From positions 1-64,000 of the forward strand of contig JAGCWW010000082.1 of assembly GCA_017961685.1 (NCBI GenBank): a stretch of DNA of 64,000 bases, written 5' to 3'. A program made the position numbers and the translations under genes. Shown here one piece after another: positions 1 to 64,000 of the stretch. Position 1 is the first letter of the stretch. Each line of letters begins with the position of its first letter. Below the pieces are notes generated by a model. The model made no database searches. It was not told where the DNA came from and saw only the letters and a list, made by a program, of their open reading frames with translations. The DNA comes from Acholeplasmatales bacterium (GTDB lineage Bacteria > Bacillota_I > Bacilli_A > Acholeplasmatales > JAEDCM01).

Positions 1-439
1 TTTTAATAGTATTATCTAAGCTATGATTTTTTATTTTGGATATATATTCTAGATAAATACTTGAATTTGAATCTATACCCAGTTCTATTAATATGTCTTT
101 AATTATTTTTACCTTATCAGAATCATCTATGATGGATGGTGATTCATTAAAACCTAATAAATAATAGAAATCTTTAATACATTCATAGCAAAAAGCATGA
201 AAGGTATATACATTTTCAAATGTAGATACTTTTTTTATTCTTTCTTTCATTTCTTTGCTTGCTTTATTAGTAAATGTAAAAGCAATTATAGTATTAGGAT
301 TAATACCTTCTTCTAATAATTTCATTATTCTATTTGTTAGAACTTTTGTTTTACCTGTACCTGCACCAGCCATAACTAATACTTTATGATTAGTAGTAAA
401 GACTGCTTGTTTTTGTTTATCATTTAGTTCTTCAAACAT
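1..439 (-). CDS. UvrD/PcrA-like superfamily I helicase, N-terminal part (cut by window edge)
   Basis: About 146 residues are visible, starting MFEELNDKQKQAV, a Q-motif for adenine recognition. Walker A follows (GAGTGKT, about residues 26-32), then motif Ia (AFTFTNKASKEM) and the TFHAFC segment typical of UvrD/Rep/PcrA 3'-5' helicases. The gene runs off the left edge. Its ATG shares one base with the TAA of the upstream replication initiator gene, so the two are probably translationally coupled. Rep_trans plasmids need a PcrA-type helicase to unwind from the nick, so a dedicated helicase beside rep makes sense. The family call is firm. Whether the full protein also carries a nuclease domain cannot be seen. 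Confidence 0.9.
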   Translation of the reverse strand, partial: MFEELNDKQKQAVFTTNHKVLVMAGAGTGKTKVLTNRIMKLLEEGINPNTIIAFTFTNKASKEMKERIKKVSTFENVYTFHAFCYECIKDFYYLLGFNESPSIIDDSDKVKIIKDILIELGIDSNSSIYLEYISKIKNHSLDNTIK

Positions 440-1569
440 TAGAAAGGCATCTCCATTTCTTCTATCTTTAAAAACAAATTAGTTCTTAGAGTAGCAAATT
501 CTTCATCTGTATATGGTTTAAGATTCATTTGGTATAAAAACATATTAAATCTTTTAAGTTTCTTCTTATCAAAGTTAGATAACTTATATAATACCTTTAG
601 CATTTCATAAAAGAATGTTTCATAGTTAGCCTTACATTGAGCAAGTCTAACCATTAAATAGAAAGCTGCTTTAGGTTCAATATAATTGAAACTTGATTCA
701 TATGAGAATATTTTTTCATCAGGATTTTTAATAATCCCTTTCTTTACTCCACCCAAAAAATCAGTCCATGATTGATCTGTATCTATATGCCCTTGATTCC
801 TTGCGTTATTATTATTGTCCTGTTTAATATCTAATAGTCCATATAGAACTTCAAATGCAAATAAGCGCATATTGAAGCCATATTGTAATTCATTTGTATC
901 GTAATAATCAGTTAAAAAGTTATATACAATTGCATTTGCTCTATCATCTCTAAATCTCATTTCATATCTTACCCAATAATCTTCTGCGATTTCTTTTCCT
1001 TTATTTATTTGTTCTATCTTTTTGTCATAAATACATAACTGTGTTGGTGATTTAGTTGATCCAAAAGTTAAAGATAAACCAGTTTCTATAAAACCAATAG
1101 GCCTTGGTGGTTTGTTAAAGATAGATGTATATTGTTTAATCTTTATTTTGCCGTATAGTTTGCATAAAGGCATTTCTTCTCCTGAATAATCATCTATGGC
1201 AACATCTATTCTCTTGAATGTACCATTTAGCCTCATCAGATACAAGAATAAATCTTTCCATGTTTTATCTTGATTTCTTCTTTCAAAATCTCTACATCCT
1301 TCTCCTTTAAACTCTAAATGGCATGTTCTATAACCTGTATCATTTTCAGGTCCAGATAATCTTAAAGTCATTGAATCACCTAATGCATATTGATATTTAT
1401 ATCTTAGAGTTGAATAATCTTCTCTATTTACTTCCATAAAATTAACGTTTAAATAATTTGAAATCATTTTAACTGTATCAAGGACTACTGCAAGCTCATT
1501 ATCATCCGCCTCAACTATTAATGGAAATGTAACACTCAAGTAGTCTATTTTTATTTCTTTATCCTCCAT
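439..1569 (-). CDS. rep: Rep_trans-family replication initiation factor (rolling-circle Rep / MobT-like relaxase)
   Basis: This 376-aa protein fits the replication initiation factor family that includes pT181 RepC and the Tn916 Orf20/MobT proteins. Visible signatures are FKRIDVAIDD (acidic metal-site-like motif, about residues 119-127) and FGSTKSPTQLCIYDKK followed by WVRYEMRFRDDRA. The tyrosine of YDK is one candidate nucleophile, but this is not proven from sequence. The ATG at 1569 is chosen because AAGGAG lies 9 bases upstream; an in-frame TTG further upstream abuts that site. A pT181-like origin hairpin lies about 65 bp upstream, and the helicase gene overlaps the stop. It probably nicks a plasmid, IME or ICE origin. 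Mobilisation rather than replication is possible. Confidence 0.88.
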   Translation of the reverse strand: MEDKEIKIDYLSVTFPLIVEADDNELAVVLDTVKMISNYLNVNFMEVNREDYSTLRYKYQYALGDSMTLRLSGPENDTGYRTCHLEFKGEGCRDFERRNQDKTWKDLFLYLMRLNGTFKRIDVAIDDYSGEEMPLCKLYGKIKIKQYTSIFNKPPRPIGFIETGLSLTFGSTKSPTQLCIYDKKIEQINKGKEIAEDYWVRYEMRFRDDRANAIVYNFLTDYYDTNELQYGFNMRLFAFEVLYGLLDIKQDNNNNARNQGHIDTDQSWTDFLGGVKKGIIKNPDEKIFSYESSFNYIEPKAAFYLMVRLAQCKANYETFFYEMLKVLYKLSNFDKKKLKRFNMFLYQMNLKPYTDEEFATLRTNLFLKIEEMEMPF

Positions 1570-1618
1570 AATTAACAACTCCTTTCATAATAGTTCATAT
1601 AAGGCAGCTAAGGACGGT

Positions 1619-1660
1619 TTGCGACACGACAGAGGGGCTATTAGTAATAGCCCCATCTGC
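1619..1660 (-). other. Candidate rolling-circle double-strand origin (nick-site hairpin)
   Basis: A 10-bp perfect inverted repeat (1634-1643 with 1645-1654, GGGGCTATTA / TAATAGCCCC) is extended by an imperfect outer stem (GACACGACAGA against the CTGCC..TGTGT side). On the minus strand the tip reads GGCTATTACTAATAGCC, close to the pT181 nick hairpin GGCTACTCTAATAGCC. It lies just upstream of the rep start on the same strand. The fold and placement are seen directly. Origin function and a nick before AATA are inferred from the pT181 family. Confidence 0.65.
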
Positions 1661-1764
1661 CTTGTGTTACGTAAACCTTTACCCTTAGCAGATATCTTAT
1701 ATTTATATAAATGTATTTTTAAAACTTTATTCTTATTTTATTATTTCATTATGTTTTCTTCATT

Positions 1765-1821
1765 AATAGCACCTCCATTTTCTTTTCTATATTTTAATAA
1801 TAGTATGGTGCTATTGTCGTG
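1765..1821. repeat. Second inverted repeat near the rep origin (possible Rep-binding or single-strand-origin element)
   Basis: AATAGCACC (1765-1773) and GGTGCTATT (1807-1815) form 9-bp arms around a 33-nt spacer. The motif CACGACA beside the origin hairpin (1625-1631) recurs inverted here as TGTCGTG (1815-1821). The rest of the 1570-1924 gap shows no convincing gene. Function is inferred only from position near rep. Confidence 0.35.
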
Positions 1822-1852
1822 TGCGAAGGGAAAAATGAATATTTATTCAAAA

Positions 1853-1887
1853 GCAAAAAAAAGACTAAATTTTTCACAATTTAGTCT
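1853..1887 (-). terminator. Rho-independent terminator of the toxN gene
   Basis: On the minus strand AGACTAAAT pairs with ATTTAGTCT (9 bp, 8-nt loop) and is followed by a run of T. It lies just past the toxin stop codon. Confidence 0.8.
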
Positions 1888-1924
1888 ACAAATTTTAAAA
1901 TTATAAAGGAATGTTACAAGTATA

Positions 1925-2527
1925 TTATTTTTTATTCTCTTGTATTCCTATCCATTCTTTGCATTTTTCTTCTGCTAATTTATAATTTACCCAATAACTA
2001 GCATATTTTCTTTCTTCCTCTGTTAATGATGAAGGACTATTCAATGAAGCTATTTTAGTATTATACATTTTATTAACTCTATTGTTAATAATCTTTAATG
2101 TATTCTCTTTATTTACCCAATTCATCAAATCAGTAAAATCTGCTTTAAATTTAGGATTTGGTTCTGAAGATATATCATATTCAATAACCGCTTGACTAGG
2201 AATAGGAATCATGCAAGCAGTAACCAATATAGATGTAAGTTTTTCATTTCCATCCTTGTCTCTTTCGATAAATTCTATATCAAACTTTGAACGTTTAATT
2301 TTTCTTATACCACTAGCATTAGTATAAGTTTTGCCATGTTTGCTCATTTCTTTAGATCCTTTGTGAATAGGAATATAATATAAGTATTCTCCTACAGTTA
2401 AACAAACGCCGACATATTTTCTTCCACCATTAGTACTTAACCCTATTTTTGAATCTCGAACATTCGATAATCTAGGATCTTTCTTTAAAAAATCTATATA
2501 ATTTGGATCTACATTTATTAATCTCAT
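1925..2527 (-). CDS. toxN: ToxN/AbiQ-family endoribonuclease toxin (type III toxin-antitoxin)
   Basis: This 200-aa protein resembles the ToxN/AbiQ RNase family. An N-terminal INVDPNYIDFLKK matches the YxxYLK opening. KYVGVCL (37-43) is followed by YYIPIHKGSKEMSKHG, the position of the P(L/I)xxSKxxH active-site stretch. MIPIP (106-110) and a helical C-terminus ending in a KxxEEKCKEW-type tail complete the match. Start ATG 2527 has AGAAAGGAG 5 bases upstream. The upstream context is what makes the call: tandem 38-nt repeats, then a terminator, then this gene, exactly the type III layout. The toxin would cut cellular mRNA and be held inactive by repeat RNA, giving abortive phage defence or element maintenance. 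Confidence 0.85.
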   Translation of the reverse strand: MRLINVDPNYIDFLKKDPRLSNVRDSKIGLSTNGGRKYVGVCLTVGEYLYYIPIHKGSKEMSKHGKTYTNASGIRKIKRSKFDIEFIERDKDGNEKLTSILVTACMIPIPSQAVIEYDISSEPNPKFKADFTDLMNWVNKENTLKIINNRVNKMYNTKIASLNSPSSLTEEERKYASYWVNYKLAEEKCKEWIGIQENKK

Positions 2528-2551
2528 AAAATCTCCTTTCTATAAATTAAA

Positions 2552-2573
2552 AAAGGTAGAGTAATCTACCTTT
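2552..2573 (-). terminator. Attenuating terminator between antitoxin RNA and toxN
   Basis: AAAGGTAGA and TCTACCTTT form a 9-bp stem with a 4-nt loop, followed on the minus strand by six T. In known type III systems a terminator in this position lets most transcripts end after the antitoxin, setting excess antitoxin over toxin. Confidence 0.85.
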
Positions 2574-2582
2574 AATAAATCT

Positions 2583-2708
2583 GCACTTATGGTAGCAATT
2601 CACCTTTTGTTTGTAACCTCACATTTATAGTTGTGAATTACTTTTTGTATGTAACCTTGCACTTATGGTAGCAACTCACCTTTTGTAAATTAAAGTATTT
2701 CCTACTTC
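2583..2708 (-). ncRNA. toxI: Type III antitoxin RNA: about 2.8 tandem repeats of about 38 nt
   Basis: Three adjoining repeat units start (plus-strand view) at 2583, 2620 and 2659; the first and third are exactly 76 nt apart, and the last is partial, ending near 2686. Units share ..TTAT..TAG....CACCTTTTGT..GTAACCT. On the RNA strand each unit can form a small stem whose bases co-vary: TTGC/GCAA in one unit, TCACA/TGTGA in another. Loop bases (ACC or AACU) can pair with downstream GGU(U), as needed for an H-type pseudoknot. ToxI and AntiQ are likewise tandem 35-36-nt repeats with pseudoknots. Transcript start is inferred from the promoter at 2715-2742. Confidence 0.82.
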
Positions 2709-2714
2709 AATTAT

Positions 2715-2742
2715 ATTATAACACATTTTTAAGCAATGTAAA
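2715..2742 (-). promoter_or_regulatory. Promoter of the type III toxin-antitoxin operon
   Basis: TTTACA (-35, 2742-2737), a 16-bp spacer and a perfect TATAAT (-10, 2720-2715) on the minus strand point into the repeat array. No other promoter is needed for antitoxin and toxin. Confidence 0.75.
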
Positions 2743-2909
2743 GATATTACTTAACATAACATATTTTTCAAATTTAATAATCTGTTTTTTTACGTGTCCT
2801 TATTATTTTATAGGTAATAAGATTAGAATTCCATTTGATTTATTAAATAAAACAATACAATATTTACAATAATTAACAAAAAAATAGTACAATTTTTCTC
2901 ATAATATTT

Positions 2910-3209
2910 TTATTCTGTTTTATCATCTTGTTGTCTTAATTCAAGCTTTAACATATTCTCAATATTTGACAACAATTCTTTCACTTTCGTATAAATTGCA
3001 ATACACATTTTATCATTTTTCTTTTCATCATCACTCGTTTTATCAATTATTTCAAATGTATCTTCTATATTATAGTCTTTGAAAAACGAAATATATAAAT
3101 CTGAACCATTCAGTATTTTTTCAGTAACGCTAATCTCTATTAATTTATTATCATTTTCTTTAAAAATATAGTTAGTAGCATCTTTATAAAAATTAATAAC
3201 TCTTTTCAT
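2910..3209 (-). CDS. Small hypothetical protein, last gene of the ATPase-TOPRIM-PHP operon
   Basis: This 99-aa acidic, lysine-rich protein matches no family I recognise. It has no signal peptide or membrane segment. Its start overlaps the end of the PHP-ATPase gene by 17 bp, so it is probably co-translated with it. Being the last, small gene of a likely defence operon, it could be an accessory or inhibitory subunit, but that is only inference. The 2761-2909 stretch downstream shows nothing recognisable. Confidence 0.65.
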   Translation of the reverse strand: MKRVINFYKDATNYIFKENDNKLIEISVTEKILNGSDLYISFFKDYNIEDTFEIIDKTSDDEKKNDKMCIAIYTKVKELLSNIENMLKLELRQQDDKTE

Positions 3210-5568
3210 ATTTTTTATATCTCTCCTTTAACGAATCTATTCCGCCCTCAATATTATCAGCAACTATCTTTAATATATCTGTTTTGTCATCTTTAAATTC
3301 TAAAGCTCCATTTTCAATTGTAATTTTACCACTATTATCATCTTTTTTTAGAAAAATAATATTGTCTACATCCAAATTTACAATAAATTGTGGATTATGT
3401 GTTATCAATAATATTTGTCTATTATTTGAAAGAGTTTTGAAATTTGCTAATAATTTCTTTTTAATTGATGGTTGTGAGACATCATCTTCAGGCTGATCTA
3501 TAATGTAAATGCCTGATTTCTTAGTATCATTAGCAAGTAAATCAAAATATATTTGCGCATTAGCACCATTTGATAATTCTTTAGTTACATCAGTGTCCTT
3601 AGAATTGTTTATTACATATTTTATTTTTAAATCAGCATTAATTTTGGTGCTTATTGCATTTTTGTAGTGTTCATAAATGTCGTCTATAGTTTGATCTCCA
3701 GTTTTTATGTTTCCCTCAAATTCAATTGGATCAACATCAGTAATATTTTTTATATCTTTCTTATACGTAGAAGCTAGAGGATATTTTAATAAATCAAAAA
3801 TATAATTACTATCTATTTTAAGTATTGATGGCTTACATATAAATCTATATTCACCATTATTATTTATTTCTGGTTCTATAAGGGTTTCGATTATAGTTAA
3901 ATCAAAATCATTAAAGTTCTGATTTATTTTAACAATATTTTTTATTGTTTCAGCTAATTCACTAAACTTTAAATTATATGCTTCTTTATTCTTTTGCATT
4001 TCAGTTTTTGTATTATTTAATTCATTATTTAGGCTTAATATCTCAGCGTTTATTAATTCTACTTTTCTTTCTTCTAATAATACACCTTTCTTTAAGTTAA
4101 CATATTTAGTTTTTAAAACTATTAAATATTGTTTATATTCATTTAGTTTTGCTTTTTCTTCTAAATTAATTAATTTGTTATCTATAACATTATCTGTATC
4201 TATTATAGTTTTATCTATACTTGTTATTAAATCAGTATAATTTTTGATAATTGTTTTAAAATCAATTGTTATTTCATTAATTTGTAATGACATAGATTCT
4301 TCATGAATTTCAAATGTAATATCTGATAACTTCTTTAATTCTTGGCTTAATAACTTTTTATTTTTTAGAAAGGAAATATATTCCTCAACTTTTCTGTTTA
4401 TTTTTTCTTTAACAATATTATAATTTGGCTCAACAGGATAATATTCATTCAAAAAATCTTTAGATTTAGTTTTATTATTTGTAAAAAGTTCTCTAATATT
4501 TCCTTGCTTATCAAAATGTCTTATTTGTTCTTGGGTAATTCGAGTTTTAATTTTAATTTTATTTTCATCTAAATATTTATCATATGCTTCTTTTAATGAT
4601 TTGTTTTTTTCTATTTCTCTATAATCAGTCATTTTATGTAATAGCAATGATTTTCCAATAGAATTGTCTCCAATTATAGCATTAATACCTTTTGATAATT
4701 CTATATCATAATCGGTTTCATTAATTGATAATTGAATTTTTTCAATTGGTGCATTTGCTGAAAAAAAGCTACTAACCCCAATTTTAATTCTACTAGAATC
4801 AGTGATTGCCATCATTGTTCCTCTAAATGATGGTAAACATTTTAAATAGCTAAATTCAAAATCACCATCATCACTTTTTTCTGGATAATTATTCCACTCA
4901 TGACAATCACTACCTGTAATAAATCTCATTTTTTCTAATTTCTTTTGTTGGTTTTCAATATAATAATTATTAAATATTTCATTCCTTTTGTTTTTGAATT
5001 CATATGCTTCAAAATAATCAACAAAAACTAATTTTTCCAATTCATCAATTCCTAATGTATTGGCATCATGCTTTCTTGGCTCTTTACTACCTAAACTTTC
5101 TTTTTGATGAGCTATTAAAATAGTATCAGTTCCGATTGTTCTTAATATATCTATATACTTTTCTTCTGAAAAAGAATTATCTAAATTATATAATGGTTTA
5201 TCATTAGAAGTATCATAAATTAATGGTTGAATTGATTTAATTTTTTCTTCATCAGAATCATCAAATAATGTAACAATATGTAATACTTGACCTAGAATAG
5301 TAACGCTAAACTCAACACCAGGCAATACTTTTTTTATACAATTACTATTATTATTCTCTTCTTTTTTCAATTTTGTATACAGATTATAATCAAAATTATC
5401 ATGATCTGTTATAGATAACATATTAACGCCATTATCATTTAGTTTTGAAATCAAAATAGGTAGATTATCTATAGTACCATATTTAACTTTATCATGGTCT
5501 TTAAAATGTGAAGCATTTGAATGTATATGAAAATCCACTTTTAAAGCTTTCTTAACTATTCTATCCAT
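3193..5568 (-). CDS. PHP-domain / SMC-like ATPase fusion protein (TrlF-like)
   Basis: This 791-aa protein joins a PHP phosphoesterase domain (about 1-260) to an ABC/SMC-type ATPase. PHP metal motifs are DFHIHSN (12-18), SITDHDN (52-58), an H in LIAHQKE (about 154) and TGSDCH (218-223). Walker A is GDNSIGKS (300-307). A long Lys/Glu/Asn-rich coiled coil (about 385-560) separates it from a signature-like ELSNGANAQ, a Walker B with IIDQPEDD and an H-loop LLITHNP near the C-terminus. IDQPED is typical of SMC-like defence ATPases. Start ATG 5568 has GAAGGTGAT upstream. It sits 20 bp after the TOPRIM gene. A nucleic-acid or nucleotide cleaving role is inferred from the domains. Confidence 0.85.
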   Translation of the reverse strand: MDRIVKKALKVDFHIHSNASHFKDHDKVKYGTIDNLPILISKLNDNGVNMLSITDHDNFDYNLYTKLKKEENNNSNCIKKVLPGVEFSVTILGQVLHIVTLFDDSDEEKIKSIQPLIYDTSNDKPLYNLDNSFSEEKYIDILRTIGTDTILIAHQKESLGSKEPRKHDANTLGIDELEKLVFVDYFEAYEFKNKRNEIFNNYYIENQQKKLEKMRFITGSDCHEWNNYPEKSDDGDFEFSYLKCLPSFRGTMMAITDSSRIKIGVSSFFSANAPIEKIQLSINETDYDIELSKGINAIIGDNSIGKSLLLHKMTDYREIEKNKSLKEAYDKYLDENKIKIKTRITQEQIRHFDKQGNIRELFTNNKTKSKDFLNEYYPVEPNYNIVKEKINRKVEEYISFLKNKKLLSQELKKLSDITFEIHEESMSLQINEITIDFKTIIKNYTDLITSIDKTIIDTDNVIDNKLINLEEKAKLNEYKQYLIVLKTKYVNLKKGVLLEERKVELINAEILSLNNELNNTKTEMQKNKEAYNLKFSELAETIKNIVKINQNFNDFDLTIIETLIEPEINNNGEYRFICKPSILKIDSNYIFDLLKYPLASTYKKDIKNITDVDPIEFEGNIKTGDQTIDDIYEHYKNAISTKINADLKIKYVINNSKDTDVTKELSNGANAQIYFDLLANDTKKSGIYIIDQPEDDVSQPSIKKKLLANFKTLSNNRQILLITHNPQFIVNLDVDNIIFLKKDDNSGKITIENGALEFKDDKTDILKIVADNIEGGIDSLKERYKKYEKSY

Positions 5569-5588
5569 ATTATCACCTTCTTAAATAT

Positions 5589-6371
5589 CTATCCAACATT
5601 TGAAAACCATTCACTAACGCAATAATAATTATCTATCTTGATTGTTAATTTATTGATAAAAGCTATAAACACATATACAACAGTCGTAAAATATCTATAT
5701 ATTACATATTTATTATCTTCATCATTTATTCTTTCGTTATACTTATTAATATAATCTATGACTAATTTTGGATGTTCCATAACATTTAGTTCATCAAAAT
5801 CATTTTTGTTTTTGTCAAGATAATATATACATAGTTTTTCAAAATTATCCACAATATAATCATTAATACTTTTCTTATTTGCGTTATAGTATTCGTTCAA
5901 AACTTTTTTATAATCTTTTATATGCTTAAATCTTTCTTCTTTTCTACTAGTATCAAAATCACCTAATACTTCTATGCATGGTGAAGATAACAGTAATAGC
6001 CCTGATGATGTTTCATCATTAAATTTAGAAAACATTTCATTAATATCTTCACAATCATTATGATCAACATCATACATTAAAAATATTCCTTGAAATAATT
6101 CACTATGAATACTTAATAGTTTCTCAAATGAATCAGTGTTCTCATTATATACTTTTAAGAAGTCATGTATTCTATTTCTAGGTCCTTCAATTATAACTAC
6201 ATTATTCTTTTCGTTTTCAAATTCTAATTCAGATAATTGATTAAAATTTTCAAAATCTAATTTTTCATCACATTTTATTACATTATATCCATATTTTTCT
6301 AGAACTCTTTTAAATATTGTTGGTTCAGTTTTTTCACCTTCAACTATTAACAAAAACCTATTCTTCGCCAT
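5589..6371 (-). CDS. TOPRIM-domain protein (RloB/AbiLii/OLD-like putative nuclease)
   Basis: The N-terminus FLLIVEGEKTEPTIF (6-20) carries the TOPRIM glutamate. MYDVDHND (99-106) supplies the DxD metal motif, and SSPCIEVLGD (129-138) matches the conserved SxPCxE block of RloB-like proteins. At 260 aa the protein is family-sized. Its start overlaps the upstream ATPase gene by 14 bp, the usual coupling of ATPase-TOPRIM pairs such as RloA-RloB, AbiL and PARIS (AriA-AriB). In those families the ATPase restrains the nuclease until infection. Nuclease activity here is inferred. A related protein is encoded at 38305-39045. Confidence 0.82.
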   Translation of the reverse strand: MAKNRFLLIVEGEKTEPTIFKRVLEKYGYNVIKCDEKLDFENFNQLSELEFENEKNNVVIIEGPRNRIHDFLKVYNENTDSFEKLLSIHSELFQGIFLMYDVDHNDCEDINEMFSKFNDETSSGLLLLSSPCIEVLGDFDTSRKEERFKHIKDYKKVLNEYYNANKKSINDYIVDNFEKLCIYYLDKNKNDFDELNVMEHPKLVIDYINKYNERINDEDNKYVIYRYFTTVVYVFIAFINKLTIKIDNYYCVSEWFSNVG

Positions 6372-7506
6372 TTATTGCCTCATCAAACATAGCAGACAAA
6401 TACATCTTTTCAATATTATTAACTTCTCTAATATTTTGATAGATGTTTGATAGTCTACAATATTTAGATTTTCCTTCATACCATTTTGCGAAATATATTT
6501 GATCTGGTCTTAATAATTGTAAAATATATGTATTATGTGATGAGAAGAATACTTGTATATTCTTTGATTTTATTACATTTAAAAATGATTTAATTGCACT
6601 AGGATGTAAAGCTTGTTCTAATTCATCAATAAATATAATACCATTTTCAGGCATAGATAAAAGAATTGATAGCATTACACTTTGATTTTTCATACCTTCT
6701 GATATGAATTCAAATGGTAATTCTCCTTTGAAATCTTTGCCTTCAATTTCAATAAAATATTTATTAGTTTCCATAATATTAGCTGTTCTTAAAGGCTTTT
6801 TAACAATTGAATATATTGGAAACTCATTATATCCTTTTAATATTTCTTTTACTTCTTCTGATTTGTTAACAAGCAAATCTAGGAAATTAACATCATTAAA
6901 AATTCTTGATCTTACAAAAGCGCCTCTGGAAATAAACGCTGGTGTTATTATTGTATATGAACTTATATATGTATAAGCTTTTTGTATATCATCATCATTT
7001 ATTTCACTTGAAGCAAGGCTTCTTAATGTCGATATTAATGTTGAGACATCTTGAACTTTTCTATTCTTTTTTCTATAAATAAAATTATTTAAATCACGTT
7101 CAAAAACAACATCGTTAGATGCTTTTAAAAATTCTTTAACTATTCCTTTGAAGCTTGATGTTTGAATAAAGTAATTATATTCAATATTCCCTATTTTAAA
7201 GAATAATTCTACACTTCCTCTTACCAATTCATCATTCTTTTTTGTGCTTCTATTGTATGTATCAAACAAAAAGTTATTTACAATAAATGGTCTAAGATTT
7301 GTAGCTGGTTCATTCATTAAAGCAACAAGTTGTTCCATTGTTCTAATAACAGATGTTTTACCACTACCATTATGTCCATAAATAGCAACAGGATTAACTA
7401 TTGTTCCATTTACATTATCTTCTAAAAATTTATATTTATCTTTTTTAAAATCTATCTCACATGTATCAATTGAATTTACATTTTTTATTATGATTTTTTC
7501 TAACAT
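6358..7506 (-). CDS. AAA/ABC-type ATPase of an RloA/AbiL/PARIS-like pair
   Basis: This 382-aa ATPase opens LEKIIIKNVNSI, as RecF/AAA_15-type proteins do. It has Walker A GHNGSGKT (44-51), a Walker B IIFIDELEQALHP and an H-switch FFSSHN, then LLRPDQIYF and a conserved NIEKMYLSAMF tail. Start ATG 7506 is chosen over an upstream one because GAGGTGA lies 5 bases before it; this also matches the length of its homologue at 39026-40165. It leads an operon with the TOPRIM, PHP-ATPase and 99-aa genes. The likely role is a sensor or regulator ATPase holding the TOPRIM effector. Confidence 0.85.
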   Translation of the reverse strand: MLEKIIIKNVNSIDTCEIDFKKDKYKFLEDNVNGTIVNPVAIYGHNGSGKTSVIRTMEQLVALMNEPATNLRPFIVNNFLFDTYNRSTKKNDELVRGSVELFFKIGNIEYNYFIQTSSFKGIVKEFLKASNDVVFERDLNNFIYRKKNRKVQDVSTLISTLRSLASSEINDDDIQKAYTYISSYTIITPAFISRGAFVRSRIFNDVNFLDLLVNKSEEVKEILKGYNEFPIYSIVKKPLRTANIMETNKYFIEIEGKDFKGELPFEFISEGMKNQSVMLSILLSMPENGIIFIDELEQALHPSAIKSFLNVIKSKNIQVFFSSHNTYILQLLRPDQIYFAKWYEGKSKYCRLSNIYQNIREVNNIEKMYLSAMFDEAINGEE

Positions 7507-7520
7507 AACTTCACCTCTTC

Positions 7521-7592
7521 TGTATATTTTATACACTTAATATTATAACACATTTTTTTGTTATTTCAATCGTGAAATGTATATTTTATACA
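7521..7592 (-). promoter_or_regulatory. Promoter with two identical palindromic operators for the ATPase-TOPRIM-PHP operon
   Basis: The -35 TTGAAA (7569-7564), 16-bp spacer and TATAAT (7547-7542) read toward the ATPase gene. The exact palindrome TGTATATTTTATACA (6-bp arms, TTT centre) occurs twice: at 7521-7535 over the expected start point and at 7578-7592 just above the -35. Two identical sites on either side of a promoter suggest repression by a dimeric regulator. No matching regulator is obvious nearby. Confidence 0.65.
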
Positions 7593-7635
7593 GATTCATT
7601 ATTAATCTATCGATATTTATGATTATTTTAAAAGC

Positions 7636-7995
7636 TTATTGGACTTTAAATCCATTTTTGTTACACAATACGATAAATTCTTTAAGCATGTTTTCTATAA
7701 CAAAATCGTTAATTGTCGACTTATTCCTTAATGCCCAATAAATATCAACACTATTCTTGGTAAAAATCAATGCAAATTCGTCACCAAAAAAAGTCTTTAA
7801 ATAATCATCAATCTTGTTTTCATATCTAATGTACATATTTGAATCATAATAACCAGGCTCAAGATGTTTTAGGCAACGTTGAAAATGTATTATCTGTTTT
7901 AACAATTCTTCCTTTTTCTTGAAAATCATCTTCTTTTCTCTAATCATTTCTACAATTTTATTAATAAGCTCAAATGCTTTTTCTAAAAGTTTCAT
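7636..7995 (-). CDS. Hypothetical helical protein
   Basis: This 119-aa protein matches no family I recognise. The N-terminal third (LEKAFELINKIVEMIREKKMIFKK-type, heptad-like) looks helical or coiled-coil, and there is no signal peptide. The start is supported by AGGAGAT upstream. It lies upstream of the defence operon on the same strand, but the operator-bearing promoter separates them. Confidence 0.6.
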   Translation of the reverse strand: MKLLEKAFELINKIVEMIREKKMIFKKKEELLKQIIHFQRCLKHLEPGYYDSNMYIRYENKIDDYLKTFFGDEFALIFTKNSVDIYWALRNKSTINDFVIENMLKEFIVLCNKNGFKVQ

Positions 7996-8097
7996 ATTTT
8001 TAATCTCCTAATTCTAAATGTTATATATGTCAAAAATCATATATCTTTATTATACATCTTAATTAAATTCATATATAACTTGAACAAGAAAATTTTT

Positions 8098-8124
8098 TTA
8101 AAAAAATGGTGACTAATTCACCAT
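8098..8124 (-). terminator. Terminator after a gene remnant
   Basis: ATGGTGA and TCACCAT form a 7-bp stem with a 5-nt loop. On the minus strand it is followed by a run of T. The only coding trace upstream of it is the short fragment at 8148-8198. Confidence 0.65.
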
Positions 8125-8147
8125 TCCTTACATTATTATTTTTAATC

Positions 8148-8198
8148 TTATTCTATTTTAGCCAAATATTTTCTCGCCTCTTGAAAACTAATTCTCTT
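8148..8198 (-). pseudogene. Possible C-terminal remnant of a lost gene
   Basis: A short open frame reads KRISFQEARKYLAKIE then stop, and it is followed by a good terminator at 8098-8124. An in-frame stop precedes it, so only a tail remains. The composition is protein-like, but the family is not identifiable. It fits deletion inside a decayed island. Confidence 0.3.
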
Positions 8199-8221
8199 TT
8201 ATAATCATCTTTTTTAAAAAA

Positions 8222-8245
8222 AAGAATGGAGAACACCCCATTCTT
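8222..8245 (-). terminator. Terminator of the acyltransferase gene
   Basis: AAGAATGG and CCATTCTT form an 8-bp stem with an 8-nt loop. A run of nine T follows on the minus strand, 20 bp past the stop codon. Confidence 0.8.
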
Positions 8246-8265
8246 ATATATTGTTTTTTAATAAT

Positions 8266-9300
8266 TTATAAATTGGTACAGTTATTCGACTTTTCATTAG
8301 AATATTCTTTGTTTTTCTTCTTTGTAAAAATTTTCCCGTATAAAATATATTTTGAAAAATATTCCATTAAAATATTGCCTAGTAAAACAACTATTCCAAT
8401 TGATATTAGTAATATTACAAATATGTTTATTCTATTGTTCCAAAAACAATCAGTTGAATCTAATCCTTTAACAATAAAGCCATGTAGCAAGAATATACTA
8501 ATTGTATTTCCACCTATTCTTGTTAAGAAAGGTATTTTTTTATTAAATCTAATTGTAAATATAAAGAATCCTATCCATGATATTGCGCAAAATATTATAA
8601 TTAATTTTATGAATGGATTATATAAGCCTTTATAAGGATAAGATCCATATAACATCTGTGCAGTAATATTCTTTTTTAGAATGATTATTATTATAGAACA
8701 TATCGTTAAACATAAGAAACTTAGTTTAATAATTATATTATATTTTTTTTCTATTTTTATTTCTTTCAAACTTAAAATCTTTTTGGCATAGAAACCACAT
8801 ATAAAATATGGCAAGAAAGAAACAAATCTAGAAACTGATAAATAATATCCCTGAGTTGAGTCAAAAGGGAAAGCAAAATACATTATTAAGCTTATTACAA
8901 CTGCACTTACTATTTTTATGATGCTTTTTTTATTTAATTCAAATATGTCTAATAACGGAATTAAGAATAAGTAGAATATATAACACAATAAATACCATAA
9001 TATCCAATAAGGCGTTGTCAATTGATAGTTAGTTTTTCCGCTATATATAATATTAATATAAAATATGTAAATAACTTGAAATATTAAATATAAGATGATA
9101 AAATTAACTATTCTTTTTTTACTAAATTTAGCGAAAAAGCCAGTAATAAATATCAGCAACGGCATATGAAACGAATATATAATTCTATAGATAGTATTAT
9201 TTGATGTATGCAAAATTGATATTTCCAACATGTGACCGAATACGACTAAAATAATTGCAATTAGTTTAATGTTATCAAACGCATAATCTCTATTATTCAT
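8266..9300 (-). CDS. Membrane acyltransferase family 3 protein
   Basis: This 344-aa protein has about ten hydrophobic segments. It opens DYAFDNIKLIAIILVVFGHMLE, with the conserved active-site-like His (H23), then FHMPLLIFITGFFAK and YWILWYLL, all typical of Acyltransferase_3 (OafA / fucose 4-O-acetylase-like). Such proteins move an acetyl or acyl group onto surface glycans or cell-wall sugars. The gene starts 8 bp after the secreted protease gene and has only a weak ribosome site, so it is probably coupled to it. The acceptor cannot be told from sequence. Confidence 0.85.
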   Translation of the reverse strand: MNNRDYAFDNIKLIAIILVVFGHMLEISILHTSNNTIYRIIYSFHMPLLIFITGFFAKFSKKRIVNFIILYLIFQVIYIFYINIIYSGKTNYQLTTPYWILWYLLCYIFYLFLIPLLDIFELNKKSIIKIVSAVVISLIMYFAFPFDSTQGYYLSVSRFVSFLPYFICGFYAKKILSLKEIKIEKKYNIIIKLSFLCLTICSIIIIILKKNITAQMLYGSYPYKGLYNPFIKLIIIFCAISWIGFFIFTIRFNKKIPFLTRIGGNTISIFLLHGFIVKGLDSTDCFWNNRINIFVILLISIGIVVLLGNILMEYFSKYILYGKIFTKKKNKEYSNEKSNNCTNL

Positions 9301-9308
9301 TTTTCTTT

Positions 9309-11852
9309 TTACCCATAATAATTAAGATTTGTATAAGTAATTGTAGCCTCAATAAATCCACTACTTGATCCTTTATATACTAATAAATCCAATGTCCCGC
9401 CTGAATTTGATCTTTTAGCAACTAAATCACAATATCCATCACCATTTACATCCATAACATAGCAATCAGAATAATCATTATAATCTGGTATATATTGGCT
9501 GCTATTCAAAACTACTGCAGAAGAGAAACTACCAGTAGATGAGCCATAATATGCAGAAAGCTTTCTATAACTATAATTGTTATTGTGTATTATTAAGTCA
9601 GATTTTCCATCATTGTTTACATCCCCCATAAACACACAATCATTTTCGTTATATATATCTGTTGATGAAAGCGAATATGTTGATGATGCATCGTTTATAT
9701 ATGGCGATGAAGACTTGCCTAAGTATGTTAATGCATAAATATATGCTCCATATTGTTTAAACATAACAACAAAATCATCCTTCCCATCACCATTTACATC
9801 TGAAACATAAAACTTGCTTGGATTTGTGTATGGATAATATGTTCTTGAACTATTCAATTGTGTTGCCTCATTATATCCTGATGATGTTGCTATGTAGATA
9901 TGTAATCTTCTATAAACTGTACCACTTGATGTTCTAGTCGTATGAACTAACAAATCAGATTTACCATCACCATTAAAATCTCCTGCAAATACAGAATCAT
10001 TATGTTTATAAGAATAAGTGCTAGATAGAGCAGTTGTTGTAGCATCTGTTATATAAGGGCTAGCGCTCTTTCCTTTATATACAAGTGCTCCTCTATTATA
10101 TGAACTATTTTCATAAAAGACAATAAAATCATCCTTTCCATCACCATTTTGATCTGCTACTAAGAATTTACATGGATAAGCTATCGGATCGTGATATCTT
10201 GTACTTGATAGATTAACTCCTGTCTCAAATGTTCCGTTACTCTTTCCTTTATAAATTAATAATTGTCTATAATTTCCATTACACCAGTGTATTAGTACAT
10301 CTGTCCTACCATCACCATTGAAATCTCCTACAAAGGCTGGGTCATCATAGAAAAAGTTATTTGAGAAATTAGTAACTATTGGGCTGCTAAATGCTCCAGT
10401 TGAAGTGCCCAAAAGTGTAGTTAATGATCTTGTGCCATTATTGTTACAAGACATTATCAAATCATCGTATCCATCTCCATTTACATCACCTGTAAAAGTT
10501 CTAGGTTTAGCAGCAGCTCTTAGTGCTTTATAAGCATTTAGTCTTCCTTGTGAAACGCAATAGGATGCTAATGCTGATACATAATCAACATTATTCATTA
10601 TTAATTCCTTTATCTCTTCCGGCTTTGCTTCAGGTTTTACACTCAACATAAGTGCAGCTGTTCCGGTAACAAAAGGCGTTGCCATAGATGTCCCGCTCTT
10701 AAATCCATAGCTATTAGATGGAATTGTACTATATATTCCATCTCCTGGTGCAAACAAGTCAACATACGAACCATACTTGGAGTCTGATGCTTTTTGATCG
10801 CTACTAGTAGAGTTTCCAACTACTATAGTATTCTTTGCCTTATAATATGCTGGATATTCAGGAACATTTCCGATATCAGGGTCTATATTACCTGCAGCGC
10901 ATACCAATAATCCTGGGTAATTTCCGATTGCTAGTTGATATCCAGTATCAGGATCTTCTGACCCTCCGCTATAATTAAGCAAAGAAATATTATTTGCTGT
11001 TGCATAATCAATTGCCTTAATATCGTAAGATGTAGTTCCACTTCCATTATTATCAAATACTTTTAATAAAACTAAATAAGCACCCCAGCATGAGCCAGCA
11101 ATACCCTTATTATTATTACCAACTGCTGCGATAATGCCAGAAACATGTGTACCATGTCCATCAACATCGGTCGGATTAGATATACTTACTGAACCGCCAG
11201 TTGAAAAATCACGATGTAGGCTAGAATAAACATTAGCACTTAAATCCTCATGTGTTGAAGAAATTCCAGTGTCCATAACGCCAATTAGTATTTTCCTATT
11301 AGTCTGAATATAATCCCACGCTGAAGGTAATTCTATTTTTTCTTGTCCCCATCTATGACTATAGTAATCACCATAATATGTATCATTAGGGATAGTTTGT
11401 GTTGATGTTATATAATTCGGCCCAGCATAAAGAATGTCATCATCTTTTTCTAGCGTCCTGATTGCATCAATAACACTATAATCATTTGAAGTGTCAATTG
11501 TTAATTTTAAAATTTGATGAAATGAATAAAAATCTAAGTTTTTCCTAATATCATACTCATCTTCAATAAAATCAAAATTACCCTTCAAGCTCTCTAAATA
11601 AAGATTTTTTGTCTCAGAAGTTAAATCCTCTACTTTTATACAGTTAACCTCCTTGAAATAATTTGAATCATAGTCTAACATTTCAATGCTTTTTTTATTT
11701 TTAAAAGCTACAATAATGCTGTCAGATGAATATAAAGTCTCATTCGAAATTGTTGCGTATAACTTTTCCTCATCCAATTCCTTGGCATATCCTCTGCCAG
11801 TTGATAAGCCAAGTGTCAATAAACAAATAACTAACAAAATAATTTTTTTCAT
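9309..11852 (-). CDS. Secreted S8 subtilisin-like protease with C-terminal FG-GAP/VCBS repeats
   Basis: This 847-aa protein has a signal peptide (MKKIILLVICLLTLGLSTG, cleavage about residue 23). A propeptide-like stretch runs to about residue 155. The subtilase domain has Asp194 (GVMDTGI), His233 (DGHGTHVSG), oxyanion Asn322 (CAAGNID) and Ser389 (GTSMATP), so the full triad is present. From about 455 there are at least seven FG-GAP-type units with DxNxDGxxD calcium loops (GDVNGDGYDD, GDFNGDGRTD, GDVNNDGKSD and others), suggesting a beta-propeller. No LPXTG or membrane anchor is seen. It probably degrades or binds extracellular substrates. The start has a GGGAGAAG site. Confidence 0.92.
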   Translation of the reverse strand: MKKIILLVICLLTLGLSTGRGYAKELDEEKLYATISNETLYSSDSIIVAFKNKKSIEMLDYDSNYFKEVNCIKVEDLTSETKNLYLESLKGNFDFIEDEYDIRKNLDFYSFHQILKLTIDTSNDYSVIDAIRTLEKDDDILYAGPNYITSTQTIPNDTYYGDYYSHRWGQEKIELPSAWDYIQTNRKILIGVMDTGISSTHEDLSANVYSSLHRDFSTGGSVSISNPTDVDGHGTHVSGIIAAVGNNNKGIAGSCWGAYLVLLKVFDNNGSGTTSYDIKAIDYATANNISLLNYSGGSEDPDTGYQLAIGNYPGLLVCAAGNIDPDIGNVPEYPAYYKAKNTIVVGNSTSSDQKASDSKYGSYVDLFAPGDGIYSTIPSNSYGFKSGTSMATPFVTGTAALMLSVKPEAKPEEIKELIMNNVDYVSALASYCVSQGRLNAYKALRAAAKPRTFTGDVNGDGYDDLIMSCNNNGTRSLTTLLGTSTGAFSSPIVTNFSNNFFYDDPAFVGDFNGDGRTDVLIHWCNGNYRQLLIYKGKSNGTFETGVNLSSTRYHDPIAYPCKFLVADQNGDGKDDFIVFYENSSYNRGALVYKGKSASPYITDATTTALSSTYSYKHNDSVFAGDFNGDGKSDLLVHTTRTSSGTVYRRLHIYIATSSGYNEATQLNSSRTYYPYTNPSKFYVSDVNGDGKDDFVVMFKQYGAYIYALTYLGKSSSPYINDASSTYSLSSTDIYNENDCVFMGDVNNDGKSDLIIHNNNYSYRKLSAYYGSSTGSFSSAVVLNSSQYIPDYNDYSDCYVMDVNGDGYCDLVAKRSNSGGTLDLLVYKGSSSGFIEATITYTNLNYYG

Positions 11853-11976
11853 TTTCTTCTCCCTTCCTACAATTATTTTTGATATCGCAATATCAATTAT
11901 ATTTTAACATACATTTTAGAAAAGAAAAAGCCATCACATTTTATAAAAATCTTTCATTCATAAAAAAAGTTAAAAA

Positions 11977-11996
11977 AAGCTTATAAAAATAAGCTT
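11977..11996 (-). terminator. Terminator of the tRNA-Arg gene
   Basis: AAGCTTAT and ATAAGCTT form an 8-bp stem with a 4-nt loop, followed by seven T on the minus strand, 12 bp past the tRNA 3' end. Confidence 0.8.
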
Positions 11997-12008
11997 ATTA
12001 GAAATAAC

Positions 12009-12085
12009 TGGCGTTCTGGGGCGGATTCGAACCGCCGATCTTCAACTTAGGAGGTTGGTGCATTATCCAGCTATGCTACCAGAAC
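12009..12085 (-). tRNA. tRNA-Arg (anticodon CCT)
   Basis: The acceptor stem GTTCTGG/CCAGAAC is a perfect 7 bp. The anticodon loop CTCCTAA gives anticodon CCT, the T-arm is GGCGG-TTCGAAT-CCGCC, and the 3' CCA is encoded (GCCA). It reads AGG codons. The gene sits at the edge of the accessory region, with partial copies of itself upstream, so it is a likely integration target. Confidence 0.93.
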
Positions 12086-12180
12086 ATATATCTTTCCCCT
12101 TATTTAATCTCGTTTTTATGCAAATAGGGGAATAAACTAAGGGGAATGATTTTTAATAAATATCAAATTATATATTAGTT

Positions 12181-12244
12181 AAGCCAATTATTTTTGGATA
12201 TAACGTCCCCTTAGGAGGTTACTGCATTATCCAGCTATGCTACC
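12181..12244. other. Hybrid attachment site: element core joined to a partial tRNA-Arg copy
   Basis: Positions 12210-12244 match tRNA positions 12046-12080 at 33 of 35 bases (anticodon loop to the 5' end), while the tRNA 3' half is missing. To the left, 12181-12218 matches the attP-like copy at 12346-12384, including TGGATATAAC. The junction falls at CTTAGGAGG. This is what an attL or attR junction looks like. Read directly; the recombination history is inferred. Confidence 0.65.
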
Positions 12245-12287
12245 GAAACATACTGTTTTTAGGCCAAAAGGAGAGAGTTGATATCCA

Positions 12288-12312
12288 TTTGGGTGACAAA
12301 TTTTGGGTGACA
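12288..12312. repeat. Direct repeat TTTGGGTGACA x2 (possible integrase arm sites)
   Basis: Identical 11-mers start at 12288 and 12302, 14 bp apart, between the hybrid and attP-like sites. Short direct repeats beside the core are typical arm-type sites for tyrosine integrases. No integrase gene is seen in the window. Confidence 0.4.
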
Positions 12313-12345
12313 TTTTTTCTATAAAGTGCCATTTATGGCTTAACT

Positions 12346-12399
12346 AAGCCAATTAATTTTGGATATAACTTTCCCCTTAGGAGGAACTTGTTATATCCA
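12346..12399. other. attP-like site with core-binding inverted repeat
   Basis: Perfect 10-bp arms TGGATATAAC (12360-12369) and GTTATATCCA (12390-12399) flank a 20-bp centre that contains CCCCTTAGGAGG. CTTAGGAGG is identical to the anticodon-loop region of the tRNA-Arg gene. The symmetry fits two integrase core sites around a crossover region. Confidence 0.55.
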
Positions 12400-12431
12400 T
12401 TTAACTAACCGGGCCTATAAAGTAAAAATAA

Positions 12432-12454
12432 GGGCTAATCTTTGCGATTAACCC
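12432..12454 (-). terminator. Terminator after the 247-aa membrane protein gene
   Basis: GGGCTAATC pairs with GATTAACCC (one mismatch, 5-nt loop), and an AT-rich T-containing tract follows on the minus strand. Confidence 0.7.
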
Positions 12455-12470
12455 AATATTATACTTTTTA

Positions 12471-13214
12471 TTAATCTCTATCCTCTTTAGTGTATGTCCA
12501 TACTACCATTGCAGCACCACCAAGAACAGCAGTTAATGATAGAATGAAGTAAACAGGAGCAACTTTTACGGCAGTCTTATGAGCTTTTTCTGTATTCTTT
12601 AATTCGTTAAGACGGTTTTCGTTATTAACCTTTAATACATATAAATCATATAAAGTTTTCATACCGTTTGCCTTAGCTTCAGCATGCCATGCTTGATCTT
12701 CTTCACTAGCATATTGTAGGATGATAACATCACTTATCCAGTAGAATCTTTCTACATCTTCTTCAGTGAAAGTTGTACCTTCAAGTTTTTCAATATATTT
12801 ACCAGTATATTTATCAACGCTACTTTGAGCATCCGCAACCATTTCAGAATCGCTTAATGTTGTAGCTGTACCATTAATGTGTCTCTTTAAAGATTTAACA
12901 CCACCAGTTAAAGAAATTAAGAACCAGATGCTTAATAATACGCCTACAGCACATGTACCGATGTGAACGATTTTATTTCTTTCATCACCTAATAATAGGA
13001 TAATTGCAGTGATTCCAAGGAATATGAAGATCAATGCAATGATTAGGAATCCAGTTGGATAATAGATGTAATTAATAAATTTTGTAAATCCTTTTGAATT
13101 TTCAATTAATTTTACATCGCTAAAGTTCTTTGCAGAAAAGAAAAAGAATACTATTGTTGTCACTAGTGCGATAGCTGTTAATCCTATTGCACAATATTTT
13201 AGAGCTGTTTTCAT
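12471..13214 (-). CDS. Hypothetical four-helix membrane protein
   Basis: This 247-aa protein has hydrophobic segments at about 8-28, 52-76, 84-105 and 217-238. A hydrophilic stretch between the third and fourth holds conserved-looking acidic and aromatic residues. No family is recognised. A good AAGGAGAG ribosome site precedes the ATG at 13214. It stands alone between the tRNA locus and the flavoprotein gene, with its own terminator. Confidence 0.75.
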   Translation of the reverse strand: MKTALKYCAIGLTAIALVTTIVFFFFSAKNFSDVKLIENSKGFTKFINYIYYPTGFLIIALIFIFLGITAIILLLGDERNKIVHIGTCAVGVLLSIWFLISLTGGVKSLKRHINGTATTLSDSEMVADAQSSVDKYTGKYIEKLEGTTFTEEDVERFYWISDVIILQYASEEDQAWHAEAKANGMKTLYDLYVLKVNNENRLNELKNTEKAHKTAVKVAPVYFILSLTAVLGGAAMVVWTYTKEDRD

Positions 13215-13352
13215 AAAAATAACTCTCCTTTCCTATAATTCAATTATATATCCATACATAGTATGAAAGCAATATGAAAATAATTTTCATTTACTTACAT
13301 TTTTATTTTCATAAAATAGATAAAATGTTTTACCTAAAATATTATTAAAATA

Positions 13353-14723
13353 TTAATTACCTGCGATTTTGCGCGCAACAAATACACCACTTGCTGATGC
13401 ATGGCTTAGTGAATGTGTAACACCTGAACCATCACCAATTACATATAAACCTTTATGTAATGTTTCTAGGTTATTATCTAGATCTACAGTCATATTATAG
13501 AATTTTACTTCTACACCATAAAGTAATGTATCATCATTTGCAGTACCTGGAGCAATCTTATCTAGTGCATATATCATTTCAATAATTCCATCTAAGATTC
13601 TCTTAGGTATAACTAATGATAAATCGCCTGGTGTAGCGGAAAGTGTAGGTATAACAAAACTATCTTTTATTCTATCAGAATTACTTCTTCTACCTCTAAT
13701 TAAATCGCCAAAGCGTTGAACAATTACTCCTCCACCTAGCATATTAGATAATTTCGCAATGTTTTCGGCATAAGCATTTGAATCATCAAATGGTTCTGTG
13801 AAATGCTTAGAAACTAATAATGCGAAATTTGTATTTTTTGTATGTTTACTCTTATCTTCATAAGAATGACCATTTACAGTAATAATACCGTTAGTATTTT
13901 CATTTACAACAGCACCATATGGGTTCATACAGAATGTTCTAACTAAATCACCATACTTTTCTGTACGATAAACTATTTTACTTTCATAAAGTTTATCAGT
14001 TAAGTGACTAAATACATCAGCTGGTAATTCTACTCTAACACCTAAATCTACTCGATTACTATGTGTTTTAATGCCTAAATGCTTACAAGTTGATTCCATC
14101 CATTTAGATCCACTTCTACCTACTGATATAATACAGTTCTTACAAGTTAAAGTTATTTTATCACTTATAACTTCAAAACCACTATCTAATTTATTAACTG
14201 TTCTAACAGGTGTTTTAAAATAGAATTTCACCTTATCTTTTAAAATGTTATAAAGATTTGTTAATACAACATAGTTTTTATCAGTACCTAAGTGTCTAAC
14301 TGATGCATCAAGCAAATGAAGCTTATTTTGTAGACATAGCTTTTTAATTTCTGAATTAGCAGTAGAATAAAGTTTTGTTCCTTCTCCGCCATACTTCATA
14401 TTAATACTATCTACATATTCCATTAAGGTAATAGCTTCATTAGTACCAATATAATCACATAAATTTCCACCAAATTGATTAGTGATATTATATTTACCAT
14501 CAGAGAAAGCTCCAGCTCCTCCAAAACCATTCATAATTGCGCAGCTTGCACAATGAATACAGCTTTTAACCTTAACTCCATCTATAGGACATTTTCTAAG
14601 CTCAAGAGGATTACCTTCTTCAAACATACAAACCTTTAAATTTGGATTAAGTTTTAATAATTCATAGGCACTAAAAATACCACCAGGTCCAGCACCTATA
14701 ATAATACAATCATAATTAAACAT
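13353..14723 (-). CDS. FAD-dependent oxidoreductase (COG2509-like)
   Basis: This 456-aa flavoprotein starts with the Rossmann dinucleotide fold DCIIIGAGPGGIFSAYEL (5-22). A cysteine-rich CPIDGVKVKSCIHCASC stretch (about 45-61) and GGAGAFSDGKYN follow, both typical of the uncharacterised FAD dehydrogenase family. The C-terminus GLYVIGDGSGVTHSLSHASASG is the closing FAD contact, with no membrane segment. The substrate is unknown. It is the last gene of the run from argS, 12 bp after trkH. Confidence 0.85.
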   Translation of the reverse strand: MFNYDCIIIGAGPGGIFSAYELLKLNPNLKVCMFEEGNPLELRKCPIDGVKVKSCIHCASCAIMNGFGGAGAFSDGKYNITNQFGGNLCDYIGTNEAITLMEYVDSINMKYGGEGTKLYSTANSEIKKLCLQNKLHLLDASVRHLGTDKNYVVLTNLYNILKDKVKFYFKTPVRTVNKLDSGFEVISDKITLTCKNCIISVGRSGSKWMESTCKHLGIKTHSNRVDLGVRVELPADVFSHLTDKLYESKIVYRTEKYGDLVRTFCMNPYGAVVNENTNGIITVNGHSYEDKSKHTKNTNFALLVSKHFTEPFDDSNAYAENIAKLSNMLGGGVIVQRFGDLIRGRRSNSDRIKDSFVIPTLSATPGDLSLVIPKRILDGIIEMIYALDKIAPGTANDDTLLYGVEVKFYNMTVDLDNNLETLHKGLYVIGDGSGVTHSLSHASASGVFVARKIAGN

Positions 14724-14735
14724 ATAAATCCTCCT

Positions 14736-16214
14736 TTATACACGTTTTTTCCAAGTTGATGGAGCAAATAATAATAATATTGGGAATATCTCTAAACGCC
14801 CTGCAATCATTTCTATTGATAAGACCATTTTAGAGAATTCGGAATAACCACTAAAGTTATAAGCAGGTCCAACCTTACCAAATCCAGGTCCTACATTTGA
14901 AATACAAGTTAAAGATGATGAAAAGGCTGTAAGTGGATCAAGTTCCATATTAGGGTTATAAATAGAAATTAATAATGTGCAAAAAACAATAATAACTACA
15001 TAACAAGTCGCGAATGTCTTTACCGAGTGAATAACCGTGTTATCTAGCGGTTTATTATTCATTCTAACTATTTTTACCTTACGAGGTGAAATCATTTTTT
15101 CAATATCATTTATAGTTGTTTTTGTGATTATAGCAAGTCTACTTACCTTTAATCCTCCTGCAGTTGAACCTGCACATGAGCCTATAAATGTTAAACACAT
15201 TAATACAGCACATGATAGTGCTGGCCAGACTCCATAATCAGTAGTTGAAAAACCGGTCGTAGATATAATTGATGCGACTTGGAAGAAGGAATGCCTAAAT
15301 ACTTCTTCGGCATTATTATAGACTTCCATAACATTTAATGAAACAATTACGATAGCTAGAGTAATTAATCCTAAATACCACCATAATTCTTCGCTCTTAA
15401 AGGCTTCTTTAAATTGGCCTATTAGAATTAAATAATATATAGAGAAATTTACTCCAAATAAAATCATAAATATTCCAACAGTATATTGTACACAAGGATC
15501 ATAAAAACCAATTGATGCACCGTGGTTAGAGAATCCTCCTGTGCCTGCTGTACCAAATGTTGTGATTAAACTATCAAAGATACCCATTTTTTTATCAGGT
15601 AAGATTAATAGAGTAATAAACATTATACCTGTTAAACCCATGTATATTAAATATAATATACGGCTTGTAACTTGCATCTTACTAACTAATTTACCTACCT
15701 TAGGACCAGTTGATTCTGCTCTTAAGATATGTACTGATGTACCATCCTTGCTTTCAGGAATGAAAGCTAGGATAAATACTAATATTCCCATTCCACCTAT
15801 CCAGTGGGAGAAACTTCTCCAAAATAACATCGATTTACTTAAAGAATCTATTTTTTCTCCTGAAAGTATTGTAGATCCTGTAGTAGTAAAACCACTAGTT
15901 ATTTCAAAGAAAGCATCAAAGAAATTAGGAATCTCTTTTGATATTATAAAAGGGATACAGCCAAATAAACTCATTAATAACCAGCTTAAACCAACAATTA
16001 CAAATCCATCTCTAGCCATAATTGATGTGTTTTTAGCCTTAAAAAAGGACATAAGAAAGCCAATTAATAAAAGTGAAGCCATTGGTATTAAAAAAGAAAT
16101 TGTATTTCTAATAGGTTCTTTATAATAAAGTGATACAAATAGAGGCAAACTCATTAATATACCGACAAGTAAAATAATTTTACCAAGTATATTTCTGATT
16201 AAACCATAATTCAT
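14736..16214 (-). CDS. trkH: Potassium uptake protein TrkH/KtrB family
   Basis: This 492-aa multi-spanning protein shows four P-loop-like filter segments: TSGFTTTGSTIL, FGTAGTGGFSNHG, STTGFSTTDYG and SNVGPGFGKVG. They carry the expected filter glycines. It forms the membrane channel of a K+ uptake system whose cytosolic gate is TrkA. The trkA gene lies immediately upstream with a 1-bp gap, which supports one complex. Length and motif order are normal for TrkH. Confidence 0.95.
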   Translation of the reverse strand: MNYGLIRNILGKIILLVGILMSLPLFVSLYYKEPIRNTISFLIPMASLLLIGFLMSFFKAKNTSIMARDGFVIVGLSWLLMSLFGCIPFIISKEIPNFFDAFFEITSGFTTTGSTILSGEKIDSLSKSMLFWRSFSHWIGGMGILVFILAFIPESKDGTSVHILRAESTGPKVGKLVSKMQVTSRILYLIYMGLTGIMFITLLILPDKKMGIFDSLITTFGTAGTGGFSNHGASIGFYDPCVQYTVGIFMILFGVNFSIYYLILIGQFKEAFKSEELWWYLGLITLAIVIVSLNVMEVYNNAEEVFRHSFFQVASIISTTGFSTTDYGVWPALSCAVLMCLTFIGSCAGSTAGGLKVSRLAIITKTTINDIEKMISPRKVKIVRMNNKPLDNTVIHSVKTFATCYVVIIVFCTLLISIYNPNMELDPLTAFSSSLTCISNVGPGFGKVGPAYNFSGYSEFSKMVLSIEMIAGRLEIFPILLLFAPSTWKKRV

Positions 16215-16215
16215 A

Positions 16216-17571
16216 TTATGCTAAACAATCGTCCATATCATTTAGTGTTTTACTATTTGTAACAATAATAACTCTATCCTTATCCTTTATTGTTGTTGAA
16301 CCCATAGGAAGAATATATTCATTGTTTCTAATAATACCCGCAATTAATATATTTTCTTTTAACTTTAAATCTTTAAGTGGAGTATTTAGTAATTTAGAGT
16401 TTTCACTTGCTTCAAATTCTAATACTTCAATTAAATCATTCATAATCTTATATAATTTCTTTATTTGACTACCTCTTGTGTTAGTTGTAGCTCTTATATA
16501 ACTTACTATTTGGTTTGCGGTGATTTCCTTAGGGTATACAATACTAGCCATTTCGACTGATTCCATTAATTCACCATAACTAATCTTATTAATCTTAGTT
16601 ACAATCTTTTTAACCTTTCTAGTGTTTGCATATAAGCTTATGATGATGTTTTCTTCATCATTACCAGTTAAGCAAACAATAGCATCACTTGAATCAATAC
16701 CTTCTTCGCTTAAGATCTTTTGATCTGTACCATCACCACAAACTATTTTTGCCTTTGGCAATTGTTCAGCAAGCTCTAAACAGCGTTTATGATCAGCTTC
16801 AATGATTTTTACATCGAAATTATTAAATAATAATTCTTCAGCTAAATATACTGCAATACCACTACCACCTATAATTAAAACGCTTCTAATTCTAGATTGT
16901 AATGTACCTAGTTTTTCAGTGAATCTTCTTGATTCACTTCTTTCACATGTAATATGTATCCTATCTTTTGCTTGTATTTTAAATTGTCCTTTAGGAATAA
17001 AGACATTTTCTCCTCTTTGTACAGCACATACTAAAACATTTAGTTGATTTCTTTTATTTAACTCATAAAGAGTTTGTCCTACTAAAGGACTATTTTCAGG
17101 TACAAAGAATTCAACTAAATCGACATTACCTTGTCCAAAGGATTCAATCTTAATCGCATTAGGGAAATTCATTATTCTAGCTATTTCTCTAGCACTTTCT
17201 AGTTCTGGATTAATAGTCATATTAATACCTAATGAACCTTTAAGCATATTTATTTGTTTAGAAAATTCAAAGTTTCTTATACGCGCAATTGTTGATTTTG
17301 CGCCTAATTTTTTTGCAAAGAAACAAGCAAGCATATTTGTTTCATCACTACGTGTTGCAGCAATTACAACATCAGCCTTGTTTACTCCTGCTTTTATTTG
17401 AATTTCATTAAGTAGGCCATTACCAACTAACCCCATACAGTCGAATTCATCAACTATTTCTTCTACAACATCAGTATTATCATCAACAACAATTATTTCA
17501 TGTCCTTCTAATGTCGCATGTTTAACGATAGTTTTTCCTACTTTTCCTGCGCCTAATAGAACAATACGCAT
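16216..17571 (-). CDS. trkA: Trk system potassium uptake protein TrkA (two RCK domains)
   Basis: This 451-aa protein contains two RCK units. The first starts MRIVLLGAGKVGKTIV with an NAD-binding GxGxxG, and the second is SVLIIGGSGIAVYLAEELL at about 226. Each is followed by a TrkA_C-type domain (IRATTNTRG and the C-terminal LKLKENILIAGIIRN). The cytosolic gate responds to nucleotide to control the TrkH channel, encoded next in the operon. Confidence 0.95.
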   Translation of the reverse strand: MRIVLLGAGKVGKTIVKHATLEGHEIIVVDDNTDVVEEIVDEFDCMGLVGNGLLNEIQIKAGVNKADVVIAATRSDETNMLACFFAKKLGAKSTIARIRNFEFSKQINMLKGSLGINMTINPELESAREIARIMNFPNAIKIESFGQGNVDLVEFFVPENSPLVGQTLYELNKRNQLNVLVCAVQRGENVFIPKGQFKIQAKDRIHITCERSESRRFTEKLGTLQSRIRSVLIIGGSGIAVYLAEELLFNNFDVKIIEADHKRCLELAEQLPKAKIVCGDGTDQKILSEEGIDSSDAIVCLTGNDEENIIISLYANTRKVKKIVTKINKISYGELMESVEMASIVYPKEITANQIVSYIRATTNTRGSQIKKLYKIMNDLIEVLEFEASENSKLLNTPLKDLKLKENILIAGIIRNNEYILPMGSTTIKDKDRVIIVTNSKTLNDMDDCLA

Positions 17572-17580
17572 AATTATCCC

Positions 17581-18762
17581 CTACTTTTTCTTATTTTCTA
17601 GAATACTTTTATATAAATTATTGATTGTTTCAGCATAATTTTGTTTAGAATAAACTTTTGCTGATTTATAAGCATTTTCTTTTAAATGGTTAAGTAATTC
17701 TTTATCATTAATTAGTTCAATAACTTTTTCCCTAAATTCTTCAGCTGTATTATAGAATAAGCCATTTTCTCTATCATAAATTAAACCATCTAAATTCTTA
17801 TCATATCTTACTACTACTGGTAAGTTACTTGATAATGCTTCAATATAAGTTAGCCCTTGAGTTTCAGTGATACTTGCATTAACAAAACAATCACCTATCA
17901 TATAATATAAACCTATATTTTGATAAGGTACCATACCAGCAAATATTACATAATCTTCTAGATTTAATTCTTTTACAAGCTTTACTAATGATTCTTTAGC
18001 AGGACCATCTCCAACAATGACAAATTTAGCATTAACATCTCTTGCAAAATCATTATATTCTTTTAGCATAAAATCAATTGATTTTTCAAAAGCAACTCTA
18101 CCAACAGATAATATTACAAATTCATCTTTTAAGCCTAAAGATTCCTTTAAAGTTTGTATTTCTTCTTCTGAATATCTTTTACGGTAGAATTTGTCTAAAT
18201 CAATACCTGTAGGTATGATATGTATTTTATTTTCTTTATACAAATCATATCTAATAAACATATCCATAACCTTTTGATGAGGAATAACTATTGCGCTAGC
18301 TTTCTTACAAATCCAACGCATCATACCTTCAACATAAGCTAGATATGGTTTTTTAAGTAATGGTTTACCAAACTTAATAACAAAATGCATATAATCTTCA
18401 TACATTGTATGCATAGTATAGACATAAGGTATTTTATATTTTTTAGCACATCTAATACCAAAACGTCCAATAGAGAATTCTGTATGAACGTGAATGATAT
18501 CAAAATGCATACTTTCGATTAACTTATAATACTTATTAGCGGCTGGAACTAATTGGAAGCCATCAAAGTTTTTAAGTGGGACATCAAATCCTTCTAAACG
18601 AAGGATATGAGTGTCAAAGGCATCTGTTTTAGCTCTATGATCAGTAGTAATGACATAAACATCATTACCAAGCATAGTTAAGCCTCTATATAAGTTCATA
18701 CAGCTTACGCTTACTCCGTTGACTTGAGGGACGTAGCTGTCTGTGAAGATTCCAATTCGCAT
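17581..18762 (-). CDS. GT4-family glycosyltransferase, likely diacylglycerol glucosyltransferase
   Basis: This 393-aa GT-B enzyme opens MRIGIFTDSYVPQVNGVSVS. It has HVHTEFSIGRFG, the sugar-nucleotide loop SVGRVAFEKSIDFML and the E-x7-E motif ETQGLTYIE. This pattern is closest to alpha-monoglucosyldiacylglycerol synthases and other processive lipid glucosyltransferases of low-GC Gram-positives. Its start overlaps the upstream flippase-like gene by 52 bp, so they probably act together on membrane glycolipids. A lipid acceptor is inferred, not proven. Confidence 0.85.
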   Translation of the reverse strand: MRIGIFTDSYVPQVNGVSVSCMNLYRGLTMLGNDVYVITTDHRAKTDAFDTHILRLEGFDVPLKNFDGFQLVPAANKYYKLIESMHFDIIHVHTEFSIGRFGIRCAKKYKIPYVYTMHTMYEDYMHFVIKFGKPLLKKPYLAYVEGMMRWICKKASAIVIPHQKVMDMFIRYDLYKENKIHIIPTGIDLDKFYRKRYSEEEIQTLKESLGLKDEFVILSVGRVAFEKSIDFMLKEYNDFARDVNAKFVIVGDGPAKESLVKLVKELNLEDYVIFAGMVPYQNIGLYYMIGDCFVNASITETQGLTYIEALSSNLPVVVRYDKNLDGLIYDRENGLFYNTAEEFREKVIELINDKELLNHLKENAYKSAKVYSKQNYAETINNLYKSILENKKK

Positions 18763-19796
18763 GTTTCTTCATCTTCCTTTCTTCTTTTAACGCATATAGC
18801 ACTTATACCGCCAAGTAGCATTACAAGGTAGTATGTTAAGAAACGCCAAATAAGCATAGCACTAGCAACTGTTGTGCTTGCCATAGCAAAGCTTGCGGCA
18901 AATACTTCTGTAAATGCCCATTCTGCACCGCCTGAAGCTCCAGGGGTTGGCATAAAGCTCATAATAACAAACGCAAATGCTGTCATCCACATAATAAACA
19001 TAATATCAGATGGCTTTACTTCAACATTTAACCCCTTAAAGATAAAGAATGGGGCGATGAAGTATACCGCTAGTGATATAGTTTTATGCATGATTGCTAG
19101 TAAAAGGGTTGGTATATGATTAAATAATTCTTTAAAGCCTTTTTGTGAATTATCAAAATAAGTACTTGTCTTTTCAATCATATCTTGTTTTTTCTTTCTC
19201 AAGAACTTAATTGAAAATATTAAACCTACCAATCCCATAAATACTTTTTTAACTCTTTTTGATAATGAAATAAATATCAAAAGCAAAAAGATAATTATAT
19301 TTATTGATAAACCTACTACTACCGCAACTTTAAATAGTGATGTAGAACCAGTTATTAGTTCATCAAAATATAAAATTATGGCAATAATACTAAATACACA
19401 TGATACAAACTGATGAATAATAAAATTCATCATTATAACAGATGTTGATTCATCTGTTTTAACATTAACCTTTGTATAGTAATATACTTGGAAAGGTTGG
19501 CCACCTGATGCAAATGGTGTTATACCATTATAAAACTGGGCACAGTTAGCAATATTAAATGAATCTATAAATCTTATTTTTTTCTTTAAAATTACAAGCT
19601 GCATCAAACTAAATGCAGTGAATAGAATGTATAGTAATATACATCCTAACGCAAGCATCATATATTTAAAATCACAAGATTTAATAGCCTTTATTATTTC
19701 ATCTACATCGTTATTGATTAATACAATAACAAGCATAATTACTAAAATAATAAATACGACTAATAAATTAAGCCAAATTCGATTCTTTTTCTTCAT
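18711..19796 (-). CDS. LPG_synthase_TM / UPF0104 membrane protein (flippase-like)
   Basis: This 361-aa protein has about eight membrane segments and the family hallmarks FYNGITPFASGGQPFQVYYY and MPTPGASGGAEWAF. It corresponds to the membrane half of MprF/AglD-type proteins, without the aminoacyl transferase domain. Such proteins are thought to flip or handle lipids. Overlap with the lipid glycosyltransferase gene suggests glycolipid translocation. It starts 2 bp after argS. Confidence 0.88.
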   Translation of the reverse strand: MKKKNRIWLNLLVVFIILVIMLVIVLINNDVDEIIKAIKSCDFKYMMLALGCILLYILFTAFSLMQLVILKKKIRFIDSFNIANCAQFYNGITPFASGGQPFQVYYYTKVNVKTDESTSVIMMNFIIHQFVSCVFSIIAIILYFDELITGSTSLFKVAVVVGLSINIIIFLLLIFISLSKRVKKVFMGLVGLIFSIKFLRKKKQDMIEKTSTYFDNSQKGFKELFNHIPTLLLAIMHKTISLAVYFIAPFFIFKGLNVEVKPSDIMFIMWMTAFAFVIMSFMPTPGASGGAEWAFTEVFAASFAMASTTVASAMLIWRFLTYYLVMLLGGISAICVKRRKEDEETCELESSQTATSLKSTE

Positions 19797-19798
19797 AA

Positions 19799-21499
19799 TT
19801 ACATTCTTTCAAGAGGGAAGATATCAATTAATCTTAATCCTTCTTCTAAGACAATTTTTATTGCGCTAAGTAATTTTAAATTAGTGTTTCTAATTACCTC
19901 ATTTTCGTTATTAATCTTTTCTAAGCCATAGAAAGTATTAAAATCACTTGCTAGATTTAATAAATACTTACATATTACGCTTGGAGCGTAATCTTCCATA
20001 GCTTTATTAATATTTAGACTAAATTCATCAATATCCTTAATTAAGGCATAATAATGAGGTTTTTCAAATAATGAATAATCAAATTCATTAGTTGCTTTAC
20101 AACTATTTAGAATTGATTTAATTCTTACATCTGTATATTGAAGATATGGTCCTGTTTGTCCTTCAAATTTTAACATTTGTTCTAGATTAAATTCATAATC
20201 TAAGCTTCTATGATTTTTTAAATCATTGAATATTACAGCACCTATACCTATTTTTTTACTTACTTCTTCTTTGTTTTCTAGATTAGGGTTCTTTTCATCA
20301 ATTTGTTTATAAGCCATTTTAATAGCTTCATTTAATACATCAATTAATGTGACTACTCTACCACTACGAGTACTCATCTTTTTGCCATCTTGAAGTACTA
20401 AACCAAAATTAACATGAATTATATCATCAGCATAATCATAACCCATTTTAGAAATTACACTTCTAAGTTGATTAAAGTGTAGTTTTTGTTCATTACCAAC
20501 TACATATAGTGCTTTTTTAAAGTTATATTCTTTCTTTCTATATTCTACAGCAGCTAAATCACGAGTCATATAAAGACTAGCACCATCTCTACGTTTAATT
20601 AATGCTGGTGGCATAGATTCTCCTAGATCAACAATCATAGCACCATCATCTTCAACTAATAATTTTTTATCCTCTAATTCTTTAACGATAGCATCCATCT
20701 TATCATTATAGAAGGCTTCACCGTTATATGAATCAAATTTAACGTTTAACATATCATATAATTTTAAAGCTTCATTAATTGATTCTTCTCTAAACCACTT
20801 CCAAAGCTTTAAATATTCTTCATTACCTAGTTCTAATTCTTTAAATACTTCTCTAGCTTCATCTTCTAATTCTGGATTAGTTTTAGCTTCATCATGAAAT
20901 CTTACATAAAGTTTAGCTAGTTCTGATAAAGAATTTTCTTTAACGGAATTATCATTACCCCATTTTTTATACGCTACAATTACTTTTCCAAATTGGCTTC
21001 CCCAATCTCCTAGATGGTTAATACCAAAAGTATTATATCCACCCTTTTCAAAGATTAGCTTTAAAGATGCGCCAATAATAGTTGAACGTAAGTGTCCAAT
21101 AGAAAATGGTTTAGCAATATTTGGAGATGAATAATCTAAAACAATTGTTTCGTTTTTCTTAACTCCGTTTCCATAATTAGATCCTTCTTTAATTATCTTA
21201 TCTAATATTTCTTTTGCAATTTCTTCTTTATTTATAACGATATTAATAAAACCACCCATTATTTGATAGCTTTTAACGATATCTAAATCTTTAATGACAT
21301 TAACAATTTCATTAACACAATCATTTAATGGTTTTCTTAATGCTTTAACAACCACAAATGATGGAATAGATATATCTCCTAATTCTTTTTTCTTAGGTTC
21401 TTCTACAACAATATTTAATTCTAAATTATAAGTGTTTAGAAAATATTTTTCTAAAAGTTCCTTTAATTCTAATTTAATGTTTTCTATCACTAAAACCAC
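19799..21499 (-). CDS. argS: Arginyl-tRNA synthetase
   Basis: This 566-aa class I synthetase has an N-terminal additional domain (1-110), the HIGH-like motif SPNIAKPFSIGHLRSTIIG, the KMSK-like GKKMSTRSG and a C-terminal DALR anticodon-binding domain ending LERM. It charges tRNA-Arg in the cytosol. The start appears to be GTG; a second GTG lies three codons on, and GGGAATGGAG upstream can serve either. It heads the six-gene run to the flavoprotein at 13353. Interestingly the window's only tRNA gene is also an arginine tRNA. Confidence 0.97.
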   Translation of the reverse strand: MVLVIENIKLELKELLEKYFLNTYNLELNIVVEEPKKKELGDISIPSFVVVKALRKPLNDCVNEIVNVIKDLDIVKSYQIMGGFINIVINKEEIAKEILDKIIKEGSNYGNGVKKNETIVLDYSSPNIAKPFSIGHLRSTIIGASLKLIFEKGGYNTFGINHLGDWGSQFGKVIVAYKKWGNDNSVKENSLSELAKLYVRFHDEAKTNPELEDEAREVFKELELGNEEYLKLWKWFREESINEALKLYDMLNVKFDSYNGEAFYNDKMDAIVKELEDKKLLVEDDGAMIVDLGESMPPALIKRRDGASLYMTRDLAAVEYRKKEYNFKKALYVVGNEQKLHFNQLRSVISKMGYDYADDIIHVNFGLVLQDGKKMSTRSGRVVTLIDVLNEAIKMAYKQIDEKNPNLENKEEVSKKIGIGAVIFNDLKNHRSLDYEFNLEQMLKFEGQTGPYLQYTDVRIKSILNSCKATNEFDYSLFEKPHYYALIKDIDEFSLNINKAMEDYAPSVICKYLLNLASDFNTFYGLEKINNENEVIRNTNLKLLSAIKIVLEEGLRLIDIFPLERM

Positions 21500-21548
21500 T
21501 CCATTCCCTTTTTATTATATAATAATAAAGTTTATTATACAAGGAAAA

Positions 21549-21569
21549 AGCGCTCTTATTTTGAGCGCT
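21549..21569. terminator. Terminator hairpin upstream of argS
   Basis: AGCGCTC and GAGCGCT form a 7-bp GC-rich stem with a 7-nt loop and T-rich sequence on both sides. It lies between argS and the diguanylate cyclase gene and backs up the hairpin at 21623-21648. Confidence 0.6.
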
Positions 21570-21622
21570 ATTTTAACAGAATAGTAAAAAAATGTCTAAA
21601 TTATGCGTTTTACTAATAAAAA

Positions 21623-21648
21623 AAGAGGCTAATCTCTTTTAGCCTCTT
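21623..21648 (-). terminator. Terminator overlapping the end of the GGDEF gene
   Basis: AAGAGGCT and AGCCTCTT form an 8-bp stem, with seven T after it on the minus strand. The stem includes the last codons of the gene. Confidence 0.85.
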
Positions 21649-22939
21649 CACCTTTAGCTGGTTTATGGTAAGTATTGTATAGAGCGTTTCTATAAGCTGT
21701 ACAATTTCTACCTTCATGCTTAGCATAATATAATTGTTGATCGGCATCTAGAATCCATTGACTTGATGCACGTTTAAATGATGTTTCATAATTTAAACCA
21801 ATTGAAACTGTTAACATAGTTTCTTTACTACCGTTAATTCCTTCATGGCTTATTTTTAGTTTTCCTATTTCTCTATGAATTTCTTTACATAATTGTAAAG
21901 CTTGTGCTTCATCTACGTTTTCAGCGATAACAACAAATTCTTCTCCACCATAACGGTAAACAGTGCCGTTAAATTGTTGTGCAGCTAAGCTTGCGGCTTG
22001 AGCAACTCTTTTTAAGCACTCATCACCTCTTAAATGACCGTAAAAGTCATTATATTTTTTAAAAAAGTCGATATCAAGCATTAAGAAAGCTACACCATCT
22101 TCTTCTAATGCTTTCCATTCAGTTTCTTTTAAATCAATATACATCTTCATTGCTCTACGGTTAGCAACTTGTGTTAATTCATCAGTTTCAGTCTTTTGTT
22201 TTAAAAGTTCATTAGCTTCAGTTAAGACAACTGACTTTAATTTACTACGCATTGATGATGCATAAGTGTACTGTGAAACTAATGCTCCAAATATAATGAA
22301 GATTAAACTGTTAAATACCCAACCTAAGCCATTTATTTCATCTAAGTCAGTTTCAATTGCAATTACTTCTGGATTAGATTTTACAATAATTGCTGGAATA
22401 ATTATAGATAAACACAATAGCGACATATAAACAAAGTTTTGCCTTCTTGTGTAGGCTGGTGCTACTGCTAAAAGTAAGATTATATAAATTAATGAAGAGT
22501 GTGTATTCATTAATCCACCATACCTTAAAGTTTTAGCAATTATAAATAAGCAACATCCAACAGTTACAGATGTATAATAAAATGTAATTATAGCTTTTTG
22601 GAAGCCTACATTTTGATCTTTATTTGCTAGTGCTACTGCTGTAACACATAAAGTTATACCACTTGTAATTAAAATTAGTATTTCAGCGATTAAACCCATT
22701 ACATGATATTCAGGAATCATTCTACCACTTGAGAAGAATCCACTAGCTAAATCACTAAAGAAATAATAGATTTGAGCTATGATAAATAAAATAGATATTA
22801 AAATTAATGTTTTAAATGTTGAAAAAACGAAAATTTTAGTAGCTGAATCCAATTGATATTTATTTAATTGTGTATCAGGTATTTTCACTCTAAATGAGTT
22901 GAATAAACTATCCCTTAAAATCTCTTTTATTTTTTTCAT
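21629..22939 (-). CDS. Membrane-bound diguanylate cyclase (GGDEF domain)
   Basis: This 436-aa protein has about six membrane segments between residues 36 and 230, then a GGDEF domain. The domain shows DELTQVANRRAM, LDIDFFKKYND and the signature RYGGEEF. All catalytic positions look intact, so it probably makes cyclic di-GMP from GTP. No RxxD inhibition site is present in the expected place before GGEEF. The membrane part has no named sensor domain. Cyclic di-GMP often governs type IV pili, and a pilus locus lies 3 kb away. A functional link is inference. Confidence 0.92.
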   Translation of the reverse strand: MKKIKEILRDSLFNSFRVKIPDTQLNKYQLDSATKIFVFSTFKTLILISILFIIAQIYYFFSDLASGFFSSGRMIPEYHVMGLIAEILILITSGITLCVTAVALANKDQNVGFQKAIITFYYTSVTVGCCLFIIAKTLRYGGLMNTHSSLIYIILLLAVAPAYTRRQNFVYMSLLCLSIIIPAIIVKSNPEVIAIETDLDEINGLGWVFNSLIFIIFGALVSQYTYASSMRSKLKSVVLTEANELLKQKTETDELTQVANRRAMKMYIDLKETEWKALEEDGVAFLMLDIDFFKKYNDFYGHLRGDECLKRVAQAASLAAQQFNGTVYRYGGEEFVVIAENVDEAQALQLCKEIHREIGKLKISHEGINGSKETMLTVSIGLNYETSFKRASSQWILDADQQLYYAKHEGRNCTAYRNALYNTYHKPAKGEEAKRD

Positions 22940-23060
22940 CTACTCAGCTCCTTCTAATGAAAAGGGTTTCATCAATTTTATTATACTATATTTTTAAATA
23001 TAAATAAACATAAAATTGGATAATTAAGAGATTTATTGAATATTTATGATAAAAAAATAA

Positions 23061-23074
23061 GCTGCACTTGCAGC
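23061..23074 (-). terminator. Terminator of typA
   Basis: GCTGC and GCAGC (with flanking pairs) form a short stem around ACTT, followed by TTATTTTTTT on the minus strand, right after the stop. Confidence 0.75.
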
Positions 23075-24898
23075 CTATTCTTCATTATCAAATTTATGCG
23101 CATCAAATTTCTTTCTTTCAACTGTATTTAAAATTCTTTTACGCATTCTTATATTTTTAGGTGTTACTTCTAGTAATTCATCACTATTAATATAATCTAG
23201 GGCATATTCTAGTGTAATTAATCTTGGACGTTTTAGGACAACTGTATTATCTTTTGTTGCACTACGTGTGTTTGTTTGTTGTTTAGCTTTAACAACATTT
23301 ACAGCTAAATCTAAGCCTTTATTAGCTTCACCAACAATCATACCTTCATATACATCTACGCCTGGTTCAACAAACATTATACCTCTATCTTCTAGTCCAC
23401 CTAGAGAATAAGCTGTAGTTTTGCCAGTTTCACTAGCAACAAGCACTCCTTCTTTTCTTTCACCTATTTGAATACCTTCCATTTTTCTATATTCATAGAA
23501 TGTATGGTTAATAATACCATAACCTCTAGTCATAGTTAGAAAGTCTGTCATAAAACCAATCATACCACGAGATGGTACTAAATAACGTAGTCTAACTTGA
23601 TTATGGAAGTTATTCATAGAATCCATTATACCTCCACGTGAGCCTAACGCTTCAATAACATTACCTACGGTATCTTCTGGAGTTTCTATTAATACTTCTT
23701 CAAATGGTTCATATTTTTCACCATCTATTTCTTTAACAATGATTTCTGGCTTAGAAACTTGCATCTCATAGCCTTCTCTTCGCATATTTTCAATTAATAT
23801 TGATAAGTGTAACTCTCCTCTACCTGAAACAATAAAAGCTTCTTCATTGCCAATTCTTTTAACCTTTAAACTAACATCTTTTTGCGTTTCACGGTATAAT
23901 CTATCTTCTATTTTTCTAACTGTTAAAAATTTACCCTCTTTACCAGCAAATGGGCTATTATTTACACCAAAAGTCATTTGTAGTGTTGGTTCATCAATGT
24001 GTAACATTGGTAGTGGATCACTAACCTCTAAATTACAAATTGTTTCACCAACCATAATATCAGGCAGTCCAGCGAAAGCTACAATATCACCATATTTAGC
24101 TTCTTCTATTTCAACTCTTTTTAAACCATAGAAACCAAATAATTTTTGAATTCTAAAGTCTTTTACAATTCCATCTGCTCTAGAGCATTTAACCATCTCA
24201 TTAACCTTAATATGGCCCTTTGTAATGCGTCCTATACCAATTCTACCTACATATTCATTATAATCAAGTAAAGCTACTTGAAGTTGAAGATGAGAATCAT
24301 CTTCTTTTGGAGATGGAATATATTCAATGATGGTATCAAATAGTGGATCCATTGTTTCTTTTTGTGTTGCGATATCTGGATCTAAGCTTGATGTTCCTTT
24401 TAAAGCACTCGCATAAACAATAGGGAAATCAAGTTGTGAATCATCAGCACCAAGTTCAATGAATAATTCTAATACTTCATCAACTACTTCTGAGATTCTT
24501 GCATTTGGTCTATCTACTTTATTTACGACTAATATTGGAGTAATTTTAGCTTCTAATGCTTTTTTAAGAACGAATCTAGTTTGAGGCATTGTTCCTTCAT
24601 AAGCATCAACTACTAATAATACACCATCAACCATATGCATAATGCGCTCTACTTCACCACCGAAATCGGCATGTCCTGGAGTATCTAGAATATTTATTCT
24701 ATAATCTTTATAATCAATACCTGTAGCTTTAGCTAAAATAGTAATTCCTCTTTCTCTTTCAATGTCATTTGAATCCATTGCACGTTCAGTAACTTCACTA
24801 TTATCTCTAAAAGCACCAGATTTTCTTAAAAGTTGATCTACTAATGTTGTTTTACCATGGTCAACATGGGCAATAATCGCGATATTTCTAACTTTCAT
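23075..24898 (-). CDS. typA: Ribosome-associated GTPase BipA/TypA
   Basis: This 607-aa translational GTPase has G1 AHVDHGKT (10-17), G3 [12 protein letters not shown] and G4 NKVD. EF-G-like domains III and V follow, then the BipA-specific C-terminal domain ending in the basic tail [17 protein letters not shown]. It binds the ribosome and affects assembly and stress or cold growth. The start has a GAAAGGAG site. The length is normal. Confidence 0.97.
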
Positions 24899-24928
24899 AG
24901 GTTTTCTTTTCTCCTTTCTTAAAAAAAA

Positions 24929-24944
24929 TGATGCATCGCATCAT
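24929..24944 (-). terminator. Terminator at the end of the pilus operon
   Basis: ATGATGC and GCATCAT form a 7-bp stem around 3 bases, followed by eight T on the minus strand. It overlaps the stop of the 195-aa gene and separates it from typA. Confidence 0.85.
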
Positions 24945-25528
24945 TCATTTTTAAAACTGAATATGTGGTATTTAGCCACCATAGTTAAAGATAAGTTTTC
25001 ATAGTCTTCATGAGAGTAACAGTTAACTACTTCATCATTTTTAACTACCCATAAATCTTCTTTAGGCATTTTTTCAATGCTTTTTACGTTATTATTAAAC
25101 TTCTTTAATCTATCTCTTAAATATTCTTTTTGATTATCAGATAAATCATTAGAATCAATAATGATTAATTTTTCAATTCCAAGTTCTTTACCTAACTTAT
25201 TAATCTCACAAACATCCTTACAGAAATCAACACTCTTAGTGTTACCATACATATAATATGTATATTTATCTTTCTTTAGTTGTTTTTTAAGATTAGAGAA
25301 TGAATACATCTTAAGGATATGATCTTCTCCAACATCATAATATTTAGTTTCATTTTCTTGTTGTCCCTGTGATGTAGTTTCAGTATAAGTACCACGGAAT
25401 TTATCTCTTATCTTCGATTTTTTTGAAGGTATAAGAATAATTACCATGATAATTATAGCGACTAAAAATGCCGCAAATGTTAGATATGCAGGAAGGCCTA
25501 ATTTTACTTTTTCATATTTTTTAGCCAT
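24941..25528 (-). CDS. Membrane-anchored thioredoxin-like protein (hypothetical)
   Basis: This 195-aa protein has one N-terminal membrane segment (about 13-32), a Lys-rich linker and an outside domain. A beta strand YTYYMYGNTKSVDFC is followed by CKDVC and a helix, then KLIIIDSND. This order looks like a thioredoxin-fold bacteriocin-transport or redox protein, with the two cysteines (CxxxC) in a non-standard spacing. It ends a block of pilus genes about 120 bp after pilO. A role in disulfide formation in surface proteins is possible but unproven. Confidence 0.65.
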   Translation of the reverse strand: MAKKYEKVKLGLPAYLTFAAFLVAIIIMVIILIPSKKSKIRDKFRGTYTETTSQGQQENETKYYDVGEDHILKMYSFSNLKKQLKKDKYTYYMYGNTKSVDFCKDVCEINKLGKELGIEKLIIIDSNDLSDNQKEYLRDRLKKFNNNVKSIEKMPKEDLWVVKNDEVVNCYSHEDYENLSLTMVAKYHIFSFKNE

Positions 25529-25610
25529 AATTTTTCAATCCTTTCAAAATATCATTCCATAATATTTTATCATTAATATAAATATTAATCAATATTTTTT
25601 TAAAATTGAT

Positions 25611-25640
25611 AAGCCCTTTCATATAAAATATGAAGGGCTT
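25611..25640 (-). terminator. Hairpin terminator after pilO
   Basis: AAGCCCTTTCATAT pairs with ATATGAAGGGCTT (one bulge). The T tract beyond is weak, so partial read-through is likely. It lies 10 bp past the pilO stop. Confidence 0.6.
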
Positions 25641-25650
25641 TGTCATTTAG

Positions 25651-26322
25651 TTATTTTGTTTTTGTTAAATCTGTATCATTATAGAAAGTATACATAGTCA
25701 CAGTTGTAGTAGATCTCTTATTAACAAGTCTATCTTCTGCATAAGATAATTTTTCAATGTAATAGAAATTTTCATGAGAATAATCAGATAAGTAATTAAC
25801 AAATTTCAATGTTGAATCTATATCATCATTTTCACCATATAATGTTAATTGAATTTGAACTGCTTTTACAGTTGAAACAGAACAAGATATAGGCATTGTT
25901 GAAATTTCACTTATCTTACGAGTCGATATACCACTTTCTGTAAGACCTGATAAAGTAATGATACGGTCTAAATCTATTGAAGTAGCTTGTTGGTCAAAAC
26001 TTGCAGGAAGAGTCGCAATTAACTTACCAACATTTTCATAAGTAGCAATCTTCTTGTTAAGTTCAGCTTGATCTTTTTTAATTTTCTTTTCAACTTCTGC
26101 TAATTTATCATCGATTCTCTTTTGATCTTTGTTTTGTTTAAGTGTTGCAATAACTTTTAATGAAACAAATGCGATAGCTAGGAAGGCGATTACACCAATT
26201 AGTCCAAAGCGAGTTGTACTTTTTCCAAAAACATTTCTTTTTCTTCTATATTTTCCGCCTTTTTTGGCTTTGTCTTTTTCAGTGTTTTCTTCTTTAGTCT
26301 TATTTTTTAGTTGTAGTGCCAT
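25651..26322 (-). CDS. pilO: PilO-like type IV pilus inner-membrane assembly protein
   Basis: This 223-aa protein has a basic cytosolic start (KKGGKYRRKRN), one membrane helix (about 39-58), a coiled coil (DKLAEVEKKIKKDQAELNKK) and a ferredoxin-like outside domain ending in paired beta strands. The layout is that of PilO/GspM. It overlaps pilN by 23 bp. Sequence similarity to characterised PilO is weak, so the call rests on topology and gene order. Confidence 0.75.
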   Translation of the reverse strand: MALQLKNKTKEENTEKDKAKKGGKYRRKRNVFGKSTTRFGLIGVIAFLAIAFVSLKVIATLKQNKDQKRIDDKLAEVEKKIKKDQAELNKKIATYENVGKLIATLPASFDQQATSIDLDRIITLSGLTESGISTRKISEISTMPISCSVSTVKAVQIQLTLYGENDDIDSTLKFVNYLSDYSHENFYYIEKLSYAEDRLVNKRSTTTVTMYTFYNDTDLTKTK

Positions 26323-26854
26323 CTACTAACACCTCCCACTTTGTATTTGTGTTTGTATCTTCGTATTTGATACCACCCTTAGGAATCCAAGATAAGTCAA
26401 GTAATGCTGCTCTATAACGATAATCAACTTGTTCATATTGCTTGTCAAAAGTAAGTTGAAGAGTTATTTTATTACCCTTTGTGTCAACATCAACGCCATT
26501 AATAGTTACACCAGCAAGTTGCTTTGCATATATATCAGAAATATAAGTTGAATATAAACTTACTTCATCAACTGTTGTTTTTAACTCGCTGTAAGCAGTA
26601 TTGTAATCCTTTTCAAGTGGAGATGCATTTTCGATATTTTGGTTTTCAACATCTTTATCTAATTCTTGCATTAAAACTGTACGAGTTTTAAGTGTTTTAT
26701 CTGTTGAATTGTATTTATTTTGTTTTTGAACAAATTGTACGTAGAATAAGAAAGTGAAAATAAAGATAAAGATTGCTACAACTAGGAAGAAATCCATTAT
26801 TTTATCAAGTTTTTTACGTCTTTTAATGACGAAACTAATATATAAACCTCTCAT
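26300..26854 (-). CDS. pilN: PilN-like type IV pilus assembly protein
   Basis: This 184-aa protein has a short basic cytosolic N-terminus (VIKRRKKLDK), a membrane helix (about 20-41), a coiled-coil spacer and a small outside domain (ITLQLTFDKQYEQVDYRYRAALLDLSW). That is the PilN/GspL C-terminal pattern. It lies 11 bp after pilM and overlaps pilO, giving the usual M-N-O order. PilN tethers PilM to the membrane. Confidence 0.75.
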   Translation of the reverse strand: MRGLYISFVIKRRKKLDKIMDFFLVVAIFIFIFTFLFYVQFVQKQNKYNSTDKTLKTRTVLMQELDKDVENQNIENASPLEKDYNTAYSELKTTVDEVSLYSTYISDIYAKQLAGVTINGVDVDTKGNKITLQLTFDKQYEQVDYRYRAALLDLSWIPKGGIKYEDTNTNTKWEVLVDGTTTKK

Positions 26855-26865
26855 ATAATCATCTC

Positions 26866-27939
26866 CTAATTCTCGTCTTCTTCATCAGCAGTTGTCTTAT
26901 AGAAACTTGCTGCTAATGGGATATAACATCCTTTTGGAAGTAATCTCTTGTAGTATTGTGATTTTTGTCCTAAATCAAATACTTCAAATGGCATACCTAA
27001 TGTTCTATTAGACATTTCTTCTGATAATACTTCATCATCAATGTTTGATAAGTTGAAGCATACACAACTTCTTACGCTCTTCTTACCAGCGTTTTTGTTG
27101 TATCTATAGTAGTTAGCAATTCTTGATACAAAGTTATCAATCTTATCGATTGTTTGCATCTTATCATCGCTATCTAAGTCTTCCATGACAAATAGTGTAG
27201 GGTAGATATAACTGAAAATTGTTAGTGTGAAGAAGTTATCATATAATGTTACAAGCATTAAGCCATCGATTAAATCTCCTTCTTCATCTTCTACCTCTTC
27301 ACCATCACCTTCAACGCCCTCTAAATCAGCAACATAATTCTTTTGTTCTGCTTCAGCTGTTTGAAGTTGACTTGATAATTGTACTTGAGCTAAGTTTGTT
27401 TTCTTAACTTCTTCGCCTTCATCTTCTGTATAGAATAATCTAAATAAGGCTAGCATAGGAATTTCATATGTGATGTCTTTCATCTTTAATTTTTCGAATA
27501 CATCTAAGTAATCATTAACCATCTTTTCATCCATAATAATTAGGATAACTACTAATGTATCATCTGTAGCTGTCTTAATGAAATGGTTGAAGATTGGAGC
27601 TTCAAATGGAAAGTGAATTGTCTTTCCTACTTGTGATTTAATATATTCTTCAATAGTCTTAGTTTGAAGTTCACCTTTTTCAATTTCAATTTCTCTTAAA
27701 ATGGCGTTTTGTTCATTCAAAACCCATCTTACAGTTTTGGCTTCAATTCTAAATGATGTATAAATTGATTCGATTTTTTCTACTAAAGTATTTGGATCTT
27801 TAATATAACCTCTTTCAATTACACCTTTAGGTAATTTTACTTCACCATAACTCTCGATTTCAGATTTTCCAGGTTTCTTTTCAATAAAACCTACTACATT
27901 GTCGTTAATCGCAATGTTTAATTCAGTTGGAAATGCCAT
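26866..27939 (-). CDS. pilM: PilM-like actin-fold pilus assembly protein
   Basis: This 357-aa cytosolic protein begins ELNIAINDNVVGFIEKK, the first phosphate-loop strand of PilM/FtsA-like folds. SQVGKTIHFPFEAPIFNHF and VARNYYRY-like segments follow. An acidic linker (about 195-220, GVEGDGEEVEDEEGD) is unusual. PilM binds the PilN N-terminus and couples to the ATPase. Family assignment is supported by gene order M-N-O and overall layout. Confidence 0.78.
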   Translation of the reverse strand: MAFPTELNIAINDNVVGFIEKKPGKSEIESYGEVKLPKGVIERGYIKDPNTLVEKIESIYTSFRIEAKTVRWVLNEQNAILREIEIEKGELQTKTIEEYIKSQVGKTIHFPFEAPIFNHFIKTATDDTLVVILIIMDEKMVNDYLDVFEKLKMKDITYEIPMLALFRLFYTEDEGEEVKKTNLAQVQLSSQLQTAEAEQKNYVADLEGVEGDGEEVEDEEGDLIDGLMLVTLYDNFFTLTIFSYIYPTLFVMEDLDSDDKMQTIDKIDNFVSRIANYYRYNKNAGKKSVRSCVCFNLSNIDDEVLSEEMSNRTLGMPFEVFDLGQKSQYYKRLLPKGCYIPLAASFYKTTADEEDEN

Positions 27940-27955
27940 AATTCATCACCTTACC

Positions 27956-28723
27956 CTATATAATTTTTTCTATTAGCATATACAAATATTGATTTGTAAA
28001 AAGGCTAATTACTGCACCTATGCTTATATAATAAACATATCTGATTTCTTTTTTGCATAATTTTATTATTAAATACAACAATCCACCAAGTAGTATTGTT
28101 AAGATTGCACCAAAGAATCCTAAAGCAATTCCTAAGCAAGCTGAATATAAATAATATTTAATCAAATCTTTGTTTGTTAGTGAAAGTATGATGTTTAATA
28201 ATAACATACTTCCCATACCTAACATGGAACTTAAGAAAACATCTTTTCCTGTAAATACTGATAATACTAAAAGTATTGGAGCAAATACATAGGTTACTTT
28301 CTTTAAAGTTACATGATGTTCATATTCACTTACAACTATTATCATCATAAGTGATACTGTAAGTAAGTAAATTACTAAACGAATTATTTTTTGATAACTG
28401 AAATTAAAATTCAAATCATATCTTATATAACCACATACAAGAAATGATAGAACAAATGTCAGTCCCCCAAATATTTCAATTAGTAAATACTTTATATGTA
28501 TTGGTTCTTTACAGAAGTGACATTTACCTCCATTAATTAACCAACCAAATATAGGCATTATGTCAATCCATCTAAGTGTATTGTCACACTTTGGACAATG
28601 GCTTCTTCGATTAATTGAAATATGATCTGCAGTTCTAATACCTACTACATTAAAGAATGATGCGAATGTTGCGCCTATCATAAATAGGTAAAATATCCAC
28701 AATATCATAAAAAAGATTTGCAT
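27956..28723 (-). CDS. pilD: Prepilin peptidase (PilD/GspO, A24 family) with altered first active-site residue
   Basis: This 255-aa protein starts at ATG 28723, where AGGTGGT precedes it; the longer frame upstream lacks a site. The N-terminus FASFFNVVGIR and the two zinc-type cysteine pairs CPKC (43-46) and CHFC (68-71) are classic for the bifunctional methylase-peptidase. About eight membrane helices follow. Where A24 enzymes have an aspartate (FIDLxHxxIP) this one reads VSEYEHHVTL, giving Glu133. The second motif reads NKDLIK (Asp186) rather than GxGD. It probably processes the four prepilins nearby, but the catalytic pair deviates. Confidence 0.85.
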   Translation of the reverse strand: MQIFFMILWIFYLFMIGATFASFFNVVGIRTADHISINRRSHCPKCDNTLRWIDIMPIFGWLINGGKCHFCKEPIHIKYLLIEIFGGLTFVLSFLVCGYIRYDLNFNFSYQKIIRLVIYLLTVSLMMIIVVSEYEHHVTLKKVTYVFAPILLVLSVFTGKDVFLSSMLGMGSMLLLNIILSLTNKDLIKYYLYSACLGIALGFFGAILTILLGGLLYLIIKLCKKEIRYVYYISIGAVISLFTNQYLYMLIEKII

Positions 28724-28814
28724 AATACCACCTAAAACTATTATACTATATATTTTCAATATATACAATATATAAATTAACACTTGTAATTCAAAAAGTA
28801 ATATAAAACAAAAA

Positions 28815-28834
28815 ACCCACTCATAAGAGTGAGT
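28815..28834 (-). terminator. Terminator of the major prepilin gene
   Basis: AACCCACTC and GAGTGAGTT form a strong stem around AT, followed by TTTTTTG on the minus strand. It lies just past the prepilin stop and separates pilin from pilD expression. Confidence 0.8.
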
Positions 28835-28856
28835 TAATTATTAGAGAACTATAATA

Positions 28857-29330
28857 CTAGTCTCCTTCGCCTTCTCCACCTTCTGGTGTAGAAGATGTAC
28901 CGTCAACGTTAAGTTCTACACCATTGATGTAGATTGTATCAGTTGACCAATGACACTTATTTGTAGTATCAATGTAAATATAAACTGTTTCATTTTCATT
29001 TTTGTTAGTAGAACTTGTTTCAACTGGGTTGCTCTTTAATTCACCATAAGTAGCTAAATCCTTAACTAATACTTGGCAAACACCATTTGCTGCAGTTGTA
29101 GTAGTTACATATGTAGGCCATTGAGTTGTGCTCTTTGCTGCACATTCCATTAATACTGATTCAGCAGCTGCCATTACGTTGTCAGCAGAGCTCTTTGCTG
29201 CATTCTTCTTTTGTCTGTTAATAACTGCGATTGTAGTAGGGATTGCGATACCAGCAATGATACCCATGATTACGATAACAGCGATTAATTCAACTAAAGA
29301 TGTACCTTTTTTGTTTAATTGTTTTGTCAT
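28857..29330 (-). CDS. Type IV prepilin (likely major pilin)
   Basis: This 157-aa protein has a short leader MTKQLNKKG, then TSLVELIAVIVIMGIIAGIAIPTT, the hydrophobic assembly helix. Glu5 is kept, but position 1 is Thr instead of Phe. A globular domain with three Cys (CAAK, VCQVL, KCHW) follows, and the end is a Gly/Glu tail. It has its own ribosome site, a leader hairpin and a terminator, which suits a highly expressed major pilin. The DNA-uptake or motility role cannot be told. Confidence 0.88.
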   Translation of the reverse strand: MTKQLNKKGTSLVELIAVIVIMGIIAGIAIPTTIAVINRQKKNAAKSSADNVMAAAESVLMECAAKSTTQWPTYVTTTTAANGVCQVLVKDLATYGELKSNPVETSSTNKNENETVYIYIDTTNKCHWSTDTIYINGVELNVDGTSSTPEGGEGEGD

Positions 29331-29383
29331 AATTTTTTAATCTCCTTTTCCTTTTATCTATTTTTATAAATTTCTATTTTAGT

Positions 29384-29407
29384 GTAAGGACTTGACTTTT
29401 TCCTTAC
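29384..29407. promoter_or_regulatory. Hairpin in the leader of the major prepilin gene
   Basis: GTAAGGA (29384-29390) and TCCTTAC (29401-29407) form a 7-bp stem around 10 bases, about 55 bp before the start. There is no T tract, so it is not a terminator; an mRNA-stabilising or regulatory role is a guess. Confidence 0.3.
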
Positions 29408-29530
29408 TACCTATATTTTTACACAAAAATTATAAAAATGCAATCGTTTTCATAAACTTTTTTACCAAATTATGTATTATTTTAACATTTCATTTACATT
29501 TTCTATATTTTATGACTACAAAAAAGAAAA

Positions 29531-29550
29531 AAGGACTTTGAAAAGTCCTT
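29531..29550 (-). terminator. Terminator after pilC
   Basis: AAGGACTT and AAAGTCCTT form an 8-bp stem followed by a T-rich run on the minus strand, 8 bp past the stop. Confidence 0.85.
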
Positions 29551-29557
29551 ATATCTA

Positions 29558-30793
29558 TTATACAGATGTAGCAAGTTGTAATTGTGGTAACATGATTGCC
29601 ATTAATAGACACATTACGATTGCATAAACGAATAACATAACTACTGGTTGAATTGTTGATGTGATTTGTTTAGTTTTAACATCGGCAACTTCATTAAAGT
29701 ATCCAGTTAAGCTTTGAAGTAATTCTGGAATTTGGCTTGTCTTTTCACCAGTTTCAATCATACGTTTCATAATTGGGTCAATAAATTCAGATTCAGAGAA
29801 AGATTTAGCAAAACCTTTACCTTGAACAACATTTGTATGTGCTTCTTCAAGTAGTTCTTGGAAAATAGGATTTTCTGTAACCTTTTTAGTAACTTCAAGT
29901 GCTTCAGTTGCAGCAACTCCACGTCCCATTAATTGAGCAAGAGTTGATGAAATAATGATTTGTTGATTCATTTGAATAAGTTTACCAAATCCAGGTGTTT
30001 TTAAGAAAACTAGTGTTTTAGTTCTTCTGAATTTAGGACTAATTTTGTTGAAAACAATGAATAAAATTACAAGTACAGCAATTAATATTCCTGATCCCCA
30101 TCCCCAAGGAGATTTTAAGAATGCAAGGAACTCAATAAATATTTGCGTGAATATCGGCATCTTAGCAGAACCATCACCTAATCCATCAAACAATTCCATA
30201 AATTGAGGGAATACTGTAAGTGTCATAACAACAGCTACAACTAATGATCCAATCAAGTATAGCATTGGCTTTCTAATAGCCTTCTTAATATTTCCATTAA
30301 GTCTTCGTTGGTTATCCATATATTCAACAGTTTTAGCCAAAACATCTGCAAGTTCACCTGTTGCTTCACCTGCTTCTGTCATCGCAATAACAATTGGAGG
30401 GAAGTCAGCTGGGAATAATTCAAATGCTTTTGAAAGCTTAGAACCATTATAAACCTCTTGATATAATATAAAACAAATTCTTTTTACAGCAGCACCTTTT
30501 TGTTGACTCGCAAGCATTTCTAGACAATCAATTAATTTTTGTCCTGCACCTAGCAGAGCTCCAAGTTGTTTTAGATAAAATGATAAAACTTGTGGTTTAA
30601 AGGCAGCACCAACACTAAAATTTTGCATTCTTGTTAAAAGAGTATTATGTTCTTCAACAGATATAACTGACATGTTTTGCATTTCTAGGAAACGTTCAAC
30701 CATTGTCTTATTAGTTCCTTGAGCTTGTCCTTTTACGGTTTTACCCTTTTCATTTACAGCTGTATATTTAAAGTTTTTCATTACTAAAGCCAT
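29558..30793 (-). CDS. pilC: Type IV pilus platform protein PilC (GspF family)
   Basis: This protein of about 411 aa has the two repeated T2SSF domains: FYLKQLGALLGAGQKLIDCLEML with AMTEAGEATGELADVL in the first, and STLAQLMGRGVAATEALEVTKK with MIETGEKTSQIPELL in the second. Membrane helices lie at about 180-200, 230-250 and near the C-terminus. It forms the inner-membrane platform turned by PilB. The start at ATG 30793 is preferred to an upstream GTG, though no strong Shine-Dalgarno site is seen, so the start is uncertain. Confidence 0.93.
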   Translation of the reverse strand: MALVMKNFKYTAVNEKGKTVKGQAQGTNKTMVERFLEMQNMSVISVEEHNTLLTRMQNFSVGAAFKPQVLSFYLKQLGALLGAGQKLIDCLEMLASQQKGAAVKRICFILYQEVYNGSKLSKAFELFPADFPPIVIAMTEAGEATGELADVLAKTVEYMDNQRRLNGNIKKAIRKPMLYLIGSLVVAVVMTLTVFPQFMELFDGLGDGSAKMPIFTQIFIEFLAFLKSPWGWGSGILIAVLVILFIVFNKISPKFRRTKTLVFLKTPGFGKLIQMNQQIIISSTLAQLMGRGVAATEALEVTKKVTENPIFQELLEEAHTNVVQGKGFAKSFSESEFIDPIMKRMIETGEKTSQIPELLQSLTGYFNEVADVKTKQITSTIQPVVMLFVYAIVMCLLMAIMLPQLQLATSV

Positions 30794-30889
30794 AAAAATC
30801 ACACGTAATTAGCTCTAACTAATTACTACTCCTTTCTAATAAAGTTTTAGAGTAAACGGCTTTGTTAAGCCTTTTTATGTTAAAGCTAA

Positions 30890-32575
30890 TTAGTCACCAG
30901 TGGCAACTCTCATAACTTCTTCAAAAGTTGTAATACCTAATAAAATCTTATTTAAACCTGATTGCATAAGTGTCATCATGCCACTACGTCTAGCAGCTTC
31001 TTGTAAATCAAGAACGTCAGCGTTTTGGTTAATTAATCTACGCATTTCATCATCTAATACTAGAATTTCAAAAATACCAGCACGTCCTCTGTAACCCTTG
31101 TTGTTACATGAAGCACAGCCTTTCTTTCTAAAAATCTTAGTAACATTTTTAAATCCGTATTTTTCAAATACTATCTTTTCTTGTGCAGTTACTGCATCTT
31201 CATATTTACATTCATCACAAAGTCTTCTAACTAGACGTTGAGCAATAACTCCTGCTAGTGATGAAGAAATTTGGAAAGGTTCAACACCCATATCTAGTAA
31301 ACGTGTAACTGTTCTAACAGCATCGTTTGTATGTATTGTTGAAAGAACTAAGTGACCTGTTAGAGATGCTCTAACAGCGATATTAGCTGTTTCAACGTCA
31401 CGGATTTCTCCGACCATTACTACGTTAGGGTCTTGACGTAAGATAGCTCTTAGTGCACTTGCGAAAGTCATATTAACTTCTGCTTGTGTTTGTACTTGGT
31501 TGATACCTTCAACCTTAATTTCTACTGGATCCTCAACTGTAATGATGTTTACAGCTGGAGTATTTAATTCATTTAAACAAGCATATAGAGTTGTTGTTTT
31601 ACCAGAACCTGTAGGCCCTGAAACTAGAATAATACCGTTAGGAAGCGAAATCATTCCTCTAATCTTGTCTTCATCAGATTTAATTAATTGTAAATCTTTA
31701 ATATGGTTTTCACTACCTGATAAGTCTAGGATACGCATAACGGTTTTTTCTCCACGTACTGTAGGTAGTGTAGAAATACGAAGGTCAACGTGTTTTCCGT
31801 TGATGATAGTTTGAATACGACCATCTTGTGGAATACGTGCTTCTGTAATATCCATACCAGACATAACTTTAATACGACTTATAAGTTGTGTTTGAATTCT
31901 AATTGGTAATTCTCTTACTGTATCTAGTACACCATCAATACGATATCTAACAATAATCTTATTATCTAGTGGATCAATGTGAATATCTGATGCTCTTTGA
32001 TATACTGCAGCAGCAAGAATTTGGTTAACTAATTGAACGATAGGTGTTTCATCGTTTTCATTTTCATCACCTTCACCATCGCCATTAATAATCTCTGTAT
32101 TTTTATTAGCTCCATCAGCACCTAATTGGTTCATAACACGGCTAAATCCGTAATATTTTTCAATTGCTGCATCAATTTCTTGAAGTGTAGCAGAGAATGC
32201 TTTTGGTTTATAACCTGTAACAATACGAACGTCTTCAATGATACCAAAGTCTAGTGGGTCATTGATAACGATGTCTAATACACCTTTTTGTGTATCAACA
32301 TGAAGTGGTAATACCTTCTTTTGACGAGCAAATGCTTCATCAATTAGAGGTAGGGCTGTTTCATCAATATCAACTTTAGCTAGAGTTACACGCTCTATAC
32401 CAGTTGAAGCTTCTAAGACTTTTAAAATTTGTCCTTCTGAAATTAATTTTAATCTAACTAATGTTTGACCAACACGTTCACCAGGAAGTTTCTTATCTAA
32501 CGCATCAGATAATTGGTCCGCTGTTATCATTCCATTTTCGATTAAAATATCACCAATTCTTTTAATAACTGCCAT
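30890..32575 (-). CDS. pilB: Type IV pilus extension ATPase PilB (GspE family)
   Basis: This 561-aa ATPase has an N-terminal MshEN/GSPII_E_N domain (1-150). Walker A is SGPTGSGKTTT, the Asp box is RIPQDGRIQ, Walker B is VVMVGEIRD and the His box is STIHTNDA. The zinc tetracysteine is CDEC near residue 455 with CASC. It powers pilin polymerisation. No PilT-like retraction ATPase is in the window. It lies just after the 497-aa membrane protein gene. Confidence 0.96.
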   Translation of the reverse strand: MAVIKRIGDILIENGMITADQLSDALDKKLPGERVGQTLVRLKLISEGQILKVLEASTGIERVTLAKVDIDETALPLIDEAFARQKKVLPLHVDTQKGVLDIVINDPLDFGIIEDVRIVTGYKPKAFSATLQEIDAAIEKYYGFSRVMNQLGADGANKNTEIINGDGEGDENENDETPIVQLVNQILAAAVYQRASDIHIDPLDNKIIVRYRIDGVLDTVRELPIRIQTQLISRIKVMSGMDITEARIPQDGRIQTIINGKHVDLRISTLPTVRGEKTVMRILDLSGSENHIKDLQLIKSDEDKIRGMISLPNGIILVSGPTGSGKTTTLYACLNELNTPAVNIITVEDPVEIKVEGINQVQTQAEVNMTFASALRAILRQDPNVVMVGEIRDVETANIAVRASLTGHLVLSTIHTNDAVRTVTRLLDMGVEPFQISSSLAGVIAQRLVRRLCDECKYEDAVTAQEKIVFEKYGFKNVTKIFRKKGCASCNNKGYRGRAGIFEILVLDDEMRRLINQNADVLDLQEAARRSGMMTLMQSGLNKILLGITTFEEVMRVATGD

Positions 32576-32595
32576 AACTAATTATCCCCTTCCTA

Positions 32596-34086
32596 TTAAT
32601 TTAAACCTTTCTTTGTCCAGTGACGTAATTCATCTTGGCCAACAAAGAATTCTTGCTTTGGATATACTTCTACAGTTTCTTCTTCTCCGTTAACGTATTT
32701 GATAGTCTTTACATAACTATAAAGATATGTATCTCTACCTTCTTGGTAAATGTTATAATAAACGCCACCTTCAAAATCTTTATCATATCCCATATTAGGA
32801 TTCTCTTCATCATAGTTGAATAAAGTAGCAGCAGCATCATAAACCATATGGTGTTCGATTGTTTCTGCAACTTTTTCTACTTTATATTCATTAATAAACT
32901 TACATCCTTCAAGTTTAAACTTTAAGCATAATGTATTATTAACTTTTGAATTTCCTGAGAAAATTGTAATGTAATATGAATGAGTTTCAGGATTAATAAT
33001 TCTTAAGTCTGTATCATCCTTAATATTAACACGTGCTGTCATATCATCATATGCATAATATCTATCACTAATATAGCCTTGGTTCTTAACAGTAACTGTT
33101 AAACTAGTCTTTTGAACAACTGCTGCTAATCCTGTAGCAATAATAGACATATCAGAACTTGATAATGTAGAATATTCAGGTTGAGATAAGAATTCAATAG
33201 TTGAGAAACCTAGTTTTCCTTCTGAAGTCTTTTGTGGTTTGATTTCTATTGTTACGCCTTCAAATTTACTTGCTAAATCTTCAACTTTTTTTACAGATAA
33301 ATTTTCAATTTCTATTTGATCAATTTCTGTATTTTGCCAATCTCCACCAGTTGCATAATCAAATAAATCATAATCAACTTTATTTTTCATTTGTTCTGCA
33401 TCAGCAATAATATCATTTAAAAGTTGAGTATAATCAAGTATACTGTCATCAGTTACTTTTGTACCATATTTTTCAACTAATTGATCATATAATGCTTGCT
33501 TATTCTCTTCTGTCATTGTGAAATAAGCTAAATTATTTGATTTATCTGTTGTGTTAGCATTAACTGCATCATTAGTTCTCTTATAATCAAAATCAAGAAT
33601 TGTTAATCCATTATGGTCATAAACAATACTTTCTTTGACATTTTCTTTGGCAACTAGAACAGGTTTATTTGTTTTTTCATCAATTATATCTTTACCATTT
33701 TCATCTAGTTTAATATATATTTCTTCTCCAGTTTCTTCATTAGTATCTTTTCTAACTAAATTTTTTGAAACTTTATCATATAGTTCAGTAACAATTGCTC
33801 CAGTTTCTGGGTCAATTCTTGGAGTATCACCTATACGTAACGAAACATTTTGGAATGAAATAGTGTATATTGCATCATCTTTCCAATTGTTTACTCCATT
33901 AGTAAGTTTTTTCTTTCTTGCATCTGTATTTGGCTTTTCATCACCAATATACACACTTCCTACAGTTGTACTATCAACAGCTGTTGAAGATGAGAATAAT
34001 GCTAAAAATAAAATTAGCATACCAAACGCAATTACAAATAATACAATTACAGTAAAAGCATAAATATTTTTTCTAAGTGCTTTCAT
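32596..34086 (-). CDS. Large membrane-anchored protein opening the pilus operon (unknown)
   Basis: This protein of about 496 aa starts at ATG 34086 (GAGGTGG upstream). A short basic start is followed by one membrane helix (about 10-32), and the rest lies outside the cell. No cysteine cluster or named domain is recognised. It is rich in Asp, Asn, Lys and Thr and ends with DELRHWTKKGLN. It lies 20 bp before pilB and is likely co-transcribed, so it may be an assembly or pilus-tip protein. Function is not assigned. Confidence 0.7.
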   Translation of the reverse strand: MKALRKNIYAFTVIVLFVIAFGMLILFLALFSSSTAVDSTTVGSVYIGDEKPNTDARKKKLTNGVNNWKDDAIYTISFQNVSLRIGDTPRIDPETGAIVTELYDKVSKNLVRKDTNEETGEEIYIKLDENGKDIIDEKTNKPVLVAKENVKESIVYDHNGLTILDFDYKRTNDAVNANTTDKSNNLAYFTMTEENKQALYDQLVEKYGTKVTDDSILDYTQLLNDIIADAEQMKNKVDYDLFDYATGGDWQNTEIDQIEIENLSVKKVEDLASKFEGVTIEIKPQKTSEGKLGFSTIEFLSQPEYSTLSSSDMSIIATGLAAVVQKTSLTVTVKNQGYISDRYYAYDDMTARVNIKDDTDLRIINPETHSYYITIFSGNSKVNNTLCLKFKLEGCKFINEYKVEKVAETIEHHMVYDAAATLFNYDEENPNMGYDKDFEGGVYYNIYQEGRDTYLYSYVKTIKYVNGEEETVEVYPKQEFFVGQDELRHWTKKGLN

Positions 34087-34235
34087 CAATACCACCTCTA
34101 TTTTATTATAACAAAATTATATTATAATTTCTATACAATATTTTTCTAATTTGAAAACTTTTTCAATAATTTTCAGTATATTTGTAAGCGTTTTAACGTG
34201 AATATCACTTTTTTAAGACGAAAAAGTTAAAAATG

Positions 34236-34264
34236 TTGATTTAGAAATAAAAGTAATTTATAAT
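34236..34264 (+). promoter_or_regulatory. Promoter of the divergent minor prepilin genes
   Basis: TTGATT (34236-34241), a 17-bp spacer and TATAAT (34259-34264) on the plus strand precede the prepilin at 34338. AGAAAGGAG is its ribosome site. The divergent pilus operon starts at 34086, so this gap of 250 bp is shared. Confidence 0.65.
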
Positions 34265-34337
34265 ATTATATAGTAGAAATACGCGAAAATAATTAAATTT
34301 ACATATAGTTAATATTTCACTAGAAAGGAGTGATAAA

Positions 34338-34856
34338 ATGCTTAAACTAGCGAAAAACAAAAAAGGTGTATCAATGACTGAAATAATTGCAGCTATTGTT
34401 ATTATCGGATTATCGTCTACAACTTTAACATCAATGGTTATAACTAGTTATAGAGGCCAACTTAGAGCACAAGAATATGTTCTTGCTGAAGAAATGGCAA
34501 AAACATATGATTCAATGTTATCAAGGGACATTAAAAGAGCAAACTTAAAAACGATTGAAGCAATACGATTTAAAAATCAAGACGATTCTACAGAAAAATT
34601 CGTAGTAGTTGACGAATCATTATTACAAGATATGACAAAAATATCTGATACTGAAGATTCCCCTACTTATTTATCGCTTTATAGTCAAAGTACAACAGAT
34701 CACTTTCAACTAAACGATAATTATTATGATGCTACTAACGTTAACATTCAAATTTATATGATTAATGCGGATTTTGGTTATTATAAAACCAAAGTCACAA
34801 TATCATATTCTAATGATAGGCAGGTGACATACAATGGAACGCATTTCTCAGAGTAG
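34338..34856 (+). CDS. Minor prepilin-like protein
   Basis: This 172-aa protein has leader MLKLAKNKKG followed by VSMTEIIAAIVIIGLSSTTLTSMV. Glu5 is present and position 1 is Val rather than Phe. A beta-rich globular part follows with no Cys. The end overlaps the next prepilin start by 23 bp, so they are probably coupled. It may prime or tip the pilus, like PilV/GspI-type minor pilins, but the subclass is not certain. Confidence 0.8.
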   Translation: MLKLAKNKKGVSMTEIIAAIVIIGLSSTTLTSMVITSYRGQLRAQEYVLAEEMAKTYDSMLSRDIKRANLKTIEAIRFKNQDDSTEKFVVVDESLLQDMTKISDTEDSPTYLSLYSQSTTDHFQLNDNYYDATNVNIQIYMINADFGYYKTKVTISYSNDRQVTYNGTHFSE

Positions 34857-35496
34857 ATTAAATAAGAAAGGTATTAGTATGCCTGAATTGATTGCCTACG
34901 TTATTCTATATAGCGTTGTAACAAGTTTACTAGCATCACTAACTTATACAATTATTATTACAGCGAGAAAAGTAAATAGACAGGCAATATTAAATCGTGG
35001 AGCAACAATAATGTACACAGAATTATTAGCTGAAACAATAGCATTGAATCCTGACACAGTTGATAGTGTTGTTTATAAAGATGCAAGTGGAAACACTATA
35101 TCAAATCCAACTGAAGATAAAAACTCGATTAATAGCATTTCAATTACATTCACAAAAAAATGGTCATATAACGACAAAGGAGAAAGAATAGCAATTACTA
35201 ATCCTGAAACTTTAACTTATAGATATACAAAAGGTAGTAATGATATAGACATTATAAGAAATAATGACGAAGACAATAAAACTGAAATTAATCTAGAATA
35301 CAATGTTACTCTTACATCTACTTCCAGTGATGATATATATGATGTAATTAGCGTTGATGCACAAAATAGTAGTAATAAATATGTAACATTTAGAGGAAAA
35401 TTAAATTTTGACGACAGATATCAACAATTTAATTTCATTATTCCAGTATTTGTTGCTAATGTTCCACAAACTACTACTCCAACAACAAATCCATAA
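34834..35496 (+). CDS. Minor prepilin-like protein (PilW/GspJ-size)
   Basis: This 220-aa protein has leader SQSRLNKKG followed by ISMPELIAYVILYSVVTSLLASLTYT, with Glu5 and a Pro at +4. The globular part shows many Thr/Asn/Asp and ends in a Thr/Pro tail (PQTTTPTTNP). ATG 34834 lies within the previous gene with AGGCAGGTG upstream. The larger size fits GspJ/PilW-like minor pilins. Confidence 0.78.
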   Translation: MERISQSRLNKKGISMPELIAYVILYSVVTSLLASLTYTIIITARKVNRQAILNRGATIMYTELLAETIALNPDTVDSVVYKDASGNTISNPTEDKNSINSISITFTKKWSYNDKGERIAITNPETLTYRYTKGSNDIDIIRNNDEDNKTEINLEYNVTLTSTSSDDIYDVISVDAQNSSNKYVTFRGKLNFDDRYQQFNFIIPVFVANVPQTTTPTTNP

Positions 35497-35502
35497 AAAG
35501 AA

Positions 35503-35530
35503 AAAAAGATTTTCACTCGAAAATCTTTTT
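35503..35530. terminator. Bidirectional terminator between convergent prepilin genes
   Basis: AAAGATTTTC and GAAAATCTTT form a 10-bp stem around 4 bases, with A run on one side and T run on the other, so it can stop both transcripts. Confidence 0.85.
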
Positions 35531-35539
35531 ATTTTGTCA

Positions 35540-35992
35540 TTATGCAACTTTAAACGAATCATTATCAAAATCAAAAGTAATATCTAATTTGTTTATATAT
35601 GATGTCCCCGTAGATGTTGGTTTTTCTTTTGAAACCTCTCCATTTGTAATTACAACCCAATTCGAATTAAAATTATAACAAAAATATACTTCTTCGTTTT
35701 GAGGATAGTAATCATTACCATCAACGTTGCCGCTATCAATTAATGTTGTAAGTGAAATATAGCAAAAATCCTCATCAACTAATGTAATGTTTGGATCATA
35801 ACTCTCTGTTTCTACTTGAAGTAAAAGACTAATAGCACTATTATATATTTCATTTAGTGCATTAATAGTCGCATTTCTTCTTTGTCTATTAATTACCGCT
35901 ATTACAGTTGGTACAGCTATTCCTGCGATAACCCCCATTATAATAATTACCGCAATTAATTCTACTAGAGATGCACCTCTTTTATTTACCAT
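35540..35992 (-). CDS. Prepilin-like protein similar to the major pilin
   Basis: This 150-aa protein has leader MVNKRG followed by ASLVELIAVIIIMGVIAGIAVPTVIAVINRQRRNA, nearly the same as the major prepilin at 28857 over the first 40 residues. The C-terminal part differs. A duplicated pilin, with own gene and terminator, could be a variant or a minor subunit. Position 1 is Ala rather than Phe. Confidence 0.8.
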   Translation of the reverse strand: MVNKRGASLVELIAVIIIMGVIAGIAVPTVIAVINRQRRNATINALNEIYNSAISLLLQVETESYDPNITLVDEDFCYISLTTLIDSGNVDGNDYYPQNEEVYFCYNFNSNWVVITNGEVSKEKPTSTGTSYINKLDITFDFDNDSFKVA

Positions 35993-36109
35993 TCACATCA
36001 TCTCCTACTTCTATAATAACACGTATTATGGCTTAAAATAAAGAAATTATTACATTTTGTCTCAATTAATTAACCTTTTCTTTATATTTTAAACAATATA
36101 TTTATATAG

Positions 36110-36144
36110 ATAAAAAAAGATAATCTTTAAAAGATTATCCCTTA
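36110..36144 (-). repeat. 35-bp direct repeat copy 1 (also terminator of secB-like gene)
   Basis: This 35-bp stretch is identical to 37441-37475. It holds a hairpin (GATAATCTTT / AAAGATTATC) with seven T after it on the minus strand, placed right after the secB-like stop. The two copies bound the hicA-hicB-secB cassette exactly. Confidence 0.9.
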
Positions 36145-36147
36145 TTT

Positions 36148-36585
36148 TTAATTATTATCCTTAACAAATGAAGGTTGTGTTATTATTGCATTACCATTAT
36201 TTTGCATTGTTATGCTTGAAATTAATGCAGACGCTCTAGCGCTAACTCTAACCATATTTATTGCTTTCTCAATTTTAATATTTACTAAATCTTTTAATTC
36301 ATCTAGTTTTCCTTCATATTCCTTAGTAGTTTTAATATCAAATTTAATTTGCACTTTATAAGATACATCAATTGAAAACATTACATCAGGTTCAAAAAAA
36401 ACACTTCTATTATAAACGAAGCTGAATCCTTTCGAATCAACATTAATAATATCATAAGAATCTTTCACAATTACTTTAAAATTACCAGCATTTGAACTAA
36501 TGTTTTTTTTCGCTTCATATTTTACATTATCTAAATCAATTATTGCAGAATTTAAATATATTAATTTTTCTTTCTCGTTTTCCAT
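36148..36585 (-). CDS. SecB-like chaperone of a HicAB-linked TAC module
   Basis: This 145-aa protein starts at ATG 36585 with AAGGAGAG upstream. A central beta-rich segment, then a C-terminal VRVSARASALISSITMQNN with ITQPSF, resemble SecB-like chaperones (RxxISxxT..G...I..P). It lies 11 bp after hicB on the same strand. In TAC systems a SecB-like protein folds the unstable antitoxin and holds the toxin in check. Identity to E. coli SecB is low, and no secretion role is needed. The context raises confidence. Confidence 0.7.
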   Translation of the reverse strand: MENEKEKLIYLNSAIIDLDNVKYEAKKNISSNAGNFKVIVKDSYDIINVDSKGFSFVYNRSVFFEPDVMFSIDVSYKVQIKFDIKTTKEYEGKLDELKDLVNIKIEKAINMVRVSARASALISSITMQNNGNAIITQPSFVKDNN

Positions 36586-36596
36586 AATTACTCTCC

Positions 36597-37094
36597 TTAA
36601 CAATTAAAGTTAGCTAACGATATTTTTTGTCCATTTGAAAAATCAAGTTTATCCTTTATACCGTTATCAAACTTTTTAACATCAAAATAAGATTGAAGGC
36701 ATTCCATTAAATATTCTAATTGATTAATATAAACTTTTTCATAAACACTAGAATTTAAATATGTTATAATTGCTTCATTTAAAAAAGAATTAAGGCTAAC
36801 TCCTTCTTGTTTTGCACGTTCATCAACTTTTTTGTGCAAAGATTTAGACATTCTTAATGTTACTTTGCCACTAAACTCGTTATCTTCATGTTTTGATGGA
36901 GAAGGAACATCAATATTATTTTCTTTACAATATTCCAAAAATACTTCTAGATTTCCTTCAGCTTCTTTTATAGCATCTTCTACAGTATCACCAACACCTA
37001 TTACTGTATCTAAATCATAATAACTGGCGACAAATACCTTATCACCTTCACCACTATATTCAGTATATACCTCAAATCTGTAATCTGTATTCAT
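36597..37094 (-). CDS. hicB: HicB-family antitoxin with ribbon-helix-helix domain and C-terminal extension
   Basis: This 165-aa antitoxin has the HicB RNase-H-like fold at 1-60 (FVASYYDLDTVIGVGDTVEDAIKEAEGNLEVFLEYC). An RHH DNA-binding domain lies at 75-113 (GKVTLRMSKSLHKKVDERAKQEGVSLNSFLNEAI). The tail of about 52 residues (114-165) is longer than usual and ends ISLANFNC. In TAC systems such a tail is the chaperone-addiction (ChAD) segment, and here secB follows at once. It lies 2 bp after hicA. Confidence 0.88.
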   Translation of the reverse strand: MNTDYRFEVYTEYSGEGDKVFVASYYDLDTVIGVGDTVEDAIKEAEGNLEVFLEYCKENNIDVPSPSKHEDNEFSGKVTLRMSKSLHKKVDERAKQEGVSLNSFLNEAIITYLNSSVYEKVYINQLEYLMECLQSYFDVKKFDNGIKDKLDFSNGQKISLANFNC

Positions 37095-37096
37095 AA

Positions 37097-37354
37097 TTAT
37101 TCCTCCTTATTATCAACAATTATTTTATTCAATTTTTGTAAATAAACAAAACTTACCGTCTTCCCATTTTTCGAAGGAATCACATATGGTCTTGACAAAT
37201 CTTCTCGTGTTGCTATTATGTGAGATCCCTTGCCCCTCTTTTCGTTTATAATAAAACCATAATGCTCCAAATATTTTTTAAAATCATCAAGTGATACTTC
37301 TTTAGGAAGAGGTGATTTTTGAAAATACTCTATTAATTTATCAATACTCGCCAA
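37097..37354 (-). CDS. hicA: HicA-family mRNA interferase toxin
   Basis: This 85-aa toxin has the dsRBD-like fold with the catalytic GSH (KRGKGSHIIA), preceded by VSLDDFKKYLEHYGF. It would cut mRNA independent of the ribosome. The start is TTG (37354), with GGAGGAG six bases upstream and no better ATG. It is first in the operon, then hicB and the secB-like gene. Slight length excess over minimal HicA (about 60) is at the C-terminus. Confidence 0.9.
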   Translation of the reverse strand: MASIDKLIEYFQKSPLPKEVSLDDFKKYLEHYGFIINEKRGKGSHIIATREDLSRPYVIPSKNGKTVSFVYLQKLNKIIVDNKEE

Positions 37355-37378
37355 TAATATCTCCTCCGTACATTATGC

Positions 37379-37433
37379 CACCATATATGGTGTCACTTTA
37401 CATCTATTATAATTATTTTTTAAAAAAAGTCAA
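37379..37433 (-). promoter_or_regulatory. hicA promoter and palindromic operator
   Basis: TTGACT (37433-37428), a 16-bp spacer and TATAAT (37411-37406) read toward hicA. Just downstream a perfect 14-bp palindrome CACCATATATGGTG (37379-37392) extends to a 20-bp site with one mismatched pair. An RHH antitoxin such as HicB would bind here and autorepress. Operator binding is inferred. Confidence 0.75.
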
Positions 37434-37440
37434 TAAAAAT

Positions 37441-37475
37441 ATAAAAAAAGATAATCTTTAAAAGATTATCCCTTA
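37441..37475 (-). repeat. 35-bp direct repeat copy 2 (also terminator of nfo)
   Basis: Identical to 36110-36144. It covers the last codons and stop of nfo and forms its terminator hairpin. The copies lie 1331 bp apart. Confidence 0.9.
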
Positions 37476-38284
37476 ATTAGTAATTCTATTTCTTCTTTGT
37501 ATGGTGCAACACCATCAATATATGGTGTTTCTAAAATCTTAGGAATATTAATAAATCTTGGATCATGCACCACTTTTTTTAAGGTGTTAAATCCAATATT
37601 TCCTTTACCTATGTTTTCATGTCTATCTTTATGACTAGCAAGTACATTTTTACTATCATTAATATGAAAACATATGATTTTATCTAATCCAATGATTTCA
37701 TCAAATGATTTGAATACATTATCATAATCATTAACTAAATCATATCCTGCATCAAATGTATGGCATGTATCAAAACAAACATATAGTGGATAATTGACAT
37801 TATCAATAATATATTTTAATTGTTCAAATTTAAAACAACATTCTGAGCCTTTACCTGACATAGTTTCAAGTGCTATTCTTACATTAGAACTACCTACTTT
37901 ATTTAATGAATCAACAATTAAATTTAGTCCTTCTTCTAATGTATTAGTCATAAAATTACCTGGATGTAAGACTAATATATTAGAACCTATTTCTTCTACT
38001 CTTTTTATTTCTTGTTTCAAAAAGTTAATAGAAAACAGTCTTTTTTCTTCGTCTGGCGAAGCTAAATTAAGAATATATGGAGCATGAACTACAAGGGTAA
38101 GTTCATGTTTTTTTATTAATTCTCTAGCTTCACTTACTTTAAGTTGGCTAATTGGTTTTCTTAAAGTGTTTTGTGGTGCACCTGTATAAAGCATTAAGGC
38201 ATTTGCGTTATAACTTAATGCTTCATTAACACTACCAACTAAAAAGTCTGGTGCTTTTAATCCTACATGTGATCCTATAATCAT
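37466..38284 (-). CDS. nfo: Endonuclease IV (AP endonuclease)
   Basis: This 272-aa TIM-barrel enzyme begins MIIGSHVGLKAPDFL. It shows metal-site motifs VVHAPYILNLASP, VLHPGNF, ALETMSGKGSE, CFDTCHTFDAGYD, CFHINDSK and the HxDRHENIGKGNIG block, all expected for Nfo. It cuts DNA at abasic sites in base excision repair. It stands alone between accessory modules, so it may be an anchor site for insertions. Confidence 0.96.
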   Translation of the reverse strand: MIIGSHVGLKAPDFLVGSVNEALSYNANALMLYTGAPQNTLRKPISQLKVSEARELIKKHELTLVVHAPYILNLASPDEEKRLFSINFLKQEIKRVEEIGSNILVLHPGNFMTNTLEEGLNLIVDSLNKVGSSNVRIALETMSGKGSECCFKFEQLKYIIDNVNYPLYVCFDTCHTFDAGYDLVNDYDNVFKSFDEIIGLDKIICFHINDSKNVLASHKDRHENIGKGNIGFNTLKKVVHDPRFINIPKILETPYIDGVAPYKEEIELLIKG

Positions 38285-38304
38285 ATTAACCCTCCTTAAA
38301 AGAA

Positions 38305-39045
38305 TTACAATTCAACGATACCTAAGTCAACAAATGACACAAATAGCATTGAAAGTAAAATATATCTGTTATATTTTTCATATTCCTTTTCTTCATAATT
38401 GAATATTTTTATATTACAATCTTTAAAATTATCTAAAAAAGATAAACTAAAATCTTCCTTCAAAATATCCTTAATTTTTTTAAAAAAATAATTCAATCCT
38501 TCTTTTAGATTATCTAATTTTACTTGATATTTTATACATTCAAAATCTTCCTTTAATTCTTTTGAAGACAATACATCTTTATTATCTTTATTGCAATTAT
38601 AATAAAAGCTTTGAATACAAGGATAACTCATCAATAGCAATCCATTTTTATTAATTCCGTTGTCTCTTGAGTTTACATATAATTTCATCTTATCATTAAT
38701 TGCTTTAGGCCTATTTGAATCTCTGTCTCTATCAAATAAAATATATATTGCTGAATTTTCAGAATCTAATTCATATTTACTAAGTTTTCTAAATATATTA
38801 TCAAAATAATCATCATCAATATCAAACTTTTTAATTGATGAATATTCTGCAGGAATAACAAACACTCTCGAATATTTATTATTCTTACTTTTTAATTCAA
38901 TTATTTGATTAGTTCTTTTATCGTAATTGACAATACTATAATCAAACACTTTTGAAAATAAATTTTTTAATAATTCAACTTCATCCTTATCTCCCTCAAC
39001 CACAAAAATTACTCTTCCTATGTTTTTACATTTGTTTATCCTCAT
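38305..39045 (-). CDS. TOPRIM-domain protein, partner of the adjacent ATPase (RloB/AbiLii-like)
   Basis: This protein of about 246 aa starts VIFVVEGDKDEVELL, giving the TOPRIM glutamate. YILFDRDRDSN is the DxD motif, and LLLMSYPCIQSF is the SxPCxE-like block also found in the homologue at 5589-6371. The start at ATG 39045 is internal to the ATPase gene end (20-bp overlap); a GTG at 39063 is an alternative. It is the probable effector nuclease of the pair. Paralogy with the other pair is inferred from shared motifs. Confidence 0.78.
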   Translation of the reverse strand: MRINKCKNIGRVIFVVEGDKDEVELLKNLFSKVFDYSIVNYDKRTNQIIELKSKNNKYSRVFVIPAEYSSIKKFDIDDDYFDNIFRKLSKYELDSENSAIYILFDRDRDSNRPKAINDKMKLYVNSRDNGINKNGLLLMSYPCIQSFYYNCNKDNKDVLSSKELKEDFECIKYQVKLDNLKEGLNYFFKKIKDILKEDFSLSFLDNFKDCNIKIFNYEEKEYEKYNRYILLSMLFVSFVDLGIVEL

Positions 39046-40165
39046 ATTGTGGAATACCACCAAATATACCAGCCAAATACATCTTTTCTAAATTTTGACT
39101 TTCTCTAGGTTTTTCATCAGAAAATTTCTTTAAAAAACTTCCATTTTTGTCAAAATCAACTGAATATATTTGATCAGGTCTTAGTAAATTAGTAGAAAGT
39201 AAATTTGTGGAATGTGAAACAAAAATTAACTGTGCATTTTTAGAATGCTTGAAAAAATACTTAACTAAAAGAGCTTCTAAATTATTATGTAGCCCACTAC
39301 TAAATTCATCAATTGCAAATATTCCACCATTTTTTACAACACTTAAAAATGAAGGCAAGATATTTAAAAGGACTTGATTACCGTTTGATTCCAAAGGAAA
39401 TGGAATATCAGCAAGTTCTTCTCTAACAAAGATTATATTTAAAAATGGATTTTGTAATAAACCATTTTTCTTTTCATATTTAATTTTATAAGGAAAATCA
39501 AATTCTTCAAAAAAATTATTAATTTCATCTGCTCCATTTTTTTCTAGATATAAGATTAATTCATAATCATTAATTCTTGCCTTATCAAAAAGAACAATTT
39601 TTCCAATTTGTCTTAAAGGATTATAATACAATGAGTTTTTTAAGAAATTAAACCAATCTCTTAGATCAGTATAATTAGTAAACTTTGTATTAAAATAAAT
39701 ATTTTTTAAAAATAAATTATTTTCATCTATATCATTTTTCCCGTAATCCTTGTTTTCTGTGATTTTTGATTCAGCTGAGTTTAATGTTCTAAATAATTTG
39801 TTTTCTCCATTTACAGCAAGTGTTTCTTTTGTTATTTGATTATTTCTATTGAATTCAAAATAATATACTATTTCGCTATTATTTATTTCAAAAGTATATT
39901 CAAAATACATAGTTTTTTCATTATTGTATAAAGTGAATAAAGTAGGATTAACAGTAGTATCAATAAATAACAAATCTAGAAGTAATGTTATAGATAATAA
40001 TGCACTAGTTTTACCTGATGCATTAGATCCATAAAAGCAACATCCTTTAAGAATATCATTATAAACGTTTGTATCTTGTAAAATCATAGATTTACTTGAA
40101 TCAAACGAAATAATTGTTTCCTTTGTAAATGATTTAAAATTCTTAAATCTTACTTTTTTTAACAT
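39026..40165 (-). CDS. AAA/ABC-type ATPase of a second RloA/AbiL-like pair
   Basis: This 379-aa protein opens KKVRFKNFKSFTKETIISF. Walker A is GSNASGKTS, Walker B is GIFAIDEFSSGLH and the H-switch is IFVSHS. It ends LLRPDQIYSVDFD then LEKMYLAGIFGGIP, very like the ATPase at 6358. ATG 40165 is chosen because GAGGTGA lies 5 bases before it. It overlaps its TOPRIM partner. The likely role is phage sensing and control of the nuclease. Confidence 0.83.
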   Translation of the reverse strand: MLKKVRFKNFKSFTKETIISFDSSKSMILQDTNVYNDILKGCCFYGSNASGKTSALLSITLLLDLLFIDTTVNPTLFTLYNNEKTMYFEYTFEINNSEIVYYFEFNRNNQITKETLAVNGENKLFRTLNSAESKITENKDYGKNDIDENNLFLKNIYFNTKFTNYTDLRDWFNFLKNSLYYNPLRQIGKIVLFDKARINDYELILYLEKNGADEINNFFEEFDFPYKIKYEKKNGLLQNPFLNIIFVREELADIPFPLESNGNQVLLNILPSFLSVVKNGGIFAIDEFSSGLHNNLEALLVKYFFKHSKNAQLIFVSHSTNLLSTNLLRPDQIYSVDFDKNGSFLKKFSDEKPRESQNLEKMYLAGIFGGIPQYEDKQM

Positions 40166-40182
40166 ATACCTCACCTCTTATT

Positions 40183-40227
40183 TGTATTATACACAAAAAA
40201 AATACACTTGTAAATATTTTAAGTGTA
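40183..40227 (-). promoter_or_regulatory. Promoter of the second ATPase-TOPRIM pair with palindromes
   Basis: TTTACA (40214-40209), a 17-bp spacer and TATAAT (40191-40186) point to the ATPase gene. TACACTT/AAGTGTA (40203-40209, 40221-40227) spans the -35, and TGTATTATACA (40183-40193) covers the -10. The TGTAT/ATACA half-sites resemble the other pair's operators. Confidence 0.6.
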
Positions 40228-40315
40228 ATTTTTTTACATTTGTTTATAGTTTAAATGGATTATTTTAACACTATTCAGTTGCCCACAAAATGTAGACAAC
40301 TGAAAAATTATCCTC

Positions 40316-40720
40316 TTATTCTTCAAATCCGGCTTCACGCGCTAAAGCTACTGCATTAATAATTGGTATTTGTATAGGAACAAAACCAGGTTGCGTTGTT
40401 ACTATTGATATTTGACTCCTAAGGTAAGGAAACATAATTGCTAAAGAGTTAACATGTAATAAATATTTTGAGACTTTTTTATCTTCTATATCACGTGTAA
40501 CAAAATTTCCTTTAAGTTCAATATCAATACTTATTTCTTCTTTTTTTGATTTAGCTAAATATTTTAATACAACGATTATCTCATTATCATCGATTTCTTC
40601 ATAACGAACATCAAAAGAACCCATTATGTCTAAATTGTTAGGCAAATCAAATGACCTTTTTACAGAAATGTTTGTAAAAGCCATATTCTTTAGCATCAAA
40701 TTACTATTTATTGTATCCAT
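40316..40720 (-). CDS. SecB-like chaperone of a HigBA-linked TAC module
   Basis: This 134-aa protein has beta strands with SFDVRYEEIDDNEIIVVLKYLAK and DIELKGNFVTRD, then the C-terminal PYLRSQISIVTTQPGFVPIQIPIINAVAL. That PYxRxxIS..T...G..P...P.IN pattern is a clear SecB-family feature. It follows higA by 10 bp on the same strand. As in other TAC systems it probably folds the antitoxin. A general SecB secretion role is unlikely in a Gram-positive. Confidence 0.82.
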   Translation of the reverse strand: MDTINSNLMLKNMAFTNISVKRSFDLPNNLDIMGSFDVRYEEIDDNEIIVVLKYLAKSKKEEISIDIELKGNFVTRDIEDKKVSKYLLHVNSLAIMFPYLRSQISIVTTQPGFVPIQIPIINAVALAREAGFEE

Positions 40721-40730
40721 ATAATTACCT

Positions 40731-41054
40731 CTAAATTGCTAATAAATAGCTACTATTTGGTAGCTCATATTCAGCATTAACTTTATATGATTTTTCTACA
40801 CTAACATTATCTGTTATTGAATAATATGAATCATAATCTATTTGAGCTTTTAGCAAACTTTCTGCTGGATACCCTGTAGCTTTTTCAAAAGCAGCAGCTA
40901 TTTTTTTTGTAATAGTCCTTTTTCCGTGTAATATATTACTTATCACTGTTTTATTCATACTCATCTCTTCAGATAGCCATTTTTGACTTTTGCCAAGTGA
41001 TAGCAATATACTTTTCATTATTTCACTTGGATGAACCCTATAATTTTTATTCAT
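40731..41054 (-). CDS. higA: HigA-family antitoxin (XRE helix-turn-helix)
   Basis: This 107-aa protein starts at ATG 41054 with GGAGGG upstream. It has YRVHPSEIMKSILLSLGKSQKWLSEEMSMNKTVISNILHGKRTITKKIAAAFEKATGYP, the VapI/HigA HTH pattern (HPGEIL-like start). A C-terminal tail of about 35 residues (SITDNVSVEKSYKV..YELPNSSYLLAI) follows the HTH and could be the chaperone-addiction segment, since a SecB-like gene comes next. Confidence 0.85.
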   Translation of the reverse strand: MNKNYRVHPSEIMKSILLSLGKSQKWLSEEMSMNKTVISNILHGKRTITKKIAAAFEKATGYPAESLLKAQIDYDSYYSITDNVSVEKSYKVNAEYELPNSSYLLAI

Positions 41055-41067
41055 AATTTTGCCCTCC

Positions 41068-41409
41068 TCATTTTTTAAACTTATATCGATGTTCGCTATC
41101 AATATCAACTATTTCTATTTCTTTGCCGTCATCGCTTACAATAATTATTATCATTCTATCTTTTCTTTTATTTATTTTTGGGACTATCCTTATTGAATAA
41201 TATTTAGTACCAACTATTTTCTCTAAATTATACCCCTTCAAAAAGGCTTTTGCATTAAAATCATATATTGTATCCACACTACCAAAATGGAATAATAATA
41301 CTTTTAAATTCTCAATAAGTAATTTATCGTTTTTAAAGTATCTTTGCATTTCATTAACATCATTACAAAGCTTCTCTATTTTTTTATTTTTATACTTTAA
41401 AATTATCAT
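41068..41409 (-). CDS. higB: HigB/RelE-like toxin
   Basis: This 113-aa protein fits the HigB plasmid-maintenance killer fold. It has a helical start, LLIENLKVLLFHFGSVDTIYDF, then beta strands TKYYSIRIVPKINKRKDRMIIIIVSDDGKEIEIVDIDSEHRY. It lies first in the operon (toxin before antitoxin), as usual for HigBA. It probably cuts mRNA on the ribosome. Start ATG 41409 has AGAAAGGAG upstream. Strict assignment to HigB rather than a related RelE group rests on the HigA-type partner. Confidence 0.75.
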   Translation of the reverse strand: MIILKYKNKKIEKLCNDVNEMQRYFKNDKLLIENLKVLLFHFGSVDTIYDFNAKAFLKGYNLEKIVGTKYYSIRIVPKINKRKDRMIIIIVSDDGKEIEIVDIDSEHRYKFKK

Positions 41410-41436
41410 AATACTCCTTTCTTGATAGTCATATAT

Positions 41437-41465
41437 ATTTTATCACTATTTAGGAGATAATACAA
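41437..41465 (-). promoter_or_regulatory. Likely higBA-secB promoter
   Basis: TTGTAT (41465-41460), a 17-bp spacer and TAAAAT (41442-41437) point into higB. The match to consensus is moderate. Confidence 0.5.
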
Positions 41466-41507
41466 CAAAAAGTTGACAAAAAATGTTAACTTTTTTCGCT
41501 ATAAAAA

Positions 41508-41529
41508 ACCAAGTTATTTATTTCTTGGT
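41508..41529 (-). terminator. Terminator of the DEAD-box helicase gene
   Basis: ACCAAG and CTTGGT form a stem overlapping the stop codon, followed by TTTTTTA on the minus strand. Confidence 0.75.
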
Positions 41530-42806
41530 CTTTTATATTTCATTTCTCTTTCTAACTTTTTAACTTCTTTTAATCTTTTTTTCTTATATCCTGGAGTAAC
41601 CTTCTTACTCTTTGGAACTAACTTTTCAGCTTTTTTTCTTTCTTCTGAAATTGGTTTTACTCTATCAGTTCTTCTATTTGGATTATATTCTATAAACCCA
41701 TTAGGTCTTATATCACAGTAACTAAACTTAATTCCTTTTTCTTCTAATGATTTTAAATATTCTTCATTTTTAAATTCAGTGAAGCTATAACAAATACCAT
41801 CACTATTGTTTCTTGCGGTTCTTCCGCTTCTATGAATATAGAATTCAAAGTCTGTTGGAAGTGAGAAATTAATTACATGACTTACTCCAAGTATATCAAT
41901 ACCTCTAGCTGCAATATCACTTACTACTACATATTGATACTTTAAATCATTAATATCATTTAATACTCTTTTTCTTTCCCTTGCGGAAAGTCCACCGTGA
42001 AGTATTCCTACTTTAATATTATTATCAAGTAAGAAACTTGCGATTGCTTCACAATCTTGTTTCTTATTACCAAATATTAAACAAAGATATGGATTAATAT
42101 TATTTATTAACCAAGATAATAACATAAATTTATCTCTAGATTTAATTGGAATTAAAACATGTTTAATTTTATTTAATTCTAAATCAACTTTAATGTGATC
42201 GTTAGTATTAATATATTTTCTAATAAATGGTTTAATTTCTTCTTTGATTGTCGCACTAAATACCATAATTTGTGGATTAGTTAGTCTACCTGCGATTAAA
42301 TCTATATCATCTAAGAAACCTATTTCAAATGCCATATCAGCTTCATCAACTACTAATGTATTTGCATTAAATCCTTTTAGGGCATTTGCCTTAATCATTA
42401 AATCTGAGATTCTTCCAGGTGTACCAATAACAATTTGAGGTTGTGAGTTTTCTAATTTCTTAATCTCTTTTAATCTATCAGATCCACCAGTATATAATCT
42501 AATATCAATTTTATCATCAAAAAATTTATTTAAATGTAAGCATACATTATAAATTTGTGTAGCTAATTCTCTAGTAGGTGATAAAATGATTGCTTGACAA
42601 TCTTGATTATCTAAATCTAATTTATTAAAAATAGGGATTAAAAAGGCATGAGTTTTACCACTACCTGTTTTAGATTGACCTATTAGTGATTTATTCTTTA
42701 AAGCTAGGGGTAATATTTCTTTTTGAATAGGTGAAAAACTTTTAAAATGTAAGTCATTTAAAGCATTAACTATTTCTTCTTTTAATTCGAATCCATCAAA
42801 AATCAT
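41514..42806 (-). CDS. DEAD-box ATP-dependent RNA helicase (CshB-like)
   Basis: This 430-aa helicase has the Q-motif FSPIQKEILP, motif I SKTGSGKTHA, Ia PTRELATQ, II VDEADMAF, III SATIKEE, and the C-terminal motifs ARGIDILGV and HRSGRTARNN, with a basic Lys/Arg tail. It unwinds RNA, probably in cold growth or rRNA processing. It follows the 334-aa gene by 10 bp. Confidence 0.93.
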   Translation of the reverse strand: MIFDGFELKEEIVNALNDLHFKSFSPIQKEILPLALKNKSLIGQSKTGSGKTHAFLIPIFNKLDLDNQDCQAIILSPTRELATQIYNVCLHLNKFFDDKIDIRLYTGGSDRLKEIKKLENSQPQIVIGTPGRISDLMIKANALKGFNANTLVVDEADMAFEIGFLDDIDLIAGRLTNPQIMVFSATIKEEIKPFIRKYINTNDHIKVDLELNKIKHVLIPIKSRDKFMLLSWLINNINPYLCLIFGNKKQDCEAIASFLLDNNIKVGILHGGLSARERKRVLNDINDLKYQYVVVSDIAARGIDILGVSHVINFSLPTDFEFYIHRSGRTARNNSDGICYSFTEFKNEEYLKSLEEKGIKFSYCDIRPNGFIEYNPNRRTDRVKPISEERKKAEKLVPKSKKVTPGYKKKRLKEVKKLEREMKYKRPRNK

Positions 42807-42816
42807 TTTATCACCT

Positions 42817-43821
42817 CTAATTAACTAAATTTTCTTCCTTTAAGGAATTAGGTGAATAACCACATAAAGGATAAATCTCTAAATCATTATGCCAGTTAGT
42901 TAAGATTTGTAACACTTTATTCATATCACTTTCTTTAACATTTTTCATAATGTGTTCTAACTTCTTTATAGCTTTTTCACTACCAAGTAGTGTATCTTTA
43001 ACGAAATTATGCATTTCATCATCTTTTATTTTTTTATTATATTTTTTAATTTCTAAAATCATTGATAAAGATTCTTCATCTATTACTGTTTCACTTTTAT
43101 CTAAAATATAATCCAAGTCATGAATATTATATTCAAAGTTAAGTTGTTTTTGTGATTCAGCGATTAACGCTAAATCATCATTATATTCCATAAATGATAC
43201 ATATTCTTCTACTTCATTTATATTTTTCCAGTTGATTGTGAATCTTTCAACTAATTGATTTAATACTAATTTGTCATAGATTAAATTAAAGATTTGTGTT
43301 TCATTATAGTTTTTATCTAGGTAATTATTAATAAATGTCACAAAATAATCAAGTCTAATTACCCCATAAGTATTAAGTAAACCTTTAACTACTTTTTCAA
43401 ATAAATTAGATTCCATTACTTTTTCTTTAGAAGATTCACTAAATAAAATATCTAATTTATTAAATGTAGATTCATTATAAACATATTTTATATCAAATGA
43501 ATTATCAGTGTACTTAATCTCTTCAACATAGAAGAACATTAAATCAATAAGCTCATTTGTATGATTTCTATTAAAGCTCAACTCAACGTTTTTACCATCT
43601 TTAAAATCTTTATAAATTAATTCTAATTTTAAATAAGCATCATTAGATAAAACATTAACTAACTTTAATACATTTTCTTCATCTTGGTAAATCTCTTTAG
43701 CTTTATCAAGAAGTTTTTTCTTAGATAGGTTTTTAGAATATTCAAAGTTAAATAAAGTGTTAGTTACAAAAAGCATTGTCTCTTTTGTTGGTAGATCAAT
43801 TGTAATCTTTTTAATATCCAT
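42817..43821 (-). CDS. Hypothetical protein upstream of DEAD-box helicase
   Basis: This 334-aa protein is Lys, Asn and Glu-rich and largely helical, with no signal peptide or named domain. It shares an operon with the helicase (10-bp gap) and has its own ribosome site at 43830. A role beside RNA handling is possible from context only. Confidence 0.7.
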   Translation of the reverse strand: MDIKKITIDLPTKETMLFVTNTLFNFEYSKNLSKKKLLDKAKEIYQDEENVLKLVNVLSNDAYLKLELIYKDFKDGKNVELSFNRNHTNELIDLMFFYVEEIKYTDNSFDIKYVYNESTFNKLDILFSESSKEKVMESNLFEKVVKGLLNTYGVIRLDYFVTFINNYLDKNYNETQIFNLIYDKLVLNQLVERFTINWKNINEVEEYVSFMEYNDDLALIAESQKQLNFEYNIHDLDYILDKSETVIDEESLSMILEIKKYNKKIKDDEMHNFVKDTLLGSEKAIKKLEHIMKNVKESDMNKVLQILTNWHNDLEIYPLCGYSPNSLKEENLVN

Positions 43822-43891
43822 TTATACCACCTCCTAAGCATCTACTATATTTTAACAAAAATATAAGCATTAATCAACTTAAAAAGAAAAA

Positions 43892-43904
43892 AGCCTTAAA
43901 GGCT
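43892..43904 (-). terminator. Terminator of the Arc-like gene
   Basis: AGCCTT and AAGGCT form a 6-bp stem around one base, followed by six T on the minus strand; it overlaps the stop. Confidence 0.7.
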
Positions 43905-44070
43905 ATAATTTCTTTTCTTCTTTCATTTTATTGACACACTGCGTAAGCAAATACTCTATTTGGCTATTTACACTTCTGAACTCCTTGTCCGCCAAAACAA
44001 CGAGATCCTGCCATAGCTCATTAGACATACGAAGAAGTAATTGTTTTTGTTCTACTTCATGTTGTTCCAT
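43903..44070 (-). CDS. Arc-like ribbon-helix-helix DNA-binding protein
   Basis: This 55-aa protein starts at ATG 44070, where GAGGTGAG lies upstream. KQLLLRMSNELWQDLVVLADKEFRSVNSQIEYLLTQCVNKM is the Arc/MetJ ribbon-helix-helix pattern. It is a single-gene unit with a terminator. A dyad at 44118-44144 upstream could be its own operator. The target is unknown. Confidence 0.82.
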   Translation of the reverse strand: MEQHEVEQKQLLLRMSNELWQDLVVLADKEFRSVNSQIEYLLTQCVNKMKEEKKL

Positions 44071-44117
44071 AAAACTCACCTCACAATGTGAATACTTCAC
44101 CAAAACTAATTCTACTG

Positions 44118-44144
44118 TAAACTGTTTCGCCAGATAACAGTTTA
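44118..44144. promoter_or_regulatory. Inverted repeat upstream of the Arc-like gene (possible operator)
   Basis: TAAACTGTT (44118-44126) and AACAGTTTA (44136-44144) are perfect 9-bp arms around 9 bases, 48 bp above the Arc-like start. There is no T run, so it is not a terminator. The rest of the gap to 44440 shows no convincing gene. Confidence 0.5.
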
Positions 44145-44444
44145 TAGAATTTACAACCAGTGATTAAGTCATAAAGAGACGTTAATTAGAAATAATCTTA
44201 AAGAATAAATACAGTTAACTAACTAATCAAATTCAACGTTACTTGAAAGAAAAAGTCTTGTAATTATTTTGGATTTCATTATTTAGGGTATTTTATCAAG
44301 AAGATTTATTCCTAATATCTTTTTGATATCTTTTCGATACCACTTTAATATTAACATGATATCATAATAATGTCAAGTAGATTTTGAAAAAATATTACCT
44401 CTTCTTCTTCTTTTTGAATAATAAAGGTAAAAGACATAAAAAAA

Positions 44445-44463
44445 GAAGAGCTTTTCACTCTTC
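44445..44463 (-). terminator. Terminator of the abiEii gene
   Basis: GAAGAG and CTCTTC form a 6-bp stem around 7 bases, followed by a run of T on the minus strand. It is nearly the same as that after fic. Confidence 0.75.
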
Positions 44464-44481
44464 ATTAGTTTATAAATATCA

Positions 44482-45393
44482 TTATTTTATTTTCTTATAG
44501 GTAAATACATCTGTTTTAAGTAATTTGGATATTCCATTATCAATTGCATCATTATAAGAATAATCTTCATATAATAATTGTTTTGTTATTGATGAATAAT
44601 CTTTTTCATAAAACCTTGTATCTATAATCTCTTTTAGCATATTATTTATATCATAATCTAGATTTGCTGATGGATTATTTTTTGATGTCATTCTATCATC
44701 TCTTACCTCATCAATAAGCTCATCAAGATTATTATCAATTTTTATATATGGCATAATTTTGGCTATATCATATAAATGTCTTGAATCTCTATCTTCCATA
44801 TTTTGTATCTTATAATCACAGATAGCAAAAACTTTATCAATGAATGTTCTTTCTAGCGTTTGAACATTCATAGAAAAATTCAGTGGAAAGAAAAAAGGAA
44901 GATTAGCATTCTTATTATCTAAATAATCAGAAACATAACTATTTATCTTATGCTTTATAACTGGATATACTTTTAGATAATAACTTGTTTCAATTATTAT
45001 TTCTTGCTTTTCATTGCTAAACAAGGAATCAAATTTAAATATATATTTGTTATAACTGTATCTTGTTTTTATCATATCAGGATTTTCAAGAACAAAGCCA
45101 AGCTTATCTGCAATCCTTAAAATAATCTCATTAGATTTTCTTCTTTCACTTTCTGTTGGCTTTTTATCCATTGATAAATCAATATCTTCAGAGAATCTAT
45201 TGATTAATTTATATGCTTTAGATAAAGAAGTTCCGCCTTTAAAAACAAAAGGCAAATCTTCTTTAGATATTTCATATAAGAATAAAGTTTGAACAGCATC
45301 CTTTTCAACAGTAGTTCTTAGCATATTTTCATCTCTTGCGATTGTTTTTATTATATCTGTCCATTCATCTTTATAATTATCATACCAATTCAT
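44482..45393 (-). CDS. abiEii: AbiEii-family nucleotidyltransferase toxin (type IV toxin-antitoxin)
   Basis: This 303-aa protein has FKGGTSLSKAYKLINRFSEDIDLSMD, the GGTSL..SxDIDL motif of the AbiEii/MenT nucleotidyltransferase family. The helical second half shows FIDKVFAICDYK. AbiEii-type toxins transfer nucleotides (for example onto tRNA 3' ends) to stop growth during phage infection. It overlaps its antitoxin gene by 14 bp. Confidence 0.92.
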   Translation of the reverse strand: MNWYDNYKDEWTDIIKTIARDENMLRTTVEKDAVQTLFLYEISKEDLPFVFKGGTSLSKAYKLINRFSEDIDLSMDKKPTESERRKSNEIILRIADKLGFVLENPDMIKTRYSYNKYIFKFDSLFSNEKQEIIIETSYYLKVYPVIKHKINSYVSDYLDNKNANLPFFFPLNFSMNVQTLERTFIDKVFAICDYKIQNMEDRDSRHLYDIAKIMPYIKIDNNLDELIDEVRDDRMTSKNNPSANLDYDINNMLKEIIDTRFYEKDYSSITKQLLYEDYSYNDAIDNGISKLLKTDVFTYKKIK

Positions 45394-45997
45394 TCATTAA
45401 ACCTCCTTCATATATATTTTTATAAACTATGTTTGGATATAGTGGTAAATACTTTTTAACTATATCAAAATTAATATTCTTGTCTTGAACGTATTTTCTT
45501 AGTTTGCTTCTATATTCTTCTCCTTTAAGCTCTGAATATTTATCTATAACAGACATTAAATCTAAAAATTCTAATTCATTGATATTTTCATCTGTAATCT
45601 GTGCAACAGGTTTATAAACAATCATTTTATAACCATCAATCTCTATTTTCCTTTGTTTTGTTGTAGCGGCATTAGAACATATTTCAAAAACACTTGGATT
45701 TTGTGTTGTAAAACCATATTTATTAACTAGCATGTATCCTGTGATAAAGCCTTCTTTTTTTCCGTTATTAAATAAATACTTCTTATCAATAAAATCTTCT
45801 ATATACATCTTACCCTCAGTCCCAAAAGATGTTTTATATGAATAATAATAAACACCATTATAAACTCTAACTAGTTTTTTATTATCAGTTAGTCTTTTCA
45901 TTTCCTGTCTTACAACTTCTTTTGAACTACCAGGTATTTCGTTTAAAAAAATGGGTTCACCTTTTTTGAAATTATTAATGATATATTCATAGATCAT
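45380..45997 (-). CDS. abiEi: AbiEi-like antitoxin / transcription regulator
   Basis: This 205-aa protein has an N-terminal winged helix (VVRQEMKRLTDNKKLVRVYNGVYYYSYKT) and a C-terminal domain typical of AbiEi antitoxins. It heads the type IV pair, and its end overlaps abiEii. Such antitoxins repress their own promoter and counter the toxin without a stable complex. The start at ATG 45997 has GAGGTGAT upstream. Confidence 0.85.
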   Translation of the reverse strand: MIYEYIINNFKKGEPIFLNEIPGSSKEVVRQEMKRLTDNKKLVRVYNGVYYYSYKTSFGTEGKMYIEDFIDKKYLFNNGKKEGFITGYMLVNKYGFTTQNPSVFEICSNAATTKQRKIEIDGYKMIVYKPVAQITDENINELEFLDLMSVIDKYSELKGEEYRSKLRKYVQDKNINFDIVKKYLPLYPNIVYKNIYEGGLMNELV

Positions 45998-46081
45998 GTT
46001 ATCACCTCACAAATTAGAAAATAATTATTTCAATTTTATTATATAACATGAATCTTATCTTTTCAACTCATATGTTAAAAA

Positions 46082-46100
46082 GAAGAGTTTTTCACTCTTC
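46082..46100 (-). terminator. Terminator of the fic gene
   Basis: GAAGAG and CTCTTC form a stem around 7 bases, with a weak T run on the minus strand. Confidence 0.65.
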
Positions 46101-46106
46101 AATCAT

Positions 46107-47153
46107 TTATTTTCTAATATATCTTGTGTCTCTACCTTCACCTATTTTTTTAATTAGGTTATTTTTAAGCATTTTAGTTAAAACAGCTTCTATTGTTGTT
46201 ATAGATATATCTGGTAATATTTCACTAATTTCTTTTTTTGAAATAGGAAGTAAACTATTTAGGATAGTAGCTTCTATTCTTGTTGTTTTATTAATCTTTT
46301 TACTATTTACTGTTGCAAAACGTTTATCAAGTTCTTTATAACAAGTAAATAAATTCACTAAGAAATTGTCAACAAAATAGAAATAGTTGTTATTATTCTC
46401 ATGCCAGTTAGTGGATGATTTTTTTAAATCATCATAATAATATACTTCCGTTTTATTTACTTGTTCTTCAAATGAAATATATTTACCTGCATCAAAGCCA
46501 GCTTTATATAATAATAGCAAAGTTAGCAATCTTGACATTCTTCCATTTCCATCATTAAACGGATGGATACACAAGAAGTCAAGAATTACACATGGGATTA
46601 ATAATATTTGATTTATCTTAGGATTACTTCTTGCATCCATATATGCTAAAACTAATTGTTCCATAGCTTCTTTTGTTTTGCTTGCTTCAACTGGAGTAAA
46701 ACGAATACTACGTTTTCCGCCACTAGCAATTTCAATTATTAAATTATCATGATCTTTATATTTTCCTGCACTGTTTGAACTAGAAATCTTAAGCATTTGT
46801 TCATGAAGTGATAAAATATTTGCTTCTGTAAAATCTAAGTCATTATAATTATTATGAATAATATTTAAAGCATCTCTATATCCTGCTATTTCTTCTTCAT
46901 TGTGGTTAAGAGGTGCACTACTATTACTAACGATTGCTTTTATTCTTTCATCCGATGTAACTATACCTTCAATAGCGTTAGATCCTTTAACTGATTGTAT
47001 TATAGCTATTTTTTCTAATTCAGTATAAATATTTGGAAAATTATTTTTTCTATGATCGTTATTAGCTTTCATTGTATATATACTTGTTAGAATATTTACA
47101 ATTTCCCCTGGAATATTTTGTAATTCAAGGAAAGAATAATCAAATTTATGCAT
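46107..47153 (-). CDS. Fic-domain protein (likely class II, AMPylator family)
   Basis: This protein of about 348 aa starts at ATG 47153; the longer frame upstream has no ribosome site. The core motif HPFNDGNGRMSR has the catalytic His and all phosphate-loop residues. The N-terminal SNAIEG matches the [S/T]xxxE[G/N] autoinhibition motif. A C-terminal winged helix (LPISKKEISEILPDISITTIEAVLTKMLKNN) suggests DNA binding. Fic proteins modify target proteins with AMP. The target is unknown. TGCATA boxes in the promoter could be bound by its own HTH. Confidence 0.92.
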   Translation of the reverse strand: MHKFDYSFLELQNIPGEIVNILTSIYTMKANNDHRKNNFPNIYTELEKIAIIQSVKGSNAIEGIVTSDERIKAIVSNSSAPLNHNEEEIAGYRDALNIIHNNYNDLDFTEANILSLHEQMLKISSSNSAGKYKDHDNLIIEIASGGKRSIRFTPVEASKTKEAMEQLVLAYMDARSNPKINQILLIPCVILDFLCIHPFNDGNGRMSRLLTLLLLYKAGFDAGKYISFEEQVNKTEVYYYDDLKKSSTNWHENNNNYFYFVDNFLVNLFTCYKELDKRFATVNSKKINKTTRIEATILNSLLPISKKEISEILPDISITTIEAVLTKMLKNNLIKKIGEGRDTRYIRK

Positions 47154-47168
47154 ATAATCACTTCTTTC

Positions 47169-47271
47169 TGCATATATTTTAGCATTTTTTATGCATAAAG
47201 GCAACTCTAACTGCATATTTTTCTTAATATTTTATGCAGAAAACCTATTTTTAATAATAATTATATGCATA
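47169..47271 (-). promoter_or_regulatory. fic promoter with five TGCATA/TATGCA boxes
   Basis: TTGCCT-17-TAAAAT (-10 at 47181-47176) reads toward fic. The core TGCATA recurs at 47169, 47191 (within TTATGCATAA), 47212, 47233 (inverted) and 47264 (TATGCATA). The CTGCATA/TATGCAG pair (47211-47217, 47233-47239) is a 7-bp dyad. Clustering suggests an autoregulatory site. Confidence 0.5.
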
Positions 47272-47276
47272 AAAAA

Positions 47277-47293
47277 GGAGGTTTGAAACCTCC
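47277..47293 (-). terminator. Terminator of the Cys-Ala protein gene
   Basis: GGAGGTTT and AAACCTCC form an 8-bp stem around one base, followed by six T on the minus strand, 3 bp after the stop. Confidence 0.8.
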
Positions 47294-47295
47294 AA

Positions 47296-48294
47296 TTACA
47301 TTTTGTTGATTAAATCTTCTATTTTGATATTTCCTTTATAGAAATCTTTCTTAGAACAGCCAGCTCTACCTCCACCTGCACATGCACAAGCACATGCGCA
47401 AGCACATGAATGTGATGAATGAGATGAATGGCTTCCTGTAGATACATAAGGTGTTGCTTTTCTTACTCCCTTATTATTTACACCATAATAATAGCTTCTA
47501 GTGAATGCCATTCTTCCAACTGGGAAGAATCCTCTAGTTCTATAATAAGATGCTCTTCTAAAGATTCTACTAATTAATGTGAAGATAAATACTAAAACAA
47601 TAATTATAATCCATATAATTAAAACTATTTTATCCTCTTTAGTTTTTGAATTATATTGTGCATTTTCATCTAAATTAGGGAAATTTAAGCTACTATAACT
47701 AATGTTTGCTTCTACTCTTTCTCCTTTTTTAACATCTTTAAAATCCCAGATTAAATAAGTTTCGTCTTCATCATTAGCATCATTAAAATATACATTTGTT
47801 TTATCCCAATATATTTTAACATTACCTACTTCAATATCTTCAAACCAACAAGGAATATATTCATAAGTTACTAATTCAACATTATCAGTTTCATCTTTAC
47901 CTAAAGTATAAATTCTAGATTGATGGAAGCTAAAATGTAGATCTACTACTTCATCTTTATAATACTTTCTATCTAAAATTAATTTTAATCCAGAATCACC
48001 ATCATCATAATATTTATAAATATCAGTGATTGTATCTGTTGAAATTATTTCGACATTATCAACGTGTTTATTAGGTGTACCTATTCTAACATCTTTTAAA
48101 GGTCCAGAAGTTTTACTATCTAGAACCTTCCATTTTAAATGATAATCAAAGTTAAGGGTAGCATCATTATTTGTTGTAACATGTATTTCAAATGATTCAA
48201 TGTAATCTAAATCACCTTTAGAACATCCTGTTTGTATTAATAAAATACTTAAGGCTAAAATTACAAGAGATATACTATAAATTATTTTCTTCAT
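47296..48294 (-). CDS. Lipoprotein-like membrane protein with a Cys-Ala repeat tail
   Basis: This 332-aa protein has a signal region with a lipobox-like LIQTGC, a beta-rich outside domain, one membrane helix (about 226-248) and a C-terminal tail. The tail reads SHSSHSSHS, then CACACACACAGGG, then RAGCSKKDFYKG. Alternating Cys-Ala units are rare outside radical-SAM-modified peptides. The gene overlaps the end of a radical SAM/SPASM gene by 20 bp, so it is a likely substrate or partner. No known function is assigned. A metal-binding tail is another option. Confidence 0.8.
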   Translation of the reverse strand: MKKIIYSISLVILALSILLIQTGCSKGDLDYIESFEIHVTTNNDATLNFDYHLKWKVLDSKTSGPLKDVRIGTPNKHVDNVEIISTDTITDIYKYYDDGDSGLKLILDRKYYKDEVVDLHFSFHQSRIYTLGKDETDNVELVTYEYIPCWFEDIEVGNVKIYWDKTNVYFNDANDEDETYLIWDFKDVKKGERVEANISYSSLNFPNLDENAQYNSKTKEDKIVLIIWIIIIVLVFIFTLISRIFRRASYYRTRGFFPVGRMAFTRSYYYGVNNKGVRKATPYVSTGSHSSHSSHSCACACACACAGGGRAGCSKKDFYKGNIKIEDLINKM

Positions 48295-49654
48295 AATAAC
48301 CTCCCCTTAGTAAACAGTTATTAGATTTAGCATTTGCCGCTTTTCTAATACTTTTACATTCTTTACTATTCCAAATATTATCCCACTTAACTTCTAAAAT
48401 ATTACCTAGTTCATTTCCTTTTAACCATGATTGACATGGAATAACTACACCATTAGGTAGTATTGCCATATTACTTACACCAGCACCACAAGATGGGATG
48501 ATTAAGCCACGTTCAGCTAAATCTTTTTCATCTAAAATTCCTGGAGAAGTAAACTGAATATCTAGTTCATTTTCTCTAGCATAAGCTAGAGCTTCATCTA
48601 AAGATTTTAGTAATTCTTCTTTATCTATTACTAATTCTTTAGATTCATCGCTATTAGTATTACCTGTAGGGATTAATCCTGAACAAGTAAAGTATTTTAC
48701 ACCTAGTTTTGATAAGAATTCAATTGTTTCTTTATAGTTTTTATTTAAACTACATAGTGGTGTATTAATTGAAACATCTAGCTTTTCAGAAATAGCATTT
48801 TTAATTCCACCTAGAGTCTCAAGATAGTGATTTTCACCAACTAATTTATTATGTATTTCCATATCAGAAGAATAGAATGTAATTTGAACATTATCTAGTT
48901 CAGCATTATATAAGCTATGACATAATTCTTTAGTTAGTAATATACCATTAGTATTAAGTCTAGTTATAAACCATTTAGAGTGATCAATTAGTTCAACTAA
49001 ATCACTTCTTAAGGTAGGTTCACCGCCAGTAAAAGTGATTTGAGGAACTCGCTCTTCTTTTAGTTTATCAATTATTTTAAGCCAAGAATCAGTATCAAGT
49101 TCTTCTTCATTAGATAATTTTTCATTAAAAGCATAGCAGTGAACACATTTTTGATTACAATTATATACACCATCTTTTTCCATAGTTGAAATCATTAAAT
49201 CCATTCTTAGTGGTGCGTGCATATGTTTATAATATTCACTTAAAGAGAAATTACCTACATGTTCAAATTCAACATTAGGTTTAGTTCCAACTTCAATTAA
49301 AGTAGTTAACATTTCTTTTAAGTCTTCTAAAATATCACTTTCTTTAGCATCACGATATAATGCCTTAACATTTTTAACAATTACATCTAATATTTCATCT
49401 AATTGTTCTTCTTCATAATAATTATAATTATATTCATTATATGTAAGAATAAATTCTTTTAATAATACGGCATAAGTTGTAAGAATTGGTAAAATTCTAA
49501 ATCCATTTATAACAACAATCCAAGGAATACCATCTTTTATTTTATGTGGTGGTACTAAATGAATTCTAACAACACCAGGTCCTTTAGGATCTATTGTTGT
49601 TTGATATACCATATCCGATTTTCTTAAATATTCTTTTAGGTTCAATTTAATCAC
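48275..49654 (-). CDS. Radical SAM/SPASM-domain protein
   Basis: This 459-aa protein has the 4Fe-4S motif CNQKCVHC (CxxxCxxC), then TFTGGEPTLR and a TIM-barrel-like core. A C-terminal SPASM-type region with Cys (SCGAGVSNMAILPNGVVIPCQSW, and later C) binds further clusters. The N-terminal 130 residues could be a peptide-recognition domain but are not assigned. It is coupled to the Cys-Ala protein gene. In RiPP systems such enzymes make thioether or other crosslinks at Cys. Confidence 0.92.
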   Translation of the reverse strand: MIKLNLKEYLRKSDMVYQTTIDPKGPGVVRIHLVPPHKIKDGIPWIVVINGFRILPILTTYAVLLKEFILTYNEYNYNYYEEEQLDEILDVIVKNVKALYRDAKESDILEDLKEMLTTLIEVGTKPNVEFEHVGNFSLSEYYKHMHAPLRMDLMISTMEKDGVYNCNQKCVHCYAFNEKLSNEEELDTDSWLKIIDKLKEERVPQITFTGGEPTLRSDLVELIDHSKWFITRLNTNGILLTKELCHSLYNAELDNVQITFYSSDMEIHNKLVGENHYLETLGGIKNAISEKLDVSINTPLCSLNKNYKETIEFLSKLGVKYFTCSGLIPTGNTNSDESKELVIDKEELLKSLDEALAYARENELDIQFTSPGILDEKDLAERGLIIPSCGAGVSNMAILPNGVVIPCQSWLKGNELGNILEVKWDNIWNSKECKSIRKAANAKSNNCLLRGGYYEENNL

Positions 49655-49709
49655 CTCAAAAATTATTATATCATAATTAAATATATGAGTAAATGTATGG
49701 TAAATAAAA

Positions 49710-49729
49710 AAGAGATTATTTAATCTCTT
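49710..49729 (-). terminator. Terminator of the 335-aa membrane protein gene
   Basis: AAGAGATT and AATCTCTT form an 8-bp stem around 4 bases with T-rich sequence on the minus strand, overlapping the stop. Confidence 0.75.
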
Positions 49730-50708
49730 TCTTATCCTTCTTTTTATAAATAATTAAAGTTATTAGTTTAGTTATAATAATACAACCAAAGCAAGCATGC
49801 ACAATATATGCGATTGTTTTTGCCGGATTAATTAAATCATCATATTTATAAATTAATGATTTAGGTGCATTTTTTGAATAAATTAGATAATCATTAGGTT
49901 GTTTACCGCCTCTATTAGTTTTTAAACTATATGATTTATAATCATTATCTAAGCTATCTATATCTGCTCTACCATTTAATCCAATAACAAAGCCATAATA
50001 ATCATCTATTTTTACATATTTTATATCACTTTCTAAAACCGCAATTATATTATCTCCTTTTTTCATGGAAGTAGGATGTTCATATTTGTAAATACCCATA
50101 TAATATTTTTTAGTTAATTCATCATTATTTAAAAATACGTGAGTTAAATTATTAGTGATATATTCGTTAGCTTCATCATTAAATTTTAAATAAGCATTTT
50201 CCTCTAAGAAGTTATCTTCATCTTCTTTTAGTTCATAAGTTATGATAGTTCTAACTTTAATAGTTTGTTTTTCATTATTAATATTTAATACATCAATATC
50301 ATAACTGATATTAAACCAAGTTGAATAATATAAATCAACATATCTATCTAAATATAGTGTTTTATAATCTTGTTGTAAGAATTTACAGTCTTTTCTTGGA
50401 TTAGTACCATAATATTTTAAATAAAGACATGCTGATACTAACATCATAAATCCTAAAGGAAAAACTAATAATGATAATACTTTATTAATTATGGAATCAC
50501 CAAATTTCGTATTCTTCCATCTTTTAAAGTATCTAATTTCAAAAAATATTAATAGACCAATATAAAGAGCAAAGCATCCTAAAACAACTAATAATTGAGC
50601 AACAACATCATAAGTAGATACATGTTCTAATACTAACCCTAGTGAAAAAAAGCTAAATACACCAATTATACCAAGTGTAGGTATAAATTTTGCCCAGTTA
50701 AGTTTCAT
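49716..50708 (-). CDS. Hypothetical membrane protein
   Basis: This protein of about 330 aa starts at ATG 50708 (GGGGG upstream). Three N-terminal membrane segments, a large outside domain (about 100-280) and a final membrane segment near 295-315 are seen, with a basic tail KKKDKKEIK. No family is recognised. It lies upstream of the radical SAM gene with a terminator between, so a link is unproven. Confidence 0.7.
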   Translation of the reverse strand: MKLNWAKFIPTLGIIGVFSFFSLGLVLEHVSTYDVVAQLLVVLGCFALYIGLLIFFEIRYFKRWKNTKFGDSIINKVLSLLVFPLGFMMLVSACLYLKYYGTNPRKDCKFLQQDYKTLYLDRYVDLYYSTWFNISYDIDVLNINNEKQTIKVRTIITYELKEDEDNFLEENAYLKFNDEANEYITNNLTHVFLNNDELTKKYYMGIYKYEHPTSMKKGDNIIAVLESDIKYVKIDDYYGFVIGLNGRADIDSLDNDYKSYSLKTNRGGKQPNDYLIYSKNAPKSLIYKYDDLINPAKTIAYIVHACFGCIIITKLITLIIYKKKDKKEIK

Positions 50709-50785
50709 AATTTTTTCCCCCAATATATGTAATAATACTCTTTTATTATGACATAATTTTTTAATTTATTCAAGTTTATAAAAAA

Positions 50786-50803
50786 AAGCGGAATAATCCG
50801 CTT
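50786..50803 (-). terminator. Terminator of the glycogen operon
   Basis: AAGCGGA and TCCGCTT form a 7-bp stem around 4 bases, followed by seven T on the minus strand. Confidence 0.85.
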
Positions 50804-50806
50804 CTT

Positions 50807-53221
50807 TTACTTAACTGGTTTAATATGCCAAATATTTTCTGCATATTCTCTAATAGATCTATCTGCAGAGAATACACCAGCTTTAGCAATATTAACTAAA
50901 GATTTTTGTGCCCAAGCTTGTTTATCTTGATAAGCTTCATCCATCTTCTTATATGCTTCCATATATGAATCAAAGTCAGCTAAGCACATGTATCTATCAC
51001 TTACTGGATAGTTATCAATTAAATATTTCTTGATATGACCAAATGATTGACCACAGAATCCATAATCAAGTCTATCTAGGACTTTCTTAATTCTTGGGTT
51101 CTTATTATACCAATCTTTTGCGAAGTATCCTCTATACCATAATGCTTCTACTTCATCTGCTTTCATACCAAATAAGAACATATTATCATCGCCTACATTA
51201 TCATGAATTTCAACGTTTGCTCCATCTAGAGTACCTAGTGTTACAGCACCATTAATCATGAACTTCATGTTAGATGTACCACTAGCTTCTTTACCAGCTA
51301 AAGAAATTTGTTCTGATACATCACTTGCTGGAATTAATACTTCTGCGCCACTTACGTTATAGTTTTCTAGGAATACAACATTAAGTTTACACTTAATTTG
51401 TGGTAAGCGTTGGATATGCATAGAAATATAGTTAATTAATTTGATAACATCTTTTGCAACATAATATGTTGATGCTGCTTTAGCACCAAAGATAAATGTT
51501 TGAGGTGTTACATCGATATTTGGATTTTCTTCTAGATCAATTAATAAAGATACAATCTTTAAGACATTTAATAATTGTCTCTTATATTCATGAAGACGTT
51601 TAACTTGAACATCAAATCTAGTGTTTGGATCAATAACGATACCTTGAGTCTTATATAAGTATTCAGCAAAACGACACTTATTTTCATATTTAATCTTCAT
51701 TAATTGTTTTAAAGTGTCTTTATCATCTTTAAACTTAAGTAATTTTTCAAGTTGAGATGCATCTTTATAATATCCATGACCAATTTTTTCATCTAATAAT
51801 TTTGCTAAACCTGGGTTAGATTGATTTAACCAACGTCTATGTGCAATACCATTAGTTACGTTAGTAAACTTTTCAGGTGTAATCTTATAATAGCCGTTAA
51901 ATACGCTATTTTTAATAATTTCTGAATGTAATGCACTTACTCCATTTACATGATGAGATGCGATAACTGAAAGGTTTGCCATTCTAACTTGTCCATCACC
52001 AAAGATGAATAATGGTTTTAATTCTTCATCAGTATATCCTAAACAACGGCACTCATCATGGAACTTATCATCAATTTGATGTAGGATAATAGAAATTCTA
52101 GGTAGAACTCTTTGGATTAATCCTTCATCCCATTTTTCTAGTGCTTCGGCTAGAATTGTATGGTTAGTATATGCTACGCATTTTTTAACCATATCCCAAG
52201 CTTCATCAAATTCTAATTTATAATCATCCATTAAGATTCTCATTAATTCTGGAATACATAATGCTGGGTGAGTATCATTGATGTGAATTGATGCATACTT
52301 AGGTAATGTTTTAATATCACCATAATATTTAATGTGATCAGCAATAATATTTTGAATTGATGCTGAAACTAAGAAATATTGTTGTTTAATACGTAAGTTT
52401 TTACCTTCATAGTGGTTATCTGAAGGATATAAAATTTTAGCAATTAAGTCTGCTTCATTTGCATATTGCATAGCCTTAATATAATCACCTTGAGAGAATG
52501 AATTGATGTTAAAGTCAACCATGTTAACACCTCTCCAAAGTCTTAGTGTTGCTACAGCATCGCTATCTCCACCTGATACTACCATATCATAAGGTAGGGC
52601 AGTAACTTCTCTATAATCTTTATGGATATAATATTTTTTACCATCAAGGTATTGTTCTTCTACATAACCATCAAATCTTACTTTGTAAGTCTTATCATCT
52701 CTTTGATTTAGCCATACATCTCCTCCTGGTAGCCATACATCAGGAAGTTCTGTTTGCCATCCATCGATAATTTTTTGTTTAAATAGACCATATTCATATC
52801 TTAGTGAGAAACCTGTTGCAGGATAGTTTTGACTAGCTAGACCATCTAGGAAACAAGCAGCAAGTCTACCTAAGCCACCATTACCTAGGGCTGCATCTGG
52901 TTCAAGAAGATATAAATCATCTAATTTAAAACCATATTCTTTTAAGACATCAGCCATTTCATCTTGAATTCCCATATTATAGATATTGTTCTTTAAACTT
53001 CTACCCATTAAGAATTCCATACATAAATAGTAAATTCTTTTACCCTTTTTTTGTCTTACTAAGCTATTAAAGCTTTTCTTCTTTAACTTAAGTAAATCGT
53101 TAATTGTTGTAGCAACTGCTTTATACATTTGTTCAGCATTTGCTTCATTTGGGTTAATACCATATAACTTACTTAAGTTCTCCTCTAATAAAATTTTTAA
53201 TACTTCATTGCCATTTGTCAT
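50807..53221 (-). CDS. glgP: Glycogen phosphorylase
   Basis: This 804-aa enzyme has GRSLKNN, LGNGGLGRLAACFLD, THPALCIPELMR, EYKRQLLNVLKI and the PLP site EASGTSNMKFMINGAVTLGTLDGANVEI. It releases glucose-1-phosphate from glycogen. It closes the glgC-glgD-glgA-glgP operon, 12 bp after glgA. Regulatory phosphorylation sites of animal enzymes are absent, as in other bacteria. Confidence 0.97.
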   Translation of the reverse strand: MTNGNEVLKILLEENLSKLYGINPNEANAEQMYKAVATTINDLLKLKKKSFNSLVRQKKGKRIYYLCMEFLMGRSLKNNIYNMGIQDEMADVLKEYGFKLDDLYLLEPDAALGNGGLGRLAACFLDGLASQNYPATGFSLRYEYGLFKQKIIDGWQTELPDVWLPGGDVWLNQRDDKTYKVRFDGYVEEQYLDGKKYYIHKDYREVTALPYDMVVSGGDSDAVATLRLWRGVNMVDFNINSFSQGDYIKAMQYANEADLIAKILYPSDNHYEGKNLRIKQQYFLVSASIQNIIADHIKYYGDIKTLPKYASIHINDTHPALCIPELMRILMDDYKLEFDEAWDMVKKCVAYTNHTILAEALEKWDEGLIQRVLPRISIILHQIDDKFHDECRCLGYTDEELKPLFIFGDGQVRMANLSVIASHHVNGVSALHSEIIKNSVFNGYYKITPEKFTNVTNGIAHRRWLNQSNPGLAKLLDEKIGHGYYKDASQLEKLLKFKDDKDTLKQLMKIKYENKCRFAEYLYKTQGIVIDPNTRFDVQVKRLHEYKRQLLNVLKIVSLLIDLEENPNIDVTPQTFIFGAKAASTYYVAKDVIKLINYISMHIQRLPQIKCKLNVVFLENYNVSGAEVLIPASDVSEQISLAGKEASGTSNMKFMINGAVTLGTLDGANVEIHDNVGDDNMFLFGMKADEVEALWYRGYFAKDWYNKNPRIKKVLDRLDYGFCGQSFGHIKKYLIDNYPVSDRYMCLADFDSYMEAYKKMDEAYQDKQAWAQKSLVNIAKAGVFSADRSIREYAENIWHIKPVK

Positions 53222-53233
53222 TGTTGTACACTC

Positions 53234-54709
53234 CTATTCCTTGTTAAGCAATTGTTCATATTCTTTGATATATAATTTAGCACTAGCATTCCATGAGAAA
53301 TCCATCTTCATGACTCTATCTACTAATTCTTTCCATTGGTCCTTATAATCTGTATAAAGCCCTGCAGCTTGTTTAATCTTATCTAGCATATGGAAAGAGT
53401 TGTATTCTTGGAATACAAAACCATTACCATTATCACCATAATCAATAATTGTATCACGTAAGCCACCTGTAGCTCTAACGATAGGTACAGTTCCATAACG
53501 TGATGCAATCATTTGGCTTAATCCGCATGGTTCCATCTTAGATGGCATTAAGAAACAATCACTACCTGCATAAATCTCTTTAGATAAATCAGTATTGAAT
53601 GTTATACATGCCTTAACTCTTCCTGGGTAAGCCCATTCAAAGCCTCTAAATTTATTCTCATAATATTGTTCGCCAGTACCTAAGACGATAAATTGAACAT
53701 TTTCTCTCATAATATCATGGAAACGATCAATGATTAAATCAATTCCCTTATGACTAGCTAAACGAGAAATAACTGATACGATACAAGCATTTGGATTTTC
53801 TTGTAGTCCTAGTTTTCTTTGTAAGTTTTGTTTAACTTCTTTCTTAAGTTCAATTGTCTTTAAATCATAGTTAGGTTTAATAACATTATCAGTTTTAGGA
53901 TTGTAGAAATTAATATCAATACCATTAATGATACCTCTAAGTTTAAAGGCATTTTGATTAATGATGTGATATAAGCCACATGAATAGAATGGATCTTTAA
54001 TTTCATTAGCGTAAGTAGGAGATACTGTTGTAACTAAATCTGAGCATACAATAGCACCCTTAATTAAATTAATGTTTCCGTTATATTCAACTAAGCTTAA
54101 ATTTTCCATACCTATATCCATAACGTTATAGTTGAAATCCTTGCCATAAACGCCTTGATATTCAATATTATGGATTGTAAAGACACTCTTAATGTTTGTA
54201 TAATATTGGTTCTTCTTGTAGTAAACATCTAGATAGATATTTACTAATGCTGTATGCCAGTCATTAGCATTAATGATATCTGGATAGAAATCAATAATAT
54301 CTAATACTTCTAATACAGCCTTAGAGAAAAACGCAAATCTTTCACCATCGTCATAATGACCATAAGGTGAACCATCTCTATAGAAATAATAACGATTATC
54401 GATAAAATAATGTATTACACCATCTTTAACATACTTAAAAACACCGCAGTACTGCTTATCTCTTGGCATGTTAATATATTTTTGTCCAATATATTCTAGT
54501 TTTTCACCATAAGTATCAATAATCTTTTTGTATAATGGCATAATAACTCTTACATCGTAAGTTTTATCAGTATCCATTATACCTTTAGGAAGACTACCAG
54601 CAACTTCTGCTAGACCTCCTGTTGTCATAAAACCTTTGCATTCGGCAGCTACATACAAAACCTTCTTTTTAACGACTGGCTTTTTAGTAGCAGTTTTTAC
54701 ATTTTCCAA
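53234..54709 (-). CDS. glgA: Glycogen synthase (GT5)
   Basis: This 491-aa GT-B enzyme has a starch-synthase N-domain, NDWHTALV, FTIHNIEYQG and the C-domain EPCGLSQMIASRYGTVPIVRATGGLRDT. It extends alpha-1,4-glucan from ADP-glucose. The motif usually reading KTGGL near the N-terminus reads TTGGL here (FMTTGGLAEVAGSLPKG), so a lysine known for ADP-glucose binding is replaced. A basic 20-aa lead precedes. It is preceded directly by glgD. Confidence 0.95.
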   Translation of the reverse strand: MENVKTATKKPVVKKKVLYVAAECKGFMTTGGLAEVAGSLPKGIMDTDKTYDVRVIMPLYKKIIDTYGEKLEYIGQKYINMPRDKQYCGVFKYVKDGVIHYFIDNRYYFYRDGSPYGHYDDGERFAFFSKAVLEVLDIIDFYPDIINANDWHTALVNIYLDVYYKKNQYYTNIKSVFTIHNIEYQGVYGKDFNYNVMDIGMENLSLVEYNGNINLIKGAIVCSDLVTTVSPTYANEIKDPFYSCGLYHIINQNAFKLRGIINGIDINFYNPKTDNVIKPNYDLKTIELKKEVKQNLQRKLGLQENPNACIVSVISRLASHKGIDLIIDRFHDIMRENVQFIVLGTGEQYYENKFRGFEWAYPGRVKACITFNTDLSKEIYAGSDCFLMPSKMEPCGLSQMIASRYGTVPIVRATGGLRDTIIDYGDNGNGFVFQEYNSFHMLDKIKQAAGLYTDYKDQWKELVDRVMKMDFSWNASAKLYIKEYEQLLNKE

Positions 54710-55828
54710 TTATAACACCCCATTTTTGCCAACGAATTCTGGTTTATCCTTAGTACCGATAAGTTTTTCAGTGTTAACTACTTTAACGTTCTTATCAGTA
54801 ATGACAGTATCTAAAATAGTATTTCTTGCTACATATGTATCCTGCATTAAAATACAGTTTTTAACAATAGCACCTTTTTCAATTTTTGTGCCGTGGAAAA
54901 TTACTGAATTATAAACTTCACCTTCAATAATACATCCATCAGCAATTAATGAATTTTCAACCTTAGAGTTTTCTCCATAGTATGTAGGAGCAGAGTCTCT
55001 AATCTTAGTTAGAATAGGCATACCTGGTTTATTAAGCATTTCTTTTCTAATGTATCTATCAAGTAATGCCATATTAGCATCATAATATGCTTTAAGTGTT
55101 AGAACACTTGTGAAGAATCCTTCAAATCCACATCCATAGATTCTTAAAGATTTTAAATGTCTCTTTAATAAGTCATTATTAAATGAATTATAGTTTTCAT
55201 CGATTGCTTTTCTAATTAAAGAAATTAGTAAGTCTTTCTTTAAATACCATAAGTCAATACTAACCTTTTGAGTTCCATCATAGTTCTTAACAATATCCAT
55301 TTCGATAATTCTTCCATCATCATCTAATGTGAAGATATTATTATTCATATTTGTTGGAATACTTTTAACTGATTCATGATACATACATGTAATATCAGCA
55401 TTATGTTCTTCATGGAACTTAATTATTTTCTTATAATCAATATTTGCTAAATTATAACAGTCTGTCATAATTACATATTCTTCTCTTGAATCTTCAATAA
55501 ACTTGATGATGTTTTTTAATGCATCAAGTCTAGAAGTATAAGGCTTATTTTGTTGTCCATAAGGTGGAATAATAGTTAAGCCACCATTTTTTCTAGCTAA
55601 GTCCCAGTCTTTACCTGAACCAACATGGTCCATTAAAGATAAGTAATTTGATTTTGTTAGAATACCAACGCTTGAAACTCCAGCGTTAACCATATTTGAT
55701 AGAGGGAAGTCAATTAATCTATAACGTCCACCGATTGGAAGAGATGCGATTGTTCTTACCTTTGTAACTTCAAATGTCTCATTTGTATGTTGTATGTTTG
55801 AAAAAATAATTCCTAAAATTGTTGGCAT
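54710..55828 (-). CDS. glgD: GlgD subunit of ADP-glucose pyrophosphorylase
   Basis: This 372-aa protein resembles GlgC in fold (nucleotidyltransferase plus left-handed beta-helix with repeated hexapeptides) but lacks the strict GGxGxRL catalytic loop. GlgD is a non-catalytic regulator of GlgC in Firmicutes. Motifs ASLPIGGRYRLIDFPLSNMVNAG and NCILMQDTYVA support it. It follows glgC by 1 bp. Confidence 0.95.
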   Translation of the reverse strand: MPTILGIIFSNIQHTNETFEVTKVRTIASLPIGGRYRLIDFPLSNMVNAGVSSVGILTKSNYLSLMDHVGSGKDWDLARKNGGLTIIPPYGQQNKPYTSRLDALKNIIKFIEDSREEYVIMTDCYNLANIDYKKIIKFHEEHNADITCMYHESVKSIPTNMNNNIFTLDDDGRIIEMDIVKNYDGTQKVSIDLWYLKKDLLISLIRKAIDENYNSFNNDLLKRHLKSLRIYGCGFEGFFTSVLTLKAYYDANMALLDRYIRKEMLNKPGMPILTKIRDSAPTYYGENSKVENSLIADGCIIEGEVYNSVIFHGTKIEKGAIVKNCILMQDTYVARNTILDTVITDKNVKVVNTEKLIGTKDKPEFVGKNGVL

Positions 55829-55829
55829 C

Positions 55830-57011
55830 TTACTTCACATCCTTTTCTACCATGGCACCAGCTTCTACTGTTTGCTCATCATATACTTTAACGTTTGGTC
55901 CAATAACAGTAATTTCACCACTATCAGAACCTATTTTAGCACCTTCACCAATAAATGTATCTTCAGCAACAATTGCTTTTTCAATTACAGCATTAGCTTC
56001 AATAATAGCATTTTCGAAAATAACACTATCTTTTACTACTGCTCCTGGTTTAATTGTAACGTTACTTGAAATTAAAGAATTGATTACTGTACCTTGAATG
56101 TAGCATCCTAAAGTAACTAATGAATTCTTTACAACAGAACCTTCACTAATCTTTTGTGGAGGTAGTGGTAAATTTCTTGAATAAATTTCCCAGCTAGGAT
56201 CATGAATATCTAGTTTAGGTTTAGCTCCTAGTAAATCCATATTAGCTTCCCATAAACTTGAAATAGTTCCTACATCCTTCCAGTAACCTCTAAATGGATA
56301 AGCATACATAGCTAGACCATCTTTTAGCATATTTGGAATAATGTTTTTACCAAAGTCGTTTTCACTTTCAGTATCAGCTTCATCTTCTTCTAGATATTTA
56401 TAAAGTGTACTTGCATTAAAAACGTAAATACCCATAGAAGCATGAGTTGATTTAGGTTGTTTAGGTTTTTCTTCAAATTCATAAATCTTTAAATCATCTG
56501 TAGTGTTTAAAACACCAAAACGAGTTGCTTCTTCTAAAGTAACTTCATAAGCAGCAATTGTAACATCTGCATTATGATCCTTATGATATTGAAGCATTTT
56601 AGCATAATCCATCTTATAGATATGGTCACCTGATAAAATTAAAACATAATCAGGATCATACTGTTTAATAAAATTAATGTTTTGGTAGATAGCATTTGCT
56701 GTACCCTTATACCAGCTTGTTCTTGTCTTTCCTTGGTATGGTGGTAAAACTCTAACTCCACCAAATGTTCTATCTAAGTCCCATGGTTGTCCATTACCAA
56801 TATATTCATTTAAAAGTAATGGTTGGTATTGTGTTAAAACACCAACAGTATCGATATTAGAATTAGTACAGTTAGATAGACCAAAATCGATAATTCTGTA
56901 TTTTGCTCCAAAGCTAACGGCAGGTTTTGCTACTTTGTTTGTTAAAGCATATAATCTACTTCCTTGACCTCCAGCTAGAAGCATTGCTACACATTCTTTT
57001 TTGTTAATCAT
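55830..57011 (-). CDS. glgC: Glucose-1-phosphate adenylyltransferase GlgC
   Basis: This 393-aa enzyme has the pyrophosphorylase signature [59 protein letters not shown] and a C-terminal left-handed beta-helix. It makes ADP-glucose, the glycogen precursor. It is the first of the four-gene glg operon, with a GGAGG site. A branching enzyme (glgB) is not in the window. Confidence 0.97.
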
Positions 57012-57176
57012 AATATAACGCCTCCAATATATTCTTTTACATCATATCCATTTTAGCATAAAAAAGGTATGTTTGTTAAGATAAATATATAATATTTATG
57101 AGAAAAATATCATATAATTACGTTTTCATTTACTTTTCATTTTACATTTTTTCATCTTTTTTCATGAAAAAGGTGG

Positions 57177-57204
57177 TTGAATAATAGACATTATGTGATA
57201 TAAT
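57177..57204 (+). promoter_or_regulatory. Promoter of the thiT gene
   Basis: TTGAAT (57177-57182), a 16-bp spacer and TATAAT (57199-57204) lie just before the TPP riboswitch on the plus strand. Confidence 0.75.
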
Positions 57205-57212
57205 CTTTTATT

Positions 57213-57340
57213 GGAAACGGGGAGCTTTAACCGGCTGAGAGGAAGATTAGTCTTCGACCCATAACCTGATCTAGGTAATGCTAGCGGAGGGAAAATATTT
57301 TTATAATACTTATCCCTTCCTTTATTCAAATTAAGGAGGA
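57213..57340 (+). promoter_or_regulatory. TPP (THI-element) riboswitch with expression platform
   Basis: The aptamer (about 57213-57295) has CGGGGAGC, CGGCTGAGAGG, GACCC, AACCTGATC, TAATGCTAGCGGAGGGA. TPP-sensing CUGAGA and the UAAUGC..AGCG pieces are intact. After it, TCCCTTCC (57313-57320) can pair with GGAGGGA of the aptamer or with the ribosome site AAGGAGG (57333-57340), so TPP likely blocks translation of thiT. The switch is read directly; its mode is inferred. Confidence 0.9.
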
Positions 57341-57350
57341 TTTTTATTTT

Positions 57351-58010
57351 ATGAAGAACTTTAGTGTTAAAGTTTTATGCGAAATTGCGATTTTCGCAGC
57401 CATTGGATTTGTCCTTGATATTCTACAAGGAGGAATCTGGAAAGGTGCTTTTGCAAATGGTGGATCTATTGGTTTTGCAATGGTACCAATCTTTATCATA
57501 AGTTATAGAAGGGGATTAGTTCCTGGATTAATTTGTGGACTACTTCTATCATTAGTACAAATGCTAGGTGGTATTTATGTTATTAATGGTAGTTCTATGG
57601 AAGGATGGAAACAAACATTTGGACCATTCCTACAAATCATGCTTGATTATGTATTAGCATACACAGTTGTAGGCTTTGCTGGAGCATTTAGTGGAGCTTA
57701 TAAAAACGCTAATTCATTTAAAAAGCAAGTATTATTCTTAATTTTAGGATGTGTCTTAGGTGGTATGCTTAAGTACTTCTCTCATGCATTTGCTGGAATA
57801 TTCTTCTGGCCAGGCAAGATGTGGGGTATAACTGGTGCAATGTATTCTTGGTTATACAATGGACTATACATGATTCCAAATATCATTGTATGTACAGGTA
57901 TAATGATTTTAATTGCAAAAGTTTATCCAATCTTCTTAAATCCTGATGAGCATGATAAGGATGAATTAAACACATTCGCAGATAATGCAAGTATAGAGGA
58001 GGAGGAATAA
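57351..58010 (+). CDS. thiT: Energy-coupling-factor thiamine transporter S component
   Basis: This 219-aa membrane protein has about six segments. It reads AIFAAIGFVLDILQG, FANGGSIGFAMVPIFIISYRRG, then GIYVINGSSMEGWKQTFGPFLQIMLDYVLAYTVVGFAG and a long Gly-rich helix, the thiamine-binding S-component pattern. It pairs with a shared ECF ATPase module elsewhere. The TPP riboswitch upstream confirms substrate. It starts at ATG 57351 with AAGGAGGA upstream. Confidence 0.95.
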   Translation: MKNFSVKVLCEIAIFAAIGFVLDILQGGIWKGAFANGGSIGFAMVPIFIISYRRGLVPGLICGLLLSLVQMLGGIYVINGSSMEGWKQTFGPFLQIMLDYVLAYTVVGFAGAFSGAYKNANSFKKQVLFLILGCVLGGMLKYFSHAFAGIFFWPGKMWGITGAMYSWLYNGLYMIPNIIVCTGIMILIAKVYPIFLNPDEHDKDELNTFADNASIEEEE

Positions 58011-58011
58011 A

Positions 58012-58416
58012 ATGAAAAAAGCAATCCTAACAACTCTATTTGGTATATTTACATTTGTTTATTTCTTAGTTTTAACAATCCAATCATTCTACTATGAAAA
58101 TGATGGATATGGTAAAACTATTGAAATGGATCAAGATTTATTAGTTAAAACATTTGCTGGATTAGTTATTCTAATTTGTGGTATCGTAGTTATTTTAAAA
58201 ACAAAAGATCATAAGGATACATTTAGCGTTTATAATACTTCTATTAACTTAGTTGGATTATTAATGTGCATCTATCCACTTGGAATGATGTTTAGAGCAA
58301 TGAATAAACATAAATCAGGTAGTGTTATAGTTGATTATTTAATTTGGGCACTATTTGGAGCATTCATTTTAGCTTATGGAATTATAAGTTATATAGAACA
58401 TAAGAAAAAAGCATAA
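58012..58416 (+). CDS. Small membrane protein downstream of thiT
   Basis: This 134-aa protein has four membrane segments (about 5-24, 42-62, 76-97, 106-127) and a Lys tail. It starts 1 bp after thiT, so it shares the TPP-controlled operon. No family is recognised. A role in thiamine uptake is only suggested by context. Confidence 0.7.
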   Translation: MKKAILTTLFGIFTFVYFLVLTIQSFYYENDGYGKTIEMDQDLLVKTFAGLVILICGIVVILKTKDHKDTFSVYNTSINLVGLLMCIYPLGMMFRAMNKHKSGSVIVDYLIWALFGAFILAYGIISYIEHKKKA

Positions 58417-58423
58417 AAAAAAT

Positions 58424-58454
58424 AAGTGTTTGGTTAACCTAGAGCCAAACACTT
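58424..58454. terminator. Bidirectional terminator after the thiT operon
   Basis: AAGTGTTTGG and CCAAACACTT form a 10-bp stem around an 11-base loop, with A on the left and T on the right; it serves the thiT operon and the opposite gene at 58470. Confidence 0.85.
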
Positions 58455-58469
58455 TTTTCTTTTAAAAAA

Positions 58470-58769
58470 TTAGATTGTTTTTTTGATGTTTCCTTTATCT
58501 TCTGCATTGTATGTAATAATATCTACATTACATGGTAACATAACCTTAAGTAATCTTTCGATATCATCGATATAAACAGTCTTAACTGAATCATCAATTT
58601 CATTATAGACAACAGGTGTAGGAATCTTATATCCATAACCTTGAGCTTTAGTAATAAGACGAGTTACCCTTTCTTCTGATTCGCATAAAATAGGGATGTT
58701 GTTAATTGAGCTTAAAGCTAAAATTTCTTTAGTCTTTCCGCTTCCTGGTTCACCAATAATTAATTTCAT
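58470..58769 (-). CDS. Small P-loop protein
   Basis: This 99-aa protein starts MKLIIGEPGSGKTKE, a Walker A at residues 6-13, and has TVYIDDIERLL, a Walker B-like strand, near 70. At 99 residues it is a very small P-loop ATPase. The family is not recognised. The start has GAGTGAT upstream. It stands alone. Confidence 0.75.
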   Translation of the reverse strand: MKLIIGEPGSGKTKEILALSSINNIPILCESEERVTRLITKAQGYGYKIPTPVVYNEIDDSVKTVYIDDIERLLKVMLPCNVDIITYNAEDKGNIKKTI

Positions 58770-58951
58770 AAAATATCACTCCTTCATGTGTAATTGGTTT
58801 ACTTAATTTCATTATACTATAATTGATTCTATTTTGAAAGCCATATTTTTAAAATTTAAGGCATCAAGTTATAAAAAATAATTTTTAATAATTTTATCTT
58901 GCAAATAAAATAATTTTTATGTATAATATAATTGGAAAGGAAAGTGATAAC

Positions 58952-59323
58952 ATGTCAATTGAATGGTTCGATTCATCAAGTAAAGATGGAATAGCGACTT
59001 TATATGAATCAAATATAACGCTTAATAAGAACACAATAAGAAATATTGAAGATGCTTATAGTGTTATGCTTGGAATTGATGCTGAGAAAAAGCAAGTTGT
59101 TATTAAGCCTTTAAATAAGGAACAAGACATGCGTGGTGATATACCGCAAACTCATAAGTATAAAATAACCATTAGATCAAGCTATGGGCGAATTGCTAAT
59201 AAAGATTTTATGCGAAAAATCGAGAAAATAGGCGGTTTTACACTAAGCGTACCTAAAAAGTTTAAAACTATTTATGATGATGATAATAACTTAGTTATCA
59301 TAGACCTAGGGGAGGAAAGATAA
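58952..59323 (+). CDS. Hypothetical protein
   Basis: This 123-aa protein starts at ATG 58952, with AAAGGAAAGTG upstream; a further upstream in-frame ATG lies in the -10 region. It is charged, has no membrane segment or signal, and ends LVIIDLGEER. No domain is recognised. It lies 3 bp before the NfeD gene and probably shares its transcript. Confidence 0.7.
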   Translation: MSIEWFDSSSKDGIATLYESNITLNKNTIRNIEDAYSVMLGIDAEKKQVVIKPLNKEQDMRGDIPQTHKYKITIRSSYGRIANKDFMRKIEKIGGFTLSVPKKFKTIYDDDNNLVIIDLGEER

Positions 59324-59326
59324 AAT

Positions 59327-59806
59327 ATGTTTTACTATGAATTATTAGGCTTACCTGTTCTAGTATGGGTATGGCTAGGAGTTGTTATACTTTCACTAGT
59401 TGTTGAATTTATGACAAGTGAATTAGTAAGTATTTGGTTCTTCGTAGGTTCATTTGTATCAATGATTCTAGCTTTATGTAAGGTTGATGAAGCTATACAA
59501 GTAATCGTCTTTGTCTTAGTTTCACTTCTATTCATGCTTGCAGCTAGACCAATTGTTAAAAAATGGACTAAGCGAAATGAAATCAAAACGAATGTTGATT
59601 CATTAGTTGGTAGAATTGCTTTAGTAACTGAAGATATAATTGATGGTGAAAGAGGCGTTGTTAAACTTGATAGTCAAGAATGGAGCGCTATTTCAAATGA
59701 TAATATTAATAAAGGAACTAAAGTTGTAATTCTTTCTATTGAAGGAAACAAACTTATTGTAAAAGAAAATAAAAAGTCAGATAATGATAATATAAAATAT
59801 GAATAA
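59327..59806 (+). CDS. NfeD-family membrane protein
   Basis: This 159-aa protein has two or three N-terminal membrane segments (about 10-30, 34-65) and a C-terminal OB-fold of the NfeD type (DSLVGRIALVTEDIIDGERGVVKLDSQEWSAIS). NfeD proteins work with SPFH partners in membrane microdomains, and the SPFH gene follows by 18 bp. There is no protease domain. Confidence 0.9.
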   Translation: MFYYELLGLPVLVWVWLGVVILSLVVEFMTSELVSIWFFVGSFVSMILALCKVDEAIQVIVFVLVSLLFMLAARPIVKKWTKRNEIKTNVDSLVGRIALVTEDIIDGERGVVKLDSQEWSAISNDNINKGTKVVILSIEGNKLIVKENKKSDNDNIKYE

Positions 59807-59824
59807 TAAAAGGAGAGATATATT

Positions 59825-60754
59825 ATGTTTTATGAATTAGGAACAATGGGAATTGTATTAATTATTGTAGGTGTAATCGCATTTATTCTTCTACTATTTA
59901 TCGTAGTTAACTTAAAGATGGTTAAACAAACAGATAAATACATCATCCAAAGACTTGGAGGATATCATGCAACTTGGGGTGTAGGTTTACATATGTTAAT
60001 TCCATTTATTGATAGAGTTGCTATGGTTGTATCACTAAAGGAACAAGTTAAAGACTTTGATCCACAACCAGTTATCACAAAAGATAACGTAACAATGCAA
60101 ATTGATACAGTTGTCTTCTATCAAATAACTGACCCTAAATTATACTGCTATGGTGTAGAAAATCCAGTAAGTGCTATTGAAAACTTAACTGCTACTACTT
60201 TACGTAATATCATTGGTGAACTTGACTTAGATGAAACTTTAACAAGCCGTGATATCATCAACACTAGAATGCGTTCTATTCTTGATGAAGCTACAGACCC
60301 ATGGGGAATTAAAGTTAATAGAGTAGAATTAAAGAACATTATTCCACCAAAAGATATTAGAGAAGCAATGGAACGTCAAATGCGTGCTGAACGTGAAAAG
60401 CGTGAAAAAGTATTACTTGCTGAAGCACATAAGGCTAGTGCAATCCTAGAAGCTGAAGGTGAAAAAGAATCACAAATCTTAAGAGCTGATGCTGAAAAAG
60501 AAGCTCAAATCCTAAGAGCTCAAGGTGAAGCACAATCTATTATTGAAATCAATAAAGCTAAGGCTGAAGGTATTAGATTAATTAAAGAAGCTGGTGCTGA
60601 TGAATCAGTAATCGCATTAAAGAGTTTTGAAGCATTAGTTGATGTAGCTAATGGACAAGCTACTAAATTAATCATCCCATCTAACATGCAAGATCTTGGA
60701 TCAATCGTTGCATCTATTAAAGAAATTGCAAACACTAAAGATGCTAAAAAATAA
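59825..60754 (+). CDS. SPFH/Band 7 membrane protein (QmcA/stomatin-like)
   Basis: This 309-aa protein has one N-terminal membrane helix (8-30), then the SPFH domain (RLGGYHATWGVGLHMLIPFIDRVAMVVSLKEQVKDFDPQPVITKDNVTMQ). An Ala/Glu-rich coiled coil (KREKVLLAEAHKASAILEAEGEKES) follows. It scaffolds lipid microdomains with the NfeD protein upstream. The length is normal. Confidence 0.95.
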   Translation: MFYELGTMGIVLIIVGVIAFILLLFIVVNLKMVKQTDKYIIQRLGGYHATWGVGLHMLIPFIDRVAMVVSLKEQVKDFDPQPVITKDNVTMQIDTVVFYQITDPKLYCYGVENPVSAIENLTATTLRNIIGELDLDETLTSRDIINTRMRSILDEATDPWGIKVNRVELKNIIPPKDIREAMERQMRAEREKREKVLLAEAHKASAILEAEGEKESQILRADAEKEAQILRAQGEAQSIIEINKAKAEGIRLIKEAGADESVIALKSFEALVDVANGQATKLIIPSNMQDLGSIVASIKEIANTKDAKK

Positions 60755-60770
60755 ATAGAAAAGCGCAAAA

Positions 60771-60797
60771 AAAGGCAACTTTTTAAAGGTTGCCTTT
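60771..60797. terminator. Bidirectional terminator after the SPFH gene
   Basis: AAAGGCAAC and GTTGCCTTT form a 9-bp stem around 9 bases, with A run before and T run after. Confidence 0.85.
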
Positions 60798-60801
60798 TTA
60801 T

Positions 60802-62166
60802 TTATCTTTTTGTTCCCCACATTACTTTATCAATCTTAATCTTTTCTTTGTGTGAGTTATTATATTCATTTAGAACTTCTTTTGCTTTCTTTGGATTCTT
60901 TGGTAGCATTGGTCCACCTGATTCATACATTTGAACTTCTAGTGACTTAATAGTTCTAAATTGATCTGCTTCTTTACTATCAAGTTGTGCTGTACCAATT
61001 TCATTAGTAAGTTTAGCAGCAGCATCAACAGCCTTCTTATAGTTTTTAGGGAACTTCTTTCCACCTTCATAATTATATTTAACAACATAATATCCAGCTT
61101 CTCTTAATCCCTTATCGAATGCTTGATTAAATAATTCATAAGCTTGTTTTTGTTCTTCTGCATCAACGCTATTTGCATAGCATTTAGCCATATGAATAAT
61201 ACAATTTACATCATCAGGATTTTTAGCAAGTAGGCTTCTATAAATTTGAGCTGCCTTTTTACTATCCTTATTTACACCATATTTTCCTTCATCAAAGATT
61301 TCAGCCATTTTCATTTGATATAATGGATTATTTGGGAAACTATCAAGTAACGCTTGATAAGTTTTTAAAGCTTCTTTAACATCCTTTTTAATTCCAAGTC
61401 TACCTACTTCTTGAGCTTCAGCTAAACGGAATTCATAAATTGCTTCACTAAATTTATGGCTTGCTCTTTCACGGTAGATATTTACAGCGATATCATAATC
61501 CTTAGTTACACCATATAAACCAAATTCATATAAAGCAACAACTTGGTCAGTGTATGATACTTCTTCAGGATATTGATCTGCTAATTTCTTAATAATTTCA
61601 ACATATCCTTTTTCATTAGCTTTAGTTCCATATAAACCTTCTTTATAGATTAAAGCTAATTTTTCCATACAATATTTAGAACCTAAATTAGCACCCTTAA
61701 CTAAATAATCAATAGCACGCTTAGGATCATTAGCATCAGTAAATAAAATGTCTGATGCTTCAGCTATAGCTTCTAAATCATTTATTTCGCATAAGGCTTG
61801 TAAATATTTTAAGTATACTGGTTTATTATCCTTTTGTTCATTTAAAATTTCCTTAACTAATTCTTTAGCACCTTCAACATTGTTTTTAACAATTTCTTTT
61901 GCATAAACGCTTGCTTTATCATGATTAACAGCAACGCCTACACCCTTAGAATAAATAGTTACTAAAGTTTTAGATGCATCTAAATTATCTTTAACAGCTG
62001 CTTCTTCTAATAACTTAATACCTTTAGTAATTTCACCTTTTGTAATGTATAAAAGACCTAATTGATATTTTGAATTAACATTATCAATTGATTCTTCAAA
62101 AGCTTTCATTGCTTCTTCAACTTTGTTTTCTTTTAATAACTTTAAACCTTCTTTATACTTGTCCAT
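60802..62166 (-). CDS. Sel1/TPR repeat protein
   Basis: This 454-aa helical protein consists of repeated 36-40-residue units such as ASKTLVTIYSKGVGVAVNHDKASVYAKEIV and AQEVGRLGIKKDVKEALKTYQALL. Sel1-like G.YGV..D...A features recur. No signal peptide is present, so it is cytosolic. Such solenoids bind protein partners. The start has GGAGAGT upstream. The partner is unknown. Confidence 0.85.
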   Translation of the reverse strand: MDKYKEGLKLLKENKVEEAMKAFEESIDNVNSKYQLGLLYITKGEITKGIKLLEEAAVKDNLDASKTLVTIYSKGVGVAVNHDKASVYAKEIVKNNVEGAKELVKEILNEQKDNKPVYLKYLQALCEINDLEAIAEASDILFTDANDPKRAIDYLVKGANLGSKYCMEKLALIYKEGLYGTKANEKGYVEIIKKLADQYPEEVSYTDQVVALYEFGLYGVTKDYDIAVNIYRERASHKFSEAIYEFRLAEAQEVGRLGIKKDVKEALKTYQALLDSFPNNPLYQMKMAEIFDEGKYGVNKDSKKAAQIYRSLLAKNPDDVNCIIHMAKCYANSVDAEEQKQAYELFNQAFDKGLREAGYYVVKYNYEGGKKFPKNYKKAVDAAAKLTNEIGTAQLDSKEADQFRTIKSLEVQMYESGGPMLPKNPKKAKEVLNEYNNSHKEKIKIDKVMWGTKR

Positions 62167-62291
62167 ACTTACTCTCCTTTTTTTACTCTATCTAATTATT
62201 ATTTTAACATTTTTACTTTCTATTTTCAATTACATTAATTATATTTTTATAATTAATAAATAATGGCATATTTAAGCCATTTATAAAAAAT

Positions 62292-62316
62292 AAACGCACT
62301 AATAATTTGTGCGTTT
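62292..62316 (-). terminator. Terminator of the pepE-like gene
   Basis: AAACGCAC and GTGCGTTT form an 8-bp stem around 9 bases, overlapping the stop. A second hairpin (AATGGC / GCCATT) lies at 62262-62282. Confidence 0.7.
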
Positions 62317-62980
62317 AAAAGAGATTTTTTAGAATATTTATTTTATTATCATCATTTAAAACATTTAATACTTTATCCTCATAATAATAAATAGCCGCAT
62401 TTTTTCTATCTAAAACAAAATCAATACTATCATCACTTATAAATAAAGCCGTATTATTTTCTAAAGCTATTCCAAAATTATTACCTAGTTCTTCCGAAAA
62501 CATTTCTTTACCTGGTTCATTATAATGAGGACAAATGTATGGTTTAAAATAACCTATACCATCAAGTAATTTAAAGTTATATGCATTGAAGTTATCTGAA
62601 TATGAATAAGTATCTGAATAAAACTTAGAAAACCAAAATATTGCCCCTGCAGAAACACCACAGATAATTTTCTTATCTAAATTTTCAATTAGCTTTTTTG
62701 TAATACCTTCTTTATCAAAACGTTTAATCATGTTTTCGGTATTACCTCCACCAATATAAATTATATCAGCACTATCAATATCAGTTAGTTTTTCATATAT
62801 CTTTAAATCAACATCAAACTCATTAAAAGTATCGATAATATCACTTAAATTCTTATCACTAACATGAATGTATAAAAGGCTAGGTTTAGCCTTTTTTGAA
62901 AGATCTATTATTTTTTTATGTATTAGTTTATTTTCATGGTTATGAAAGTTACAACCACCTATTAAAACTAACGATTTCAT
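62315..62980 (-). CDS. S51-family peptidase E-like protein
   Basis: This 221-aa protein has the nucleophile elbow GVSAGAIFWF, IYIGGGNTENMIKRF and the downstream PHYNEPGKEM. This is the Ser-His-Glu arrangement of peptidase E (dipeptidase) and cyanophycinase-like S51 proteins. It probably cleaves Asp-X dipeptides, though a regulatory role is possible. The start overlaps the proA stop by 4 bp (ATGA). Confidence 0.85.
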   Translation of the reverse strand: MKSLVLIGGCNFHNHENKLIHKKIIDLSKKAKPSLLYIHVSDKNLSDIIDTFNEFDVDLKIYEKLTDIDSADIIYIGGGNTENMIKRFDKEGITKKLIENLDKKIICGVSAGAIFWFSKFYSDTYSYSDNFNAYNFKLLDGIGYFKPYICPHYNEPGKEMFSEELGNNFGIALENNTALFISDDSIDFVLDRKNAAIYYYEDKVLNVLNDDNKINILKNLF

Positions 62981-64000
62981 CTTATTTCTCCATGACCATA
63001 AATCTTATATTTATAAGTAGTCATTTCTTTTAGAGCCATTGGCCCTCTAGCATGTAGCTTTTGTGTAGAAATACCTAGTTCAGCACCCATACCGAAGCAT
63101 CCACCATCACTAAATCTAGTTGAAGCATTAACATATACACAAGCACTATCAATTGTATTTAAGAACTTTTCAATATTTGCTTCATTCTTACTAATAATAG
63201 CATCAGAATGATGTGTGCCATATTTTTCAATATGAGAGATTGCTTCATCTAAATTATCAACTACTTTTAAGTCTAAGAATAAGCCATCATATTCATTACC
63301 ATAATCTTTAATTAAATTACAATCAATTACTTCTTTAACTGTTTCATCACCGTTTAATACTACTTTATCTTTAAACATATCCTTAATACCAGTTAAAACT
63401 GTATCTTTAACTTTACTATTAACTAAAATACATTCAACGGCATTACATACAGCAGGATTACTTAATTTAGCATTTTCGATGATTTTTAAAGCCATATTAA
63501 TATCAGCTGATTCATCTACATAAATATGACACACTCCAGCACCAGTTTCAATATAAGGTACTTTAGTATTTTCTGTAACATAATTAATTAAACCTTTACT
63601 ACCTCTAGGCACTACTAAATCAATATAACCTCTTAAAGTGATTAATTTTTGTACTACTTCTCTAGAATTATCACCAATAAGTTGTACTGATTTTGGATCA
63701 ATATAATCTTTAATTGCATTTTGAATAATATCAACTAACTTTTTGTTAGTTACAAATGCTTCTTTACCACCTTTTAAAAGACAAGCATTTCCACTTTTAA
63801 TACATAAAGTAGCAATATCAACACTTACATTTGGTCTAGATTCATAAACTACTCCTATTACTCCTAGTGGAACACTTATTTTTTGAATTCTTATACCACT
63901 AGCTGCAGTATAGTCAGCTAAGATGTTACCAATTGGATCATCTAGCTTTACTACATTAACAATATCTTTAGCAATACTAATTATTTTTTCTTTAGTTAAT
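62977..64000 (-). CDS. proA: Glutamate-5-semialdehyde dehydrogenase, 3' part (cut by window edge)
   Basis: Reading from 64000 the frame runs unbroken to 62977, about 341 residues: LTKEKIISIAKDIVNVVKLDDPIGN, PLGVIGVVYESRPNVSVD, GNACLLKGGKEA, LVVPRGSKGLI and the catalytic Cys in NPAVCNAVECILVN. These are ProA signatures. A GTG codon inside (63612) is not the start. It reduces glutamyl phosphate in proline synthesis. The start lies outside the window. Confidence 0.95.
   Translation of the reverse strand, partial: LTKEKIISIAKDIVNVVKLDDPIGNILADYTAASGIRIQKISVPLGVIGVVYESRPNVSVDIATLCIKSGNACLLKGGKEAFVTNKKLVDIIQNAIKDYIDPKSVQLIGDNSREVVQKLITLRGYIDLVVPRGSKGLINYVTENTKVPYIETGAGVCHIYVDESADINMALKIIENAKLSNPAVCNAVECILVNSKVKDTVLTGIKDMFKDKVVLNGDETVKEVIDCNLIKDYGNEYDGLFLDLKVVDNLDEAISHIEKYGTHHSDAIISKNEANIEKFLNTIDSACVYVNASTRFSDGGCFGMGAELGISTQKLHARGPMALKEMTTYKYKIYGHGEIR

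Follow-up and report, generated by a model that had tools for sequence, protein, structure and literature searches.

Integration into tRNA genes with loss of the target has been described as tRNA-dependent lysogeny of actinobacteriophages (Guerrero-Bustamante and Hatfull 2024, PMC10865867). These phages use a tyrosine integrase and a short core of 8-17 bp in a tRNA gene, the target tRNA is not rebuilt, and a complete tRNA of the same isotype is carried by the element near attP, which has paired arm-type sites. The tandem use of a plasmid-borne tRNA as attB for a second copy appears in that work as speculation only, and tests outside the actinobacteriophages were called for. Prophage Lj965 of Lactobacillus johnsonii is cited in the text of the same paper as a possible non-actinobacterial case.

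We examined a tRNA-Arg(CCU) locus in 64,000 nucleotides from an Acholeplasmatales bacterium (contig JAGCWW010000082.1, positions 1 to 64,000, forward strand; hereafter the window). According to the original prediction, this locus held an intact attB, a hybrid junction and an attP-like core side by side. Our analysis indicates, with a probability of roughly 0.88, that mobile elements which replace the target tRNA integrated here twice, one after the other, and left a fossil stack, a reading based on the sequence identity of the tRNA halves, the element arms, the switches at the core, the empty and filled sites and the integrases of relatives. The tRNA-Arg(CCU) gene of this gut-type bacterium has thus been cut at least twice by mobile elements. 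The features of the locus are collected in Table 1.

Table 1. Features of the tRNA-Arg(CCU) locus and of the region to its left (window positions)
Feature	Position	Strand	Basis or remark
Accessory genes to the left of A; possibly the body of the youngest element(s)	1..11852	-	
UvrD-like helicase start	1-438	-	accessory region
Rep_trans/MobT-like protein	439-1578	-	accessory region
AbiQ/ToxN	1925-2527	-	accessory region
AbiL/PARIS-like genes	3193-7536	-	accessory region
Acyltransferase, S8 protease	within 1..11852	-	accessory region
tRNA A, intact tRNA-Arg(CCU)	12009..12085	-	ARAGORN, Rfam; A and a near-identical 124-nt arm also in congener G002
Core CTTAGGAGG in anticodon loop of A; candidate attB for further insertion	12046..12054	.	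sequence
A element arm	12086..12209	.	nearly the same 124-nt segment after A in G002
Tandem arm-type repeats TAGGGGAAT/AAGGGGAAT of A arm	12125-12133, 12139-12147		sequence
Half-site TGGATATAAC of A arm	12195-12204		sequence
tRNA A' (CCU) 5' half, starting with core, displaced by A element	12210..12249	-	40/40 to A' of G002
Older A' element arm	12250..12375	.	homologous 126- and 127-nt arms after intact A' in G002
Tandem arm-type repeats TTTGGGTGACA of A' arm	12288-12298, 12302-12312		sequence
GGCTTAACTAAGCC hairpin of A' arm, with half-site TGGATATAAC	half-site 12360-12369		sequence
tRNA B 5' half, resident tRNA split first	12376..12414	-	same half in G001, G002; intact B types in relatives
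Terminator-like hairpin of neighbouring gene (12471-13214); chromosomal side of stack	12432..12454	-	

ARAGORN, Rfam and the sequence itself confirmed the tRNA-Arg(CCU) and the three related cores at the predicted positions. There is one tRNA in the region, and the core CTTAGGAGG occurs three times in the window (12046, 12210 and 12376) with the near-constant spacing of 164 and 166 bp. The 12210 copy is 36/40 identical to the 5' half of the intact tRNA A (33/35 on the span originally considered), which is far above chance, the best other ungapped 35-nt match being 22 in the 64-kb window and 20 in a shuffled window. However, this half was taken for a duplicate of the intact tRNA, and it proved to be the remnant of another gene, A', because it matches at 40/40 positions two intact A' genes of the congener G002 (contigs C7 and C18) as against 36/40 for A. 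G002 has intact A and A' on one contig and its second A' copy on contig C18.

The third site, proposed as an attP, is instead a second hybrid junction. An element arm lies to its left; to its right the sequence runs on as CTTAGGAGGAACTTGTTATATCCATTTAACTAACCGGGC, which is again a tRNA-Arg(CCU) 5' half, from a gene B. G001 and G002 have this B half too, with the same FAD-protein gene next to it. Judged by their sequences, the three cores belong to three tRNA-Arg(CCU) genes, A, A' and B, each core being part of the 5' half of a different one. The 10-nt arms TGGATATAAC (12360-12369) and GTTATATCCA (12390-12399) do form a perfect-arm palindrome with a 20-nt gap, found by pattern search only once in the 2.04-Mb assembly. 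The left one is element sequence, recurring before the 12210 core, in G002 and, more weakly, in G001; the right one, thought to be an attP arm, is the D-arm of tRNA B. Element arms compared with the inverted tRNA D-arm gave 126 matches against 93 +/- 4.5 for shuffled targets. A target-specific mirroring by the arms was rejected, and the palindrome at 12360-12399 is not evidence of specificity, because the own target was not favoured over other targets (p = 0.13).

The identity of the displaced halves could be followed in other species. Comparison over 40 nt was made for the six kinds of 5' half with an intact copy available elsewhere, and each of them (A', V, X, Y, S and B2) was 40/40 identical to an intact tRNA-Arg(CCU) of another species. 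The intact relatives of the B half, found in other genera of the order, were 30-34/40 identical, and B 3' halves compatible with the B 5' half were present in G002. In the window and in relatives, arms of 124-195 bp with paired tandem repeats lie between a tRNA or half and the next core; they often contain a GGCTT..AAGCC hairpin, and their repeat motifs vary between elements. By position and pairing, these repeats look like arm-type integrase sites.

A search for integrase homologues in 160 genomes of the order, all of them draft assemblies, found them in 10. The records with names were metagenome-assembled genomes under the labels Acholeplasmatales, Bacilli or Bacillales, and goat or sheep rumen was the source of several. 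Loci of the CCU group begin with the integrase and continue with a complete tRNA-Arg(CCU), an arm, the core CTTAGGAGG and a foreign tRNA-Arg(CCU) 5' half; an integrase or its remnant, followed by the complete tRNA and then by the core with a foreign half, was seen in G053, G135, G037, G128 and G146. The stack of G053 adjoins a full-length tyrosine integrase (PF00589, L046:728-2320), located before the tRNA, and homologues were also present in G135, G057 and G128. Read from the integrase side, the stacks are W, V half and X half in G053; X, Y half and B half in G037; X and B half in G057; S, Z half and B half in G135; V, B2 half and a decayed B half in G128; and W' and Z half in G146, where the same contig also has B2 and B half. 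G003 bears Y with an S half twice. In the stacks measured, 124-195 bp separated the complete tRNA from the core, the common core was CTTAGGAGG or slightly less, and the halves were unpaired with the adjacent intact tRNA. Acceptor stems differ among the complete tRNAs, each one being matched within its own gene.

The expectation that integrases would be found in relatives with the same core held for Acholeplasmatales relatives and failed for the genus of the window: no integrase of this family was found in G000, G001 and G002 (72-83% complete), including the sequence beside the core. An integrase of this genus, lost or acting in trans, would presumably work in the same way. In the viral contigs, integrase relatives were at most 37% identical and the far-arm pattern had no match; one match to the arm-core pattern lay in a phage gene without a nearby tRNA and was rejected as a probable chance hit.

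The arms of these elements change partner exactly at the core. This supports the original prediction that site-specific integration into the anticodon loop of tRNA-Arg(CCU) left scars here and displaced 5' halves. The V arm (149 nt, one mismatch) is joined to the B2 half in G128 and to the X half in G053, the X arm (195 nt) to the Y half in G037 and to the B half in G057, and the A arm to the A' half in the window and to the far arm of another cassette in G002. Genera g13 and g21 show the empty site, an intact B adjoining rpsL; in G128 a decayed B 5' half lies beneath the stack on the rpsL side, and in G135 rpsL is also found beyond the B half. At the other ends, 3' halves are fused to a conserved far arm (CTTAGGATTNAAACAAATCC...) in G037, G128, G135 and G057, and twice to a different one (TTAGGAGAATTTWTAATCATATGC) in G002. 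Pattern and family searches of the assembly of the window, in which the contig ends at window base 1, gave neither of the far ends, those with the 3' halves of A' and B.

Some loci depart from this simple arrangement. The segment L089:435-2091 of G128 has a B2 3' half, a sodium/proton antiporter gene and a B 3' half, an order that simple nesting does not fit and that likely arose by later recombination between cores. A tRNA-Arg(CCU) of another type stands beside rpsL in G049 and G055 (L131 and L132), where other genomes have B; these tRNAs may be replacements whose remnants have vanished, and no B remnant was recognised by eye at L131, L132 or L011, all with a tRNA-Arg(CCU) beside rpsL.

According to the mechanism that we propose, the attP of each element would have a short core, CTTAGGAGG, of about 9 bp, matching only the anticodon loop of tRNA-Arg(CCU), and each element would carry, 124-195 bp away, a complete tRNA-Arg(CCU) oriented like the target. 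The tyrosine integrase would cross attP with the resident tRNA gene, which would be cut in two and not rebuilt, its 5' half remaining at the end of the element where the new tRNA lies and its 3' half moving to the far end. The tRNA of the element would then take over, and its anticodon loop would be the next attB. The original prediction had the tRNA restored by recombination; instead, a whole tRNA-Arg gene on each element would replace the split one. In the window, an A' element would have split B, and an A element would then have split A'.

On this mechanism tRNA A is probably the replacement tRNA borne by the youngest element. No other CCU tRNA-Arg was found in the assembly (~82% complete), which also has two UCU and one ACG tRNA-Arg, so that the cell's only AGG-reading CCU copy now probably belongs to a mobile element. 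Promoter-like TATAAT hexamers ending 9-11 nt upstream precede the element-borne X, S, B2 and W; for tRNA A the search of the upstream sequence gave no sigma-70-like promoter. A may be expressed and the cell may rely on it, but the UCU tRNAs could also read AGG, so that A need not be essential.

A 5'-half fragment beside an intact tRNA is the usual signature of a conventional tRNA island, in which the element brings a copy of the 5' half, the same tRNA is rebuilt and the displaced 5' half lies at the other end; islands with 5' fragments are known, accounting for 159 of 3919 in Islander (PMC4383910). A form of this kind exists in the order, since in genus g13 relatives of the integrase adjoin tRNA-Arg(UCU), two of three with a near-identical downstream 5' half; at L082 and L085 the fragment next to the related integrases is identical to the intact gene at 40-41/43 positions, and these loci look like conventional islands, of the reversed type with a 5' fragment. 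Such an origin is very improbable for the locus of the window, whose half is not the cognate of the adjacent tRNA (36/40 to A, 40/40 to A'). Likewise, V, X, Y, S and W adjoin halves from clearly different tRNAs, and with the differing acceptor stems of the stacked tRNAs an exchange of halves would give no working tRNA. For the CCU stacks, the conventional island is refuted by the identities of halves and intact genes, as far as sequence comparison goes.

Three related cores at 164 and 166 bp could also recall a tandem tRNA-Arg array that arose by duplication and decayed without any mobile element, but this we regard as barely conceivable. Every half is cut at the same anticodon-loop core, a conserved arm with tandem repeats stands in place of the 3' half, the arms recur with different targets and next to tyrosine integrases, and 3' halves occur fused to a different conserved arm. 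The original prediction had named a decayed array with no strain variation as what would refute it, and the variation between strains at the core is real. It is also unlikely, if less so, that the integrations were true ones and that the stack is now inert, A being a resident chromosomal gene and not borne by an element. The integrase, the far end and a clear promoter were not found in the genome of the window, as this explanation would have it; however, A and the same arm are rearranged in G002, joined to the far arm of a cassette, which requires A to have moved together with its arm. We thus retain the stack of two integrations by tRNA-replacing elements as the best reading.

The carriers are of several kinds. 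The V element of G128 measures ~6.6 kb between its cores, and its genes include those for a MobL relaxase and the integrase. The S element of G135, open at a contig end, has genes for a helicase and a Rep_trans/MobT-like protein; the proteins tested from this carrier gave no phage match in Pfam or NCBIfam. The cassettes of G002 (2.5 and 1.7 kb) consist of small cargo genes, A' and arms, without integrase, and would need an integrase in trans or be deletion products. In L037:1414-5116 they stand in tandem, flanking an arm-core-far-arm junction, and their cargo includes paralogous small membrane proteins of 281 and 282 aa, 90% identical. The S (G135, L077) and X (G057, L078) elements are identical at 524/530 aa of the integrase and 188/195 nt (97%) of the arm; their tRNAs have only 60/77 bases in common, with matched changes in the acceptor stem, so that the tRNA looks, by sequence, like a swapped or fast-changing module.

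In the window, no integrase was found in the accessory region left of A, and no left end of an A element in positions 1-12000; the original prediction had placed the other island end left of the window. The Rep_trans protein and the helicase start are 37% and 49% identical, respectively, to those of G135. The left region is not confidently assigned to the A element, because the orientation of its genes relative to the tRNA is opposite to that in G135. At 1925-2700, repeats upstream of the ToxN/AbiQ-type toxin gene resemble a ToxI antitoxin RNA array. The AbiL- and PARIS-like genes (3193-7536), with an AriA-like ATPase and a RloB-like partner, lie near the tRNA-bearing element. Some AbiL/PARIS-type systems cut tRNAs, and by analogy a link between these genes and the element is possible.

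As a broader and tentative idea, which we rate as somewhat doubtful, the AGG-reading tRNA-Arg gene of the Acholeplasmatales may have passed into competing elements that serially replace each other's tRNA, among them cassettes that lack an integrase and are moved in trans. The tRNA on each element would then be a fast-changing module, which perhaps spares the element's own tRNA from its integrase. The stacks would document, in nature, how mobile DNA replaced a translation gene again and again, and they open two questions to experiment: how an element keeps from recombining with its own tRNA, and whether hosts come to depend on the element. They are also a warning that tools pairing a tRNA fragment with the nearest intact (cognate) tRNA would misplace such elements.

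No paper describing such serial stacks was found in a partial literature search. The islands of the Islander type (PMC4383910) are similar in the crossover at the anticodon loop and in the displaced tRNA fragment that marks the element end; they differ in that their fragment restores the same tRNA, while here it comes from a different one. Lj965, compared by description only, is a single prophage; the cited paper reports for it a target tRNA that is not rebuilt and a cognate tRNA that is carried. The closest likeness is to the tRNA-dependent lysogeny of actinobacteriophages (PMC10865867), with which the elements described here have in common a tyrosine integrase (here seen in relatives only), a short core in the tRNA gene (~9 bp), a target that is not rebuilt, a complete same-isotype tRNA near attP and putative paired arm-type sites. 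In contrast to those phages, the elements here have hosts of the order Acholeplasmatales; one carrier at least, with its MobL relaxase, is an integrative mobilizable element, others are small integrase-less cassettes, and the element-borne tRNA is itself split in natural stacks. These findings extend tRNA-dependent integration from actinobacteriophages to a distant bacterial order and to a relaxase-bearing element, and by analogy the Acholeplasmatales stacks look like natural instances of the proposed use of a plasmid-borne tRNA as attB.

Follow-up and report, generated by a model that had tools for sequence, protein, structure and literature searches.

Our analysis of a 64,000-nucleotide stretch of Acholeplasmatales DNA (hereafter the window) indicates that three adjacent genes, HigB-HigA-SecB1, likely make up an operon of the type II toxin-antitoxin-chaperone (TAC) kind, with its three parts, and that this operon is probably an accessory, horizontally gained element in a small, defence-rich insertion site. 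The trio that the initial annotation had recognised at 40316-41465 is real, and this span comprises the operon together with part of its upstream region. Three intact reading frames on the minus strand follow each other in the order toxin, HigA, SecB1 with gaps of only 13 and 10 nt, and each gene is preceded by a purine-rich ribosome site. They encode a HigB-like toxin of 113 aa (41068..41409 including the stop; ORF 41071-41409), a HigA antitoxin of 107 aa (40731..41054 including the stop; ORF 40734-41054) and SecB1, a TAC-type SecB-like chaperone of 134 aa (40316..40720 including the stop; ORF 40319-40720). For HigA we used the start at 41054; the TTG start listed at 41108 is unnecessary. The intergenic leader of higBA-secB (41410..41513, minus strand) carries the AG-rich ribosome site AAAGGAG immediately 5′ of the toxin ATG as well as a 12-nt inverted repeat (41467-41478/41484-41495, 92% complementary), a possible operator or, alternatively, terminator of the gene upstream.

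The toxin is strongly diverged: neither Pfam nor NCBIfam offered a useful model match, and PF05015 at its curated cut-off matched neither the window toxin nor any other protein of its own genome. Comparison by hhalign with a HigB-like (PF05015-type) profile built without the window sequence gave a probability of 94.3% (P 1e-7), compared with 0.1% for a Gp49-type HigB profile and 0.4% for a HicA profile; this profile is partly circular, as most of its members were found using the window toxin or a profile containing it, and one member (L079) was found independently, by PF05015. Weak matches in genome searches were proteins of 115-127 aa adjoining HigA-type genes, one of which (L039) reached 25.3 bits against PF05015 (cut-off 27). 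A single-sequence structure model of the toxin was of low confidence (pLDDT 55) and gave no informative structural match, and no close relatives were found in the viral, genome and plasmid collections. At the profile level, the toxin is best placed with the HigB (PF05015) toxins as a strongly diverged member, and at this level the name HigB, initially a guess, holds.

HigA contains an HTH_3 domain (26 bits, above the cut-off) and matches TIGR02607 with 39.3 bits (E 4e-10), short of the curated cut-off of 47.7. The TIGR02607 match stops at residue 75 of 107, leaving a C-terminal tail of about 30 aa which ends in NSSYLLAI. Such an extension past the family domain is characteristic of TAC antitoxins, and the tail is a candidate chaperone-addiction and degron region. 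It showed no motif in common with the M. tuberculosis ChAD peptide; the published ChADs are not known to share one. A search of 392 genomes of the phylum with HigA returned only itself at E 1e-14, and none was found in viral contigs.

SecB1 scored 40.9 bits against the Pfam SecB model PF02556 (gathering cut-off 26). A profile built from SecB1 and its relatives also connects to SecBs of solved structure and, weakly (E 0.03), to M. tuberculosis Rv1957. SecB1 also matches the PADLOC model PD-T4-9_C (1.8e-16); this match was rejected as a sign of a CmdTAC chaperone because the model also matches solitary and MqsRA-linked SecBs. Within the order, SecB1-like matches occur in 27 of 160 genomes, many of them solitary in conserved places and others beside Gp49-type HigBA or MqsRA; none was found in two same-genus genomes, nor in plasmids. 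The named genome and viral collections contributed 19 relatives, all of which have an antitoxin-like ORF directly upstream and most of which also adjoin a toxin-like ORF. The partners are mostly ADP-ribosyltransferase-like toxins or an unnamed pair of 140 aa and 220 aa (toxin labels assigned by eye). A tree of 43 SecBs placed SecB1 in a 12-member clade (support 95/99) whose members are all linked to an antitoxin or a toxin-antitoxin pair, apart from the solitary, Gp49-linked and MqsRA-linked SecBs of its own order, with its exact position in the clade unsure due to a long branch. Chaperones of ADP-ribosyltransferase-type TACs (L057, L058) are among its nearest relatives; by sequence, SecB1 groups with chaperones of TACs bearing unlike toxins. 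The initial annotation had named SecB homologues lying away from toxin-antitoxin genes as one of two observations that would speak against the module. This is partly borne out: many genomes of this order do have such homologues, but the clade of SecB1 itself is linked throughout.

Among the wider SecB-like genes, we noted that several of the solitary copies in monoderm-like genomes (L009, L014, L017, L030 and others) lie near rplM-rpsI. We also observed a recurrent operon (L059-L066, where L063 is the same as L003) that encodes a protein of 136-178 aa, a second of 186-250 aa and a SecB-like chaperone. The middle protein mostly ends in AA and has only a weak PD-T4-10_B match; in the examples that were scanned, no Pfam model scored above its cut-off. 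Judged from its sequence, this operon is possibly an undescribed TAC type.

The first alternative to a TAC is a plain HigBA pair with a self-folding antitoxin, the SecB-like gene being there by chance or for another client. Solitary SecB-like genes are indeed common in the order, and the sole close HigBA relative (L032 in genome G438, 350-1000), whose HigA is 47% identical, has no SecB within 350 nt of HigBA although its HigA bears a tail of similar length. However, the toxin of this relative is frameshifted, so that it may have lost a SecB as well, and both the 10-nt spacing of HigA and SecB1 within one operon and the entirely antitoxin-linked clade of SecB1 speak against this explanation, which we consider improbable. 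Somewhat less probable still is a decayed, inactive operon: the strong divergence of the toxin and the frameshifted relic in the relative would fit decay, but the three frames are intact, tightly spaced and equipped with good ribosome sites. That SecB1 serves as a protein-export chaperone is very improbable in spite of its score above the Pfam SecB cut-off, given that the DISFE segment of the E. coli protein, whose D20 and E24 bind SecA, reads NISVK in SecB1, that the host looks like a monoderm of a ClpP-poor, Bacillota-type lineage, and that two same-genus genomes show no SecB1 match.

If HigB-HigA-SecB1 is a TAC, with the SecB-like gene directly linked to the toxin-antitoxin pair as observed, it would be expected to work as follows. 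HigB would be an RNase-like toxin of the RelE superfamily, and HigA would bind it and probably repress the operon. Through its C-terminal tail, HigA would be unstable until SecB1 binds this tail; SecB1 would thereby aid the folding of HigA and hide the tail from a protease. Once unfolded proteins or phage proteins, for instance, titrate SecB1 off, HigA would be degraded and HigB would halt growth. In experimentally studied TACs, the degron lies in the antitoxin tail, which also binds the chaperone, and the antitoxin is degraded when this binding is lost (PMC5105189, PMC6377645, PMC8165232, PMC11618068). By analogy, the capture of the CmdTAC chaperone by a phage protein offers a plausible model for the trigger acting on SecB1.

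A second module lies 3 kb away, as had been proposed. It comprises HicA-HicB-SecB2 (operon at 36151-37354, minus strand): a HicA-like toxin of 85 aa (37097..37354; PF07927 27.6 bits, cut-off 27), a HicB antitoxin of 165 aa with a tail ending in ISLANFNC (36597..37094; PF05534 45.8 bits) and the SecB-like chaperone SecB2 of 145 aa (36148..36585), recognised by hhalign, a low-confidence model and gene order. SecB2 gave no match to PF02556 at the gathering cut-off. In hhalign, SecB2 reached 65% against a SecB profile (control 0.3%), and the top structural matches of its model (low confidence, pLDDT 48) were for the most part SecB and Rv1957 chains (best E 0.01, none at E 0.001). This remote evidence suggests that SecB2 is SecB-like. 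Viral contigs searched with SecB2 gave no match. Since three further genomes from this taxonomic order (L047, L048, L050) carry the trio in the same arrangement, it is supported as a unit, and HicA-HicB-SecB2 is probably a TAC as well, on weaker evidence than HigBA-SecB1.

Anatomy and comparison thus back the proposal of two TAC-type operons with unlike predicted toxins and diverged chaperones. A profile comparison of SecB1 with SecB2 gave only 0.3%, so that the two are not recent duplicates, and SecB2 is a separate lineage; a tandem duplication was rejected, as both the chaperones and the toxins are unrelated. As to whether the pair co-occurs in relatives, both TAC types are combined only in this genome among 160 genomes of the order, and one further genome (G026) carries a HicAB-SecB2 operon and a solitary SecB on another contig.

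The two TACs flank an nfo-like gene, one on each side. Here, 3.2 kb separate the nfo-like gene from a DEAD-box gene and contain HigBA-SecB1 and an AbiL-like ATPase pair, whereas in the same-genus genome G145 the two flanking genes are about 35 bp apart. This near-empty site retains, within its short spacer, a hairpin like that found directly 3′ of secB1 (40274..40304, minus strand). Another genome, G144, has a different insert at the DEAD-box/nfo-like site, with a different ATPase (PADLOC PDC-S01), and on the other side a different gene 277 bp after the nfo-like gene, with no HicAB there. Based on the positions of the two TACs on opposite sides of the nfo-like gene and on the contents of the site in G145 and G144, they were probably acquired separately. 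The window holds two AbiL-like pairs of an AAA ATPase and a partner (38305-40174 and 5589-7536), the former directly downstream of the HigBA-SecB operon. Furthermore, a 2.8-kb segment at 44447-47268, 3 kb from the TAC, encodes AbiEi-AbiEii and a SoFic-like (Fic) protein; missing in G145, it is another defence insertion.

The tails of the antitoxins raise the question of which protease acts on them. A C-terminal Ala is found in 20 of 34 TAC antitoxins, compared with 16 of 288 other ORFs (Fisher 1.5e-13, uncorrected for relatedness), with 8/11 in CmdA-like, 7/8 in the 220-aa type, 4/6 in the Xre type and 1/4 in HicB antitoxins; MqsA (0/3) and HigA here together with the L076 antitoxin (0/2) have none. 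In sequence, the hydrophobic-Ala tails of several antitoxin families resemble protease tags and appear degron-like. HigA ends in LLAI, and Ala-Ile is listed as a possible ClpX-type end (PMC8165232). ClpP is present in 37 of the 160 genomes of the order and was not found in this genome or in two genus-mates (72-83% complete), which weakens a simple ClpXP degron model. The genome carries two tmRNA genes (L098, L099) with tags that both end in Cys (MNAAFAC and QANYAFC), and HicB, ending in LANFNC, is the only one of 61 window ORFs with a C-terminal Cys. Because no ClpP was found and the tmRNA tags end in Cys like HicB, the protease of the TAC antitoxins here is probably not ClpXP. With its Cys end, HicB hints at a degron suited to a different protease, perhaps Lon. 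Extended to both modules, it would imply that a ClpP-less lineage independently gained two TACs whose tails imitate the host's altered (Lon-type) tmRNA tag, which we regard as improbable. In two further genomes, an antitoxin tail ...RQTYLA is compatible with the tag ...TQTLAFA (G002) and a tail ...CQVC is not compatible with ...NLQLAA (G015), so that the idea stays weak. If true, the degron of a TAC would have to match the local protease while the chaperone hides it.

The initial annotation saw in the pair a direct test of chaperone specificity and cross-talk. The novelty of such a test was overstated: a 2016 study of other HigA, HicB and MqsA TACs already covered chaperone specificity and cross-talk by swapping chaperones, and also transferred addiction through tail swaps (PMC5105189), so that the main principle is already in print. 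The presence of two TAC or AC modules in a single genome had been described in 2014 (PMC4257090). What the locus adds is two unrelated TACs that naturally share a cell, so that chaperone cross-talk can be asked about in their own host, beyond plasmids. Moreover, our comparisons suggest that SecB lineages change their toxin-antitoxin partners and that protease-tag-like ends are shared by TAC antitoxins of several families.

Among known systems, HigB1-HigA1-SecBTA of M. tuberculosis (Rv1955-Rv1957) has the same toxin-antitoxin-SecB order with a SecB-like chaperone, and HigA1 is likewise an HTH antitoxin with a C-terminal extension whose last two residues are hydrophobic (VA, compared with AI in the HigA here). 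In contrast, the chaperones are only remotely similar (E 0.03), the WHR...Y peptide of HigA1 is absent from the tail here, and the M. tuberculosis system uses ClpXP, whereas no ClpP was found here. By description, HigBA-SecB of Geobacter lovleyi (Glov-TAC) is also of the HigBA type; its antitoxin is short (115 aa compared with 107 here) and has a functional chaperone-addiction tail of about 30 aa, similar to the roughly 30-aa extension of HigA, but its host is unrelated (PMC5105189). HicA-HicB-SecB2 has the architecture described for HicAB-SecB of Methylomonas methanica (Mmet-TAC, PMC5105189), although the divergence of SecB2 puts it out of reach of the Pfam SecB model. CmdTAC / PD-T4-9 (PMC11618068, PMC9519451) resembles our system in that the nearest chaperones of SecB1 include those of ADP-ribosyltransferase-type TACs, but its toxin and antitoxin are unrelated, since the operon here encodes HigBA rather than an ADP-ribosyltransferase and CmdA and has no CmdT. 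Overall, HigBA-SecB1 is a diverged addition to the known TAC class, with an unusual combination of partners and a second module close by as its natural pair.
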